Assembly (NCBI GenBank): GCA_029251085.1
Contig: JAQXDZ010000066.1
Coordinates: 24,096-88,095 of the forward strand
Origin: Mariniblastus sp.
Lineage (GTDB): Bacteria > Planctomycetota > Planctomycetia > Pirellulales > Pirellulaceae
DNA: 64,000 nucleotides
Direction of reading: 5' to 3'
Shown: piece by piece, positions 1-64,000 of the stretch
Layout of the letters: each line of letters begins with the position of its first letter
Position numbering within the stretch: the stretch's first letter is position 1
The notes under the pieces: generated by a model
What the model was told of the DNA's origin: nothing
Databases searched by the model: none
The model's input: only the letters and a program-made list of their open reading frames with translations
Position numbers and translations under genes: made by a program

Positions 1-1147
1 GATGATAGAAGTCGACCTTTTCGCGCCCAAACAATGAAATATTGAAGTGATAGGCGCCAATTAAGAAGGGAATTTCGGGAATTTTTAGTGTAATTACTCG
101 TCCGGGCGGGTCTACGTCAAAATAAATCCCTTGATATGGCGACGAAACGGAACTTAAAACGCCATGCACAGGGGAGCAAAGAGAAACAATCAGTCGAGCA
201 TCTTTGATTTTTTCCCTCGCATTTATTTGAATTCGCAGCCGAACCGTTTCCCCCGTTTCGAATTCGGCCTGAGGCTCCATCCCTTCATTGCAAACCTCAA
301 CGGAGCCAATTTCTCCGATGCGCCCCGACTCCTCTTTCTTTTTTGCACGCACCCGATCACTCGCTCCGAGCATTTCTTCATAAATCGTGCAACCTGTCTC
401 CAGATCGCCGTCATGAACGATCTTCCCCTGACCAAAGACTACCGAACGCGTCGCGACTCGCTGAAGCATTCCAACCGCATGAGTTACCAAAACGATCGAG
501 ACTCCTTGCTTCACGAGCTCATTAAGATGTGTAAAGCACTTCATTCGAAACCCAACATCACCGACTGCCAACACTTCATCCATCAGCAACAATTCAGGAC
601 GCAAATTAGCTGCGATTGAAAAACCAAGCCGCACACGCATGCCCGAACTATAGGTCTTGATGGGATCATTAATGACGTGACCAAGCTCTGCAAACTCAAC
701 AATCTTCTCCATCAGCCCATCGACTTCTCGTTTTCGAATCCCCAACACTGCCGCGTTGATGTAGATATTTTCACGACCGGAAAGAATTGGGTTAAACCCA
801 GTTCCCAGTTCAATCAAGGCTCCAATTTTCCCCGTTATTTTAATGGAACCTGAGTCTGGTTTAATTAGTCCGTTTATCATCTTCAGCATGGTGCTTTTAC
901 CGGCACCGTTAGGGCCAATCATCGCTAAGCATTCGCCACGCCGCACCTGAAAACTTGCGTCACTGATGGCAAAGAATTCTCCCGAGCGAAGATCATGATG
1001 ACTGCGGTCACGACCACCACCAATGATCTCACGCCCAACATCTTTGAGACCGTACCACATTGCTCGTTTAAGATTTCGACAATAAATCTTCCAAACATGA
1101 TCTACGTCAAGTATTAGATCACTTGATGACGAACGAGATAAATTCAT
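1..1147 (-). CDS. ABC transporter ATP-binding protein, polysaccharide/O-antigen export type (partial, runs off left edge)
   Basis: Reverse-strand reading from ATG at 1147 gives MNLSRSSSSDLILDVDHVWKIYCRNLKRAMWYGLKDVGREIIGG...; Walker A region (GPNGAGKSTMLKM-like) at about 890-920; adjacent to an ABC-2 permease. Confidence 0.85.
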   Translation of the reverse strand, partial: MNLSRSSSSDLILDVDHVWKIYCRNLKRAMWYGLKDVGREIIGGGRDRSHHDLRSGEFFAISDASFQVRRGECLAMIGPNGAGKSTMLKMINGLIKPDSGSIKITGKIGALIELGTGFNPILSGRENIYINAAVLGIRKREVDGLMEKIVEFAELGHVINDPIKTYSSGMRVRLGFSIAANLRPELLLMDEVLAVGDVGFRMKCFTHLNELVKQGVSIVLVTHAVGMLQRVATRSVVFGQGKIVHDGDLETGCTIYEEMLGASDRVRAKKKEESGRIGEIGSVEVCNEGMEPQAEFETGETVRLRIQINAREKIKDARLIVSLCSPVHGVLSSVSSPYQGIYFDVDPPGRVITLKIPEIPFLIGAYHFNISLFGREKVDFYH

Positions 1148-1157
1148 ACCATCTCTC

Positions 1158-2129
1158 CTATGCCGTCATGCGTTCAATTAAAACCGGAATCGAGACACGG
1201 TAAACCACTAAAGCAATCAGCGAAATTGGGATTGCCGCTGCAGCAAAAGTTAGCCCGATGGCGAGGTGGTCTGTCGTTCCAATTAACAACCAGTCGCGTG
1301 CCAGTAATAACAAAGGACTTGCAGGGTTCACCCAATTTAACAAAGAACCGGGGAAGGTCGTTAACGGCACATAAATAATTGGGGTGATGATCATCCAAAA
1401 TGGAAGAACCATAGAAATGAATCGGCCAACATCTTGATAAAGCGAACCAATGGGCATGAGCAATAACCCCAATGATGCGCCGATTAAAACTAATCCCAAA
1501 ATTGCAATGGGAGCGTAAAGAACACTCGCATGCACCGGCACCTCGAATATCAGAAAAGCTGAAATCAAGAGCAGCAAACGAATTAACAGATCAAACAAAA
1601 CTTCACCGACACCAACGAGCAACAACGATTCACGGGGAAAATTAAGCTTGCTGATTAAATTACGATTTTTGTTGAACATCGCGAGGGGCATTTGAAAGGC
1701 ATCGATAAATGCTTGCCAAAGAATCATCCCCGTTAAAATATAGACCGTGCCATCGACTTGCGTATCGCCCATCGAAAACACATTCGCCTGTCTCAGGAAA
1801 ATCCAAATTGCTGTATTGGCAATCGGTGGAAGAAAGGCCCAAAACAAACCGAGCAGCGTCTGGCGATAGAGTCCCCGAATGTTTCTAAGAAATAACCGCC
1901 ACGCTAACTCCCGACCCAGCCAAAAATCGACGAAGATGTCCCGGATCAGCTGAGAGGGATTTTGGATGGAAGATTGCGCTGAATAGGTAGTAACGCTGGG
2001 CGAACCCTGACCGCTCGCTTCGGTTCCATCAGAACTGACATCCCGGGACGTCTCAGGAGTCCGGCGGGCCACTGCAATTGGTTGCTCACCTTTCCCGCTT
2101 GGTTTCGACTTTTCGAATTCGGTTTCCAT
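1158..2129 (-). CDS. ABC-2 type permease for polysaccharide export
   Basis: ORF 323 aa; multiple hydrophobic segments; ELAWRLFLRNIRGLYRQTLLGLFWAFLPP is typical of TagG/Wzm-type permeases. Confidence 0.85.
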   Translation of the reverse strand: METEFEKSKPSGKGEQPIAVARRTPETSRDVSSDGTEASGQGSPSVTTYSAQSSIQNPSQLIRDIFVDFWLGRELAWRLFLRNIRGLYRQTLLGLFWAFLPPIANTAIWIFLRQANVFSMGDTQVDGTVYILTGMILWQAFIDAFQMPLAMFNKNRNLISKLNFPRESLLLVGVGEVLFDLLIRLLLLISAFLIFEVPVHASVLYAPIAILGLVLIGASLGLLLMPIGSLYQDVGRFISMVLPFWMIITPIIYVPLTTFPGSLLNWVNPASPLLLLARDWLLIGTTDHLAIGLTFAAAAIPISLIALVVYRVSIPVLIERMTA

Positions 2130-2135
2130 ATCAAC

Positions 2136-3182
2136 TCAAGCTAAACCGACACGAATTAAATCATGCAAGTGAACGACCCCGACAAGTTTGCCGGAATCAC
2201 AGACAGGTAAAATTGTAATCTCGTGACTTTCCATGATTCGCAACGCTTCCGCAGCGAGGGCTGTGCGATCAATCGTCCTCGGAGCCTTCGACATACGCTC
2301 TGACACCGATTCGTTCCAAAAGTTCCCTAGCGAATCGGCAGAACTCGAATCAATTAATCTTCTCAAATCACCATCAGTGACGATCCCCACAATTGCCTCA
2401 GATTCGTCCACGACGAACACGGCTCCTAATCCCTTTTCCGAAATAATCCCAACAGCATCCCGCAGTGTTGCCTCACTGCTGGAAACAATGGGAATCGTAG
2501 AATCAACATGCATGATGTCGGAAACTTTGATCAGTAATTTCCCGCCCAGATTGCCGGCCGGATGAAAAATAGCAAACTGTTCCTTCGTAAACCCCCGGCG
2601 ATCCATCAATGTAATGGCAAGCGCATCACACATCGCCATCGCAACAATTGTACTACTCGTCGGCGCTAGCGACACTGAATCAGCCTCTGCCTCAACTCCC
2701 GTATCGATGACAACATGGCAACGCTTAGCAAGCGTGCTACGAAGGTTGCCCGTCAATCCAATCATGGGAATCCCAAGTCGCACCATATGCGGTAGTAGGC
2801 GGATGACCTCGCGAGTTTCACCACTATTGGAGAGAGCAAGAAACACATCATTTTCCGTGACGACTCCAAGATCTCCATGGACCGCTTCGCCAGGATGAAG
2901 GAAAACCGCAGGGGTACCCGTGCTACAGAACGTCGCTGCCGCCTTCCTTGCAATGCACCCCATCTTGCCCATGCCTGATACGATTACTCGCCCCCGACAT
3001 TGAAACAGGGATTCAACGCCTTCCTCAATGGAAGTATTAACTCGTTCTGCCGTTCGTAAGATTGCAGTCGACTCTTTTTTTAATACTTCAACGACCCGAC
3101 GGACCGCGTCTGAATTGGCAACAGAAGACTCTGTTTCTTGGGTTAGCTGTTTGTCTTGGGTTAACTGTTTGTCTTGGGTCAT
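2136..3182 (-). CDS. kdsD: KpsF/GutQ-type arabinose-5-phosphate isomerase (SIS + two CBS domains)
   Basis: ORF 348 aa; SIS motif VIVSGMGKMGCIARKAAATFCSTGTPAVFLHPGEAVHGDLG and C-terminal CBS repeats. Confidence 0.9.
   Translation of the reverse strand: MTQDKQLTQDKQLTQETESSVANSDAVRRVVEVLKKESTAILRTAERVNTSIEEGVESLFQCRGRVIVSGMGKMGCIARKAAATFCSTGTPAVFLHPGEAVHGDLGVVTENDVFLALSNSGETREVIRLLPHMVRLGIPMIGLTGNLRSTLAKRCHVVIDTGVEAEADSVSLAPTSSTIVAMAMCDALAITLMDRRGFTKEQFAIFHPAGNLGGKLLIKVSDIMHVDSTIPIVSSSEATLRDAVGIISEKGLGAVFVVDESEAIVGIVTDGDLRRLIDSSSADSLGNFWNESVSERMSKAPRTIDRTALAAEALRIMESHEITILPVCDSGKLVGVVHLHDLIRVGLA
3133..3182 (-). repeat. 18-nt in-frame tandem repeat encoding TQDKQL at the KpsF N-terminus
   Basis: Protein starts MTQDKQLTQDKQLTQE; DNA unit ttgtcttgggttaactgt is repeated. 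Confidence 0.8.
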
Positions 3183-3425
3183 GGGTTCGCTCCGTCCGAC
3201 ATTGTATCATCTCGACAACAAGATGACTCACATGCAATTACCGCCTTCGCAAATTACCAATTTTAACACTTTCAGAGCAAACCCTAAGTTGCTGGCTCCT
3301 GTCCCACCTCAATCTTTCGAACAGAATTACACAATTTTCAGCGGCTTTTGATTCCGCCTGCCTTTCTTAGGGAGCTGCCTTTTGGCACATTTCCAACTCA
3401 AAAAACGAACAAGTAAAATAAAAAA

Positions 3426-3453
3426 CACGGCCAACGTTTTGTTGTCGACCGTG
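3426..3453 (-). terminator. Rho-independent terminator (minus strand)
   Basis: cacgg...caac/gttg...ccgtg interrupted stem, followed on the minus strand by TTTTTTATTTTA. Confidence 0.7.
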
Positions 3454-3769
3454 CTTGAGGTGCACTCCGTGATAACATTTTAGTATTCCCAAAATTTAGG
3501 TCAGGGAATGATGCTCACGATTCTGCACGAAACTATTTTGTATTGCGACGCAACCTTGACCGTAGACTGAGTCTCACAGTTTTTTCGCTGTCGAAAATCA
3601 ATCAATCATTCGATTCCAGCATCAAGCGAACGTCCGCTTGTTATTTGTCGTCACTATTTGGCTTTAAGTTAACGTCGATTTAGCGTTCGTTCAAAGAAAT
3701 CATTGCTGGCGTTTTAGAGAAAGCCTGATTGTCCATTCGTGACCTAAGAATGCTGGAGAACCGTTTTAT

Positions 3770-4237
3770 CTACCAGCGATGAAACGCCAAATGGTCCGAT
3801 TTAACCGCAACGAAAGTTCCACGACACCGAGCCGTTACTTCGCCACTAATTCCAATCGTTCCCTCGACAACGGCCTTTCTGGCCGATGAGTCCACAACCC
3901 AGGCTTCCAGCTGCAACTCAGTTTCCGAGGGAGTGGGTTTTTCAAACGTCACCTCGTATTTTGCCGTGACGCAACACGGTGGAACAGCCAATTGATTGCG
4001 CTCCATCAGATGCCAAACGGCAGTCCAATTTAAATGGCAATCAAGCAAGGTTCCAATGATGCCGCCATTTACCATCCCTTCAAATGCCAAATGGTACGGT
4101 TGAGGCGTGTAAGTCGCGATGAGTTTATCACCACTGACAAAACTCTTAATTTGGAGGCCCTTTTCGTTTGCGGGGCCGCACCCAAAGCAGATCAGGTTCG
4201 GAGCAAATTGATCCTGTAGACTTTTTGTTTTATCCAT
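3770..4237 (-). CDS. PaaI-like hotdog-fold thioesterase
   Basis: ORF 155 aa; CFGCGPANEKGLQIKSF...HLAFEGMVNGGIIGTLLDCHLNWTA. Confidence 0.8.
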   Translation of the reverse strand: MDKTKSLQDQFAPNLICFGCGPANEKGLQIKSFVSGDKLIATYTPQPYHLAFEGMVNGGIIGTLLDCHLNWTAVWHLMERNQLAVPPCCVTAKYEVTFEKPTPSETELQLEAWVVDSSARKAVVEGTIGISGEVTARCRGTFVAVKSDHLAFHRW

Positions 4238-4310
4238 TTAACTTGCCAACCCCGCCAAATCTCTAAAAAAACAAACGCTAACTCAATTGTTAGCCTGTCT
4301 GAAAGAGATA

Positions 4311-5285
4311 TCATTTCTTACGTAACACCAATACGGTCTGCCGGACATGATGACCGGGAAGGATTTCCGCTATCTCAAAAAACCGTCCCCAAACTTGTTG
4401 CAAATAGTTATTCGAATGAAAGACCTGAGCTCGATAAGGACCGGACTGAGAAAACCGGTAAACCGTTCGAGTATCCGGAAGCGGACCCTGCAAGGCCTCG
4501 CGAACCGATGGGTCGATTCGCAACATCGATTGAACAAGACGATTCTTTTCATTATCGACTTCTTCGCGAATTAAATCCCATGTGTCTTCATTATGGACAG
4601 TGATATAAGCCAACCCATCGTCAGACATAATGCGACGCAATTCCGCTAACCAACATGTCTCAAACGTATCAATGTGGGTGAAGACGGAAAAAGCAGATAT
4701 CACATCGATTGACTTATCGGGAATCGGTAACGTTGGAATGCAATGATTAAAAATTGGTTTTACCGTATGCGGCAAATTCTCGTAGAGCCAGCGAATATGC
4801 CGGGCATTTATGTCACTGCCCCAAATCTCAGGTATTTCGGTTTGCGCCGCATAATGGCGAATTAATCGTCCTGATGCACAACCAAAATCAAACACCGCCT
4901 TCGGCTTCAGCGAGTATTTATTTACATACGCCATGATTTTGAGGTAATCCTCAAAACCGCTCAACCAATAAACTCCATCAAATCCCGGCGAATAGCCTTC
5001 GCGATCCTCAGCACACGGAATTGGGTAAGTATCCCGAGAAACATACTCGCCGATGTCTGTTGTCCCAATCAACGACTCAATCACGCTTAATCGATTGGCA
5101 TTCTCAAGTTCAGATGCCTCCAACTCATTCGGCGAACCGGCATTTCCAAAAGGCTTGGTGTCTAACGTATTGCGGGAAATATCCTCTTCCCACGCTACAG
5201 GGCGACTTCCCTGAAGCCTCATCGTAATTATTTTATTGATTTCTTCGGCAGAAATATTGTTCTTGGATTCTTTTGATTTCAGCAT
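4311..5285 (-). CDS. Class I SAM-dependent methyltransferase
   Basis: ORF 324 aa; AVFDFGCASGRLIRHYA motif I; DKSIDVISAFSVFTHI motif. Confidence 0.8.
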   Translation of the reverse strand: MLKSKESKNNISAEEINKIITMRLQGSRPVAWEEDISRNTLDTKPFGNAGSPNELEASELENANRLSVIESLIGTTDIGEYVSRDTYPIPCAEDREGYSPGFDGVYWLSGFEDYLKIMAYVNKYSLKPKAVFDFGCASGRLIRHYAAQTEIPEIWGSDINARHIRWLYENLPHTVKPIFNHCIPTLPIPDKSIDVISAFSVFTHIDTFETCWLAELRRIMSDDGLAYITVHNEDTWDLIREEVDNEKNRLVQSMLRIDPSVREALQGPLPDTRTVYRFSQSGPYRAQVFHSNNYLQQVWGRFFEIAEILPGHHVRQTVLVLRKK

Positions 5286-5372
5286 TTCTAGACTGCCTTG
5301 GGGCTCACGCAGATGTGAAATTTTGCATAGTAAACAAAGAATCCTAGCTAATTAAATGAGAAAAATGCAACC

Positions 5373-5663
5373 TCAATCATCCATCGCCACAAAAGGATTG
5401 GGCAATTGGCTCAAATCTTTTGGGGAATTTGAGCAAACCGTGCCTTCGGTGAAAGAACTTTGACCGGACTGGTCCTCAGATCCCAAAGGACATTCAATCG
5501 ATTCTACAGAAGTTGAATGCGACAGCTCGCCACGGCGAACTTCGACAGAATTTGGTGACCGGATGCCAATCCGAACCGAACCGGAATCCGCATTCAAGAT
5601 CTCAAACTCAATACGATCGTCGATAACCAAAGTCTCTTGTTTCTTTCGACTAAGTACAAGCAT
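5373..5663 (-). CDS. csrA: CsrA-family carbon storage regulator with long C-terminal extension
   Basis: MLVLSRKKQETLVIDDRIEFEILNADSGSVRIGIRSPNSVEVRRGEL matches the CsrA core; about 48 extra residues follow. Confidence 0.88.
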   Translation of the reverse strand: MLVLSRKKQETLVIDDRIEFEILNADSGSVRIGIRSPNSVEVRRGELSHSTSVESIECPLGSEDQSGQSSFTEGTVCSNSPKDLSQLPNPFVAMDD

Positions 5664-6092
5664 TACGTTGCTCCTCTTGGGGATTGAGTAAAAGCCACCC
5701 GAAGATAGCCAAAAATTTGTGCCAATTGTCAGTCCGGAAAGTCAGGTAGATCTGACAGGGTTCTGAAAGAGAAACACCAGTTCTCTTCTCACCAGTTCAT
5801 CCGGGTTACGGATAAGTATCGCAACACGCCCGACACGTTCGGTCACCCACCCAAACAAATTCTGAAAATCTGTCGTGGCTTCACCGGGGTCACCGCACGC
5901 CAGCCTCAAAATGCTAGCGGTTTGTATTAAACTTTGCGGGTTTTAAGGATAAGTCCGCCTCCGTTTGCGATCTCCGGTTGGGATGTATCGGTTTTACTGC
6001 GTGTGTGGTTCCGTTTGTTCCGATTGTCAGAATTGTACACCCCAATCAAAAGGGGCGAGTTTTGCCTGTTTGCGTTCCGAAATACGGTTTTC

Positions 6093-7004
6093 ATGTCACG
6101 CTTCATCCTTTCAATCTTGTTTTCCATGCTCGCTGCGGGCCTCTGCGATCTGTCCAATGGGCAAGACGTGAGTCCGTCAAAAGGCGAGCCACCGGTTGAG
6201 AAAAACCAGGTTACCGATCGGCCGAAAAACTCTTCCCAACCAACGACAATCACAAACGCCTTCACACGCTCAATGCCGCAGGATTCGACCAACGCTTCAG
6301 ATATCGAGACCCGAGTCGAGGCGCCCAAGCCAACCGCTCGCGGGTATGCCCGAGCCTATTACGAACCGGATGCAACCTATTCCAACCCAGGTCTCAAGCC
6401 GTTGCTAAGCCCCTTTCCTCGAACGCGTTCACCCCTGCCCACCATTCCGTTTAGAAATGAGATCAGGCAGGAACGAACTAGCAACCGCAAATTCGAGTTT
6501 GGGACCGTCATGACTTTTCCAGCGATCGCCGAAGAAGCATCTACGTCGAACACCCAATCAAAATTCAGCCTTGCTTCAACGCCTTTTAATCAACCTTTAG
6601 ACGTTGTTGAAACGAGCGTGATTGAGATTTCCACCAGCGACCCGACTGTGCTCCTTCTCAATCAACCTAACCTTTTTGAAATCAAAGTCCGAAATCTCTC
6701 ATCTCAAAACGCGACCAATATCATCGTTCAAATGAAAATATCCAAGAACCTGATGTTGACTGGATTCGACCGCTTGAGCTGGATCGATGAGGCGAAAAGA
6801 ACTGTCTCTTGGAAAATCGACAGACTCGATAGTGAAACGGAAACTGTCATTCGTTTTCGAGCTCAATCCAACGCAATCGGTCGCGATACGCAACTGATCA
6901 CGGCAGGAATGGAGAATCGATTTCAGGGGAAGTGTGAACTGGTGACTGAAGTAGTCACACCGATCGATGACAACACCTCTAGTAACGCCATTCGCAAAAA
7001 CTAG
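6093..7004 (+). CDS. Secreted protein with DUF11-like domain (start chosen at the internal Met preceding a signal peptide; ORF opens at 5934)
   Basis: MSRFILSILFSMLAAGLCDLSNGQ signal peptide; NQPNLFEIKVRNLSSQNATNIIVQMKISKNLMLTG resembles DUF11. Confidence 0.7.
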   Translation: MSRFILSILFSMLAAGLCDLSNGQDVSPSKGEPPVEKNQVTDRPKNSSQPTTITNAFTRSMPQDSTNASDIETRVEAPKPTARGYARAYYEPDATYSNPGLKPLLSPFPRTRSPLPTIPFRNEIRQERTSNRKFEFGTVMTFPAIAEEASTSNTQSKFSLASTPFNQPLDVVETSVIEISTSDPTVLLLNQPNLFEIKVRNLSSQNATNIIVQMKISKNLMLTGFDRLSWIDEAKRTVSWKIDRLDSETETVIRFRAQSNAIGRDTQLITAGMENRFQGKCELVTEVVTPIDDNTSSNAIRKN

Positions 7005-7046
7005 TTGTATTAAAGAACTGAATTTCAATTCCATCTTACTGGAACT

Positions 7047-8630
7047 GTGGAAATTAAAATGTCAATTTGGACGAAACCTTTTGCACTCACATTTGTCTCG
7101 GTCTGCCTTACCGTTGCCGGTGTTACTCCTAACAGTGCTTTTGCTCAGTCTCCCAATACGGCTGTCTTACTGACAGGTGCAACCGAATCCCTAACTCAGG
7201 AAGATTCGGGCACGACGGCTAAGCTAATCAACATTGAGCCCGTTATTGATCTCCCAACGACTCCGGCACAACCACATCGAATCATCAATCAGCTTGCTAA
7301 CTTCAATGAAACAACCCAAACTGCCCCGACCGCGGTAAATCAGCCGACCCCTGCAGCCATCAAAAATTTACCAGCTAGACGACCACCGACCCAACCGATT
7401 GCTGCCCCGCAGCCAGCTCCGCTACCAATCAGTTCCAACACCGCGTTACCGACAGTCATTGTTCGCCCACCCGCCGAGGGGTTTTTCGAGGGAGACGGTG
7501 TTTCAGTTGACGTTGACCGGGTTGACCCAAATTTACCCAACGAGTTTGCGGTAAAACTTCGTGTCCCGCACTCCGTCAAGATCATTGAAGTCACCCCAAT
7601 CCAAAATGGTTCAGTAGCTCAGAACTACAAAATCCGATTAACTCAGAAACCCGATGGCCGGCACATTACGTCCGAGATAACACAATTACTTGAAAAGACG
7701 CCAGGCGAGTTGGTCTCCGGTCAAGTCAGCCAAGCCTCGCCAAAGCCGATTGAAACTCGTCCCGGTTTCCAGCGTAACCCATTTTTCAACACTCAGTCCC
7801 CAGCCCCAACCGAGCGAGTTGCAACTGAACGCATGGTAACCGATCGAGTGGCAAAACTTCCAGAAACAGTTCCACAACAGGAGTCAAAATTAGTTGAATC
7901 CTATTCCGTTCAATCTGCGGCCAAGCCGTCAGCAGTTGCGATTCAACGAGCACCCACGGAAGTCTTACCCGCTGCATCGGTTTTAACGAGCGAAAGTGCC
8001 GCCCTGCTAAATTCGTCAAAAACTGAATTGAATTTCACTCAATACGCAGCTCCCACGCTGGCCGAACCTGCACCCGCCGCAGTCACCAAAACAAATACGG
8101 TTCCGCCAATCGTTTCTTCCAGCCAAGCGAACTCAGCTGAACAAGCGATTTACAAAGCGACTTCCGGCCAAACAAAATCTTCTGAAATGCTCAAAGGGGT
8201 CGCGTTCACCTCTACTGATTCGTCAACACTCCAACAAGTTCCACTTCAAACGAAATTGGTCGGCCCAGAGACCATGGGGCTCAACGATGTCTGTGAATTC
8301 CACTTGGAACTCCACAACCCCAGCATTCGCACAGAAGAAAATCTAAGTATCCAAATCACCCTTCCGGTGGGGCTTGAATTCTCTTCCAATGGCGATGCTT
8401 CTAACATTGGCACACGAACTCAATCTTGGAATTTACCGATCCTCGCCGCCGGGGAAACGCAAAAGATCCAGTACTTGGTGAGATCAACCTCAGAGGGATC
8501 CAAGACGCAGAAACTATGGATCAGCTCAAAGGGGAACGCTCCTCAAGCTCGCCAGCTCGATACTGTCGTAGATCTGCAATTTGAAACGGAAGACGCGCCC
8601 TTGCTTCCCTTTGAATCTGACATCCAATAG
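7047..8630 (+). CDS. Secreted Pro/Thr/Ala-rich protein with C-terminal DUF11-like domain
   Basis: Signal peptide near the N-terminus; NDVCEFHLELHNPSIRTEENLSIQITLPVGLEF; same architecture as the preceding gene. Confidence 0.72.
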   Translation: MEIKMSIWTKPFALTFVSVCLTVAGVTPNSAFAQSPNTAVLLTGATESLTQEDSGTTAKLINIEPVIDLPTTPAQPHRIINQLANFNETTQTAPTAVNQPTPAAIKNLPARRPPTQPIAAPQPAPLPISSNTALPTVIVRPPAEGFFEGDGVSVDVDRVDPNLPNEFAVKLRVPHSVKIIEVTPIQNGSVAQNYKIRLTQKPDGRHITSEITQLLEKTPGELVSGQVSQASPKPIETRPGFQRNPFFNTQSPAPTERVATERMVTDRVAKLPETVPQQESKLVESYSVQSAAKPSAVAIQRAPTEVLPAASVLTSESAALLNSSKTELNFTQYAAPTLAEPAPAAVTKTNTVPPIVSSSQANSAEQAIYKATSGQTKSSEMLKGVAFTSTDSSTLQQVPLQTKLVGPETMGLNDVCEFHLELHNPSIRTEENLSIQITLPVGLEFSSNGDASNIGTRTQSWNLPILAAGETQKIQYLVRSTSEGSKTQKLWISSKGNAPQARQLDTVVDLQFETEDAPLLPFESDIQ

Positions 8631-8910
8631 CAACCGCTTTCCCGAGCATGGTTACTGGCGGCGACAAAAATCGGTTATTCGTTGACCGATAAAGGCCGCA
8701 GCATTTCCGACGCCACTTGCTATAATCTGAATCGGTAATCTCAGTGGCGTGGAGGAACACCTCACGCTTTGTCAAACGAAGGCCAGCTTGACGGCTCAGG
8801 AGTTGATCCTCGATTTCCGGGGTTGATCCTCTTAAATCATTGGCGACCGACAGTACTATCGTTACCTTTCCCACTCCGCCCCAACAACTCGCAACCTCTG
8901 TTGATCAAAC

Positions 8911-11900
8911 GTGGACTCTCCGATTTCTTCTCTCGAAAAGCAATTACCATCGGCAATGCTGCGCGACCAGTTTCGGCTGCAACGTGAAATCCAACGGCAC
9001 AAAAGTGCACAGGCCAACGGCAAAATCAATCAAGCAGCATTGGTAACATTGCAAGAAAAAATTGCCCACTCAATTGCGAAGCGGCGGGGCCGAGAAGAAA
9101 ATTTACCAGAAATCAAGATTGACCAAACGCTGCCTATTTTTGAGCGTCGCGATGAAATCATTGAAACCATTCAAAACAACCAAGTCGTAATCATAAGTGG
9201 CGAAACGGGTAGCGGAAAATCGACACAACTGCCATTGATGTGTCTCCAAGCAGGTTTTGGAACTGGTGGGCTTATCGGGCACACGCAACCACGACGTATT
9301 GCAGCAAGAGGCGTTGCCTCAAGAATTGCCCATCAAATTAAGCGTCCTCTTGGTGAAGAGGTCGGGTTCAAGATTCGATTCGCAGATCAAACACAAGATC
9401 GAACCTACATAAAATTGATGACCGATGGAATTCTTTTAGCGGAAACGCAAAGTGATCGGTTTCTCGAACAGTACAGCTTGATCATTGTCGACGAAGCTCA
9501 CGAACGCTCACTTAACATTGATTTCCTGCTCGGGTATCTAAAGAAGATTCTCGCCCAACGAAAAGATCTTCGTCTAATCATTACCTCCGCAACCATCGAC
9601 ACCCAGCGATTCGCTGACCACTTCACTCAAACTGCAGATCACCCCGTGCCAATCATCTCGGTCGAGGGAAGGACATTCCCGGTCGAAATCCGTTATCAAC
9701 CTCCGGAAGAAGTCAGTCAGATCGGTCAAGAGAAAACTGAAATCGAAGAGCATACGGTGCGTGTTTGTCGCGAACTAGCCGCACTCGATGATGGAGACAT
9801 GCTGGTTTTTTTACCGACGGAAGGTGACATCCGTTCACTGAACAAAAAACTTCGAGCAGCTCGTCTCCCCGGGCGTCAAACTGAAATCCTGCCGCTCTAC
9901 GCACGACTCTCAACCGATCAGCAGAATCAAATCTTCCAGCCCGGAAAAAAGAGACGCATCGTGCTCGCGACGAACGTCGCGGAATCATCAATTACCGTGC
10001 CGCGAATTCGCTATGTGATCGATTCTGGAACCGCGAGGATGAGCTTTTATGCCCCGCGAAGTAAAGTTCAGCGATTGCCGATCCAATCAGTATCGCAAGC
10101 CTCAGCTAACCAAAGGGCAGGGCGGTGCGGAAGAATTGGGCCAGGCATTTGTATCCGATTATATAGCGAAGAAGACTATGAATCTCGACCGCATTTCACC
10201 ACTCCTGAAATCAGACGCACCAATCTTGCGTCTGTAATTCTTCAAACGCTCGCACTCAAACTTGGAAAGATCGACGAATTCCCATTCCTTGATCCGCCCC
10301 GCAGTGAAGCGATCCGCGATGGGTTTAAAACCCTATTCGAACTCGGAGCAGTCAATGAGAGGCGACAGCTAACGCCGCTCGGAAGATCTCTGGCCCGGAT
10401 GCCCGTCGACCCCAGAATTGGACGGATGATCTTTGCGGCCGACGATGAAAATTGCTTAAGTGAGATCTTAATCATTGCCGCTGCACTAGAGATCCAAGAC
10501 CCGCGCGTTCGCCCCCCGGAACGCCGCCAGGCAGCCGATACACAACACGAGAAATTTCGAAATGAAAAGAGTGACTTCCTTAGCCTCTTAAAGATCTGGG
10601 ATTATTTCCACCAACTCAAAGAAGATCTTTCCCGTGCGAAACTAAAACTAGCGTGTCAGCAAAACTTTCTGTCCTATTCGTTGATGCGGCAATGGCAGGA
10701 CATCCATCGCCAACTTCGATCGATGGCCGGCGACCAAAAACTGAAAACTCGCTCTCGCAAAGACGACTACAACGCAATCCATCGAAGTTTATTAGCCGGT
10801 CTACTTTCAGGTGTTGCCCTCGCCGGTGATCGTCACGAATACACAGGGGCTGGGAATATCAAATTCCATTTGTGGCCCGGTTCAGGGATTTTCGAATCCA
10901 AACCCCAATGGATCGTGGCCGCAGAAGTTGTTGAAACCTCTCGCCGATACGGGAGAACAATTGCAAAAATTTCTCCTGAGTGGATCGAACCCCTTGCGAA
11001 ACATCTCGTCAAGCGGCGCTATTCAGACGCCCACTGGAGCAAAAAAAAGCAAACGGTTCTTGCCTCCGAACATGTCACCCTATTTGGACTGCCCATTGTC
11101 GCGGGGCGACTGACAAATTACACCAAAATTGATCCAGAACTGTCCCGAGATCTCTTTATCGAACGTGGGCTTGTGGGCAATGAATTTGAGGATTCCCCAA
11201 GTTTCTATGAACACAATCAATGGTTGCTTGAAGAAGTAAAATCCGAAGCTGCCAAGACGCGTGACCGTGACTTGATCGTCAACAGCGACGACATCGTAAA
11301 TTTCTATCAAGACAAATTACCCGAATTGATTGTCGACGGATTCAGCCTCCGACGATCGATTAAAGATTCACCAGAGCTCGATCAAATTTTGCGAATGACG
11401 CGGGCTGACTTGCTCCCCTCTTCTGAAATCGCCGATGTCGGTCAACAGTTTCCCGATCAAGTGCAGGTCGGGTCGATGCAAATCCCGATTGAATACCGGT
11501 TCTCACCGGGCTCCAAAGATGACGGGGCCACAATTAAAGTGCCTCTCGAAGGAGTCGGCCAACTCGATGACGCCCAAACTGGATGGCTAATTCCGGGACT
11601 TCTACAAACTCGAATAATTTCCCTGATTCGCAGTTTACCAAAATCGGTGCGGCGCAACCTCGTTCCTGCCCCCGACACCGCCAAACGGATCGCAAAAGAC
11701 CTGGACTTTGGACAGGGCATCTTTCTCAATGCTGTAGCACGAGAACTTTCTAAAATTGGCGGAATTCCAATTACTTCCGAGATGTTCAAAACGGACAAAA
11801 TGGAAGACCACCTAAAAGTAAACATGCAGGTTCTTGACGAGGCAGGAGAGGTTGTAGCGGAAGGTCGATCCATCGCCGAAATTCGCGGACAACTCGGAGA

Positions 11901-12813
11901 CGAATTTAAAAGTAACATTGTTGAAATTGAAGACTCCAACTGGAATCGAGATGGGCTGCAAGAATGGTGCTGGGAGGATTTCCCAAAGGAAATCACCATC
12001 CAGCGGGGAGCGACACAGTTAGCCTCTTATCCAGCTATCTTGGATCAGAAAGACGGGGTGGGACTCCGACTAACTGATTCAACCAGTGCCAGTGAAAAAA
12101 CCACGCGACAGGGACTGGTACGGCTATTCCGAATCACCAATAAAAAGTCGATCAAATCACAGGTAAATTACCTACCAGAATTAAACCGCCACGCCGTTCC
12201 GCTGTCGAAAATCATACCAGCGGGAGAATTAAACAATCAATTATCTGACTTGATCGCCAGAATCGCATTTGTTGACCGCAACAAGATCCCCAGATCGCGG
12301 GAGGAATACGATGTGCTTCAATCTAACGCCGTCGAGCGAATTAGTATTGCCAGCCAAAGTGTTGCCAAGTGGCTACCGAAACTGGCAAATGCAGCCCAGG
12401 AACTACACCTACAGTTGGAGAGTCTCTCCTCTCGGCACACCGGCACCCAACACGATATTTCATTACAGGTTAGCGAATTGAAATCTGGCTGTTTCCTTTC
12501 AGAAACACCATGGTCCTGGCTTGAACAATACCCTCGTTATTTTGAAGCAATGAGTTATCGATTGGAAAAAATGGATGCTACAGCGACGGACAAAGACCGC
12601 GCGCTTACCGAGGAAATTAACCATCACTGGAACCGCTACTGCAGCGAAACCGCGCTGCATTTGAACCACGGTATCGTTGATCCAGAACTTGAAACCTACC
12701 GGTGGATGATCGAAGAATTGAGAGTTTCTTTATTTGCTCAACCGCTTGGAACCATTGTAAAGATTTCGCCTCAGCGAATGGAAAAACAATGGAAACGCGT
12801 CAGACATGCCTGA
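8911..12813 (+). CDS. hrpA: ATP-dependent RNA helicase HrpA
   Basis: ORF 1300 aa; GETGSGKST, DEAH, SAT, QRAGRCGR motifs and a long DUF3418-like C-terminus. Confidence 0.95.
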   Translation: MDSPISSLEKQLPSAMLRDQFRLQREIQRHKSAQANGKINQAALVTLQEKIAHSIAKRRGREENLPEIKIDQTLPIFERRDEIIETIQNNQVVIISGETGSGKSTQLPLMCLQAGFGTGGLIGHTQPRRIAARGVASRIAHQIKRPLGEEVGFKIRFADQTQDRTYIKLMTDGILLAETQSDRFLEQYSLIIVDEAHERSLNIDFLLGYLKKILAQRKDLRLIITSATIDTQRFADHFTQTADHPVPIISVEGRTFPVEIRYQPPEEVSQIGQEKTEIEEHTVRVCRELAALDDGDMLVFLPTEGDIRSLNKKLRAARLPGRQTEILPLYARLSTDQQNQIFQPGKKRRIVLATNVAESSITVPRIRYVIDSGTARMSFYAPRSKVQRLPIQSVSQASANQRAGRCGRIGPGICIRLYSEEDYESRPHFTTPEIRRTNLASVILQTLALKLGKIDEFPFLDPPRSEAIRDGFKTLFELGAVNERRQLTPLGRSLARMPVDPRIGRMIFAADDENCLSEILIIAAALEIQDPRVRPPERRQAADTQHEKFRNEKSDFLSLLKIWDYFHQLKEDLSRAKLKLACQQNFLSYSLMRQWQDIHRQLRSMAGDQKLKTRSRKDDYNAIHRSLLAGLLSGVALAGDRHEYTGAGNIKFHLWPGSGIFESKPQWIVAAEVVETSRRYGRTIAKISPEWIEPLAKHLVKRRYSDAHWSKKKQTVLASEHVTLFGLPIVAGRLTNYTKIDPELSRDLFIERGLVGNEFEDSPSFYEHNQWLLEEVKSEAAKTRDRDLIVNSDDIVNFYQDKLPELIVDGFSLRRSIKDSPELDQILRMTRADLLPSSEIADVGQQFPDQVQVGSMQIPIEYRFSPGSKDDGATIKVPLEGVGQLDDAQTGWLIPGLLQTRIISLIRSLPKSVRRNLVPAPDTAKRIAKDLDFGQGIFLNAVARELSKIGGIPITSEMFKTDKMEDHLKVNMQVLDEAGEVVAEGRSIAEIRGQLGDEFKSNIVEIEDSNWNRDGLQEWCWEDFPKEITIQRGATQLASYPAILDQKDGVGLRLTDSTSASEKTTRQGLVRLFRITNKKSIKSQVNYLPELNRHAVPLSKIIPAGELNNQLSDLIARIAFVDRNKIPRSREEYDVLQSNAVERISIASQSVAKWLPKLANAAQELHLQLESLSSRHTGTQHDISLQVSELKSGCFLSETPWSWLEQYPRYFEAMSYRLEKMDATATDKDRALTEEINHHWNRYCSETALHLNHGIVDPELETYRWMIEELRVSLFAQPLGTIVKISPQRMEKQWKRVRHA

Positions 12814-12854
12814 TCCAAGCGAATTCGTCAGGACAATTTACCTAGCAAGGGCTA

Positions 12855-15086
12855 TCACTTTTGATTCGCCGGGGTAAACCCCGGAGTGGAAAAATCAGGC
12901 GCCTTAAATCCCCCTGTCTTCAACGGCTCCTTCACCTCAACCTCTTTATTTCCGAATGGCTGGAATCCGTTTGAATTAAATTGCTTTACCGGAGGGTTGG
13001 TTTCCGCCTTAAAATTCGCACTAGGAGGTTTTGAAAATCGGTTCTCATCGACCGACGGCGTCGTTTTGAAACTAGTTGGAGGTTTGAATCCACCTATCGC
13101 AGGCGGTGCTTTCGGGTCAGAAGATTTCAAGATAGGTGCTTTGTTTGCCGGCGACAATGAAAAACCTGCTCCCGATTCAATGACCTTGGGGAGAGGAACC
13201 TTGGGGAGAGGAACCGGTTGTGCGACAGCGCCACCAATCGGAGGTGGTCGCCTGTCTGAAATGACGTCCGACTCAGGCGGAGACAGTATGTCCTGAATCC
13301 GCTCCTCTTTCTTCGTCTGCAATACCGATGTGGTACCCGATTGCGCTTCGACCGTCGCCCGTTGACCAGCAAAGTCAGTTGCTTTTGCAATGCTTGCCGT
13401 CGGTGATTGAGGCTTGCTGACCACCGAGTTTGAGGCATCATTCGTGTTCGCCTTGACGGGAGGAGCCTTTGCTGGAATCGCATTAGCTGGGATCACATTA
13501 GCTGGGAGCGCATTAGCTGGGATCTCATTCGCTGGAATTACCGTTGGGGGAATCGCGTTGGGGGACATTGAAGTGACGGGAACTTTAGCGATCAGCATCT
13601 CAACAACCTCTGCCGCAGACTTCGGCTGAGTGGCAACGCTTAGTGCATAATCACCAATGGTCCGATTGTAACTAACCACCGAGTCAATCAAGTCGCGTTC
13701 TGCAGTATATAAAATTTCCCCAGCTTCGAGAGCGGTAAGCAAATGCATCCCTTGAGTTGGAACCAGCGTTCGATCGGCTGCAGATTTTGCGTACCCCACG
13801 GCTTCGGCACGCATCTCAATCAGAGCGAGCATCTTCGGAAGCACCTTATCAATTCCTCGAAACTTAGCTGGTACAAGTTGTCGGGAAAAATAAAGCTCGT
13901 AGTTCGTATTGTACCGTTGAATTAACGGCAGATCATTTGGAATTGGGCTCATCGGATCTTGACTTAGTACTGGCCAAAACTGAGCAAGCGTTGACTGTGA
14001 TTTCAGCAACTTAATTTCTGCTGCCATCACCTGATTAGCAACGACCGCCTCTACCGCGGCCAGCAAGGCCTGTTCCGCATTTGATTCTGGAATCGGGACT
14101 TGTTTTAACCACTGGCGGTAGTTCTCCGACGCAACATAGTTCGCCCAATCAAAATAGGTTTTCCAATACTGTTGCACTAGGCTACTGCGGCGGTCAAGCG
14201 TCAGCGGTTGGCGAAAAAAATCCACGAGATTAACTGGCTGGCCTGGCACCGGATTTTCATACTGCTCCAGAGAGTATCGAGAGATTAACTCTTTCGCAGT
14301 TGCCGGAGTAGACTTGCTTTTTTTATAAACGGCCTCGGTAAAACCGGCGAGTTGAACAGCGTTGGCCTGCCGACTCGGCGCAGAAGAATTCACTTCATCA
14401 GGCGCATGAGTTGGGATCTCAGAAGCCATCAACACCTTCCGCATCGGTTGATCTAAAGGTGGCGGTAGCTGAGTTTCAGTCGCTTCAATTTGCTTTTTAT
14501 TTAAGGCCGGTAAAAAATCCGATCGTAGATTATCGGCAGTAAACTTAGGCATCGCCGGTTGGGCTCGGGCAACATCTTCTTGAATCGGTATGAACGAACC
14601 ACGCGTAGACAGCGGAGACTCTTCGATCGACATCTCCGCATTCGCAGACACAACCCCTGATTCGGGCTTACGCTGCACCCCTTCCACCCTTAAGTCATTG
14701 ATCAGGGGTTCACCAAAACTCTTGGCAGTTGGCGGTACCGGCATCAAAAGATCTCTTGGTGGCTCCGGCGATTCAATCGATTCTAATAAAACGACAGGAT
14801 CTGCAGTCTCTTCCGCCTTGCTGATCGAAAGCGATGGAACCAAACCAGGTGTCGAAACATGCTTTTGGCTGAGCTGTTGATGAAAACCGTTAGCTCCCTC
14901 AGCAGTTCCATCGGAACTGGGACTGGCTGTTCTGCCCGGTAGCGGTGGAACCGAAAACTCAAACTCACTTTGCTGAGCAAAACCCAGCATAGGAAATCCA
15001 AGCACCAACAAGACAATGATCGACTCAAGCTTTTGCTTGATCAGCCCGAAACAATTTTCGATTAATTGCGATACCAAAATGAGCAT
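12855..15086 (-). CDS. Secreted Pro-rich hypothetical protein with pentapeptide repeats
   Basis: ORF 743 aa; N-terminal hydrophobic signal; low-complexity IPANA-type repeats. Confidence 0.7.
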   Translation of the reverse strand: MLILVSQLIENCFGLIKQKLESIIVLLVLGFPMLGFAQQSEFEFSVPPLPGRTASPSSDGTAEGANGFHQQLSQKHVSTPGLVPSLSISKAEETADPVVLLESIESPEPPRDLLMPVPPTAKSFGEPLINDLRVEGVQRKPESGVVSANAEMSIEESPLSTRGSFIPIQEDVARAQPAMPKFTADNLRSDFLPALNKKQIEATETQLPPPLDQPMRKVLMASEIPTHAPDEVNSSAPSRQANAVQLAGFTEAVYKKSKSTPATAKELISRYSLEQYENPVPGQPVNLVDFFRQPLTLDRRSSLVQQYWKTYFDWANYVASENYRQWLKQVPIPESNAEQALLAAVEAVVANQVMAAEIKLLKSQSTLAQFWPVLSQDPMSPIPNDLPLIQRYNTNYELYFSRQLVPAKFRGIDKVLPKMLALIEMRAEAVGYAKSAADRTLVPTQGMHLLTALEAGEILYTAERDLIDSVVSYNRTIGDYALSVATQPKSAAEVVEMLIAKVPVTSMSPNAIPPTVIPANEIPANALPANVIPANAIPAKAPPVKANTNDASNSVVSKPQSPTASIAKATDFAGQRATVEAQSGTTSVLQTKKEERIQDILSPPESDVISDRRPPPIGGAVAQPVPLPKVPLPKVIESGAGFSLSPANKAPILKSSDPKAPPAIGGFKPPTSFKTTPSVDENRFSKPPSANFKAETNPPVKQFNSNGFQPFGNKEVEVKEPLKTGGFKAPDFSTPGFTPANQK
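13186..13215. repeat. Perfect 15-bp tandem duplication (ttggggagaggaacc x2) encoding PLPKV PLPKV
   Basis: Two identical consecutive 15-mers. Confidence 0.9.
13471..13560. repeat. 15-bp tandem repeat, six diverged units, encoding N-x-I/L-P-A pentapeptides
   Basis: gctggaatcgcatta / gctgggatcacatta / gctgggagcgcatta / gctgggatctcattc / gctggaattaccgtt / gggggaatcgcgttg. Confidence 0.9.
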
Positions 15087-15300
15087 CCGTGCACCTCTGG
15101 TTAGTGATTTCCTGCGGAGCTCCGTTAAAATACGGGTCCGCTCAGCCTAAATTTGTCCCGTATCAAATTTTTAGTCAATGCTGATTATTAACACCCCCAA
15201 CCACACCAGCACCGACCCAGTCGCCCCAAATCACCGACCTTACTTTTCTAAATCGCTTGATTATAAAAAAATGCTCCCGATAATTGGTCAGGGGTAAACT

Positions 15301-16641
15301 ATGCGAGTCAAAAGACCAGTGGACAACATAAAAATCAAATCAACCTTCCTTCCACGGCACCGCTGTATAATCCAGCGAGGGCGCCAACTTCTTTATGTGA
15401 TAGCACTTTTATTACTGTGGAACGCAACCGCAGGTGCCTATCAACTCCTCACCCCTCCGAAACAACCCATCCAAATAAATGCAAGAGAATCCGTTCAAAC
15501 TCTTCTCAACGAGTATTGGATGCGGACTCCACCCAACGCGCTCGCTTCCGAAAATTTCTACAAGGATTTGAATTCGCGTCCCGCGATCGTTTCGGTTGCT
15601 TACGCGGTGAACCGTCTTCAGCAAAATAAAACAAACGAAGCAAAACTGGTTGCCGAAAAACTGACGGAGACCTTTCCAAAGAATCTTGATGGATGGATGC
15701 TGAAGGCGTGGCTGAATGCCTTGGAAGACAACTTTGACATTTCACTCGTCTCGATGCAGTCCTTAAACCAAAAGGTACTGGCAACACCCGACCTTCCTGT
15801 GGAAGTAAAATCATCAATTTATTCTCGATTGGGAAGGCTGATCGGTTACTTAGAAGGCCCCGTCGCCCACCGCGTAAACCAAAACTTACTTCTCACAACG
15901 ACTCAGTCGATCACCAAAACTGCGCCCGAGAAACACCTAAACGAATTCAATTTGGGTCGAGCACAAGTCTTTGAAAAATATACTGAGATCCAACAGAATC
16001 AGACTCTTAAGACAAATGAGGAACTCGTAAAGGTTGCAAAACGCGACCAAAAAATAGAGCAGCTTCTCAATCGTGAAAACGAAAGCTTGTCTGATTCTGA
16101 ACAAAAACTCTCCGAAGAAATTGAACGTGTCAGGCAGGACGCCGGTGCTAGGATCTCAACGCTTGAAAACCAAGGTTCTGAAATCGAGCAGGAACGAATA
16201 GCTACAAAGTTCGAAATTCAAAAACGCCAAAACAGACTTTTCTATCTCTATGAAGAACTTGCCCTCTTAAACCTCGGTCCCGTCAGCCAATTTTGGGCTT
16301 ATGATCCACGGGTTGAAATTCGAAATATTGAATTTCAATTATCACAAAAACGAAGCGACTGGAATGGTTACTCATTTCAATTGCGGAACATCAGTGATGA
16401 AATTTCCAGGCTACAGGTTTTTGTTCAGCAAAAAACTAATTCGCTTGGCAAAGAATTAAAAAAACTTAATGGCTCACGGCGTCGCAACCTTAACAAACTC
16501 AAGCGTATTGCTTCCGGGCCCCAAATCGCCGATGGTAAAAAAAATGCAATGAAGATCCGGGCAACTTCTCTGATCACTTACGATGAAATTTCAGAAGAAC
16601 TTTATCGCCAACAAATCCTTAACCAATTGCCGCGAAATTAG
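15301..16641 (+). CDS. Hypothetical protein with TPR-like N-terminal part and coiled-coil C-terminal part
   Basis: ORF 446 aa; N-terminal hydrophobic stretch; Glu/Gln-rich helical segments. Confidence 0.65.
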   Translation: MRVKRPVDNIKIKSTFLPRHRCIIQRGRQLLYVIALLLLWNATAGAYQLLTPPKQPIQINARESVQTLLNEYWMRTPPNALASENFYKDLNSRPAIVSVAYAVNRLQQNKTNEAKLVAEKLTETFPKNLDGWMLKAWLNALEDNFDISLVSMQSLNQKVLATPDLPVEVKSSIYSRLGRLIGYLEGPVAHRVNQNLLLTTTQSITKTAPEKHLNEFNLGRAQVFEKYTEIQQNQTLKTNEELVKVAKRDQKIEQLLNRENESLSDSEQKLSEEIERVRQDAGARISTLENQGSEIEQERIATKFEIQKRQNRLFYLYEELALLNLGPVSQFWAYDPRVEIRNIEFQLSQKRSDWNGYSFQLRNISDEISRLQVFVQQKTNSLGKELKKLNGSRRRNLNKLKRIASGPQIADGKKNAMKIRATSLITYDEISEELYRQQILNQLPRN

Positions 16642-16672
16642 GCTCTTGCAATTTGATCATGGAATGACCGGA

Positions 16673-17266
16673 CTAACTCATTTCCAATAGTTCACCGATC
16701 CACTCATGGAGTCGCTCAATCGGCAAGCCAACCACATTTGACTCGAGCCCGCTCTCGAGATGAAGCCAATCGAGCCCATCTTGGTACCCGAACGCTCCGG
16801 CCTTGCCGATCCAATTGTCAGAGTCAAGTATCTCTTCTAACTGCTGAGCCTTGAGAACATCCATCGTCAACACGGATTGCTCCAAATGAAGTCGGTGACA
16901 ATCACCCGGTTTTTTCCAGAGACATACGCCGGTTAGCACGCGGTGTTTTTTTCCACTCATCAACGTCAGCATTTTCTCCGCATGCTCGCGATCAACCGGT
17001 TTACCAAGAATTTCCCCTTGGCACTCTGCCACAGTATCGGCAGCGATGATGACTCCAGTATTATATTTTGGTGCGATAGCTCGCGCCTTAAGAAAGGCAG
17101 ATTGCAAAACAAGATCCTCGGGAGAGCACTTCGAACAGATACCTCTTTCTACCGAATCATCAGGAGCGTCAGTGACGAATTGAAATCCCGCACTCTCCAG
17201 AAGTTTCGCGCGGCGCGGCGACTGGCTTGCAAGAATGATGGAGAACTCATTGGTTTGGTTGGTCAT
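16673..17266 (-). CDS. maf: Maf-family nucleotide pyrophosphatase
   Basis: ILASQSPRRAKLLESAGF, ADTVAECQGEILGKP motifs. Confidence 0.92.
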   Translation of the reverse strand: MTNQTNEFSIILASQSPRRAKLLESAGFQFVTDAPDDSVERGICSKCSPEDLVLQSAFLKARAIAPKYNTGVIIAADTVAECQGEILGKPVDREHAEKMLTLMSGKKHRVLTGVCLWKKPGDCHRLHLEQSVLTMDVLKAQQLEEILDSDNWIGKAGAFGYQDGLDWLHLESGLESNVVGLPIERLHEWIGELLEMS

Positions 17267-17330
17267 GCCGGTTTAATGTGCTAATCTTGTAGAGCGGTTA
17301 TCTATTACAGTGGCCAAAAAATATTTATGA

Positions 17331-18053
17331 TTGAAAACGATGCGGCCAAGATCGGAAAAACTAAATGTCCTGTTCGAAGACAATCACTTGTTGGTTGTCA
17401 ACAAACCGCCATTATTGCCAACGATGGGTGTGAAGGAAGGTGAGTTAAGTCTGCTTAGCCAATCCCGGCAATACATTAAAAAGAAATACAACAAACCGGG
17501 AAATGTCTATTTGGGAATCGTTAGCCGGCTCGATGCGTTCGTCAGTGGCGTTATCGTCCTTGCTAAAACCTCAAAAGCTGCTGGCCGTTTATCTGAGCAG
17601 TTTCGAAACCGCACCGCAGACAAGACCTACTGGGCGATCATTCCAGATGCCTTGAAGGAAGAAAGCGGAAGACTGGAAGACTGGGTAATTAAGGATGAAT
17701 CACTTCACCGAATGACCGTCATCCCCAAAGGGAAAAAGTCCCCCACTGGAGCAAAAGTTGCCCGCCTGAACTACAAAACCATTGGCACTGAAATCACCAA
17801 TCGCCAATGTCCCACCAAATTACTGGAAATTAAGCTCGAAACTGGTCGAAAGCACCAAATTCGCGTCCAACTTGAAAACGCAGGTGCCTCCATTTTGGGA
17901 GATCGGAAATACGGAAGCGATCTCCCATTCAAACGGGGAATTGCACTTCATTCTCGAGAACTCTCCATTGAACACCCCACGAACCGGGTCTTACAATCGT
18001 TTCAAGCGGAAACACCATCTTGGTGGAACATTGATCGGTATTCGTTATCATAA
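17331..18053 (+). CDS. RluA-family pseudouridine synthase
   Basis: VSRLDAFVSGVIVLAKT (HRLD-like motif), ETGRKHQIRVQL, GDRKYG. Confidence 0.9.
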   Translation: MKTMRPRSEKLNVLFEDNHLLVVNKPPLLPTMGVKEGELSLLSQSRQYIKKKYNKPGNVYLGIVSRLDAFVSGVIVLAKTSKAAGRLSEQFRNRTADKTYWAIIPDALKEESGRLEDWVIKDESLHRMTVIPKGKKSPTGAKVARLNYKTIGTEITNRQCPTKLLEIKLETGRKHQIRVQLENAGASILGDRKYGSDLPFKRGIALHSRELSIEHPTNRVLQSFQAETPSWWNIDRYSLS

Positions 18054-18136
18054 AAACTGTCCCTAGTTTGCCAGCAACGCTTTTTTCTCACCCATACTAT
18101 TCGGTCGATGGCTGCAGTTGAAGCAATGAGTTTTGC

Positions 18137-19516
18137 ATGAACACTACCCAAACTAATTTTCGCGATACTGCGCTCGCCAGTGAACTGGTGACCGAAGAGC
18201 AATTGCGTACTGCAATGAACGAATTGGCGAAAACGCAAGATAGCGATTCGTCGAGTTCAGCCGCGCTCACCGAAAAGAGGATCGCCCAGCAACTGGTTGA
18301 AATGAAAGTCATTTCTGCCTACCAAGCGGATCAATTGCTGACTGGGCGAACGAAACTAAACCTGGGCCCCTACATCATCACGGACTGGATTGGTCAAGGT
18401 GGCATGGGACAGGTCTTCAAAGCCGTCCACGAAATGCTCGGCCGAGAGTCCGCAGTCAAAGTCTTACCGCTTCACAAAACAACGCCCGAGGCTATCGAGA
18501 ATTTTCGCCGCGAGATTCGAGCTCAGGCAAAACTGGATCACCCTAACCTTGTGCGGGCTTTCGACGCCGGTGAAGATGGGAACGTTCATTACCTCGTGGT
18601 TGAATATATTCCGGGCACCGACCTTCGACGACTCGTTCGCTCGAAAGGTAAACTCTCAGTCCAGCAGGCAGCCAACATAATCAAGCAATCTGCTGAAGGG
18701 CTCGCCCACGCACACGAGCGTGACTTAATTCATCGCGATATCAAGCCAGGTAACATTCTCGTCACCCCCGATGGTGTTTCCAAGCTATCTGACCTTGGGT
18801 TGGCGTTCTATCTCAACGACGCCACCGATCCGAGAGCGGGAAAAATCGTAGGAACTGCCGACTACCTTTCGCCGGAACAAATTCGTACACCGCAGCACAT
18901 CACCAGTGCCAGTGATATTTATTCACTCGGTTGCACCCTGTACTACGCAGTCACAGGAAAAGTCCCTTTTCCCGGAGGGACGCCCAAAAGCAAAGCCAGG
19001 AGGCACCTCGAGGAAACGCCGTGGCACCCAAGACGGTTCAACGAAGAAGTCAGTGATGACTTTGTTGACCTAATTGGTGACATGATGGAAAAAGATCCGA
19101 AAGAGCGGATCCAATCCGCCGAAGAAGTTGCCGAACGTCTCGCTCCATGGGCGGCTGACGACAGCCCGCTTCTTCGCGAAGATATGGGCGACCGACCTCG
19201 CTGGATGCCAGCACCCATTGGTTCACCTGATGCCCAGGACACCGATCCCGATGACGCCGTTACTGAAATGGCGATGCACGAGATAAGCGATACCTCGCAA
19301 AGCAGCATTCACGGCACGATGTCCGATGACAATTCGATCTCAGGCCAGCACAATAAACCTCCACCGCCGCTCTCCACTGTCGAGCAGTATAAAACGGCAG
19401 GTAGAATTGACGATGCAATCACTTTTTCTTTATCAGCACTCTTTGTGACCGCGGTGGTCTGCCTCTCCATCGGCATCCTTGTTGGCTTCATCGCCGGCTT
19501 CTTGATGGCGAAGTAA
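18137..19516 (+). CDS. Serine/threonine protein kinase with C-terminal TM segment
   Basis: GQGGMGQVF, AVKVL, HRDIKPGNILV, SDLGLA, APE-like SPEQ; C-terminal TM helix. Confidence 0.93.
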   Translation: MNTTQTNFRDTALASELVTEEQLRTAMNELAKTQDSDSSSSAALTEKRIAQQLVEMKVISAYQADQLLTGRTKLNLGPYIITDWIGQGGMGQVFKAVHEMLGRESAVKVLPLHKTTPEAIENFRREIRAQAKLDHPNLVRAFDAGEDGNVHYLVVEYIPGTDLRRLVRSKGKLSVQQAANIIKQSAEGLAHAHERDLIHRDIKPGNILVTPDGVSKLSDLGLAFYLNDATDPRAGKIVGTADYLSPEQIRTPQHITSASDIYSLGCTLYYAVTGKVPFPGGTPKSKARRHLEETPWHPRRFNEEVSDDFVDLIGDMMEKDPKERIQSAEEVAERLAPWAADDSPLLREDMGDRPRWMPAPIGSPDAQDTDPDDAVTEMAMHEISDTSQSSIHGTMSDDNSISGQHNKPPPPLSTVEQYKTAGRIDDAITFSLSALFVTAVVCLSIGILVGFIAGFLMAK

Positions 19517-19566
19517 CATGGGACGCACCAGGGCTGATGGGGCAAGCCTGCCCCGTTGCAGCACGC

Positions 19567-20778
19567 TTAGTACTGACTTAACACTGGCGTGACCTCTGTT
19601 TGTACTCCACCAGTTACGTTCACTTCTAAATTTGCATTGATAAAGACATTGATTTCGCTGCGGATTCCAAATTCTTTCAGATAGATTCCCGGCTCAATTG
19701 AGAAACAGGTTAGCGGGAGAACGAGACGATCTTCTTTCGTTTCTAAATCATCCATGTGGGCACCGTTACCGTGCGTTTCTGTTCCAATATTATGACCCGT
19801 TCGGTGGATAAAGTACTCGCCGTATCCGGCATCTTCAATCACCTGACGCGTCGCTCGATCCACTTCCCAACCCTGCAACTCTCGCCCTTCAGCAAAAGCA
19901 CTCCTCGCACAATCGATTCCCGCATCGCGGGCAGCGGCAACGATGTCGAAAATTTCTTTGTATTTTTCAGGGATCGTCTCTCCCATGAAACCGACCTTCG
20001 TGAGATCGCTATAAACACCCTCCGGAACATCCATCTTTGCCCACATATCGAGCAATACAAAATCTCCTAATTTGATTTCGGAGTCTGCTCCATGAACAGG
20101 ACAATAATGTGGATCGCCACTGTTTGCGTTGACGCCAACAATCGGCGGGTGGTAGGTCGTCATCCCATGCTCCGCATAATAATCCATCACATAGTCTTGG
20201 ACCTCCGACTCGCGAATCGCCTTTCCACTGCGAAGCCTTTCGGCGATTAATTGCCAAGCTTCATCAAACGCCGCCCGATTCAATTTATCAGCCTGCAAAT
20301 GAAGATCCCACTGATGGTCCGTCCACCTGGCTTCAAAGTACTGAATAAGATTCCCAGAGCTCACTACTTCGGCACCGAAACCTCGCACCAATTCAACCGT
20401 CCCTGCGTCCACTCGGGAAATATATGGATTAGCATTATCAGGGGAATATTCCATCGCAACCTTTGGACAATTCCCAAGTATTTCCCGCAAACCGTTGTGC
20501 AATTCCTGCCAAGTCAGATAAACAACTTTCTTCCCCAGCAGGTGATCCAGAGCGGAAGATTCGATTCGATGTACGAGTTTCACAGGCTCCCCTTGCGCAG
20601 GAATAAAGTAAAAGAAACGTCGCGAACCTTTCTCTGATTCGGAGATGCCTAAAACTTTTAGCGCTAAAGCATTCAAACCACGGAAATCGTATAATAACCA
20701 ACCGTCAAAACCAAATTCCTGAATAGAGTTCTGGATTGAGTCCAATTGAAATCCTGGGCTAAATTTTAAATTTGTCAT
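19567..20778 (-). CDS. M24-family Xaa-Pro aminopeptidase
   Basis: VLLDMWAKMDVPEGVYSDLTKVGF, HRTGHNIGTETHGNGAHMDDLETKED, FSIEPGIYLKEFGIRSEINVFI. Confidence 0.88.
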   Translation of the reverse strand: MTNLKFSPGFQLDSIQNSIQEFGFDGWLLYDFRGLNALALKVLGISESEKGSRRFFYFIPAQGEPVKLVHRIESSALDHLLGKKVVYLTWQELHNGLREILGNCPKVAMEYSPDNANPYISRVDAGTVELVRGFGAEVVSSGNLIQYFEARWTDHQWDLHLQADKLNRAAFDEAWQLIAERLRSGKAIRESEVQDYVMDYYAEHGMTTYHPPIVGVNANSGDPHYCPVHGADSEIKLGDFVLLDMWAKMDVPEGVYSDLTKVGFMGETIPEKYKEIFDIVAAARDAGIDCARSAFAEGRELQGWEVDRATRQVIEDAGYGEYFIHRTGHNIGTETHGNGAHMDDLETKEDRLVLPLTCFSIEPGIYLKEFGIRSEINVFINANLEVNVTGGVQTEVTPVLSQY

Positions 20779-20964
20779 GCAAAAGCTCTCTCAAAATCAT
20801 AATTTTTTTTGAATAATACCAGCTACTTTACCCCATCCGAGAAGAACGCGGTAAAATCAATCGGTGATAACACGGATGAAACTCTGTCTCCACGAAAATT
20901 CATAGGTACACTTCGTGGGATTCCCATCCAATTGCGAAACCTGAAATTTCCACCTAGGTAAGTC

Positions 20965-22035
20965 ATGAAAGTCAGTCCAATTAAACCCCACAAATTTATT
21001 GCTCTCACAATAATAACTTGTATGCTTCTTGCCGCGAACACCGGTACAGCGCAGGAGAGTGCTGCAACAGCATCCCCCTCGGGCAATCAAGCAAAGACGA
21101 TCGACGAAGTTCCAGATAATTTCATCCGATTTCATATGTGGGACGGCTCGATTGTTGCAGGTCTAGTAACCATAGACTTCATCTCCATCAATACGGAGTT
21201 TGGGGTGCTTGAAGTTCCAGTCGCACGAATCAAGAAACTGTTTCCAGGCTTAAACAGCTTTCCGGAGCTGGATAAAAAAATCAAAATGCTCATCGCTCAG
21301 CTTAGCGATAAAGATTTCGCAATGCGAGAGACTGCCCATCGCGAACTGACGAACATGGGGCTTCAAATCAGAGAACAGTTGCAAGACGCAAATTCTGACG
21401 GAAGTGCCGAACAAAAAAAACGCCTTTCAGAAATCCGACAAGCAATCGAAGAGGAATTTGAAGACGCGGAAGAAAATGGAGAATCCTCTGAGCGTGCGTT
21501 GATTCGGGGTGATTCAATCGAAACCCCTGAATTTAATATCGTCGGAAAAATCCTTCAGAAGACCTTCACCGTTAACAGTAAATTTGGGCAACTGACGGTC
21601 GAGTTAAGCGATGTGAAAATGGCAGATCGTCCCGTCCAAGAAAAGAAATCAGCGACCAAGAAAACCGTTAAAATTGCATCCGATGCTTTCTTTCAGCGAA
21701 CACCGGCTAATACCCGCATCAGAGTCACCAAGGGAGACAAGATCTCAATCAAAGCCGATGGTGTCGTGCAATGGACTAATTGGAGTACTTCTTCCACTCC
21801 AGATGGATTGACTAACCAAGGGCAATTCCAGGGCATTCAGAGTGGTACGCTGTGTGCAAGGATTGGCTCTTCGGGAAAGATCTTTAAGGTTGGCAAAGAA
21901 CATACCGGCGTGGCCAAGCAATCAGGCACACTCTATCTAGGTATCGCAATACAAGATTCCTATGTTCAGCAAAACTACCGCTGGACTGGAAATTACGATG
22001 CCAAAGTACGCGTTACACCGCCCGACGCAGAATAA
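20965..22035 (+). CDS. Secreted hypothetical protein, planctomycete type
   Basis: Signal peptide; DGSIVAGLVTIDFISINTEFGVLEVPVARIKKLFPG and HEAT-like LSDKDFAMRETAHRELTNMG segment. Confidence 0.65.
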   Translation: MKVSPIKPHKFIALTIITCMLLAANTGTAQESAATASPSGNQAKTIDEVPDNFIRFHMWDGSIVAGLVTIDFISINTEFGVLEVPVARIKKLFPGLNSFPELDKKIKMLIAQLSDKDFAMRETAHRELTNMGLQIREQLQDANSDGSAEQKKRLSEIRQAIEEEFEDAEENGESSERALIRGDSIETPEFNIVGKILQKTFTVNSKFGQLTVELSDVKMADRPVQEKKSATKKTVKIASDAFFQRTPANTRIRVTKGDKISIKADGVVQWTNWSTSSTPDGLTNQGQFQGIQSGTLCARIGSSGKIFKVGKEHTGVAKQSGTLYLGIAIQDSYVQQNYRWTGNYDAKVRVTPPDAE

Positions 22036-22062
22036 GGCAACCTGATAAACCTTACGTTTTTC

Positions 22063-23196
22063 CTATCTAATTTTTGGCAGCGCAAGCGGTTCCTTTGCGT
22101 TGGTCGGAGGAGGATCCAAGGGCAGCTCCAATTGCTCTTCGTTTCCCGTAGATTTCCGTTTTACAGTGATCCGAATTGTTTCGCCTGCCTCAAATCGATT
22201 GATGAGTTGCTTCAAACGCAACATATCGTTGACCGGATTGTCATTGATATTTAAGAGTATATCTCCCTCTGCTAATTCCAGTCGGCTAGCGGGAGATTTA
22301 GGATTGACCTTGTTAATAAGGATTCCGTCACCAAGTGGATTGGGACCGGATTGAATACCTATAAATGCCGGTCGAATATATTCTCCGGCCTTCAAACGAT
22401 CCAGAAGCTTCTTCGCATTGGCGAGTGGAATCGCAAACCCAATTCCTGAATCATACCACTCCACTCCCGCTCCCACCGCTTGGGATTGAGGATTCATGGG
22501 AACGCAAATACCGAGCACGCGTCCCTCAATATCGACCAGAGGACCGCCGTAATTGGCGGGACTAATATTGGCATCTGTCTGAATCGCACGACCACCAATT
22601 CTGTTTTTTGCGCTAATAATTCCTGTGGACATCGCCGGACTTGTGTCACCATAACCAACCCCTAAAGAAATCGCCCATTGCCCAACCTTGATCTTGGACT
22701 CGTCTACCATTACCGGGGTTGGTAAATCAGTTAGTCCATCAATTTTCAAGAGACAAATTTTTCGGGTATCATCGCGGCCAACAAGTTTGGCAAAATGGCG
22801 TTCACCACTTCCCAAAATTACTGAGATCACGGGTGGTCTTTGGATGAAATTAAAGGTACTTGTAAGAATATAGCCATCCGAAGAGATAACAATCCCGGTC
22901 GTATTCCCCTCACCCTGCTTGCGAATTCCTCCAATCCGCCCTTGAACCGCAGAAACACCTCCGTACGATTCAATGGTAACTAACGATGGCGTCACGCGAC
23001 TGGCCGCATTTCGAAACGCTTTTGAAGTAAGCGTCATTGCTTCCATCAACTCCGCTTCAGAAAGTTCCGAAACCGCCGCGTCAACGGCATCAACCTTCCG
23101 CTGATCGTTATCGGTTTGAGCCACTGTAAACGCGAATGGATTTACCAAGAGTCCAAACAAACAGCCAACCACCAAACGTAAAATTTCAACAGGCAT
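22063..23196 (-). CDS. HtrA/S1C-like PDZ protein with all three catalytic positions substituted (predicted pseudoprotease)
   Basis: Trypsin-like fold plus PDZ; GYILTSTFNFI (His lost), DDTRKICLLKI (Asp lost), ISPANYGGPLV (Ser to Tyr). Confidence 0.82.
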   Translation of the reverse strand: MPVEILRLVVGCLFGLLVNPFAFTVAQTDNDQRKVDAVDAAVSELSEAELMEAMTLTSKAFRNAASRVTPSLVTIESYGGVSAVQGRIGGIRKQGEGNTTGIVISSDGYILTSTFNFIQRPPVISVILGSGERHFAKLVGRDDTRKICLLKIDGLTDLPTPVMVDESKIKVGQWAISLGVGYGDTSPAMSTGIISAKNRIGGRAIQTDANISPANYGGPLVDIEGRVLGICVPMNPQSQAVGAGVEWYDSGIGFAIPLANAKKLLDRLKAGEYIRPAFIGIQSGPNPLGDGILINKVNPKSPASRLELAEGDILLNINDNPVNDMLRLKQLINRFEAGETIRITVKRKSTGNEEQLELPLDPPPTNAKEPLALPKIR

Positions 23197-23276
23197 TCAC
23201 ATCTACTCCAACTACTGGACGAATATCGCTTTGTTTAACAGTCTGTCGCTTCTCAGACTCGTTCTCACAAATACAG

Positions 23277-24293
23277 TCATTTCTTCAATCGCGGGGCAAT
23301 CCTAACACGCACCATTTCAACACCGCGCTTCACAATCATTAACACTTCTTCCTCCGCGCGTAAGGATTTGAGAGACTCAGCGTAGTCTTTTAAATTGCCA
23401 ATTTTTTCACCGGCAATCGATACGATCATATCATCACTCTTTAACTTTGCTTTCGCAGCAGGCGACCCGCGAACGACTCGATCAATATAGGCTGGGTTAT
23501 TTCTTCCACCGAGCTTAAACAAGACGACCCCAAATTCAACGTCCTGCCGTTCCATCACAGGCTGAGGCTCATTGGTGACACTCGCTTTTCCAGCTACGAA
23601 TTCATGAAGCATTGAACTTGGCACCGCATAATTTAGCCGGGTATTGGTTTCCGAACTGTTGATAATCTTTCCAACGATTCCAACCAACTTCCCATTCGGC
23701 GTTACCACCGCACCGCCCGACGCCCCCGGGTTACTGGTGATCGCATCAATGAGAACCAACTCCCCGCGGTAGGCCACATCCCGTTTGGTCAACCTCGCCT
23801 CCATCGTTGTTCGCAATGAAATTACACCCAACATTGCGGAAACGGGCTCATCTTTATCAGCCACTTTGAATGCATTACTCAATGCAATGACCCAGTCTCC
23901 TTTCTCACCAACAGCCTCTGTTGAAAGCTCAAAGAACCTAGGCGTATTGGCTTGGATTTTGAGCAATGACAACTGGGTCTCTCGGTCACGTTTCAGAATG
24001 GTTGCAATGTGCTCCGCACCGTCAGAGAGCACCACTTTGACTTGCCTTCCATCGAGAAAAACACCTTGGGAGGAAAGAATTAGCCCGTCTTTCGAGACGA
24101 CAATCCCTGTCGCAAACCCCTCCACTTTTCCAGCCGAAGCACCGAATACTTTTACCATTTTTGGCTGTGAATTTGAGATCGCTTGATCAATAAAACTCGG
24201 CTGATCTTTCTGTTGGGCAACAGCAAGATGGCTCCCGGCCATCAGTACCGCGCAACCAATCAAAAACGCTATCCGCCAACCGAATATATTCAA
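23277..24293 (-). CDS. HtrA/S1C-like PDZ protein with His and Asp substituted, Ser retained
   Basis: GLILSSQGVFL (His lost), DRETQLSLLKI (Asp lost), NPGASGGAVV (Ser kept). Confidence 0.82.
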   Translation of the reverse strand: MNIFGWRIAFLIGCAVLMAGSHLAVAQQKDQPSFIDQAISNSQPKMVKVFGASAGKVEGFATGIVVSKDGLILSSQGVFLDGRQVKVVLSDGAEHIATILKRDRETQLSLLKIQANTPRFFELSTEAVGEKGDWVIALSNAFKVADKDEPVSAMLGVISLRTTMEARLTKRDVAYRGELVLIDAITSNPGASGGAVVTPNGKLVGIVGKIINSSETNTRLNYAVPSSMLHEFVAGKASVTNEPQPVMERQDVEFGVVLFKLGGRNNPAYIDRVVRGSPAAKAKLKSDDMIVSIAGEKIGNLKDYAESLKSLRAEEEVLMIVKRGVEMVRVRIAPRLKK

Positions 24294-24347
24294 TTTAGTT
24301 TCTCCTCAAAACAGACGACACGCCCTGACCGAAGTGCATCAAAGGAC

Positions 24348-26183
24348 TCACTTCGTTTGGACGTTCGTAGAAAACAAATCATCGCCTACACTCTCGAGCC
24401 ACTCGAAACTCGAATCAATCACCTGCAGCTCAATACTTTCTTCGAGTCCCAAAACCTTCTGACGCTTGAGCGGCAGTTGCACCGGGCCGACCTGCGTCCA
24501 CGATGCAAAAGTGGAACCTCCGCCAATCAGGCAGTCCCTCTCGAGAGATGACTTGACCAAACTAACCTTGGGCTTGCCTTTTAAGTCGAACATAGAAAAC
24601 CAGCAATAGACGGCGTCACCCTCGGATGGAACGACTTTAAACCGATAGGCATTTCCACCCATTGCTTTATCACTCCCGTCTATCAGCACCTGCCCAAACA
24701 TATCGAGGGGTTTTTGCCGAAAAACAGAGCCCATCATCAATGCCTGTTCAAACCCCCACCGCGACTGCGCCTCCTGCAGAGACAACTCAGTCGTCTCGCC
24801 GGCTTTTGTTTGCCAAAATGAATTGCCATCGTATTGATAGACAACCAGCAGTCCGTCCATGACTTGATTCACACGGATTCGACCGTCTGAAGCCAGCCAT
24901 GTTTCCTGAGTCCCCTGTGCTTTTCCACCTTCTAAAATCTCACCTGACAATTTCGCGACGCCTGTAGATGAGTCGGCATTCACGCTTTCTTTCCATTGCT
25001 CAAGAATTCGCTGAGCATAACCCCGGTTGATTTCCGGGTAGCGGATATCGCCTGGATTGGCTGACAATAACGCAACCATTTGACGCTGCCGTTCTAGTTT
25101 TTTCTTTTTTTCAGGATCCTTCTCTTCTTTTCCACCCTGTCCGCCGCGAACGCGAGGCTTGGCATAAGGTAGCCCAAAAGTCCGCACAACAATTTGATGT
25201 TCGGTTCCGTCTTGTTTACGAATCAAAAGCTCGGTGGGCCAATCTTCAGGCAACGTACAAATTAAATTCGTAAACTGATTCGCGTTTTTGACCTTCTCTC
25301 CTTCGAACACCAACAGTTCATCTCCAAGATCGAGCCCCGCGGTTGCAACTGGAGCATCTCGATTTAATTGAGAGCAAACTACCTTCCCACCACGATCGGA
25401 AAAACTCGCATCCAGGGTCGCGTGCTCTACTAACTTGGTCGCTAATAAATCAGGAATAAAGTTCTTGATTTGATTCGCAGAAATAGCGTAACCCAACCCA
25501 ACATTGACCCGTCCTCGTTCCTTAAAACTTCCTCGCCCATTAATTCCAATCACCTCGCCTTTGAAATTGAACAACGGGCCGCCGGAGTTACCGGGATTAA
25601 TCGATGAGTCCACCTGGATGCAGTTACCGTATACCAGTTGGTTCTGCCCCGCTCCCGGCTGATAACGCTTTACGCCACTCACAATCCCTAACGTTACGGT
25701 GGGGGCCTGGTCCTCCGTCAAAATAAATGGATTCCCCATTGCCAACGCCCAATCGCCGACCCTGACTTTATCTGAGTCCCCCAACGGAGTCGCGGGAAAG
25801 ACCGACTTTCCTTCCAGCTGAATGATCGCAAGATCACCGCCTGGATCGGTCCCGATTAACTTCCACCGGTACAACTTACCATCAGCGAGCCCCCCCCATC
25901 CTTTTACGCCCGCTCCCATGATGACATGGTGGTTCGTTAAAACGATGCCACTGGGATCGATGATCACCCCTGAACCACCGCCCTGGCGATCTTCATCGTA
26001 GATGGCAACCACACTTTGGATCACTCGATTGATCGCTTGAATCCGGTAACGCTCAATCGCTGCGACCCGCTGTCGATCCTCTAAGCTCAGATCGTCGTCA
26101 GCAATCAACTGGCAACAGGGAGCAATTAGAATGCACATGAGCCATGGAAAAACAAAACGAATCCCGACGTGCTGCTTACTCAT
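24348..26183 (-). CDS. HtrA/S1C-like PDZ serine protease with intact triad
   Basis: GIVLTNHHVIM, DPGGDLAIIQL, NPGNSGGPLF; PDZ segment follows; extended C-terminus. Confidence 0.88.
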   Translation of the reverse strand: MSKQHVGIRFVFPWLMCILIAPCCQLIADDDLSLEDRQRVAAIERYRIQAINRVIQSVVAIYDEDRQGGGSGVIIDPSGIVLTNHHVIMGAGVKGWGGLADGKLYRWKLIGTDPGGDLAIIQLEGKSVFPATPLGDSDKVRVGDWALAMGNPFILTEDQAPTVTLGIVSGVKRYQPGAGQNQLVYGNCIQVDSSINPGNSGGPLFNFKGEVIGINGRGSFKERGRVNVGLGYAISANQIKNFIPDLLATKLVEHATLDASFSDRGGKVVCSQLNRDAPVATAGLDLGDELLVFEGEKVKNANQFTNLICTLPEDWPTELLIRKQDGTEHQIVVRTFGLPYAKPRVRGGQGGKEEKDPEKKKKLERQRQMVALLSANPGDIRYPEINRGYAQRILEQWKESVNADSSTGVAKLSGEILEGGKAQGTQETWLASDGRIRVNQVMDGLLVVYQYDGNSFWQTKAGETTELSLQEAQSRWGFEQALMMGSVFRQKPLDMFGQVLIDGSDKAMGGNAYRFKVVPSEGDAVYCWFSMFDLKGKPKVSLVKSSLERDCLIGGGSTFASWTQVGPVQLPLKRQKVLGLEESIELQVIDSSFEWLESVGDDLFSTNVQTK

Positions 26184-26270
26184 ACTTTCACTTATCCGTT
26201 AAGCCAATTGCTCATTTCACCGAGGCTCGATGAACCAAACTTCAAACGCCCGACGCACGCAATCCATTTT

Positions 26271-27590
26271 CTATTTAGTTTTTAGAAATCGAGCTTCGCC
26301 CCAATTTGCGTGATCTCCTAGATCAAACTCAGCCCCCGGGGATACCATCAGAACGATCTCCTTAATTCCCTCAATATCCACATCAATTTCCAGGGGGCCG
26401 CCACCGCCGGTTACACGCTCAGACCAAAGTTCAATACCGTCACCACGAACAATCATTTGACAATCGCCACGACCATTGGTTTCAGCGGCAATTCCTGCGA
26501 TCGCAGCGAAGCGATCGAAACTGGATTCATTTGCAAAGACAAGCCTTGAAGAAGCTTGCATTCCTAATCCCTTTTTAAATGTCCGGACTTCTTCAGACCC
26601 CTTCAGCCGTATCTCAAGCGGATTACCAGCAACACTTAGATTTTTCTTCCAGGGTCGCTGAAAAGCAAAAACTGCCTTCTCCTGAACCTCGAGCGGTTCT
26701 TGATCGGAGAGATACCTCAAACGATCTGATTTAATCGCTATCGAAACAACAATCCCAGCTGAAACTTGAACAGCATTCCCAGCAGTCACTGCCACTTCAA
26801 AAACCCCACCTTCCAACTTGAGGATTTCACCAACAATTTGAGACCCATCGACGAGCTGGAGCGCGGCAACAGCACCTTTTGGTTTGTCTAAACCAAGGTC
26901 AGCGGTGACGATCGCTTTCACTTTCCCAAGACCAATCTTCTTCGATTCGCCCTTATACTTGATTCTTATAAATTCAGAATTAATCGATTCCAATATCCCC
27001 TCAACCATCCGCTCACCCGAAGGGGTATCGACGACAACGGTATCAAAGTCGGCAGAGGGCGTTTTAATTTTGCGATCGATCGTGGGAGAGTTCTTCCACA
27101 CAATCGCACGCAACAATTCGAGCGGCAATTCTCGCGTCTCAAGCGACGAGACCAGTTCGAGTTTCTCATCCGCCATGGAAACTGAAGCTATCCCCAACTC
27201 TCCACCGCCGACAAACTTTAACTTTGTCTTGTCACTTGGGGAGTCATTGGCTTTTCTTGCAGTTTTTACTGCGAGCACCTGCCGAATATTAAGCCCCGAC
27301 GGGATTTCACTTCCATCAATTTGCCCCCCCAAGCCAATCGCCGTTATCGTTGATTGAGTGGTTGTGCCATTAATTAATTCGATAGACACTTGGCCTAGCC
27401 CGTCTTGCCGCGTTGAAGCTTTTGCGGTGGAAACAAGCCAATTGCTTTGTAGTCCTTTGGGCGAAAAACAATCGCCGAAGCAGGCACCAGCCAGTATCCC
27501 GATCCAAATCACCAACCTACCGGAAGAAAAATACCGGCCATTGAGAACATTATTAAGCAGTTGAAAAGTCATACCGATATTATATCTCAC
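26271..27590 (-). CDS. NPCBM/NEW2-like domain protein
   Basis: C-terminal RTFKKGLGMQASSRLVFANESSFDRFAAIAGIAAETNGRGDCQMIVRGDGIELW... pattern. Confidence 0.72.
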   Translation of the reverse strand: MRYNIGMTFQLLNNVLNGRYFSSGRLVIWIGILAGACFGDCFSPKGLQSNWLVSTAKASTRQDGLGQVSIELINGTTTQSTITAIGLGGQIDGSEIPSGLNIRQVLAVKTARKANDSPSDKTKLKFVGGGELGIASVSMADEKLELVSSLETRELPLELLRAIVWKNSPTIDRKIKTPSADFDTVVVDTPSGERMVEGILESINSEFIRIKYKGESKKIGLGKVKAIVTADLGLDKPKGAVAALQLVDGSQIVGEILKLEGGVFEVAVTAGNAVQVSAGIVVSIAIKSDRLRYLSDQEPLEVQEKAVFAFQRPWKKNLSVAGNPLEIRLKGSEEVRTFKKGLGMQASSRLVFANESSFDRFAAIAGIAAETNGRGDCQMIVRGDGIELWSERVTGGGGPLEIDVDIEGIKEIVLMVSPGAEFDLGDHANWGEARFLKTK

Positions 27591-27636
27591 AACAGGTTAA
27601 ATGTCTTGAGAGCGAGAGGCGAACAAGCAATAAAAA

Positions 27637-27665
27637 ACGGCACTCCCCACGTTGGGCAGTGCCGT
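27637..27665 (-). terminator. Rho-independent terminator ending the MoxR/Bat operon
   Basis: ACGGCACT...AGTGCCGT 8-bp stem with inner CCC/GGG pairs, followed on the minus strand by TTTTTTATT. Confidence 0.82.
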
Positions 27666-27695
27666 AATACTTGTCTTAGCTAATTAAAATGGCAG

Positions 27696-27962
27696 TTACT
27701 TTTCACCTTCGCCATTCGCAGCCTCGGTGTATCGTTCGACAATGTCGCGATACCTCGCGGGCAACTTTTCTTTTACAGCGTTGTTGGCAGGATCTCGACT
27801 ACGATCTCTCAAGCGACTCCAGGGACTTGCTGGGGAATCGTCGTACGATTTCTTCACAACCTGTCCGTTGGGATTACTACTTGTTCCACCTTTTTGGCTC
27901 TTCTTACTTTGACTTGGCTTTGACTGAGCTTGCTTCTGACCAGAAGCTTTTTTACTCGCCTC
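27696..27962 (-). other. In-frame 88-codon extension downstream of the TGA of the upstream TPR-like gene (candidate recoded C-terminus, or separate mini-ORF)
   Basis: Manual translation: EASKKASGQKQAQSKPSQSKKSQKGGTSSNPNGQVVKKSYDDSPASPWSRLRDRSRDPANNAVKEKLPARYRDIVERYTEAANGEGEK then TAA; no ATG; same frame as 27963..28805. Confidence 0.75.
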
Positions 27963-28805
27963 TCAGGTACCGCCTTTTTTACAGTTTGAACTGCACTCCT
28001 TTTTCTCCTCCTCTTTGATGAGTTTCGTCAGCATACTGACGATCTTATCCTGCTCATCTTGCGTGACTTCATCCGTCTCCACTAATTCCAAACGCCGTCG
28101 CGAATAATCCATTCTCTGGTAAACATCATCTAATTTACCTTTCTGAATCGATTGAATTTGCTGAACCTGCCGCCACGCACTCACCCGCAGTCTCTCCGGA
28201 GCGTTCGGATTGAATTGAAGGAATCGCATCAACGATTCAACCGCTTCCTGATTCTTCAAAAGCCCCGCCTGGGCAACACCCAAGTAATACTGTGCGCTGC
28301 CCTGATGTACGGTGAAACCGCTGAGATCACCAACCAAATTTTCCAAACATGGCATGGCATCCTCAAAACGCTCTTCGTTCATCAGCGTTCTTGCGAGATA
28401 AAAACTTGCGTCACCGGCGAGATACTTATCGTCAGACTGCTGCAACGGCGAAAGAAGTTCAATGGCTTGCTCGTACCCACCACTTGTATCCGATGCTGCA
28501 ATCGCATCTGAATATTTGGGGTACATCAAAATCAGTGACTCAGTGAGAGCATCAGAAAAATCACTGTCCGCCCCGGAAACTGTTTTTTGTATCGCTGTCT
28601 TTTGTGACGCGGGAACAGTTTCCAGTGAATTGATGTGCGCTAGAAAAGATGCTTTGACCTTTTCGGAATGTTGATCGTTTGCTTCTACCGAATTCGTCAC
28701 TCCAACGAACATAACACCCATCGCCAACAGGCCGAGTGCGGTCTGGAATAATCGTCCAATTTTCATTTCAATCACCTCGTTAATTTCGCAAGCGATAATA
28801 CGCAA
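27963..28805 (-). CDS. Secreted TPR-like/tetratricopeptide protein (last gene of the MoxR/Bat operon), ends at in-frame TGA
   Basis: ORF 280 aa with signal sequence; YLAGDASFYLARTLMNEERFEDAMPCLENL and AQYYLGVAQAGLLKNQEAVESLMRFLQFNP TPR-like units. Confidence 0.8.
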   Translation of the reverse strand: MRIIACEINEVIEMKIGRLFQTALGLLAMGVMFVGVTNSVEANDQHSEKVKASFLAHINSLETVPASQKTAIQKTVSGADSDFSDALTESLILMYPKYSDAIAASDTSGGYEQAIELLSPLQQSDDKYLAGDASFYLARTLMNEERFEDAMPCLENLVGDLSGFTVHQGSAQYYLGVAQAGLLKNQEAVESLMRFLQFNPNAPERLRVSAWRQVQQIQSIQKGKLDDVYQRMDYSRRRLELVETDEVTQDEQDKIVSMLTKLIKEEEKKECSSNCKKGGT

Positions 28806-28950
28806 TCTGAAAGTTCTTCTATCTCATATTATTCAACAAAAGGCCACCGAGACCATCACCTTAAACTCGAAAAAAACCAATTCAGCCACTAAAAATAGCT
28901 TTTCAGCAATTTAAACCGGTTTTTCTGCCGCATTTATTGAACCCAAGAAA

Positions 28951-30942
28951 TCACTGATCGTTCTCTTTTTCCATGATCCGTTCGGTCATTTCCAGCAATT
29001 TAGCCTGCAATTCAGCTGCATTCATCGCCTCCTGGTCCAACAACTTCTCCAAATCCTCTTGTCCACGTAACTGCTCAACCTTTTTTGTCCGCCGGTTGAG
29101 CCTCATCTGTTGAATCCTTAACACTTTTAGCTCCGCGGATTTTTTCAACAGGGGTTGGTCACCTCCGCCGCCACCGCCACCTCCGCCGCCTCCGCCACCG
29201 CCGCCTTCGTTTTGAGCTTCTTTCAAAGCATCAATGAGATCAGCAATGGTCGATTCGATTTCCTTTTGCAACAACTGAGTAAGTTGCCCCGTGCGTTCTA
29301 AAGCCAATAACTCAGAAGCCCGATCCAAATCGACTTTTAAATCTTGCACAATTTCAGGAAACACAATACTCGTACCATCCTCCAAAAGCAGGTCGTAAGC
29401 TTGCTGACCCAACTCGCTAATTTCAGACTCTTCATTCGAGATTCGCAACATTAGCAATTGATCTCGACGGCCTAGATTTTTCAAGTTAGTTAACTTGTCA
29501 TCCAACTCAACCGTCATCACCCCCGCAATGACCTGCCGGTCATACATTTCTTTAAACCGCGCCTCTAAACGAGCAAGTTTTTCCTGACGAGTTTCCTCCC
29601 GCAATTGCTTCAGACGATCCTCAATTTCCTCCAGAGCTTCTTCCATCTGTTTCTCTGCTTGCTTCTGTTTTTTCTGAGCTTCCTTTGGATCTTGGTCATC
29701 CAAGTCTCCCGACGCACCTTTCATTGACTCACCGGCCTGATCCATTTTACTTTGACCGGGCTGTTTTTGCTTACCAGAATCAGACTGCTCGCCGGGCTCT
29801 TCTTCTGGCTTGGGAGCCTTTTTCATCTCTTCAAGAATGTCCATAGTTTTGTCACGATTACGACGCTGCTCTTCGGCCATTTGCTGCAACGCTTCGGGCG
29901 GTAATGTCTCAATTCGACGTTTCTCTTTTTTGATTTCGGAAAGGGCCTGATTCATATCAGCTAACGCTTTCTGCTCCTCCGCCTTAGCATCGTCTGGCTT
30001 GCCAGTTCCTAATTTTTCCTCGGCTTTTTTCTGGTGTTCAATCGCCTTATCCAGTGCCTTCTGCCCGGGTTGAGCAGGTTCTGACTGGCCCCCCGGCTTA
30101 CCGTCACTCGGCTTACCGTCACTCGGCTTACCATCACTCGGCTTACCATCACTCGGCTTACCATCACTCGGCTTACCATCGTTTGCTGATTCAGGGTCTT
30201 CCGAGCCAGAAATTTCCTTTTTCAGTGATTCTGTCTGTTTTCGAATTTCGAATTGCTCATCGGCAACGCCATCCAGCGCTCGCAAACCCGCGTTTGATTT
30301 CGCATCTGTGTTTTCGATAACCTCTGTTTGCTTGCCGATCAGATTTTCCAATTTTTTAATCTGGGCTTCCAAGTTCTTAATCGTCTTATCTTTTTCAGCA
30401 ATCTTTTCAGTATCTTTGGTTTGACTTTTCTGCTCTTGCAGTCGCTCTTGAATTTGCTGTTTCCAGCGTTCGAGCATTTTCTCTTGATCCTTCTTTGATG
30501 CTTTTTGATCTTTTTGTTGCGTAAGCAGTCGAATCAAGGCCTCCAAATTCTGAATTACTTCGTCTAATAACTGATCGGCTTCCTGATACTTTTCGGTATC
30601 GAGAAGCGAACTTATCTGAGCCATTTTTTTCGTGATTAGTCGTTCTTTCGATTGCTGATAAGCAGCAACGAGCAGTTTTGCGCGTTCGGGTTCCTTTTCC
30701 CGAAGCTTCTCAGCGATGACCGTCAGCTTTGTCTCCAATTCGGACATTTTCCGTTCAACGAGACGCTGACGAACCCCTAGTTCCGTTTTTAAATCGGAGC
30801 CCTTAGTGTCATCTTGCGCTACCAGCGCGCCTAGGTTTGCTATCGAAACGAGGGCGGCGATGATTGCCACTCTTAAAAAACTTAATCGGTTTTCTACTAC
30901 CATTCCCTTGCTCCTCTTTGCCCAACCTGACCCACAGTCCAT
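28951..30942 (-). CDS. Secreted coiled-coil protein rich in Lys/Glu/Gln, with SDGKP repeat and poly-Gly tract
   Basis: ORF 663 aa; signal-like N-terminus; long charged helical segments. Confidence 0.75.
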   Translation of the reverse strand: MDCGSGWAKRSKGMVVENRLSFLRVAIIAALVSIANLGALVAQDDTKGSDLKTELGVRQRLVERKMSELETKLTVIAEKLREKEPERAKLLVAAYQQSKERLITKKMAQISSLLDTEKYQEADQLLDEVIQNLEALIRLLTQQKDQKASKKDQEKMLERWKQQIQERLQEQKSQTKDTEKIAEKDKTIKNLEAQIKKLENLIGKQTEVIENTDAKSNAGLRALDGVADEQFEIRKQTESLKKEISGSEDPESANDGKPSDGKPSDGKPSDGKPSDGKPSDGKPGGQSEPAQPGQKALDKAIEHQKKAEEKLGTGKPDDAKAEEQKALADMNQALSEIKKEKRRIETLPPEALQQMAEEQRRNRDKTMDILEEMKKAPKPEEEPGEQSDSGKQKQPGQSKMDQAGESMKGASGDLDDQDPKEAQKKQKQAEKQMEEALEEIEDRLKQLREETRQEKLARLEARFKEMYDRQVIAGVMTVELDDKLTNLKNLGRRDQLLMLRISNEESEISELGQQAYDLLLEDGTSIVFPEIVQDLKVDLDRASELLALERTGQLTQLLQKEIESTIADLIDALKEAQNEGGGGGGGGGGGGGGGDQPLLKKSAELKVLRIQQMRLNRRTKKVEQLRGQEDLEKLLDQEAMNAAELQAKLLEMTERIMEKENDQ
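29161..29208. repeat. Trinucleotide-rich tract encoding poly-Gly (about 15 residues)
   Basis: (ccg/cca/cct)n run; protein ...[25 protein letters not shown]. Confidence 0.9.
30101..30175. repeat. 15-bp tandem repeat, five units (cc[g/a]tcactcggctta), encoding SDGKP
   Basis: Two ccgtcactcggctta units followed by three ccatcactcggctta units. Confidence 0.95.
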
Positions 30943-30969
30943 AACGTCTTATTTGGCAAAATGTTAGAT

Positions 30970-33216
30970 TTATTTATCAAAAATATCGTCGTCATCACCA
31001 TCGAATATCCCATCGTCGGGATTTATACGATCTTTGATACCGCCTTTGATCTCTGTCGTTTTGCTTTTCACTTCGAGGAAATCATTAATAATTTCCTGGA
31101 AGCTTTCTGAGTCCGCCATCGCACTCAGAATTCTTTTCATTTCCTCAAGTATCGCGAGTTGCAGTTCGACCGACTGATCCACAATCTCTTCTAACTCAGC
31201 CTGATTCCGAACTGCTCGTCGAGCATTATCAAATTGCCGACTGGCTAAAGAAATCATTTCAGAATCAAGCTGCCGAATTGGCCCGATAATCCGTTCATCA
31301 AATCTCGTTTCAATTCGTTGTTCGGGAGCCAGTTGATTTTCAGCTTCATCCAATCGATTATTTTTCACTTCAACCAAAAACTCTTCGAACCGATTCGCCA
31401 CGCGATCCAATACCGTGCCAACTCCTTTTTGTTTCCGCACCAGCGCAATCAGTGCGGCTTCGCGTTTCGAATCGAATTCTTCCTGACTCACACTGTCGGT
31501 TCGCGTCCTTGCCGCGATCGCTTGAATCTCAGTCATCAAAGCTAACTGAACCTGATAGGCTTGATCATCAAATGCTTTTCGTTGCTCGACTTCCCGCCTC
31601 AACAAATCTGCTCGCAACTCTTCATCCGTCACGACTCTCAACAAAAATTCCTGAGAACGACCGACATTTGGTTTCCCCGGGTAATTATCTTTGGCAGTCA
31701 CCGAAAATCGAAAGCTAGTACCGGGAGATAGGCCCAGCGGCTCGAGATCCAATTCAGCAAAATCTTTGATTTGCCGCACCGGTAGACCGTCTTCCCCGGG
31801 CCGTGGTTCCGCGAACACCAACTCCCGCTGGCCAGTTTTCTCGTCATTATCACCCGTCTTCCAAGTCGCATCGAAAGCCAATTGTGTTAGTCCATAGGAA
31901 TCAACGGCCTGGTACGAAGTTGGCAAGTTCGCTCTGGCCGACACCAACCCGCTAATCCCAAGTAAGCTCGCTCTAATTTTTGGCGAATCATCGTCCTTAA
32001 TTGTTACCCGAAACTTAGACCGGCGAGCTCCTTTCATTCCGGAGCTGTCAACCAATTCGAACTCATATTCACCGCCAACCAATTCCTCGCCCTCTCCCGG
32101 AATAGTTAAGCTGAATTCTGTATCATTCTCGCCAGACTGCATCGCATAAACTTTTTCGTCGATCTTCAGGTTCGCTGCAGACAGAGATTTATTCGTCTTG
32201 ATTCCAATCTCCAACCGACTGCCAACTAAAACCGAATGCGGCCCCGCTCCCTGCAGTTCCTTCCGGAGCACTCCCGTATAGGCTGGCATCAGCACATCTA
32301 AGTTCAGCTGAATTACACTGGGCGGCTCAACTAGTTTTACATCGACCCACGAAGTCACATCATCGCCACCGGATGCTCGGAACCGAAACGGAGACGAAAC
32401 GTTATGAAACACAAAAACGTGCTCGCGTCCATCTAACTTCCCCGTCGGTTTCATTTGGTGGAACGTTTTCCCACCTTGATGGCTAATCTCCAAAGAGACC
32501 GACACGTCTTTCTCAAGACTATCTTCGCTCACGCGAACCAACTGGCGATGATCCCCACCACGAGGCAAAATCAATTCACCGTCGACCGCTCCGACAATTT
32601 CGAGATAGGTCGCTTGTGGCCATTGATCTTCGAGTAACAAGATGTTTCGATTAAACCAAGTCCTCAAAAAATCTGTCTGAGCGACTCCAATGCCAACACC
32701 CGCAGCCATTCCAATACCGGCGATCAACAACAACCAGTTTTGAAAATGCCGGCTAAGATCGAGAGCCTTGGAAAAATCAACTGCCTTCGATTTTTCGATC
32801 CCTTGCTCAATCGTCGCCGCAGCCAACTCCGCAGACGTCCCCCACTGTTTCCATTCTTCTTCTCGAGATAACTGAACACTGGAAAGTAAACTTTCCTTCA
32901 ACTCAGGGTTTTTACTTTCAACTTCATAAATCAAGGCATCGTCACTGAGTCGAGACAATAATGGCTTGAGCACCCGAACGCCAAAATAGACCACGGCGGC
33001 GATGGCCATTGCAATCAGCATCACCACCCGCTGAGCAAAGTCCATTTTAAACAGCCGATCCAACGCTACATCACAGGCCAGAACCGCCAAGATAGCAATC
33101 AACCAGCGCCCCAACCCATGGATTAGGATCCAACGCGTTAATTTACTTCGCATGCGAAGCAGTTTTTCCATGACCAGTTTGGGCATGTTTTTAGAGGTTG
33201 TCGTGACCGATGCCAT
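30970..33216 (-). CDS. Membrane protein, DUF4175-like, of the MoxR/Bat operon
   Basis: ORF 748 aa; N-terminal TM segments; large extracytoplasmic and coiled-coil region; operon position. Confidence 0.72.
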   Translation of the reverse strand: MASVTTTSKNMPKLVMEKLLRMRSKLTRWILIHGLGRWLIAILAVLACDVALDRLFKMDFAQRVVMLIAMAIAAVVYFGVRVLKPLLSRLSDDALIYEVESKNPELKESLLSSVQLSREEEWKQWGTSAELAAATIEQGIEKSKAVDFSKALDLSRHFQNWLLLIAGIGMAAGVGIGVAQTDFLRTWFNRNILLLEDQWPQATYLEIVGAVDGELILPRGGDHRQLVRVSEDSLEKDVSVSLEISHQGGKTFHQMKPTGKLDGREHVFVFHNVSSPFRFRASGGDDVTSWVDVKLVEPPSVIQLNLDVLMPAYTGVLRKELQGAGPHSVLVGSRLEIGIKTNKSLSAANLKIDEKVYAMQSGENDTEFSLTIPGEGEELVGGEYEFELVDSSGMKGARRSKFRVTIKDDDSPKIRASLLGISGLVSARANLPTSYQAVDSYGLTQLAFDATWKTGDNDEKTGQRELVFAEPRPGEDGLPVRQIKDFAELDLEPLGLSPGTSFRFSVTAKDNYPGKPNVGRSQEFLLRVVTDEELRADLLRREVEQRKAFDDQAYQVQLALMTEIQAIAARTRTDSVSQEEFDSKREAALIALVRKQKGVGTVLDRVANRFEEFLVEVKNNRLDEAENQLAPEQRIETRFDERIIGPIRQLDSEMISLASRQFDNARRAVRNQAELEEIVDQSVELQLAILEEMKRILSAMADSESFQEIINDFLEVKSKTTEIKGGIKDRINPDDGIFDGDDDDIFDK

Positions 33217-33308
33217 TGAAAACGCTTACCTTGAATTTGCCGATTTCTAAATCGCCTGTTAGTTCTTTACCTTGAAAGTCGAGACCAGTCTCAACATCAA
33301 CCATTTTG

Positions 33309-35900
33309 CTACAACAACTTGTACCACTTACGTAAAATCCACTCGATGGACAGCAACGCAACTGGCAACCCATAAAACAACCACCGCAGATACGGATTAA
33401 CATCCCAAAGTGGCTTCGGCGGACTGTTGAATTCAGCCCGAGTCACCAACGTTGGCAATACATCCGGCACACTGGCAAGTTGCTCCAGCCGAAAATACTT
33501 ACCGCCTGACTGGTCAGCTATTTCTGTTAATAATTTTTCGTTCAACCAGTAGGCACCCGATTCGGCACTCGGAGGAACCACACGAAACGCAATTGGATCG
33601 ATCAACTTGCCCTCGGCATCACCTGCACCAAATGAAACCGTTCCTTCAAAATTGCCAACTCGCTGAGCGACAAAAGTACCTTCATAGCTACCCTCTTGAT
33701 TGGGGAGCATTTTCAACTCCACAGTCTGGGTTCGCCCATCCTCGGCTCGCACGATTGCTTTTTGAATTGGGGCGGTCGATGGCTTGAATTGCTCGTCCAG
33801 CACCCGGGCTACCAATAACACCCGATCTCCAAGTTCAAACTCAGATTTCTCCGTATCGATAAACCCCCTCCGTGATCCTTGCAGGGAACGAGTCTCTACG
33901 AGATACCGAACAACCTGGATCCAAAACCTATCAAAATACTGCGCCTGCACACCAACCGGTCGCCACCGAAACGACTCCTGAAAACCAAGGTATAACACGG
34001 ATCCGGCACCGTATCGGCCTGCGACCATCAATGGCTGGTTCCCTTCGGCATTGACCTGATCCCCGCTTTCCAACAACACTCGCGCTGTCGGCTTGGCAGC
34101 AATCGCAGGGAAACTCCATAACACACTGGGAATCAAATCCCATATCTTGGCGTTGTCCCCCGGGTCACTGCGGAAACTCATGACCGGGTGGTCAAGGTTG
34201 TGATTGACCACAAGCATTTGCCCGGACCGCATCTCTTTGGCAGATGCAAGCGCCTCCACCGTATCGATAAACTCAGTGTCTCCAAACCTTACAGGGAGTA
34301 ACTCGCGAATCGATTTCAACCGATTCATCGTGACGAATTCACTTGTGTGCTGAGGGCCCGCCATAAACAAAACCCCGCCTGCTTTAAACTTGCAAAAGTC
34401 CTTCAGCAGATCCATCCAATTTTCATCGAACTCCTCTGGATTTGGGTCAAACATCATCACGACGTTGTATGCTCCCAATTCATCAATCGTCCGCGGCAAT
34501 CGCGAAATTGGCGCATTGCCCTCTTGAGGTCGCGTTTCATCCATCGTCTGAAGCCAACAGCTTAGCGAAATGGTCTGATCCCGCTGCAGTAACTTGTAAA
34601 CATGCTGGTAATCCCAACTAGCCTCACCCGCCACCAACAAAACCTTTACCTTCTCATCAACGACTTCCATCTCCGAGGTCACCCGCGCGTTGTCGGCGAC
34701 TTCAGTTTCATCTTCCAACGCTTTGACTTGTACCGTAAATACATACTTACCAGACCGGTTCAGAATATGATCAAAATCAACTCGAATTCGCCCACCGTTT
34801 TCAGGAATGGGGACGTTTTTCGATTTTACTTTTTCTGGCAATCCCGGTTTGCCAGTCCGTGAATCAACTTGCTGCTGAATCAATTCGACTTCAATTTGAG
34901 CCGGCATACCTTCATCGCCAACCTGCGAGGTCTGCAGTACAGCTTCTATCTCAAAAGGCTCGTCAGGATAGGCTCGATCACGCACGTAAACTTCGGTGAC
35001 GGCTATGTTTTTTGGTGGATTCGGATCGCCGACACCAACGACAAAGATCGGCACACCTTGCTCCGCCGCTTTCTGAGCAATTTCAACTGGATCTTCACTT
35101 CCATTATGCTGCCCATCACTAATCAAAAGAATTGCAGACAATCGGCTCGCATCATCGAGCGACTCACGCAACGCTTGCCAAATATCCGTCCCCAAGCCGC
35201 TGGCTTCGAGATCTGGAATCGTTTTGCGGATTAGCCCCTCGGCTTCTTGGTCTTCCGGATCCGCCGGCGTGTCTGAGGCCTCTGGTTCTGAATCTTCGGT
35301 CTGCTTTTTCACATTCGCCGGTATCACTGCGATGGGCACATTGCCATCAGAAAAATTGACAATCCGAAGTGCTCCCTTGTCTTTCAACTCTTCCAACAAT
35401 GCTGGATTCTTTGCGAACGCTTGATTAACGAGCGCGGATCGCTTTACCTGCCCATCACCAATCGCGGCAACAGACAAACCGGTAAGCTCTGCCAATTTTT
35501 TCTGTTGATCTTCACTGCGATAACTGTCTCCGCGGTCGAATGAAAGAGAGCTATCTCGCAACATTGCGATCGTTGGCTTGATTTCATTTACTTGCTGGTA
35601 AAACACGGAGGGTTTCAAGAACATCATGATCAGCAACAGCAGTACGGCCAACCGCAGGGCGCCCATCGCCAACTTGATGGGCATTGGGCAGGTATTGATC
35701 TCTCGGCGGTACATCCAAAAAACACCAAACACCACCGCCGCTAATATCGCAAGCAGAACAAAGACACCCCAGGACTCTGGCATGTTCGACCATTGCAATC
35801 GGGGCGTGCCAGCGCGATCGGGGTCGGCGCCAACCAACCACTCCAACAATCTACTTTCGGCAATAAAATTCAACGTTTTCTCAATTCTTACAATGATCAA
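33309..35900 (-). CDS. VWA/glutamine-amidotransferase-like membrane protein of the Bat operon
   Basis: ORF 863 aa; SAILLISDGQHNGSEDPVEIAQKAAEQGVPIFVVGVGD (VWA-like); C-terminal TM. Confidence 0.78.
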   Translation of the reverse strand: MIIVRIEKTLNFIAESRLLEWLVGADPDRAGTPRLQWSNMPESWGVFVLLAILAAVVFGVFWMYRREINTCPMPIKLAMGALRLAVLLLLIMMFLKPSVFYQQVNEIKPTIAMLRDSSLSFDRGDSYRSEDQQKKLAELTGLSVAAIGDGQVKRSALVNQAFAKNPALLEELKDKGALRIVNFSDGNVPIAVIPANVKKQTEDSEPEASDTPADPEDQEAEGLIRKTIPDLEASGLGTDIWQALRESLDDASRLSAILLISDGQHNGSEDPVEIAQKAAEQGVPIFVVGVGDPNPPKNIAVTEVYVRDRAYPDEPFEIEAVLQTSQVGDEGMPAQIEVELIQQQVDSRTGKPGLPEKVKSKNVPIPENGGRIRVDFDHILNRSGKYVFTVQVKALEDETEVADNARVTSEMEVVDEKVKVLLVAGEASWDYQHVYKLLQRDQTISLSCWLQTMDETRPQEGNAPISRLPRTIDELGAYNVVMMFDPNPEEFDENWMDLLKDFCKFKAGGVLFMAGPQHTSEFVTMNRLKSIRELLPVRFGDTEFIDTVEALASAKEMRSGQMLVVNHNLDHPVMSFRSDPGDNAKIWDLIPSVLWSFPAIAAKPTARVLLESGDQVNAEGNQPLMVAGRYGAGSVLYLGFQESFRWRPVGVQAQYFDRFWIQVVRYLVETRSLQGSRRGFIDTEKSEFELGDRVLLVARVLDEQFKPSTAPIQKAIVRAEDGRTQTVELKMLPNQEGSYEGTFVAQRVGNFEGTVSFGAGDAEGKLIDPIAFRVVPPSAESGAYWLNEKLLTEIADQSGGKYFRLEQLASVPDVLPTLVTRAEFNSPPKPLWDVNPYLRWLFYGLPVALLSIEWILRKWYKLL

Positions 35901-35983
35901 ATTCGTCGGCCAGCAGTTTCCGATTCGTTTATCGAATCACTTACTCACCAACCATAAACAAGCGCGACGGCACGCTTCCCCAA

Positions 35984-38398
35984 CTATTCGTCAACCCGTT
36001 TTGAATCCAACATATAAAGGCGATTTGCACCGTGAACCCAAAATCTCTCGCCATCGCTATATAAATTACCGACCGGCGCATTCGTTCCTAAATCGACATG
36101 CACTTGCTTCAGTACCTCCGCGCGGCCATTTTTCCCCTTTAGTGACAATTGATAAATGCGATCCTCGACAGGTAAGTAAATACCTTTGGGGGTCACAACT
36201 CCACGTCCCAATGATTGACGTCCGTCAAACATCTGTTCCGTACCCCAGATCATCCGCCCCTGTCCCTTGAGATCGTAAGCCACAACAGTCTCAAATCCAC
36301 CGGCATATAACACGTCTTCGTAGACGCCAATAATATAGTCGACCTTAAATCCGACCGGGCTCATTTCCGTTCGCCAAATCAGTTCTCCCGTATTCCGGTC
36401 GAAAGCTTCAATTGAGTCAGTGTCCGAACTAAAGCAGACCATTTGTTTTCCATATGGAATAACAATGTCACTCGACCACCCATCAAAATTCAGCCGATTT
36501 ACTGTCCAACCACTTCGACGCCCAAAATTATCCGCTTGCCCAACCCTCCGATAACGCTTGGCAAATCGAACCGTCCCCGTCGCGGGGTCCAGCACAAACA
36601 CAACCCCCATCCCGCAACTGACAAATAGGTCACTTCCTTCAAGAGAAAGCTCAATCGCAGACCATGGCACCGAACCAGTTTCGGGCTCGTCGCACAAAAA
36701 CGACTGCCAAACAGTTTTACCCTCACGTTTGGGATCAAGTGCATAAATTGAAATCGCACCACCACTGTTAACGGGCACAATCACAAGGTCCCCAAACGCA
36801 ACAGGCGCGGCCATGAAACCGCCGCTTTCGAGCCATTCCGATTCGTCCGTTTCGCCGTTAAAGGCGACCGGTTCTTCCTCCGATGCTTCACGCGGCAATC
36901 TCCATAAAACACGACCAGACTCCGCGTCGTAGGCGGTCAGGAAATTCTCCCTCGTCCTCCGAAAGTTTGCATTCCACTGAGGCGCGACTTTAGGTTGCTT
37001 ATGAATATTGGAATCATCCCATGATTTACCTTCGATCGAATACGCAATGCCTTGGCAAATCGACATCTGTTGAAAAACTCGGTCGCCGAATAAGTTAATC
37101 TCTACTGCCTTCTCCGGGAACTTCGACACACCACTTGCCTGCCCAGTCACCCGACCGCCCCAATTGCGGCGAATCGTAGACATCATCATGGTTGCATCAT
37201 CTATTTGAAACGCATTCTTCCATACACTCCGCCAAGCGATCGCGGCATCCGCAGACTCCACCAAGCTATCGGCTTTGGAAAGCTCTTCAATCTTCTTGCG
37301 ATCCCAAACAGCAAGATCTGAACCGGTCTTAAAAAACAATCGATCGCCATCGATTAACAACTCGCCAGCGGGCCTCCAACTCTTGTTTCTCCAAGTATCA
37401 ATCAACCGGGTTTCCATCGCATCAAGTGTCTCGCCAACGCTCTCTCCGGAAGCTTTCCGACCGGTCAACATATTCCCCTGGACATCAGCGCTGCGGTTGT
37501 AACGTTCCTTCGGTTGGAAATAAAACTGCCAACTCGCCTCTAAGTCACCCTCCATCATCTCGTCGGGCACTGCTTGCATGACACCGTAACGATGGGAATT
37601 CCCAAGCGGCATTTGCCAATCCAGATTCACTTCGTCTCGTTCGTTAGAAACGGTCAATTCCTCGAGCGAGCGACTGACCAAAACTGCTTGATCTGAGTTA
37701 CGATCAATCGCCAACGCCTCTGCAATCGCGACCTTCGCCGCAGGCATATCCCCCAAGAACGCCTGACAAAGTGCAATTTTTGCATAGACCTCCTCCATCG
37801 GAACGGAAGGATCCGGATACTGCGTAGCGATTTTTTCAAACATCCGCCGAGCGCCGATGAAATCAAATTGATCGAGATAGATGCTGCCGAGATTAAACGC
37901 CGCTTCATCGCCAAGAGAACTAATAAAATAGTTTCGAACGACACTATTCAAAGCCGTAACATCTGCAGCGTCCACCGCTTCCGCCAAAATTTCTTTTGCG
38001 GCGGCATCGGCAATCACACGATAGGCCAACAATCCATCAGCCGGGAGCTCAGCGAGAATCGCCTCAACCTGTTCGACAAGCGAGTAATAGATTTGGCCAT
38101 CACTCGAAAACAATGCGTCGCCACTTCGGTTTAAGACGGCCTGCCAAAGCGTGCAGGCGACTCGGTACTGACCGTCATTTCGCATCCGCTCGGCTTTTTC
38201 AAGCACGTCTTCAAGTTCTGGATCTGTCTTTAACACAGCTCCCGCTTCAACCGCCTCTCCTTGCTCCGCCATTACCCCGGGCCGCCCGAAAGCGAGCTGC
38301 TTGGCAATACAATTCTCAGGAACTACCAATGCAACCAGCGACCACACACCAATGATCATGGCCACCGAAAGGGTTCTATTAATGAGCAAATTCATCAT
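35984..38398 (-). CDS. PQQ-binding-like beta-propeller repeat protein with TPR-like N-terminus
   Basis: Repeats such as FDRNTGELIWRTEMSPVGF and AYDAESGRVLWRLPRE; signal peptide. Confidence 0.85.
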   Translation of the reverse strand: MMNLLINRTLSVAMIIGVWSLVALVVPENCIAKQLAFGRPGVMAEQGEAVEAGAVLKTDPELEDVLEKAERMRNDGQYRVACTLWQAVLNRSGDALFSSDGQIYYSLVEQVEAILAELPADGLLAYRVIADAAAKEILAEAVDAADVTALNSVVRNYFISSLGDEAAFNLGSIYLDQFDFIGARRMFEKIATQYPDPSVPMEEVYAKIALCQAFLGDMPAAKVAIAEALAIDRNSDQAVLVSRSLEELTVSNERDEVNLDWQMPLGNSHRYGVMQAVPDEMMEGDLEASWQFYFQPKERYNRSADVQGNMLTGRKASGESVGETLDAMETRLIDTWRNKSWRPAGELLIDGDRLFFKTGSDLAVWDRKKIEELSKADSLVESADAAIAWRSVWKNAFQIDDATMMMSTIRRNWGGRVTGQASGVSKFPEKAVEINLFGDRVFQQMSICQGIAYSIEGKSWDDSNIHKQPKVAPQWNANFRRTRENFLTAYDAESGRVLWRLPREASEEEPVAFNGETDESEWLESGGFMAAPVAFGDLVIVPVNSGGAISIYALDPKREGKTVWQSFLCDEPETGSVPWSAIELSLEGSDLFVSCGMGVVFVLDPATGTVRFAKRYRRVGQADNFGRRSGWTVNRLNFDGWSSDIVIPYGKQMVCFSSDTDSIEAFDRNTGELIWRTEMSPVGFKVDYIIGVYEDVLYAGGFETVVAYDLKGQGRMIWGTEQMFDGRQSLGRGVVTPKGIYLPVEDRIYQLSLKGKNGRAEVLKQVHVDLGTNAPVGNLYSDGERFWVHGANRLYMLDSKRVDE

Positions 38399-38428
38399 TT
38401 AATTACCAGAATCTAATCCTGCCAAGGA

Positions 38429-40759
38429 CTATCGTTTCTTGCCCCAATACCAACCTAAAACCTGCTCAAGTACGAGCACTGCAAATAACAACAAAAGGAT
38501 TTGCAGCCAAATTTCAGTTTCTCCACCCGAAACTTGCTGACCGACCAATCCACCCGCTGCAACCATTGTTACCTTTTCGCCCAAAAAGTCACCTTCCAGA
38601 GCACTCGCTGGAATACGTTTCAACTGGCTTTCCCGCGGGTCAACATTGGCCGCAAACAACACCATTTCCTCTTCACCGGTATGGCGACTCAAACCCAATT
38701 CGTAAAACCCCCGCCGCTGGACACCATCGAAATTCACTCGATATAAAACGCTTGCCCCGTCATCTGCCGCGTCGCCATCCTCAGAACTGGAATTCGGCTC
38801 AGAGTCCGACTTAACATTCGGTTTGGCGATCGATTCCACTTTCTCATTTTGGGGATCCCGCAGGCTGACTCGGCTATCGTAAGCTGACATGTCAACCGGA
38901 TAGGAAACCTCACCTCCCAACTCAACGACGCCCTCCTCCGCCCCCGAACCCACCAAGTAATCGACCAGGTCGATCATGACCGGAGGAAAGGTTGGGCTAC
39001 TTGGCCACATTGTCCAGTCGCCATCGCCTGGGATTGTAAACACAATGACATTCCCCGCGCCGTAACTTAAATCAACCATCGCAGGAGAATTATCTTTATC
39101 GCTCAGCCGGAGCGGAACAGACAGTGTCTTCCCAATCAAATCCGAATTCAGATTGGAAGTCCACCAACTAAACACATCGACATTGGACAAACTCGAGGCA
39201 TCGCTCTCCACGACCACCTTCAGCGCCGGGTGGATCTGTGGATCAATTTCGAAATTGACCCACTTTGACATGGTTGGATCCCCCATCATGCGATCCAAAG
39301 CCAGCGGCGAAAGACCCTCGCCACTTTGATAGAACGTATCGTTGAAGGTACTGGCACGAACTCGATTCCCAGGCATGAAAACAAGAGCACCACCATCTTC
39401 AACCCACTGCTCAAGAGACTTCACGCGATCGGTTGAAGCTTCGTCGACGTTGCAGAGAAAGATAACTTCAAAATCCGAAAGCGATTCCGACTCCAATTCG
39501 CTGGCGGTCACCACTTTCATGTTCATCCCGGTACCGGCCACCTGAAGACTTCGCAAATAATGCGTTTCACTTCGCTCCGAAGCAGACGATGGATCTCCAT
39601 CCACCAATAGAACAGAAATCCCATCTTTCACGCGCGAAGCATAATAGCCAACACTGTCCTCTAGCAACTGGTCTGCTGCCAGCCCCTCTTCTCCGAGTGA
39701 TTGGCGATCAATCTCTGCCTTCACGCGATAACTCTTAAACCGCGGCTTGACCTGACCACCCTCCAACATTTCTGAATCGTCACTCTCTTCCGAAGGGAAC
39801 ACATAGCGAAATGCAAGCTCGGTCTCCTGCCCTGGAGCAAGCGAGGGAATCACTTCATAGTCCGGCTGGCCGTCATCTATCTGCAGCAAGACCCGAACTT
39901 GATTGACTGTCTGCGTCCCATAATTTGCAACCGAAACATTAAATTGAATCACCTTATCCGCGACTTGAAGGTTCCCCGGACGCACGCCGGTAATCGCAAG
40001 GTTTTGATCATTCGCCCCCCCAACATCGACGAGAAAACAATCGATCGCTTGTTCAGAAATATCCGTCAACAATCGGTTAGGTGCCGAATCAGTATCGGCA
40101 TTGAGTGCATTAAACCAATCCCGCTCACGCATATCAGAAAATGCGTAAACAATCCGCCCGCCCGCTTCCCGCTGCCCACTGACGTATCGCTTGAGTTCAA
40201 GCAAAGACACCGTGTAATCCGCACTCGAATCGGCACACTCTAGATCATCGATCGCCTCAACGAGCGAGGGCAGTGTACTCTTCGTCAACGGCTCATTAGC
40301 CAAGAGCGGTTGCTCGGGATTACTGGTCAACATCAGCGTCAACCAATCTTCCGTGCGATCCGATTCAGCCAGCTCACCGAGCATCTCTTTAATCTGACGC
40401 TTCGTCACATCAAACGCTGGCTCCGCATCCAACAAAACTCTCTGACTTAGCGAATCGTCAACCAGAATCACCCGCTCAATCTTCTGCGCTTGCTGCAGAA
40501 CACGAGTGACACTCGAAGGGAGGAAGGGGCGAGAAAACATCAACGCCACCAATAGCATCGCAAGACAACGCAACATCAATAAAATAAAGTTTTCAAGCTG
40601 TACGCGTCGTCGGTTTTTCTTGTCAGCTTCGAACAAAAAATCCATCGCTGCCCACTGGACGACCTTAAATCGCCGCTTATTAAGCAGATGAATAATGATG
40701 GGGGACGCGATCGCGAGACCACCCAACAACATCCATGGATTTAAAAACCAACTTAACAT
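38429..40759 (-). CDS. BatA-domain membrane protein
   Basis: N-terminus MLSWFLNPWMLLGGLAIASPIIIHLLNKRRFKVVQWAAMDFLFEADKKNRRRVQLENFILLMLRCLAM is the BatA signature. Confidence 0.9.
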   Translation of the reverse strand: MLSWFLNPWMLLGGLAIASPIIIHLLNKRRFKVVQWAAMDFLFEADKKNRRRVQLENFILLMLRCLAMLLVALMFSRPFLPSSVTRVLQQAQKIERVILVDDSLSQRVLLDAEPAFDVTKRQIKEMLGELAESDRTEDWLTLMLTSNPEQPLLANEPLTKSTLPSLVEAIDDLECADSSADYTVSLLELKRYVSGQREAGGRIVYAFSDMRERDWFNALNADTDSAPNRLLTDISEQAIDCFLVDVGGANDQNLAITGVRPGNLQVADKVIQFNVSVANYGTQTVNQVRVLLQIDDGQPDYEVIPSLAPGQETELAFRYVFPSEESDDSEMLEGGQVKPRFKSYRVKAEIDRQSLGEEGLAADQLLEDSVGYYASRVKDGISVLLVDGDPSSASERSETHYLRSLQVAGTGMNMKVVTASELESESLSDFEVIFLCNVDEASTDRVKSLEQWVEDGGALVFMPGNRVRASTFNDTFYQSGEGLSPLALDRMMGDPTMSKWVNFEIDPQIHPALKVVVESDASSLSNVDVFSWWTSNLNSDLIGKTLSVPLRLSDKDNSPAMVDLSYGAGNVIVFTIPGDGDWTMWPSSPTFPPVMIDLVDYLVGSGAEEGVVELGGEVSYPVDMSAYDSRVSLRDPQNEKVESIAKPNVKSDSEPNSSSEDGDAADDGASVLYRVNFDGVQRRGFYELGLSRHTGEEEMVLFAANVDPRESQLKRIPASALEGDFLGEKVTMVAAGGLVGQQVSGGETEIWLQILLLLFAVLVLEQVLGWYWGKKR

Positions 40760-40869
40760 CTTTGTCTTTTCCTTTTGTCGCCCGCGTCACCCGAACAAAT
40801 ACTTACTGTGCTCAAAGTGAACCATAAAATATATCGCTTACCTCTGGCAGCCCGCCGAGGCAATTACCG

Positions 40870-41787
40870 TTAGAGATTCTTCCTTCGTGACTTTGCCCGG
40901 AAATTGAGATAGCTCGAGAGCACCCCATCCAAAGGCTTGGAGGTGTCAAGCAAAACGTGATCAACCCCCGCCGTCGCACAAACCTTCTTGACTCGTGTCA
41001 TATAACGATCCACCGCTTCCATATACGACTTCCGCAACGAACGTGGTTCAGCATGCAATTCTCCAGCAGACTCCATTCCCTGAAAAAGAGTATTGTCTTG
41101 AAACGGAAACTCCAACTCGTCGTGATGCATGACATGAAAAACAACGACCTCGTGACGTCGCAAGCGAAACTGCGCTAACGCTTTTGCCAGCTCCTCCGGG
41201 TCGACGAACAAGTCGGAAAACAAAGCAATGACACCGCGTTTCCGAATCTGTGACCCCAAGGCAATAAACGGATCACTGACATCCGTAGTACTTGCCGGTT
41301 CAGTCTGCTCAAGTTCATGAAGCAGCATTTTCAAATGGGACGGATGAGACGATGATTTCAAATTCTTATCAATTTTATCACTGTACAAAACCAAACCAAC
41401 AGAATCCTGCTGCTGCTGCATCAAGTACCCTAAACTCGCAGCCGCCGTTGCAGCATAATCAAACTTACTCCAACCCGTTTCCTCGCCGTAGCGCATTGAC
41501 TTACTGGAATCGACGATGAGGTGACACTTCAGATTGGTCTCCTCCTCATATTCCTTAATGTACAGGCGGTCAGTTTTAGACCAGACTTTCCAGTCGATAT
41601 GCCGCAAATCGTCGCCCGGCGAATACTCACGATGAGCAGCGAATTCGATTGCGAATCCATTAAACGGACTACGATGCTGTCCAGATATAAAGCCCTCAAC
41701 AACCAACCGGGCGCGAACCTCTAGACGTTTGATTTTATCGAGTGTCTTCGGATCCAGATATTTGTTTGCTGGACTGTCAGTCGCCAT
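40870..41787 (-). CDS. DUF58 domain-containing protein
   Basis: GFISGQHRSPFNGFAIEFAAHREYSPGDDLRHIDWKVWSKTDRLYIKEYEEETN. Confidence 0.93.
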   Translation of the reverse strand: MATDSPANKYLDPKTLDKIKRLEVRARLVVEGFISGQHRSPFNGFAIEFAAHREYSPGDDLRHIDWKVWSKTDRLYIKEYEEETNLKCHLIVDSSKSMRYGEETGWSKFDYAATAAASLGYLMQQQQDSVGLVLYSDKIDKNLKSSSHPSHLKMLLHELEQTEPASTTDVSDPFIALGSQIRKRGVIALFSDLFVDPEELAKALAQFRLRRHEVVVFHVMHHDELEFPFQDNTLFQGMESAGELHAEPRSLRKSYMEAVDRYMTRVKKVCATAGVDHVLLDTSKPLDGVLSSYLNFRAKSRRKNL

Positions 41788-41871
41788 AAACGATCATTCT
41801 TTTGAAATAAGCAATTAATTTTCAAGAGGTATTCACTCAGCCCAAGGCCGAATTTCAACTCAAGGCCTCAC

Positions 41872-43020
41872 TCAACTAAACGCTTTTACAAGCTCAGGCG
41901 AGATTTGATCTCCTTCACTGCGCTCCGGAATTTCATCGAGAAGACGGTCAATAATGTCATCCGACGTCACGCCCGTTGAATCCGCGTTGAAATTTGTAAT
42001 TACTCGATGCCGCAGAACCGGTTTGGCTACCGCTCGCAGATCCTCGGTAGTTGCGTAACTTCTCCCCTCAAGTACCGCCCTGGCTTTCGCACCCAAAAGA
42101 AGGTTCTGAACACCGCGCGGACCCGCACCCCACGAAATTGCCTCTTTCACAAACTCTGGACAGTCATCCTCAAGCACTCTCGTCGCCCGGACAATCCGCA
42201 GGGCGAAGTGAATCAAATGAGGGGCAACTGGAACGCGACGAACCAGTTGCTGTAATCGCAGAATATCCTCACCGGACAAAACCTGCTCCACGTTGTGATT
42301 TACATCCGCAGTTGTCGTCGCAGCAATCTGAAACTCTTCTTCATAGCTCGGATACTTCACAAATATCTTGAACATGAATCGATCTTGCTGAGCCTCTGGA
42401 AGTGTATAAGTTCCTTCCTGCTCGATTGGGTTTTGCGTCGCAAGCACAAAGAACGGCGCCGGCAATTGATTTCTCTCACCACCGATCGTCACTTGTTTCT
42501 CCTGCATCGCCTCAAGCAACGCAGCCTGAGTTTTAGGCGGGGTTCGATTAATCTCATCCGCCAGCACGATGTTGGCAAACACAGGACCCTTCAGGAATTT
42601 AAACTCGCGCTTGCCAGATGCCTTGTCCTCCTGGATGACTTCCGTTCCTACAATATCACTCGGCATCAAGTCAGGCGTGAACTGAATACGGTTAAAGTCA
42701 AGATTTAGCGTTTCTGCCAATGTGCTGACCATGAGTGTCTTCGCCAAACCCGGCACACCTTCCAGCAAACAATGGCCTTGCGCAAAAATCGCGATCATCA
42801 ATTGCTCGATCACTTCGTTTTGACCAACAATGACTTTACCCAACTGCTCGCGAACCGCTCGATAAGATTCACTCAGTTTTTCCAGTGCCTTAATATCGTC
42901 GCCACTCAGTTCAGCTTGGCCACCAGAAACACGATCGTTCATACTATTTTCCTGACTCGGTAATAAAATTTTAAAAAACGGAAGTCCATTTCGCGGAAGC
43001 CCCACCCCTCTCAGCCACAA
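41872..43020 (-). CDS. MoxR-family AAA+ ATPase
   Basis: [11 protein letters not shown] Walker [48 protein letters not shown]. Confidence 0.95.
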
Positions 43021-43594
43021 CCGCTATTTCACTGACCGGATTGCCGGACAGATCCCTGCGATTTAAAGTTTCAATGCAATTCGACTGCAACTAAACAACT
43101 GACAAAGTGCTGACTCAATCCCTCGCGAAACCCCTTCGGTTTGCCGCCGTTTTTGTATCTTAACAAAAAGTTGATTCGTCCCGCTAAAACCTTGGCGAGT
43201 GGAGGCGCATTTACCCAACACACTCACTTCGATTAGACTCTGATTCTAACCGATGAGTGGGCTAGTGTTCCACCTTCCATTCAAAAGGTATCCAAAACTT
43301 CGCTTCTTTCCAAATGTTTCATTATTTTGACCAATTGCGAATTTTTTTCCGAACCGCTCGAATAACTGTCCAGCAATTTGAAATTTCCACTCTTTGCGGG
43401 ATAGCTAACCAAACTAAGCGTCGACCTATAAGAATAAGAAGCCAAAAATTAGTATTCCGAGTTCATTCTCGCCACAATTACGATTAAGCGATTGCTTCCC
43501 CACGAAACCGTGGAGCTAATTAATTCGATTGACCACCTTGAAATCCGGCTCACGGTAAAAAACCGAATCAACTCTCAACTAAAATAATGCCTTC

Positions 43595-44626
43595 ATGGTC
43601 GAACAAACCACAATCCAGCCACCGCACCAAAAATGGCGCCCTCTGGGAATGTCGCTTTTGACCCACAGCTTATTAGTAATTCTCTTTGTAATTTTTGGTA
43701 TTTTTGCAACAACTCCCCAACCTGAAGCAGGGAAACTGCGGCGAGCGGGCGTTGTTTTAGCCGTTCAATCTGACACCGACGCCACCGAATACCTCGACGA
43801 ATCTGATTTCCCCGAAGAAAGCCAGGCAGAATCCCAGACTAACCAATCGGACCCGTCTGCCCTACCGCCTCCCGCCATGGCTGCCCCGCAGAAAACTCCC
43901 GACATCCCTGAACTTGCCGGGCCCCCCGCCGTACCCGAGGCTCTCACCGATGCCAACGATATGTCTGAATCAATCAAACGAGGCACTGCCGATTCCCATT
44001 ACGAACTTTCCAAAGATGACCTGAAACTAATCGCTGCCGATCAAAAACTAATTAAATCCCGAGCTCCCGTCGGCGACCCGACTACGATTAGTGTCTTTGG
44101 AAGTGGAGGTGTTTCGGGAAGGTCTTTTGTCTTTCTGATCGACAGATCCTTTAGCATGGGCACTCAGGGCCTTGGGGTAATTGAGGCGGCAAGACAAGAA
44201 CTTGCTAAAGCTATCAATCAACTGGAACCGTATCACAAGTTTCAAATCGTTGGCTACCACCAACGAACCCACACGATGCTTCGACGCCAATTACTTGCGG
44301 CCAGTGAAACCAATAAAGCAAAAGTGCCAGAGCACATTCGCAGCATGGCTGCTTTCGGATCTACAAATCATGAAAACGGAATGTTTGCTGCCCTTGCATT
44401 TAAACCCGATGCGATCATTTTCATGACCGACGGAGGCTATCCCGAGCTTAACAGTGGCCAATTAAAAACGATACAGAAGCTCGCTCCTTCAGGATGCGAG
44501 ATCCACTGCATTCAATTCGGAATTGGCCCGTTACAATCCACAACGAATTTCATGACCAAACTTGCACAACAAAACGATGGATCTTTCCGCTATATTGATG
44601 TGTCCAAATGGAAACAAGAAAACTAG
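43595..44626 (+). CDS. VWA domain membrane-anchored protein
   Basis: SFVFLIDRSFSMGTQGLGVIEAARQELAKAI (MIDAS-like DxSxS), IIFMTDGG; N-terminal TM. Confidence 0.85.
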   Translation: MVEQTTIQPPHQKWRPLGMSLLTHSLLVILFVIFGIFATTPQPEAGKLRRAGVVLAVQSDTDATEYLDESDFPEESQAESQTNQSDPSALPPPAMAAPQKTPDIPELAGPPAVPEALTDANDMSESIKRGTADSHYELSKDDLKLIAADQKLIKSRAPVGDPTTISVFGSGGVSGRSFVFLIDRSFSMGTQGLGVIEAARQELAKAINQLEPYHKFQIVGYHQRTHTMLRRQLLAASETNKAKVPEHIRSMAAFGSTNHENGMFAALAFKPDAIIFMTDGGYPELNSGQLKTIQKLAPSGCEIHCIQFGIGPLQSTTNFMTKLAQQNDGSFRYIDVSKWKQEN

Positions 44627-44636
44627 GGAGAAAACC

Positions 44637-46691
44637 ATTACCAACTCAACTCTCTTTGACTATGCAAATCGACTCCGGCTTCGCGTAGCAACATTATTTC
44701 TCTTAGGGCTGGTTATCACTCAAGCGATACCCAAGCAGGCCACCTTAAACGCAGAGGAATTTAAAATCAGCCTGCAATCGGGGACTGTCATCACTGTCGA
44801 TGTAAAAACTCCGACCTTAAAGTGGACCCGTGTGTCCGACAGCGGAGAGAGCAGGGAAGAGACACTTAAAATTGCCGAACTGAACCGAATCATGTTGAGT
44901 GATTCTCCGGTGGGTCAGAAAGTCGATATCATCAGGCAATTAATCACAGATCTTGCAGACCCTAGTTTTCAAAAACGGGAAGCAGCGGAAGATAAACTTT
45001 CTGAAGCTGAAACGGCAGGCCAGTTCATGGAAATGCTTCAATCCAACCTGGACCATCCAGATTTCGAAGTCCGTTACCGCATCAACCGAATCTTAAAAAG
45101 ACTGGAAGATCAAGACTCTACTCAGCGAGAAAATCAATTTGACCGACTCTTCTTTAAAAATGGAACGACCGCCGAAGGGGACCTTGGAAATCTAAACCTC
45201 GAGCTATCCTTCCGTGGGCGACCACTGAAATTGAAGCGCGAACAAATCGCGATGATCTCTACCCCGTCCAATAAACCAATATTAGTGGCAAGTGACAAAA
45301 AAACTGAGGTGGAAATTTTCCACAAGCCGCTAAACATTTTCTATCGAGTTGACCAAACAAAGATCGACTTTGAAAAATCTCCCAGCGGTGAGGAGTTGCG
45401 TCGCCCCGCGGATGTCAGCCAGACTTTCGTGCCCGTCGGGCTTAAGTTAGGTACTGAGCAAAAAGGGTATATCGGCATCTCCGGATACGGGTTCAAATTC
45501 GGACCTGAAAAACGCGCCAGTGGAAATTCCATTTGCGTCTACGAAACGGTAGGGACTTATTCCAAACGCTTCAAAGGGATCATGGAGATCAGTTTCTGCA
45601 TGCCCAATCAGGAGTCGGTTGCTGCAGGCGTTATGGAGTTTGGCATGCAAATGGCCCGCGTCAATCACAGTCGCGATTTCATTGTCGAAGCCTACAACGC
45701 CGATAATCAAATCCTCGCCTCGGTCGAATCATCCGATGAACCGTGCGTGTTTTCAGGAATCAAATCAACTCAGCCCATTGCAAAAATCAGAATCCTTTCT
45801 AATCCATACCTATTTCGAATCGACCGCGCGATCGATGAAGATTACGCGGTTGATTCAATCTGCTTTTCACCACCCGTCCCGATTGACTCGCTAACCCCCC
45901 AAGACCAACCATCGGTGACACTAAACAACGGTGATTTGCTAAAAATAGACAACATCAAGCTTTCAGGCTCCGATGCAATCTCGATCAATCCAATAGGTGA
46001 ACAAAATTACAAAATTGGATTCGACGAAATTCGATCAATTAATTTCAATCACAGCTTCCAGAAAGATCCCAAATCACTTACCCGCCTGCGACCCAAGCAA
46101 GTCCTAAAGACGTGGACAGCGATGATTAGCGACGGCAGCATTCTTTTCATTGAGCCTGGCATCCCGATGACCAGCACTCTGTTCCCGAAAGTCCAGCTTG
46201 AACTCGAGACGTTCACCGGCATGTGGCTGACCCGAAACCCATCGCGATTTCCAATGAAGTCCGACTTCGAAAAAGGAAAGAACGTGATCGTCTTTCCAAC
46301 CTGTCGAATTATCCCTGAATTAATCTCATTTGCCGAATATGGTTTCCTGTGGAACGACCGGGCAGAAAAAATCATGCAAGACCTCGTGATCGAAGGGGAT
46401 GAAAAAGATGAGAAAGATCAAGATGACCCCACTCCCAACATCGACCAGGTCACCTATGAAACAGCATCGGCCGAAAGCAGCCCAACAGTATGGCTCAAAC
46501 CGCCTCGTTCAATCAACGCCAGCCAAGGGCGAATTATTTTGGCCGACGGCCAGCAATTGGTTCTCAATGGCGATTTGAAAATCCAGCTTGTTAACATCCA
46601 ACAGGATAAGATCACGATTTCCATTGGAAAAGAAATTGCCACAATCCCTCTGGATCAAATTCAAATCATTGAGTTTCCAGAGCGCCCGTAA
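44637..46691 (+). CDS. Secreted hypothetical protein; ORF opens at 44562 but start uncertain
   Basis: Signal-like LRLRVATLFLLGLVITQAIPKQATLNA; HEAT-like FQKREAAEDKLSEAE segment; AGGGAG at 44625-44630 precedes ATT at 44637. Confidence 0.6.
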   Translation: MTNSTLFDYANRLRLRVATLFLLGLVITQAIPKQATLNAEEFKISLQSGTVITVDVKTPTLKWTRVSDSGESREETLKIAELNRIMLSDSPVGQKVDIIRQLITDLADPSFQKREAAEDKLSEAETAGQFMEMLQSNLDHPDFEVRYRINRILKRLEDQDSTQRENQFDRLFFKNGTTAEGDLGNLNLELSFRGRPLKLKREQIAMISTPSNKPILVASDKKTEVEIFHKPLNIFYRVDQTKIDFEKSPSGEELRRPADVSQTFVPVGLKLGTEQKGYIGISGYGFKFGPEKRASGNSICVYETVGTYSKRFKGIMEISFCMPNQESVAAGVMEFGMQMARVNHSRDFIVEAYNADNQILASVESSDEPCVFSGIKSTQPIAKIRILSNPYLFRIDRAIDEDYAVDSICFSPPVPIDSLTPQDQPSVTLNNGDLLKIDNIKLSGSDAISINPIGEQNYKIGFDEIRSINFNHSFQKDPKSLTRLRPKQVLKTWTAMISDGSILFIEPGIPMTSTLFPKVQLELETFTGMWLTRNPSRFPMKSDFEKGKNVIVFPTCRIIPELISFAEYGFLWNDRAEKIMQDLVIEGDEKDEKDQDDPTPNIDQVTYETASAESSPTVWLKPPRSINASQGRIILADGQQLVLNGDLKIQLVNIQQDKITISIGKEIATIPLDQIQIIEFPERP

Positions 46692-46808
46692 AAGGCACCC
46701 TTCGAAACGGCTAAAACCACTACCGAACCGTCTTCTTAAATTTATTCCCCGATTCCACCCCGAACCAAGCACGTTCCCGTGGACACCCATCCTTGATTTG
46801 GCCAATTT

Positions 46809-47549
46809 ATGAATACAGAAACATCTGCCATGGAACTGGACGTGATAGCCGTCGGTGCCCACCCAGATGATTGCGAAATTGGCTGCGGTGGCACGCTCGC
46901 AGGACTTGCCGCTCAGGGACTTCGCGTAGGCATTGTCGATTTAACCAATGGCGAACCTACCCCTCGTTGCCCTAGCCCCGAGATTCGAATCGCCGAGGCT
47001 GAAAAAGCGGCGGCAGCACTCGGGATACAGAAGCGAGTTATTCTAGATTTACCGAACCGCCAACTCTTCGATAATTTTGAATCCCGAATTGCACTGGCGA
47101 CTCAGTTCCGCCTTCACCGCCCGAAGATCATTTTTTGCCTCGAAGGCAAAACCCCGATGGCTTCACCGGACCACTGGCAAGCCATGCAGATCACCGAAGC
47201 CGCAATTTTCTACAGCCGCCTTACTAAATGGGATGAACACTTTGACGGCCTCCCGGTTCATACAATTTCCCGCCAAGTGAACTACTCACTCTTCTTTGAA
47301 TCAGACTGGAGCGGATCGGGGGCCAGGCAATTTGTATTTGACATTGCCGGATCGATCGATAAAAAAATCGAAGCCGTGCGCTGTTACAAAACTCAATTCC
47401 CACCTGAGAAAGAGTACATTTATGACCGCATTCGTGCCATGGCCAGCGCCGTCGGCCTGTCAGCAGGGTTTGACTATGGCGAGGTCCTCAGCTCGACAAG
47501 AACACTTGGCACGAGAAATTTACCTGCGACATTGATGCTCGATGATTAA
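46809..47549 (+). CDS. LmbE/PIG-L deacetylase, BshB1-like (bacillithiol biosynthesis)
   Basis: MELDVIAVGAHPDDCEIGCGGTLAGLAAQGLRVGIVDLTNGEPTPRCPSPEIRIAEAEKAAAALGI. Confidence 0.88.
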   Translation: MNTETSAMELDVIAVGAHPDDCEIGCGGTLAGLAAQGLRVGIVDLTNGEPTPRCPSPEIRIAEAEKAAAALGIQKRVILDLPNRQLFDNFESRIALATQFRLHRPKIIFCLEGKTPMASPDHWQAMQITEAAIFYSRLTKWDEHFDGLPVHTISRQVNYSLFFESDWSGSGARQFVFDIAGSIDKKIEAVRCYKTQFPPEKEYIYDRIRAMASAVGLSAGFDYGEVLSSTRTLGTRNLPATLMLDD

Positions 47550-47610
47550 AAAACATCTGCGTTAATCCACCCCCTCAAATTCTCATCTTAAAATTCTTAG
47601 AACATCGACC

Positions 47611-48399
47611 ATGCCAAGTTCTCGCATCAACTTCATGAGCTCCGCCAACAAACGACTGGCCGGAATCTTAGAACTCCCATCACCTTCGGCCACTGGAAAA
47701 GAGCTCCCAGACACCTTCGCGTTATTTGCTCACTGCTTTACTTGCACGAAAGATCTAAAGGCGATCGTGCGAATTAGTCGAGCTCTCGCCAAACGAAACA
47801 TAGGCGTGCTGCGATTCGATTTCACGGGACTTGGCGATAGCCAGGGCAACTTTGCTGATACCAATATCGAATCCAACCTCTCAGATATTCACTCCGCAAG
47901 CCAATGGCTGGCAGAACACCACCAAGCTCCCTCTTTGTTGATTGGACATTCTCTCGGCGGTGCGGCGATGATGGCTGCGGTCGAGTCAATTCCATCCTGC
48001 CGGGCGCTCACAACTCTCGCTTCGCCCTCGTGCACACGGCACCTCGCAGAATTCCTTGGCAGCCAAAATCCAGAAATCATCTCTAACGGTAGCGGTACCG
48101 TCACGATTGGAGGCAGAACCCATGTCATCAAAAAGCAGATGCTTGATAGCTTGAGAAACTTCGATCTGCAGGAGCGAATCCAGAGGATTACAGCCCCCCA
48201 TTTGATCATGCATTCGCCAGCCGATGAAACGCTGGACTTCCAGCACGCACTCGATATTTTTAAATATACATCAGGTGCAAAATCGCTGATTACACTCGTT
48301 GATTCCGACCACCTCTTCGTTAATCGCAACAACGACACAACCTACGTTGCGAATTTAATTGCGACTTGGGGCAGCCGTTTCCTTACTGGAATCAATTGA
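47611..48399 (+). CDS. Alpha/beta hydrolase
   Basis: FAHCFTCTKDLKAIVRISRALAKRNIGVLRFDFTGLGDSQG, GHSLGGAA, DSDHLF. Confidence 0.88.
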   Translation: MPSSRINFMSSANKRLAGILELPSPSATGKELPDTFALFAHCFTCTKDLKAIVRISRALAKRNIGVLRFDFTGLGDSQGNFADTNIESNLSDIHSASQWLAEHHQAPSLLIGHSLGGAAMMAAVESIPSCRALTTLASPSCTRHLAEFLGSQNPEIISNGSGTVTIGGRTHVIKKQMLDSLRNFDLQERIQRITAPHLIMHSPADETLDFQHALDIFKYTSGAKSLITLVDSDHLFVNRNNDTTYVANLIATWGSRFLTGIN

Positions 48400-48500
48400 G
48401 AGCTTAAGATCAGGTCAGGCAGTGTGCCAGCAAATCGCTTAGTATTTTAAGGCTTTCTCTCAGCAATTCCCCACCACTTGCGACCAACGGTTCGCCTCAC

Positions 48501-50201
48501 CTATTTATCACGCAGAGACTTAAAGTACTGCTGAGCATGCTCTCGTTGATTCCGTGACATTTTCTGATTTTCAAGTGGATCCGATTCCTTACTAATCGAA
48601 GCCTCAATCAGCTCACGTGTCTCACTGACCGAACGACCCACCAAATTTTTTCCATCGGCGGTTCCAGTGACGACAGTCTGACCTTGCTGGAGCTTTCCTT
48701 TAACTTTTGATTTGAAGGTTCCCGTGTCACCCTTCTCTAAATCTCGCTGCCCCGCGCCTCTGCCGCTACCCTTTGCCCAATCCTGCCACTTCGGTGGACC
48801 ATCCTTTTTCCCTTGCCCGTCCTTTCCCCCTTCAGCAAGACCATCCTTACAGTCATCTGCCATTTCCTCGAGATCTTCCAGGGCTTCCATCTCTCCCATT
48901 TCTTGCTGCATTTGCTCTAACTGTTTCGCCAGATCTTCGAGAGCTTCGCCAGCTTGCTTCATGCCCTCTTGTTTCTCCTGTGGATTTCCTTGCTGGCCTT
49001 CCTCACCGGGCTTCTGCCCACCGGGTTTGCCTCCGGGCTTCATGCAGTCAGCACAATCGGCAAGTTTCTCGGCCATTTGCTTAAGCTTCTGTTGCTGCTG
49101 ATCCATTGCCTTTTTCTCTTCGAGCTTCTGTTGCAGTTGAGCTGCCTTATCGAGATCGCCTTCTTTCACAGCCTTTTCAATTTGCTCTTCAAGTTTCTTC
49201 TTTTCCGCTTCATGCTCTTCAGCAGCCTTTTTCAATTCGTTTGCCATGTTTTTAAGATCCTTGGCCAGCTTTTTCTTTTCGACCTCACTCAGCTCGCCCG
49301 CTTTTAGTTTCTTAACCAAGTCTTTAATTGCCTTTTTCGCTTCCGCCATATCTCCCTTGCTCATCGCATCGGCAAGTTCTTTCGCGGGACCTTCACCTGC
49401 GTCTTTTAATTTATTCAGGCTTTCCTTCAACTCCTTGCTACTTCCGAGTTCCTTTTGCCGCTCCGTAATCTGTTTCTTGATGTCGTTCAATTTAATCAAT
49501 GCGTCTTTTTTACCCGTCTCTTTTTCATCGATTAACTTGTCAAATTTTTTCTCGAGTGCTTCGACTTTACCATCAGCGTCTTTCAATCCTTTTGCGATTC
49601 TTTCCTTACGCTTTTGCTCCATCTGCTTTTTCAATTCCTCAATCGCAATTTTAACTTGCTTGGAATCAGTTCGTTCGGGCTCCGAGGCGCCCGCTTTCTT
49701 TTCGGCGTTTGGGATCATCATAATTCCAAACAAAAGCAGGATAGGTATGATTGGCAGGAACGCGCGAACCGTAGGTTGGTAACGAAACTCATCGCGGACA
49801 TCGATCGTATCAGCCTGGTCAGCAGCATCATTAAGCAAAGCCTGCCCAACACTTGTTTCCGCAACCTTATCTTCCAGTGTTAACGCGCTTGACAGTCGCT
49901 CTTTCAAACCAAATCGCCGGTCAACTTCAATCGCCGCACTCAGTTGCGATGCACTTTTTCGCCAGGTCACAACCAAAGGAATCAGAACCCCTAAGAGAGC
50001 TCCTCCAGCAATCCACGAGTAGACCCAATTTTGATAATCCGACTCCGCTTGAAGAAAACTCAAATACCAAATTTTAGGGACCGCCAGGCCAATCGCCGCC
50101 AAAAGCAAGCAAGAAAATACTGACCAAATAAGCACGTTGAAGAAATAGCCGATTACAATCCGACGGCGGGCCTGTGCTACTTTTTGACGGATTTTATTCA
50201 C
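48501..50201 (-). CDS. Membrane-anchored coiled-coil protein (DUF4175-like)
   Basis: ORF 566 aa; N-terminal TM segments then K/E/Q-rich helical region. Confidence 0.72.
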   Translation of the reverse strand: MNKIRQKVAQARRRIVIGYFFNVLIWSVFSCLLLAAIGLAVPKIWYLSFLQAESDYQNWVYSWIAGGALLGVLIPLVVTWRKSASQLSAAIEVDRRFGLKERLSSALTLEDKVAETSVGQALLNDAADQADTIDVRDEFRYQPTVRAFLPIIPILLLFGIMMIPNAEKKAGASEPERTDSKQVKIAIEELKKQMEQKRKERIAKGLKDADGKVEALEKKFDKLIDEKETGKKDALIKLNDIKKQITERQKELGSSKELKESLNKLKDAGEGPAKELADAMSKGDMAEAKKAIKDLVKKLKAGELSEVEKKKLAKDLKNMANELKKAAEEHEAEKKKLEEQIEKAVKEGDLDKAAQLQQKLEEKKAMDQQQQKLKQMAEKLADCADCMKPGGKPGGQKPGEEGQQGNPQEKQEGMKQAGEALEDLAKQLEQMQQEMGEMEALEDLEEMADDCKDGLAEGGKDGQGKKDGPPKWQDWAKGSGRGAGQRDLEKGDTGTFKSKVKGKLQQGQTVVTGTADGKNLVGRSVSETRELIEASISKESDPLENQKMSRNQREHAQQYFKSLRDK

Positions 50202-50538
50202 AACCGACTCCCTTTATCAATTTCCCAAAACACTCAATGCCAACGGCTTAATTAACATTTGGGGGTTAAAATTACCAGCATCTACGAACCTTGCGGTGCC
50301 TTCTACCCCAATGACCGCCAGCTAAGTTTCATTATATGTGGCATTTTTAAGAGAAGGCTATCGGCAATCCCGCGTTCCAACCGAAAAAAGCAACATATAT
50401 TTTCATTTTTTCGTTAGCGCCCCTGTTTTACCTCGGTACAAAAAGTGGGCAGTCGTCACCCGCTACCACCAAATTTCATTCGACAGTTCGGATTTTGTGA
50501 CAGCACCAGTGCCTTTAGCTCGCCCTTAGGTCAATTAC

Positions 50539-51027
50539 ATGGATCAAAAAAAAATCATCAACGATACGATGGCCGTGTCCCCAACCACCTTGCCTTCCCC
50601 TGCGTTCCTGCCCGACGCTGATGTTCTGATCTATGACGGCACCTGTAACTTTTGCTCGTCACAGGTGACGAACCTCTATCGTTTAGACGGAAAGAACCGC
50701 CTCGCATTCATCTCACTCCACGACCCCTTCGTCACCGAACATTTCCCCGACCTGACCCATCAGCAATTGATGGAACAAATGTTCTTGATTCCTAATCATG
50801 GCGGCACCTACTCCGACCGCCGTCTCGGAGGTGCCGTGGCCATCAAGTATCTGACACTACGCCTGCCAAAGCTTTGGATTCTCGCCCCTTTGTTCCACAT
50901 CCCGCTGACGGGCTCAATCCAGCAATGGGTATACCGTCAAATCGCAAAACGTCGCTACAAGATCGCGGGGAAGAAGAATGAAGCCTGCGATGACGAGGGC
51001 ACCTGCGATCTACACTTTCGCGATTAG
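50539..51027 (+). CDS. DCC-family thiol-disulfide oxidoreductase
   Basis: DVLIYDGTCNFCSSQVTNLYRLD; RRLGGAVAIKYLTLRLP. Confidence 0.88.
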   Translation: MDQKKIINDTMAVSPTTLPSPAFLPDADVLIYDGTCNFCSSQVTNLYRLDGKNRLAFISLHDPFVTEHFPDLTHQQLMEQMFLIPNHGGTYSDRRLGGAVAIKYLTLRLPKLWILAPLFHIPLTGSIQQWVYRQIAKRRYKIAGKKNEACDDEGTCDLHFRD

Positions 51028-51072
51028 ATTTCGCGATTAGATCTCGCCCAATGCTGCCGACGCGAATGACAG

Positions 51073-52686
51073 TCAGGCTAGGGCAAAAAAGGTCGTCTTC
51101 CAGGCTAAGGCTAAGTCAATTAAAGCGACAATGAATGGAAGCAACACCCAGAGTAGCGCTGCCAGTAAAAAACCAATTACAGAAACGACAGTTGAGATAA
51201 CCGTCCAGGTCTGAAAAGTTTGCTTTTCAGTCATCATCATGTAGCGGCTTACAAGCCAGAACCCACTGTCATTGACATGAGAAACGGCAGATGCCCCCGC
51301 TGCAATCGCAACCACAATTAACGCTAATTGTGCTTGCGACAGTCCCTCGACCATTGCAGTCATCAACCCCGCGGCCGTCACCATGGCAACAGTTGCGGAT
51401 CCCTGCGCAACACGAACAAACAACGCGAATAAATAAGCGAGTAACAAGACGGGAATCCCCCAACCCTGACAGACTTCACGCAATGCGTCGCTCACACCAC
51501 TCGCTCCCATAACCTCCTTAAACACTCCGCCAGCACCCGTGATTAGAATAATGATGCCGGCTGGCCCCAACGCCTTCGTCGTCACTTCCATCAATTCGTT
51601 TTTATCGTAACCGCGAAGGTAACCAAAGAAAATTAACGCCATCACCGTCGCAATGAGAAGGGCAATGATCGGATGCCCTACGAAGTAAAGAAATTTCATT
51701 CTCAATGGTGCCCCGGCAACCGCATCAGAAACAGCGGCGGCATACTCGTCGCGATCCAGCCCTGTATCGATATTGTAAACGAGAAGCTCTTTGACAATCG
51801 TACCGACCAAGATCAAAAGAATTGGAAACCCAATCATGATCAACACAGAAAGAAAACTAGGCAAAACCTCTTCTCCTTCTTCGGGGCCTTCATCAAAATC
51901 AGCAGGTGGCGCGATGTATAACTTTTCAGACATTCGCCGGGGCAGCCAAACTCCACAAACAATCGCGGTCGGCAAGCCGACGATGCTACCGAACAGAATC
52001 ACCCAACCGAGTCCAACCCCTAACTCGTAGGCAACCCAGACCGGTCCAGGCGTCGGAGGTACGAAGGCGTGAGTCACCATGAGTCCCGCCAACAAAGGCA
52101 GGCCAAACGCCAATACAGATTTACCAGTCTTTTTAGAAAGTGCGTACAGAATCGGTGCCAAAATCACCAAAGCCACATCCAGAAAAACGGGGATCGAAAT
52201 GATGAACCCCGTCAGAACCATCGCCCAGGAGGCCCGCTTTTCGCCAAATAATTTCAATAATGATTTCGCCAAACTCTGAGCGCCGCCCGAATGCTCAAGC
52301 AGCGATCCAAAAATTGCCCCGAGCCCGATGATCGTCGCAATAAAACCAAGACTAGAACCCATCCCGTTTTGGATTTCCGCGCCAATTTTGGCAAGCTCTA
52401 AATCTCCAGCACCGCCAGTCAATTCCTGAGATGATCCAACCGCAACAAATAAACTTGCCAAAATCAGTGCAAGAAATGCCTGGACTCTCAATTTCAAAAT
52501 CAAAAACAACAGCAAGGCCACGGCAGCAACCAACAAACTAAGCAAATAAGTAAGGGAGAGTGACCCTTCACCTCCGACGGCTCCTAACAAACTCCCTTGT
52601 TGCCCAATTAAAAAAAACAAATCGGGTTGGTTATTGAGCGCTGACATGAGGATCTCACCTAAGGGGCGGGTTGGTTCATGAGACAA
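51073..52686 (-). CDS. GntP-family gluconate/sugar-acid permease
   Basis: ORF 537 aa; about 12 TM segments; THAFVPPTPGPVWVA and GSATVAMVTAAGL motifs. Confidence 0.88.
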   Translation of the reverse strand: MSHEPTRPLGEILMSALNNQPDLFFLIGQQGSLLGAVGGEGSLSLTYLLSLLVAAVALLLFLILKLRVQAFLALILASLFVAVGSSQELTGGAGDLELAKIGAEIQNGMGSSLGFIATIIGLGAIFGSLLEHSGGAQSLAKSLLKLFGEKRASWAMVLTGFIISIPVFLDVALVILAPILYALSKKTGKSVLAFGLPLLAGLMVTHAFVPPTPGPVWVAYELGVGLGWVILFGSIVGLPTAIVCGVWLPRRMSEKLYIAPPADFDEGPEEGEEVLPSFLSVLIMIGFPILLILVGTIVKELLVYNIDTGLDRDEYAAAVSDAVAGAPLRMKFLYFVGHPIIALLIATVMALIFFGYLRGYDKNELMEVTTKALGPAGIIILITGAGGVFKEVMGASGVSDALREVCQGWGIPVLLLAYLFALFVRVAQGSATVAMVTAAGLMTAMVEGLSQAQLALIVVAIAAGASAVSHVNDSGFWLVSRYMMMTEKQTFQTWTVISTVVSVIGFLLAALLWVLLPFIVALIDLALAWKTTFFALA

Positions 52687-52708
52687 GTTAACTTAGATTA
52701 CTTTCACT

Positions 52709-53551
52709 ATGATAAAGATCTATCGCGACCAAGACGACTATGTTCTGCAAAATTTTAATCGGATAATTCGCGTGCAGGGGTTCTCGCTGGATAGCCTCTT
52801 TCAGGCAAACAACCCTGCCGACTATCTCACCTCTTTCTTTGACTCAACCGATTCCGAGCCTATCCAGCAAAAATCTGTCTGCGAGAGGCACCCCTGGCAA
52901 GCTCCCGTTGAAAATCAAGAAATATGGGCAGCCGGCGTGACCTACATGCGAAGCAAATCTGCCCGAATGGAAGAAAGCGAACAATCAGGTGGAGACCATT
53001 TTTATGATTTGGTCTACGAAGCTGAACGACCCGAATTATTTTTCAAATCGACTGGCTCCCGAGCGAGAGGGCACCTGGCGCCCGTCTGTATTCGCAACGA
53101 TTCAGCATGGAATGTCCCCGAACCGGAGCTGACACTGGCCATCAATTCAGCGGGACAGATTTTTGGCTATACGATTGGCAACGACATGAGCTCTCGGTCG
53201 ATCGAAGGCGAGAATCCGCTTTACCTTCCTCAAGCAAAAATCTATCGAGGCTCGTGTGCCATAGGTCCCTGCTTGGTTGTCGGAAATGTCCTAACACCCG
53301 ATACAAAAATCTCCATCATGATTTCCCGTCTCGCCAATGTTGTATTCCAAGGCGACACATCGGTCTCTCAATTGAAACGCACGTTTCACGAATTAGCGGA
53401 TTACCTATTTAGAGAAAACGAATTTCCCTGTGGAGCCTACTTAATGACTGGAACTGGAATCGTCCCGGATTCTGGATTCACGCTGCAATCGGGCGACCGA
53501 ATTCAAATTCAAATTGAGGGACTAGGGGTTTTAGAAAACGAAGTTGAGTAG
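52709..53551 (+). CDS. Fumarylacetoacetate-hydrolase family protein, XylX-like 2-keto-3-deoxy-sugar-acid dehydratase candidate
   Basis: [83 protein letters not shown]. Confidence 0.8.
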
Positions 53552-53691
53552 TTTATTGGTTAAGCCTGGCATTGAATCTGTGTTGTGAAGCGGTTTATGA
53601 AAGTAGCTCGCCGCCCTCGCTGCAGGTCAGCGGTTTTAGACGCTATCATAGGGAACAGGCAAACTCTCTGAACAGTTGTTAATGGTTATCC

Positions 53692-55590
53692 ATGCTCGAA
53701 TCTGCAAACGAAAAAATTTACGACCTCCGCACAACCGCGCAAGGCCCTCGCGGCCAACTTCCCTTCGCAGGCGAACAATTAAAAACCTCAGCCAGTGGTG
53801 ACATCTTTGGATGGACTCAAAACGCCGGAATGGGATGGGATCCGCAAAGCATGCGACGGCCAAATTTCCTGGTCCTTTCAACGCAGGGCGGGATTCGTCG
53901 GCAGGATGGTTCTCCGATTGCTCTTGGATACCATACTGGCCACTGGGAGGTCGGGCTGTTGATGGAAAAAGCGGCAATGGCCATCGCAGCGTCTGGTGGA
54001 ATTCCATTTGCTGGCTTTTGCAGCGATCCCTGTGATGGCAGAACGCAAGGCACGCTCGGCATGTTTGACTCACTCGCCTATCGCAATGACGCAGCAATTA
54101 TTTTCCGCCGACTCACGCGCTCGCTACCAACCGCGAAAGGTGTCATAGGGGTTGCCACATGCGACAAAGGCCTCCCCGCAATGATGATGGCAATTGCTGG
54201 ACTCGGGCACCTTCCCTCGGTTCTCGTTCCCGGAGGCGTAACGCTGCTGACCCAAAACGGGGAAGACTTAGGAAAAATACAATCGATTGGACCGCGCTAC
54301 GCGCACGGTGAAATTAGTCTCAAGGAAGCGGCAGAACTGGGCTGCAAGGCCTGCGGCACTCCCGGAGGGGGATGTCAGTTTCTTGGGACCGCAGCAACGG
54401 CTCAAGTGGTTGGCGAGGCACTCGGCCTTTCATTACCACACTCTGCCTTGAGTCCATCGGGTTCGGAAATTTGGCTCGACCTGGCCTACCGGAGCGGTGC
54501 CACCCTCGCTCAACTTCATCAATCCAAAATAAACACCAATGATATTTTGACCGATGAATCCATTAAAAATGCCATGGTTACCCACGCGGCATTTGGAGGC
54601 TCTACCAATCTAGTTCTGCATATTCCTGCTATCGCGCACGCCGCCAATCTCAAAAGACCCGATGTGTCTGACTGGCAGCGCATTAACGCAATGGTTCCTC
54701 GACTGGTGGATTCACTTCCCAACGGCCCCGTGGGATACGCCACCGTTCAGGTATTCCTCGCGGGAGGAGTCCCCGAGGTAATGCTCCGCCTTCGCGATCT
54801 TGGACTCCTAAATTTAGAGGTGTTGACCGTTTCAGGAAAAACACTCGGCGACAATCTTGATTGGTGGGAACGCTCAGAGCGAAGGCAACGTCTCCAGGAA
54901 AAACTAGTTGAACTCGATGCGATTGACCCGAACAACGTTATTCGAAAACCAGATCAAGGATTCTCCAGCACGGTTACGTTTCCGATGGGCAACCTCGCGA
55001 CGGAGGGTTCGATCGTCAAGAGCACCGCTATCGATCCCGAGGTCATCGATGACGATGGAGTTTATCGCCACAGCGGACCTGCCCGCGTTTTTTGTAGCGA
55101 AGCCGATGCGATCGCCGCAGTGAAATCTCTCGGAGACGATCGGATCCAAGAAGGAGACGTCATGGTCCTGATTGGAATTGGAGCTTTGGGAGCGGGAATG
55201 CCGGAAACCGCTCAAATTACATTTGCACTCAAATATTTACCCTATGGCAAACATGTCGCGTTGCTGACCGACGGACGGTTTTCGGGGGTCTCAACCGGCC
55301 CCTGCATCGGCCACATTAGCCCGGAAGCGCTCGCGGGAGGGAGGATCGGTAAAATCCAGGAGGGCGATCCAATCACGATCGAAATCGACACCATTAATCT
55401 TTCAGGCTCGCTCGAGTTTGACGGAGAAATCAGCGAACTGGACGCCAGAGAACTTAATCCGGAATTAAAACAGCACGCCCATCTTCCCGACGACACAAGA
55501 TTATGGGCGGCACTTCAACATGTCAGCGGCGGCACTTGGGGAGGCTGTGTCTACGATGTCGAAGCAATCACCAAAAAACTAATGAACTGA
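53692..55590 (+). CDS. YjhG/YagF-type dihydroxy-acid/D-xylonate dehydratase (IlvD/Edd family)
   Basis: [82 protein letters not shown]. Confidence 0.9.
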
Positions 55591-55657
55591 TCTGTGCCTT
55601 ACCAGAACCTGCAAGCTCAATCCGCCTTTCTCAAGTGCAAGCCGATTACCGGTTAGT

Positions 55658-55897
55658 CTAAGGAGGGTCGTGGCCTCCGCGGTGAAACGGGTGGCATCGG
55701 CAAATCCGCATCGCTCCCTTCCATGCCCCGCGAACAGCACCGTACTTGCGGACCGACTGAATGAAATAATTGCTACACGTCGGGGTAAATCGACAGTTTT
55801 TGCCAAGCAGTGGGCTGAGACCAACTTGATACATTCGCACGCAAAAAATCATTCCGTCAGCAGGAAGCTGCAATAATTTTCGGATTGAATTTTTCAT
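55658..55897 (-). CDS. yidD: Membrane protein insertion efficiency factor YidD
   Basis: YQVGLSPLLGKNCRFTPTCSNYFIQSVRKYGAVRGAWKGAMRICRCHPFHRGGHDPP. Confidence 0.93.
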   Translation of the reverse strand: MKNSIRKLLQLPADGMIFCVRMYQVGLSPLLGKNCRFTPTCSNYFIQSVRKYGAVRGAWKGAMRICRCHPFHRGGHDPP

Positions 55898-56053
55898 CTA
55901 CCTCAACTCCGACTCAGCCATTTCAAACGAACAAAGAGAATGGACTACCGATTACCTCTCCCCACCAGAGGGATAGATTTATTCGCGAACGATTTCCTCT
56001 ACCTTAATTTAACGAACAGGTGTCCGCACAATCAACTACCGTGGGCAGGCGTC

Positions 56054-56431
56054 CTAAACGCGGCTTAAGCTTTTTTCAATCCTCTGAAGGAGTCGTGGAA
56101 TAGACCGTTCAATCGCAGCATAATCACAAGCCGCACCTCGCTTGGGTCGCACCACGAAATCTATCCCAGCTGGAAGGTTAGTCCGATGTTGTCGGAACGC
56201 CTCTCGTATTCGCCGCTTCCAACGATTGCGAACGACGGCATTCCCCACTTTACGACTGACCGAAAGACCTAACCGAGATGCTGATAAACCATTTCGCACA
56301 CCTTTAATGACGAGCACATTGTCAGCGGCAAAAACATTATCACCGTAGACCCGGTCAAACTCCGCTTGACGACGCAGGCGAACGGATTTCGGAAATCGAT
56401 TATCAGTCACTTCGATCCCCTTCCGTCTCAA
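56054..56431 (-). CDS. rnpA: Ribonuclease P protein component
   Basis: RLGLSVSRKVGNAVVRNRWKRRIREAFR. Confidence 0.92.
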   Translation of the reverse strand: MRRKGIEVTDNRFPKSVRLRRQAEFDRVYGDNVFAADNVLVIKGVRNGLSASRLGLSVSRKVGNAVVRNRWKRRIREAFRQHRTNLPAGIDFVVRPKRGAACDYAAIERSIPRLLQRIEKSLSRV

Positions 56432-56589
56432 AGTTAAGTTTTAGTGATTCGCAAGAAAGTTAAATGCGACCGCCCACGCCCAAGATCACGACCAGTCACT
56501 CGAGTTTTTCCTAGTACTTTACCAGCGACTTCTGCAAACAACTGACGGCCAAGCCTGCCGGACAATTCAAACGAAGGAAACTTCGCCTG

Positions 56590-57600
56590 CTACCAAGTCA
56601 GTCCAGAACGGTCAGCACACTCCTCCCAAGCTTCACTTAGTTCGGATACTTTCTCAATGTCCGACGCTGAAATTTCCTTGGGAATAGCAATCTGTAACAT
56701 TGCGATTAAATCTCCCGACTTACTTGGTGCCTTAACGCCCATCCCTTTTAACCGCAGTGATTTCCCGCTTGAGGTTCCCGCTGGAACTTTGACCGCAACG
56801 GTTCCATGAGGTGTCGGCAAATCAATGGTCGCCCCCCACGCTGCCTCACGTAAAGTGATAGGAATCGTGATTTGTAAATTCAGTCCCTTTCGGGCATAGT
56901 TTGGATGCGGTGCGATTTTCACGGTAATCAACAAATCACCGGCGGGTCCGCCAGCTGACTGCCCCTGACCTCGTAAGCGAATTTTCTTTCCGGACTCGAT
57001 TCCCGCCGGAATTTTTACATCAATTTTGTCGACTTTGGTTTTGCTTCTTTGCAGGCTAACTTGGTGTTGTCCCCCAACGACCGATGTCGCAAACGGGATC
57101 GTGATTTCTTTTTCAATATCACTCCCTCGTCTCGGCGGAGCTTGCTGTCGCCCCCCCATCGGGCCTCCACCTCCACCTCCACCCATCTGCCTCAGAATGT
57201 CCTCAAATCCACCGCCGCCTCCGCCACCGCCACCAAACATTTGGCTCAAATCGATCCCGCCGGCACCTCCACCAAAAGGGTTGCCGCCCGCACCGCCACC
57301 AAACGGATTTCCTCCACCCGCTTGGCCAAAACTCGGCCCCATGTCGTACATCTGGCGCTTCTTTTCATCGCTCAGGACATCGTACGCTTGCTGGACTTTC
57401 TGAAATTGCTGCTTCGCCTTCTCACGATCCTTTTCTTCCTTGTCTGCGTGGAGATCCGGATGATACTTTCGAGCTAACTTGCGATAAGCCTTTTGAATCT
57501 CGTCAGCACTGGCATCTTTGGAAACGCCAAGTATTTTGTAATAGTCTTCATCCGCCATAAGGGGGGTGTCGCTTTCGTTTTGCACAAATCCAGGATTCAA
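56590..57600 (-). CDS. DnaJ/CbpA-type co-chaperone lacking the zinc-finger domain
   Basis: [36 protein letters not shown] motif; GGNPFGGG repeats; DnaJ C-terminal domain. Confidence 0.92.
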
Positions 57601-58002
57601 ATTCTACTTTTCAACGGGGTCTCGCATTCTACGATTTTGCAGTAGCGATGATCAACCGTTAAACCCCGCTTCTCACTCCGCAACCGCCCGGATTTCTTCA
57701 GTTTACTCATTCATTCGGGCATTTCCCCCGTTTCATCAACGCTTCGGTACTTTTTCAAATGTGGAAACCGCCGCTAGTCGTCTCGCCCACAGCAAAGCAA
57801 CGAGGGTGTGTTTGGACATCATGAAACAAAATTCCAACAACGCCGTTGTTATTTTGCAACATTTTGAGGGAACGTAAATCGGTGGAATCACGTCAAAAGC
57901 TTGGTTTCCGCGGGAAAAAATGGATTCTCCCATTAATCTTTGCCTTTTGGCACTAGGGCTGCATTAGGGGTTCGCAGAGAAACTAACACCTAAGGAAACA
58001 TC

Positions 58003-59511
58003 ATGGCCCAGGCAAAAGAACCCCAACAAGAGTTTGCTGACTCCCACGAAGATCTATTGGAAAAACCCACGCGTCGCTCTGCCCCCCGCCTCGGCGAGAA
58101 CGCGATTGACGATCCTGTCCGAATGTACCTGATGCAGATGGGACGGATTCCGCTGTTAACGAGGGACGAAGAGGTCTCAGCTGCAGTCCAAATTGATAAA
58201 GCAAGATTTGTTTTTCGCAACACGATGCTGGGAACGGACTTCATGCTCCGAGGAGCAATTGACCTCCTTCAAAAAGTTCACGACAAACGGCTTCGCCTCG
58301 ACCGCACCATCGAAGTTTCAGTCACTAACAAAGCAGAAAAGAAAAGAATTCTTTTACGCTTAGTTCCTAATTTAAAAACCTTGAAACTATTGATGGCTGA
58401 GAATCGCAAAGATTTTCACTTTGCAGTTAATCGGACCCGACCGATCACGGAACGACACCGTGCGTGGCGACGCCTGACGCGACGTCGCAACAAGTGTGTC
58501 GTTCTGGTTGAAGAGTTAAATCTTCGTTACAGTCGACTCGCACCTCTGTTCGAGCAGCTAGATGAAATTAACACTCGAATGCAAGGTCTTAAACGGCAAC
58601 TCGCGGAGGTTGAAGCGAGCGGATTCGAGGGGGCAATGAGCGTTAATGAACTTCGCGCCGAACTGCACTATCTGATGCAACAAACCTCCGAAACTCCAGC
58701 CACGCTTCAACGTCGAGTCCAGAAAACAAAAAAGCTGCATCATCAGCAAGATGCTGCAAAGCGAATTTTATCTGCCGGAAACCTTCGTCTTGTCGTCTCC
58801 ATTGCAAAAAAGTATCGCAATCGCGGGTTGAGTTTCCTCGATTTGATCCAGGAAGGAAACACTGGCTTGATGCGAGCGGTTGATAAATTCGAACACATTC
58901 GAGGCTACAAATTCTCAACCTATGCCACTTGGTGGATTCGACAGGCAATCACCCGAGCCATCGCCGATCAAAGCCGCACTATCCGCGTACCTGTGCACAT
59001 GATTGACACGATGAGTAAGGTCAGAAACGTGATGCGTGAACTCGTTCAAGAACTTGGTCGTGAACCGTCACCCGAAGAAACTGCTGAGCGGGCTAAACTA
59101 TCGCTCGATGATACACGGGTCATCATGAAAATGGCACGCACTCCACTCTCTCTTGACCAACCCGTTGGCGACCATGACGACAGTTATTTTGGTGAATTCC
59201 TCGAAGACCACCGAGACGATGACCCACTCTACGAAACCAATCAAGCCGCGTTGAAAAGTCGCATTGAAGAGGCCATGGAGCATCTCAATTATCGAGAACG
59301 CGAAATCCTCAGACTTCGGTACGGACTTGCTGACGGATACTCCTACACGCTGGAAGAAGTTGGCAAAATATTTTCCGTCACGCGTGAACGCGTGCGACAA
59401 ATCGAATCAAAAGCGGTTCGCAAACTACAACAACCTTACCGCAATCGATCACTCTCAAGTTTCCTTGACGGCTACGAACCGACATTCGATGGTCCCGTCG
59501 TCGAAAGCTAA
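58003..59511 (+). CDS. RpoD/primary-type sigma-70 factor
   Basis: [96 protein letters not shown]; region 4 present. Confidence 0.95.
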
Positions 59512-59605
59512 AAATTTGGGCACTGCTGGTCCTGTTTGAACCACTTCCGCGAATTTGAATTCTCAAATTCGCAAACTCCTGATGTTGTGTTTGTTTCTCT
59601 GAAAG

Positions 59606-59631
59606 ACACCCGTCGATCGTTCGGCGGGTGT
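59606..59631 (+). terminator. Rho-independent terminator after the sigma factor gene
   Basis: ACACCCG...CGGGTGT stem followed by T7. Confidence 0.85.
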
Positions 59632-59775
59632 TTTTTTATTACCACAGAATTTCCCAAGTGGCTTTGAATTCTGGTCTCGCAACAACTAAGTGGCTTTCCC
59701 CCCAAGATAAAATTAGGTTCCGTCCGCTCTCACTGCTAAACTACGACCGCAAATAGTTCGATTGAAAGATTAATT

Positions 59776-61068
59776 GTGTGGGCTCGTAAGCGAATTGACA
59801 TTGGCTTCAGGGATTTAATGTTCGCGCTTTGGCGTTGCCTACACCTTCCTTCAAAACAAATATCAGTTTCGCCTTCAGCGTCGATGCCTGCGTCTCAGAA
59901 ATGCATTATGTGTCTTTCTGTGCGGAGTGGATTCGACCTTCTTCTCTCAGAACAGGATTGGCCAGAGACCTCTGAGATAATTTTCACAGGGTTAACGATT
60001 CTCGACATGCCCCGAATTGCCCGGCAACATGGGTTTCGGCCCGTCGGAGTTGATCTCGATATCTCCAAACTCGAACCAGCCATTGATGAGATTCAACGTC
60101 TCGTGACGCCTCGAACCAAAGCGATCGTTGTTGCACATTTAATGGGCGGCAGACTGCCAACCAGCGAAATTTCCAAGCTTGCGAAGCAACATGACCTATT
60201 TCTCATTGAGGATTTTGCCCAATCTTACAGAGGGCAGATCTTTCTCTCGGGTGACGTTGCCATGTTTAGTTTTGGCACCATCAAAACTAACACCGCACTC
60301 GGAGGTGCGGTCATGGTCATCTCAGATTCCAAATTACGCGAAAGGGTCGTCAACCGACACGATCGATGGCCCCGACAATCACGTCTCCATTATGCGAAAC
60401 GGATTCTGAAATATAATCTGATCAAGTTTATCTCGACACGACCCTTGGCAGGCAGCATTCGTCGAACATGCCGGTTTTTACCGCGCCAACACGATTCCCT
60501 CGCCGCCGGAATGGCAAAGAGTTTTTCTGGTGGTGATTTTTTTAAAAAGATCCGCCATCGCCCCTCTGCTCCACTCTCTCATACGCTCGCTCAGCGGATT
60601 GCAAATTTCCAACCTCAATCGATCGATTGCCGAATCCGACGGGGACAACTACTGTCAGATACCATCAAAAATGGAAATCCGGAAATCAAGATTCTCGGAG
60701 AGGATATCGAGCAAGCCACCTATTGGATATTTGGAATTCTCGTTCAAAATCCCCGCAAATTAATTGAGATACTCTGGCAACACGGTTTCGACGCAACCAG
60801 CCAATCAAGCCTGCAAGCCATTCCATTCCGAAGCGATGAAAGGCTGCACCCCACCGCAGTTCAAGCTAACCCTGTGCTGCCCAGTGAACTGGCTCAGGAA
60901 ACGCCAAGTGGATTGCCCAATATCGATTTCATCCTGTCACACCTAGTCTTTTTACCGGTAGACCTCCCCATGCCCGAATCCGAACTCATAAGAATGGGCG
61001 AACTAGTTGCTCGCCACGCAATCCCAACCACGAATTTCGATGCCTCACGAACCAAGTTCAGAAGTTGA
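59776..61068 (+). CDS. DegT/DnrJ/EryC1-type PLP aminotransferase
   Basis: TKAIVVAHLMGGRLP, LIEDFAQSY, MFSFGTIKTNTALGGA (PLP-Lys region). Confidence 0.82.
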   Translation: MWARKRIDIGFRDLMFALWRCLHLPSKQISVSPSASMPASQKCIMCLSVRSGFDLLLSEQDWPETSEIIFTGLTILDMPRIARQHGFRPVGVDLDISKLEPAIDEIQRLVTPRTKAIVVAHLMGGRLPTSEISKLAKQHDLFLIEDFAQSYRGQIFLSGDVAMFSFGTIKTNTALGGAVMVISDSKLRERVVNRHDRWPRQSRLHYAKRILKYNLIKFISTRPLAGSIRRTCRFLPRQHDSLAAGMAKSFSGGDFFKKIRHRPSAPLSHTLAQRIANFQPQSIDCRIRRGQLLSDTIKNGNPEIKILGEDIEQATYWIFGILVQNPRKLIEILWQHGFDATSQSSLQAIPFRSDERLHPTAVQANPVLPSELAQETPSGLPNIDFILSHLVFLPVDLPMPESELIRMGELVARHAIPTTNFDASRTKFRS

Positions 61069-61246
61069 GAACTCGACGCTGAAACAATACCAATCAGCGC
61101 AGACAATGCGATCGCCTAAAAGATGCGCGAACGCATCAAAAACATTTTCACCCATTTTAATAATTGAGTATTTTGAATTTCCAAGTTAGGCTTATCACTT
61201 CAACTCATGGGCGACTACTTTTCGCCTGGCTTGGACTCAGAGCAGC

Positions 61247-62311
61247 ATGTCGAAATCGTCAGTAAAATCAGTGCCCCGCAGAAAAAACAATCCCGTTACT
61301 CAAGCTGACTGGGTCAGCATGAAAGACGAGCAATTGTTGGATATGCGCATGTGTGATTTGCAACTTTCGATTGAAGATTCATTTCTTGCAGACATGCGTA
61401 ATCAGCTTTACGCTGAACTTGCTGCCAGAAACCTGCGACTCAAACCACATTGTTGGCTGAGCGATGACTGGTTCTCACCGGATGGAATTCCTGGGATTGC
61501 CATTCCGTTTTACTTAGCACACCCAAGACTGATTCGACTCGAGCGGCGAAAAATGCTGGAAGTCGAAGGAGGCACAAAAACATGGTGCATGCGAATCCTT
61601 CGTCATGAAACAGGCCATGCATTCGATACTGCTTATCGACTTCATCGAAAAAAGAAATACAAACAAGTCTTTGGCAATTACTTTTCGCCGTATCCCGAAT
61701 CCTACAAACCTAAACCACGCAGTAAGAACTTCGTATTGCACCTTGAACCGTGGTATGCGCAAAGCCATCCTTCGGAAGATTTCGCGGAGACCTTTGCCGT
61801 CTGGCTTAAACGAGGGGCAGGGTGGAAACGAAAATACAAAGGCTGGCAAGCCTTGAAAAAGGTTGAGCTTGTCGATGCGATGATGGATCAAATTTCAGGG
61901 ACCGCAGCGAAGGTAAAATCTCGCGCAAAAATCGAACCCATTCATCGAATTAAAAAAACTTTACGACAACACTATGCTGAAAGGCATGCTGCCTACGCGG
62001 TCGGCGAACCAAGCGTTTTCGACGAAGATCTAAAAAAACTGTTTCCCCAAACCCCCAAAACTCACCCAACTCAATCTGCTGCTGCATTTCTCAGAAAAAA
62101 TCGGCAAGATTTATGTACCACCGTCGCGCAATGGACCGGTGAATACCGATACAATACGAACCAAGTCCTGAGGGAAATGATTGATCGCTGCCGGACTTTG
62201 AATTTGCGTGTCTCAGAAAACCACGGATCGCAACTGCGACAAAATCTGATGATCGTGCTCACCGTCCATACGATGAACAACCTTCATGGAGTTCATCGCG
62301 TCGCTTTGTAG
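61247..62311 (+). CDS. Putative zinc-binding metallopeptidase
   Basis: LRHETGHAFDTAYRLH (HExxH) and downstream SEDFAETFAVWL. Confidence 0.8.
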   Translation: MSKSSVKSVPRRKNNPVTQADWVSMKDEQLLDMRMCDLQLSIEDSFLADMRNQLYAELAARNLRLKPHCWLSDDWFSPDGIPGIAIPFYLAHPRLIRLERRKMLEVEGGTKTWCMRILRHETGHAFDTAYRLHRKKKYKQVFGNYFSPYPESYKPKPRSKNFVLHLEPWYAQSHPSEDFAETFAVWLKRGAGWKRKYKGWQALKKVELVDAMMDQISGTAAKVKSRAKIEPIHRIKKTLRQHYAERHAAYAVGEPSVFDEDLKKLFPQTPKTHPTQSAAAFLRKNRQDLCTTVAQWTGEYRYNTNQVLREMIDRCRTLNLRVSENHGSQLRQNLMIVLTVHTMNNLHGVHRVAL

Positions 62312-62451
62312 TCTTTTTGGACGCGACCTTTCGCTCCCCGGGGATGGTGATTTTCGGAATCTGTCGCTGCCTCCAACGGCAAGTCCCTCAATTTGCAACG
62401 CTGAAGCGAGACGGTGCCAAACGATTAACTAAAATTTTTCTGTATGGATTT

Positions 62452-63480
62452 ATGAAAAAATTAAGAGTGCTTGTGCTGATGCACGAGGCACTGATTCCTC
62501 CAGATAACCTCCTTGGTTATTCACCAGAGGAAATTCTTGAATGGAAAACTGAATTTGACGTCGTAACAACGCTACGGGAAATGGGACACGAAGTCCTTCC
62601 TCTGGGCGTCTATGACGATCTTGGGGATCTTCGTCGAGCAACCGAGGACTTTCGCCCACACATCTGGTTCAATCTATTAGAGGAATTTCACGGCGTCTGC
62701 GTCTACGACCACCACGTTGTTAGTTATCTCGAGCTAATGAAACAGCAATACACGGGCTGTAATCCGCGCGGCCTCCTGTTAGCCCACGACAAACCGCTCG
62801 CCAAAAAAATTCTCTCGTTTCATCAAATTCGCTCTCCGGGTTTCTTCGTTGTGCCTCGCGGAAAAAAAACAAAACTCCCGCAAGCACTCGACTATCCACT
62901 CTTGGTAAAATCCGCCTCGGAAGACGCCTCCAATGGAATCTCGGATGCCTCGATTGTCTACGACCTCGACCATCTCATCGACCGCGTCAATTACATTCAC
63001 TCATCCACAAACACCGATGCTCTCGTCGAGACCTTTATTGAAGGGCGGGAGCTATACGTCGGCATCATCGGCAACCGACAACTCAAGGTCTATCCAACCT
63101 GGGAGATGATTTTTGAAAACGCAAAACCGGGAGATCCCCGAATCGCGACATCACGTGTGAAATGGGACGTCAAGCATCAGGACAAACTGGGTATTAAGAC
63201 CGAGCGTGCCCAGGGTATTCCACGCGGCGTCGAAAATCGAATCAAAGATGTTTGTGTACGCGCCTACAAAGCACTCAGCTTAAGTGGCTATGCAAGAATC
63301 GATTTAAGATTACGAGACGATGGTGAGATCTTCGTAATCGAGGCCAACCCAAATCCCAACCTTTCCTTTGGAGAGGATTTCGCCGAATCAGCCGAGAGCA
63401 TTGGAATTAGCTATGACCAGCTTCTGAAAAAGATCATTTCACTTGGCCTTGGTTATCAAGCCGAATGGCGACTGGTGTAG
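62452..63480 (+). CDS. ATP-grasp ligase, D-Ala-D-Ala ligase-like (ORF opens at 62317; start chosen at MKKLRVLVLMHEALIPP)
   Basis: YPLLVKSASEDASNGI, YARIDLRLRDDGEIFVIEANPNPNLS. Confidence 0.85.
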   Translation: MKKLRVLVLMHEALIPPDNLLGYSPEEILEWKTEFDVVTTLREMGHEVLPLGVYDDLGDLRRATEDFRPHIWFNLLEEFHGVCVYDHHVVSYLELMKQQYTGCNPRGLLLAHDKPLAKKILSFHQIRSPGFFVVPRGKKTKLPQALDYPLLVKSASEDASNGISDASIVYDLDHLIDRVNYIHSSTNTDALVETFIEGRELYVGIIGNRQLKVYPTWEMIFENAKPGDPRIATSRVKWDVKHQDKLGIKTERAQGIPRGVENRIKDVCVRAYKALSLSGYARIDLRLRDDGEIFVIEANPNPNLSFGEDFAESAESIGISYDQLLKKIISLGLGYQAEWRLV

Positions 63481-63533
63481 CTAAACTCTAGAGTCAACCA
63501 CCGTCAGCGTCCCTCAACGATCTCCGTAATCAC

Positions 63534-64000
63534 TCATTTCTCAGCCGGCTTATCGTCCGCCTTTTCGTCCTGCTTACTCTTCCCATTCAACCATAAATCC
63601 AGTTGGCGACGTTGCTCTTTCGAGGGTCGGGAAACAAATCTCAACCGATAACTGCTGGACTCCAATTGCCCAATTGTAAGGTTCAATGTCATCAACTGAC
63701 CACGCCGAGATATTAAAATCTCAAGCTCATCCCCAACTTCGTATTGTGACAACCGAGAATCAACGCTACTCGTAATTCGAAAGCCGTTCACGGCAATCAC
63801 TTCATCTTCAATATTCATCCCAACTTCAGAGGCTGGTGAATCTGGTTTTACCGATGTGACTTTTACGATCCCATCCGCAGCGGAGGTACGAAATCCAAGA
63901 TAAGGCCTCCCGCGTGATTTAGACGAGCGAGACATCCCCCCCACAGCACTCGCCAAACGGTCTTTAAGACCCGACAGTCCAGACAACACCTTCTTATCTG
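63534..64000 (-). CDS. PDZ-domain protein (partial; N-terminal part probably beyond right edge)
   Basis: GRPYLGFRTSAADGIVKVTSVKPDSPASEVGMNIEDEVIAVNGFRI; frame stays open to the window edge. Confidence 0.7.
   Translation of the reverse strand, partial: DKKVLSGLSGLKDRLASAVGGMSRSSKSRGRPYLGFRTSAADGIVKVTSVKPDSPASEVGMNIEDEVIAVNGFRITSSVDSRLSQYEVGDELEILISRRGQLMTLNLTIGQLESSSYRLRFVSRPSKEQRRQLDLWLNGKSKQDEKADDKPAEK

Follow-up and report, generated by a model that had tools for sequence, protein, structure and literature searches.

The bacterial SECIS element is a 5- or 6-bp hairpin located shortly after the UGA codon, with an invariant G in its loop (PMC4607533), and the distance between the UGA and the apical loop is 16 to 37 nt (PMC10778597). 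FdhA-type selenoproteins, which depend on SelB and SECIS, combine a TGA codon, a GGUC-loop hairpin about 18 to 21 nt downstream, SelA, SelB, SelC, and SelD, and homologs with Cys, and all of these features recur for the gene described here from Mariniblastus. This gene differs from the FdhA type in that it encodes a TPR protein, not an enzyme whose active site is known, and in that the predicted selenocysteine (Sec) lies in a disordered linker. The DUF466/KCU-star proteins are likewise selenoproteins outside the classical redox folds that were found through SECIS elements and have a Cys-Sec motif and Cys homologs, but their Sec is the last residue, whereas the Mariniblastus protein has a conserved domain after Sec (PMC4607533, PMC9312934).

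A study of Leptospira Bat proteins described VWA and TPR domains and suggested a periplasmic complex, while deletion of the bat genes of Leptospira biflexa produced no oxidative phenotype and the link between Bat and oxygen is disputed (PMC3557215). We treat a connection of Bat to oxygen as suggestive only. Like the TPR genes of Bat operons, the Mariniblastus TPR gene closes a MoxR-DUF58-BatA-VWA cluster, but its product matched no Bat model in Pfam or NCBIfam and no family at all in NCBIfam or PHROGs, and it carries a putative Sec and a planctomycete-type tail. A genome paper describes Sec machinery and other selenoproteins in planctomycetes (PMC4807772). No TPR or Bat selenoprotein was found in the prokaryotic selenoproteome literature searched, a set that leaves aside the supplementary candidates of that paper, and two reviews of prokaryotic selenoproteomes and the deep-Sep paper make no mention of planctomycetes. 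Most likely, the proteins described below form a previously unrecognized selenoprotein family tied to the MoxR/Bat operon.

Gene cluster and reading frame

The window (the whole 64,000-nt stretch of Mariniblastus DNA that was analyzed) contains a MoxR-DUF58-BatA-VWA cluster that ends with the TPR gene (Table 1); genes for an NPCBM protein and trypsin-like proteases come after it. The domains of the neighboring genes agree with the preliminary description, which had taken the TPR gene to be the last of a MoxR/Bat cluster, and by position the gene fits a Bat operon member of the BatE-like TPR kind. The gene order from VWA to NPCBM is identical in G044 (L143) and G756 (L191), which belong to two other families.

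TABLE 1 Features of the TPR gene and the MoxR/Bat cluster, in window coordinates
Feature	Position	Strand	Basis or remark
MoxR AAA+ ATPase, first cluster gene	41872..43020	-	PF07726, E 6.6e-65
DUF58 protein	40870..41787	-	PF01882, E 3.5e-45
BatA-domain protein	38429..40759	-	PF07584, E 9.4e-18
PQQ/BamB-like repeat protein, in cluster	35984..38398	-	PF13360, E 3.8e-14
VWA protein	33309..35900	-	PF00092 over cutoff; L143 and L191 have counterparts in this position
748-residue cluster protein	30970..33216	-	No Pfam family over cutoff; counterpart likewise placed in L143
663-residue coiled, low-complexity protein, directly upstream of the TPR gene	28951..30942	-	Ordinary TGA stop
Whole gene, TPR protein with one putative Sec codon	27696..28766	-	Homologs continuous across the site
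N-terminal portion with a signal-like stretch, the helical TPR solenoid, and a Cys pair ahead of Sec	27966..28766	-	AlphaFold2 helices 26-262; weak Pfam TPR matches
In-frame TGA, putative Sec codon	27963..27965	-	Context ...CSSNCKKGGT-U-EASKKASGQK...; TGA conservation and Cys in relatives
Post-TGA codons: disordered K/S/Q/G linker, then conserved tail	27699..27962	-	Tail dN/dS 0.00-0.014; linker pLDDT <50
SECIS-like hairpin GCTTCT-GGTC-AGAAGC	27932..27947	-	6-bp stem, GGTC loop 27941-27938, 21 nt past TGA
Terminator-like hairpin past the tail	27637..27665	-	-21.9 kcal/mol, then TTTTTT

The TPR-like ORF ends with ...KKECSSNCKKGGT before a minus-strand TGA (27965-27963), which interrupts the linker of the TPR protein; a conserved C-terminal tail, SPWSRLRDRSRDPANNAVKEKLPARYRDIVERY, lies beyond it in the same frame. 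The TGA, the 88 open codons that follow, the closing TAA (27698-27696), and the tail are all as first reported, and the extension indeed contains no ATG. The ORF had been started at TTG 28805, but the likely start codon is ATG 28766-28764, which has GAGGTG upstream at 28778-28773. From this ATG to the TAA, the gene encodes 356 residues if the TGA is read through, with the TGA as residue 268. W, R, P, Y, and E residues of the tail are invariant in the homolog alignment, and the tail motif named in the preliminary description is real and kept across homologs. The chance of 88 open codons was computed at 1.5% for random sequence, within the earlier estimate of roughly 1 to 2%. Taken by itself, the open frame is weak evidence, and the case is decided by conservation. 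The strong terminator proposed beyond the TAA was recovered as a terminator-like hairpin followed by six T residues; it is absent from the list produced by a consensus terminator scan, probably because of a mismatch in its stem.

Conservation of the TGA and the tail

Among 60 relatives searched, eight congeners with 63 to 99% identity over the first part of the protein had the same TGA and in-frame tail, and G004 (59% identity) was the ninth TGA-bearing congener. When the whole protein was used as the query, one internal TGA was found in 10 of 28 Mariniblastus genomes, these 10 forming one clade; the other orthologs have no internal stop and a fused tail. The order-wide search added G062, a sister of G044, so that two genomes of another family carry the TGA, and the phylum-wide search added 11 further planctomycete genomes with a TGA in the same linker. 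The linker reads CPxCGKGG-U-SGC in G535, G565, G697, G756, and G762, GGS-U in G434, GGT-U in G462, ACPG-U in G730, and T-U-PSC in G736; a TGA is also present in the linker of G562, and two are present in that of G631. The total is 23 genomes from at least eight families, and the linker stop is always TGA, with TAA or TAG in none of the 23. The f88 matches score weakly (about 40 to 50 bits), yet the pattern of helix, linker, and tail is common to them, and in G756 (L191) the gene sits between the same neighbors as in the window. Compared with near relatives (dS about 1), the dN/dS of the tail is below that of the TPR part (Table 1).

The homolog alignment that the preliminary description had proposed as a check revealed that the tail is fused in all homologs lacking the TGA and that Cys occupies the site in some relatives. 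ECSTU of G004 and GCGTU of G044 align with ECSSC, ECSNC, and ECSGSCKNC of relatives, i.e., CxxU against CxxC. For the longer Mariniblastus motif, C-x3-C-x5-U, alignment to the CxxC forms is not unique and the correspondence is less certain. Cys is absent at the site in about half of the orthologs. A tree built from the TPR part, which left out the deeper lineages from the phylum-wide search, groups the Mariniblastus Sec sequences in one clade (support 99/98) and the G044-type sequences in a second.

In the linker of L193 (G631:C403), the two in-frame TGAs lie five codons apart (GGG-U-SGGG-U-SGKG), which may indicate a protein with two Sec residues. A TGA initially counted in G364 (L079) was rejected, as it appears to be the terminal stop of that gene and not a Sec codon.

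SECIS-like hairpin and Sec machinery

The sequence after the Mariniblastus TGA, GAGGCGAGTAAAAAA-GCTTCT-GGTC-AGAAGC, forms a hairpin that has both published properties of bacterial SECIS elements, a G in the loop and a spacing within 16 to 37 nt. Within Mariniblastus, there are no synonymous differences in the 7-codon windows +5 to +7 after the TGA (261, 225, and 180 comparisons), the lowest of 326 such windows in a gene with a mean of 0.46. The stem in G044 and its sister is GGCTCC-GGTC-GGGGCC, in which all six pairs hold although three of the six are altered on both sides. G434, from a third lineage, has an 8-bp stem, GCCAGGGC-GGTC-GCCCTGGC, with the loop likewise at 21 nt. No clean perfect-stem hairpin was found in G535, G565, and G730, where it is weak or absent.

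When the folding energy of the 32-nt region was compared with that of synonymous recodings, no significant difference emerged (P = 0.02 to 0.40), because linkers fold readily at random, and a positional GGTC-loop test was applied instead. This test took TGA triplets in the window and in related loci and looked for a stem of at least 6 pairs with the loop 16 to 24 nt from the TGA. By this criterion, which was chosen after the hairpin had been seen, a GGTC-loop hairpin follows 13 of 11,022 TGA triplets, 10 of which are the putative Sec codon of this TPR family. With the amino acid sequence held fixed, codon choice produced a comparable GGTC hairpin in 0.2 to 1.5% of recodings and other hairpin types in up to 12%. 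A scan of the 64-kb window at Rfam gathering thresholds gave no matches, as expected because Rfam covers bacterial SECIS elements poorly. On the plus strand, positions 27932 to 27947 with the adjoining TTTTTT score as an intrinsic terminator, a signal that probably arises only because the palindromic stem lies beside AAA AAA codons.

The hairpin of Escherichia coli fdhF also has a GGTC loop, 18 nt past its TGA. As a control within the genome that contains the window, the FdhA gene (formate dehydrogenase alpha subunit) is interrupted by a single in-frame TGA, with a hairpin whose GGTC lies 18 nt downstream, and the loop in the G004 copy of the TPR gene is at this same offset. The genome also encodes SelA (593 bits), SelB (367 bits), SelD (255 bits), and tRNA-Sec (67 bits), each over its curated cutoff; the tRNA is called tRNA-SeC by ARAGORN, and SelD, about 740 residues long, is a fusion protein that has Cys. 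One in-frame TGA each was observed in the SelD genes of G021, G024, and G044 (L135, L136, and L137). Of the TGA-bearing genomes from other orders, all but G762 (55% complete) have a SelB over the cutoff. G004 (80% complete) gave no matches to SelA, SelB, or tRNA-Sec despite the TGA in its FdhA, and a full tRNA-Sec match was not found in G021. G523 (L157), a single contig that is 99% complete, has no SelB over the cutoff and has a four-Cys linker, KKCGNCKGCKGSC, at the Sec site, which is consistent with an exchange between Sec and Cys. The homolog in G483 (L168) has a five-Cys linker, CKKCKGKGCKSC, that resembles a metal-binding motif, though SelB is present in this genome.

Explanations for the in-frame TGA

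Sec is very probably inserted at TGA 27965-27963, making this a selenoprotein gene, because the TGA and the frame are under purifying selection, a SECIS-like hairpin lies at the right distance, the genome has Sec machinery and a canonical Sec formate dehydrogenase, and close homologs have Cys at the site. Weighing against Sec are the position of the site in a poorly conserved, disordered linker, the many orthologs without Cys there, the rate at which codon choice by itself yields a comparable hairpin, the three genomes without a clean perfect stem, and the Sec machinery not found in G004. The preliminary description had listed Sec among several alternatives without choosing, and Sec is the one that the evidence supports; conservation across the 23 genomes excludes a nonsense mutation or an assembly error, and the fused tails exclude a mini-ORF.

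Readthrough of the TGA by a near-cognate tRNA, yielding a small amount of tail-bearing protein that lacks Sec, would have the tail translated and is enough to account for selection on it. We consider this improbable, since it leaves unexplained why a SECIS-type hairpin keeps its GGTC loop, why relatives have Cys at the site, why only TGA is used, and why the hairpin resembles that of FdhA in this genome. Less probable still is genuine termination at the TGA with the tail as a small gene of its own, for which an in-frame GTG (27857) could serve as the start: the tail is fused in every homolog lacking the TGA, the part of the linker ahead of the GTG retains its sequence, the stop is always TGA, and the extension offers no ATG. 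The genomes are metagenome assembled, and one of them by itself would be insufficient to rule out a nonsense mutation, a pseudogene, or an assembly error in the genome of the window; we regard these as having a negligible probability given that genomes assembled independently in several studies share this TGA and that the tail is under strong purifying selection. Equally negligible is the probability that the host reads TGA as a residue throughout, a code under which the frame would be open, because many other long ORFs of the window, among them the one immediately upstream, end in TGA with few open codons beyond.

Predicted structure and possible function

AlphaFold2 predicts a helical repeat over residues 26 to 262, mostly with pLDDT of about 90, and disorder over residues 263 to 333, which include Sec 268; the C-terminal helices are poorly placed. 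Pfam TPR matches are below gathering scores, and a Foldseek search gave no match with an E value of <0.001. The best matches in a PDB fold search were 2xev and 3ash, the TPR domains of YbgF/CpoB and MamA, which indicate a generic TPR only; weak HMM matches point to the same proteins, but the Mariniblastus protein scores far below their family cutoffs. The helical repeat and these fold matches together identify a TPR solenoid.

In the mechanism that we propose for Sec insertion, SelB and Sec-tRNA-Sec would bind the hairpin and place Sec at codon 268 to give the 356-residue protein. Because the N terminus, on inspection, looks like a signal peptide, the protein would be exported and Sec would be periplasmic. 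There, a TPR solenoid would be tied by a flexible linker with a Cys/Sec motif to the conserved C-terminal helical tail. Sec might pair with the nearby Cys in a reversible selenenylsulfide, or the two might bind a metal or the thiol of a partner, so as to serve the MoxR-Bat assembly as an accessory redox site. A redox role for the Cys/Sec site is possible, though we hold it with less than even confidence. Whatever the site does would be accessory, since many orthologs lack it, and the fold does not depend on it because the linker is poorly conserved and disordered and about half of the orthologs are without Cys.

Without Sec insertion, translation would terminate at the TGA and leave a tail-less protein. 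Since the tail, the most conserved part, lies behind the putative Sec codon, Sec supply might conceivably gate it. The forms of the Sec site across planctomycetes include ECSTU, GCGTU, GGTU, CPGU, TUPSC, and GGGUSGGGU (two TGAs). It is conceivable, but speculative and in our judgment unlikely, that Sec supply sets the balance between tail-bearing and tail-less TPR subunits for MoxR-Bat, that Sec sites in the linker were gained or kept many times, and that they constitute a phylum-wide selenium-dependent redox switch in this chaperone-like and little-understood system.

Gene callers will cut short members of this probable TPR selenoprotein family, and homology searches that need conserved flanks may overlook Sec sites which, like the one predicted here, lie in a fast-evolving disordered linker. 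The MoxR/Bat system gains a concrete candidate redox residue, for which the Sec, Cys, and Cys-less orthologs within one genus provide a natural comparison set.

A second TGA-interrupted frame in the window

Elsewhere on the minus strand of the window (1158-3209), a 356-codon ORF ends in a TGA (2138-2136) that is followed by 325 open codons in the same frame. Recoding was considered for this TGA and rejected, as the second gene has its own ATG just past the stop and the two constitute an ordinary gene pair. By inspection, they encode a KpsF/KdsD-like sugar-phosphate isomerase and an ABC-2 type permease.
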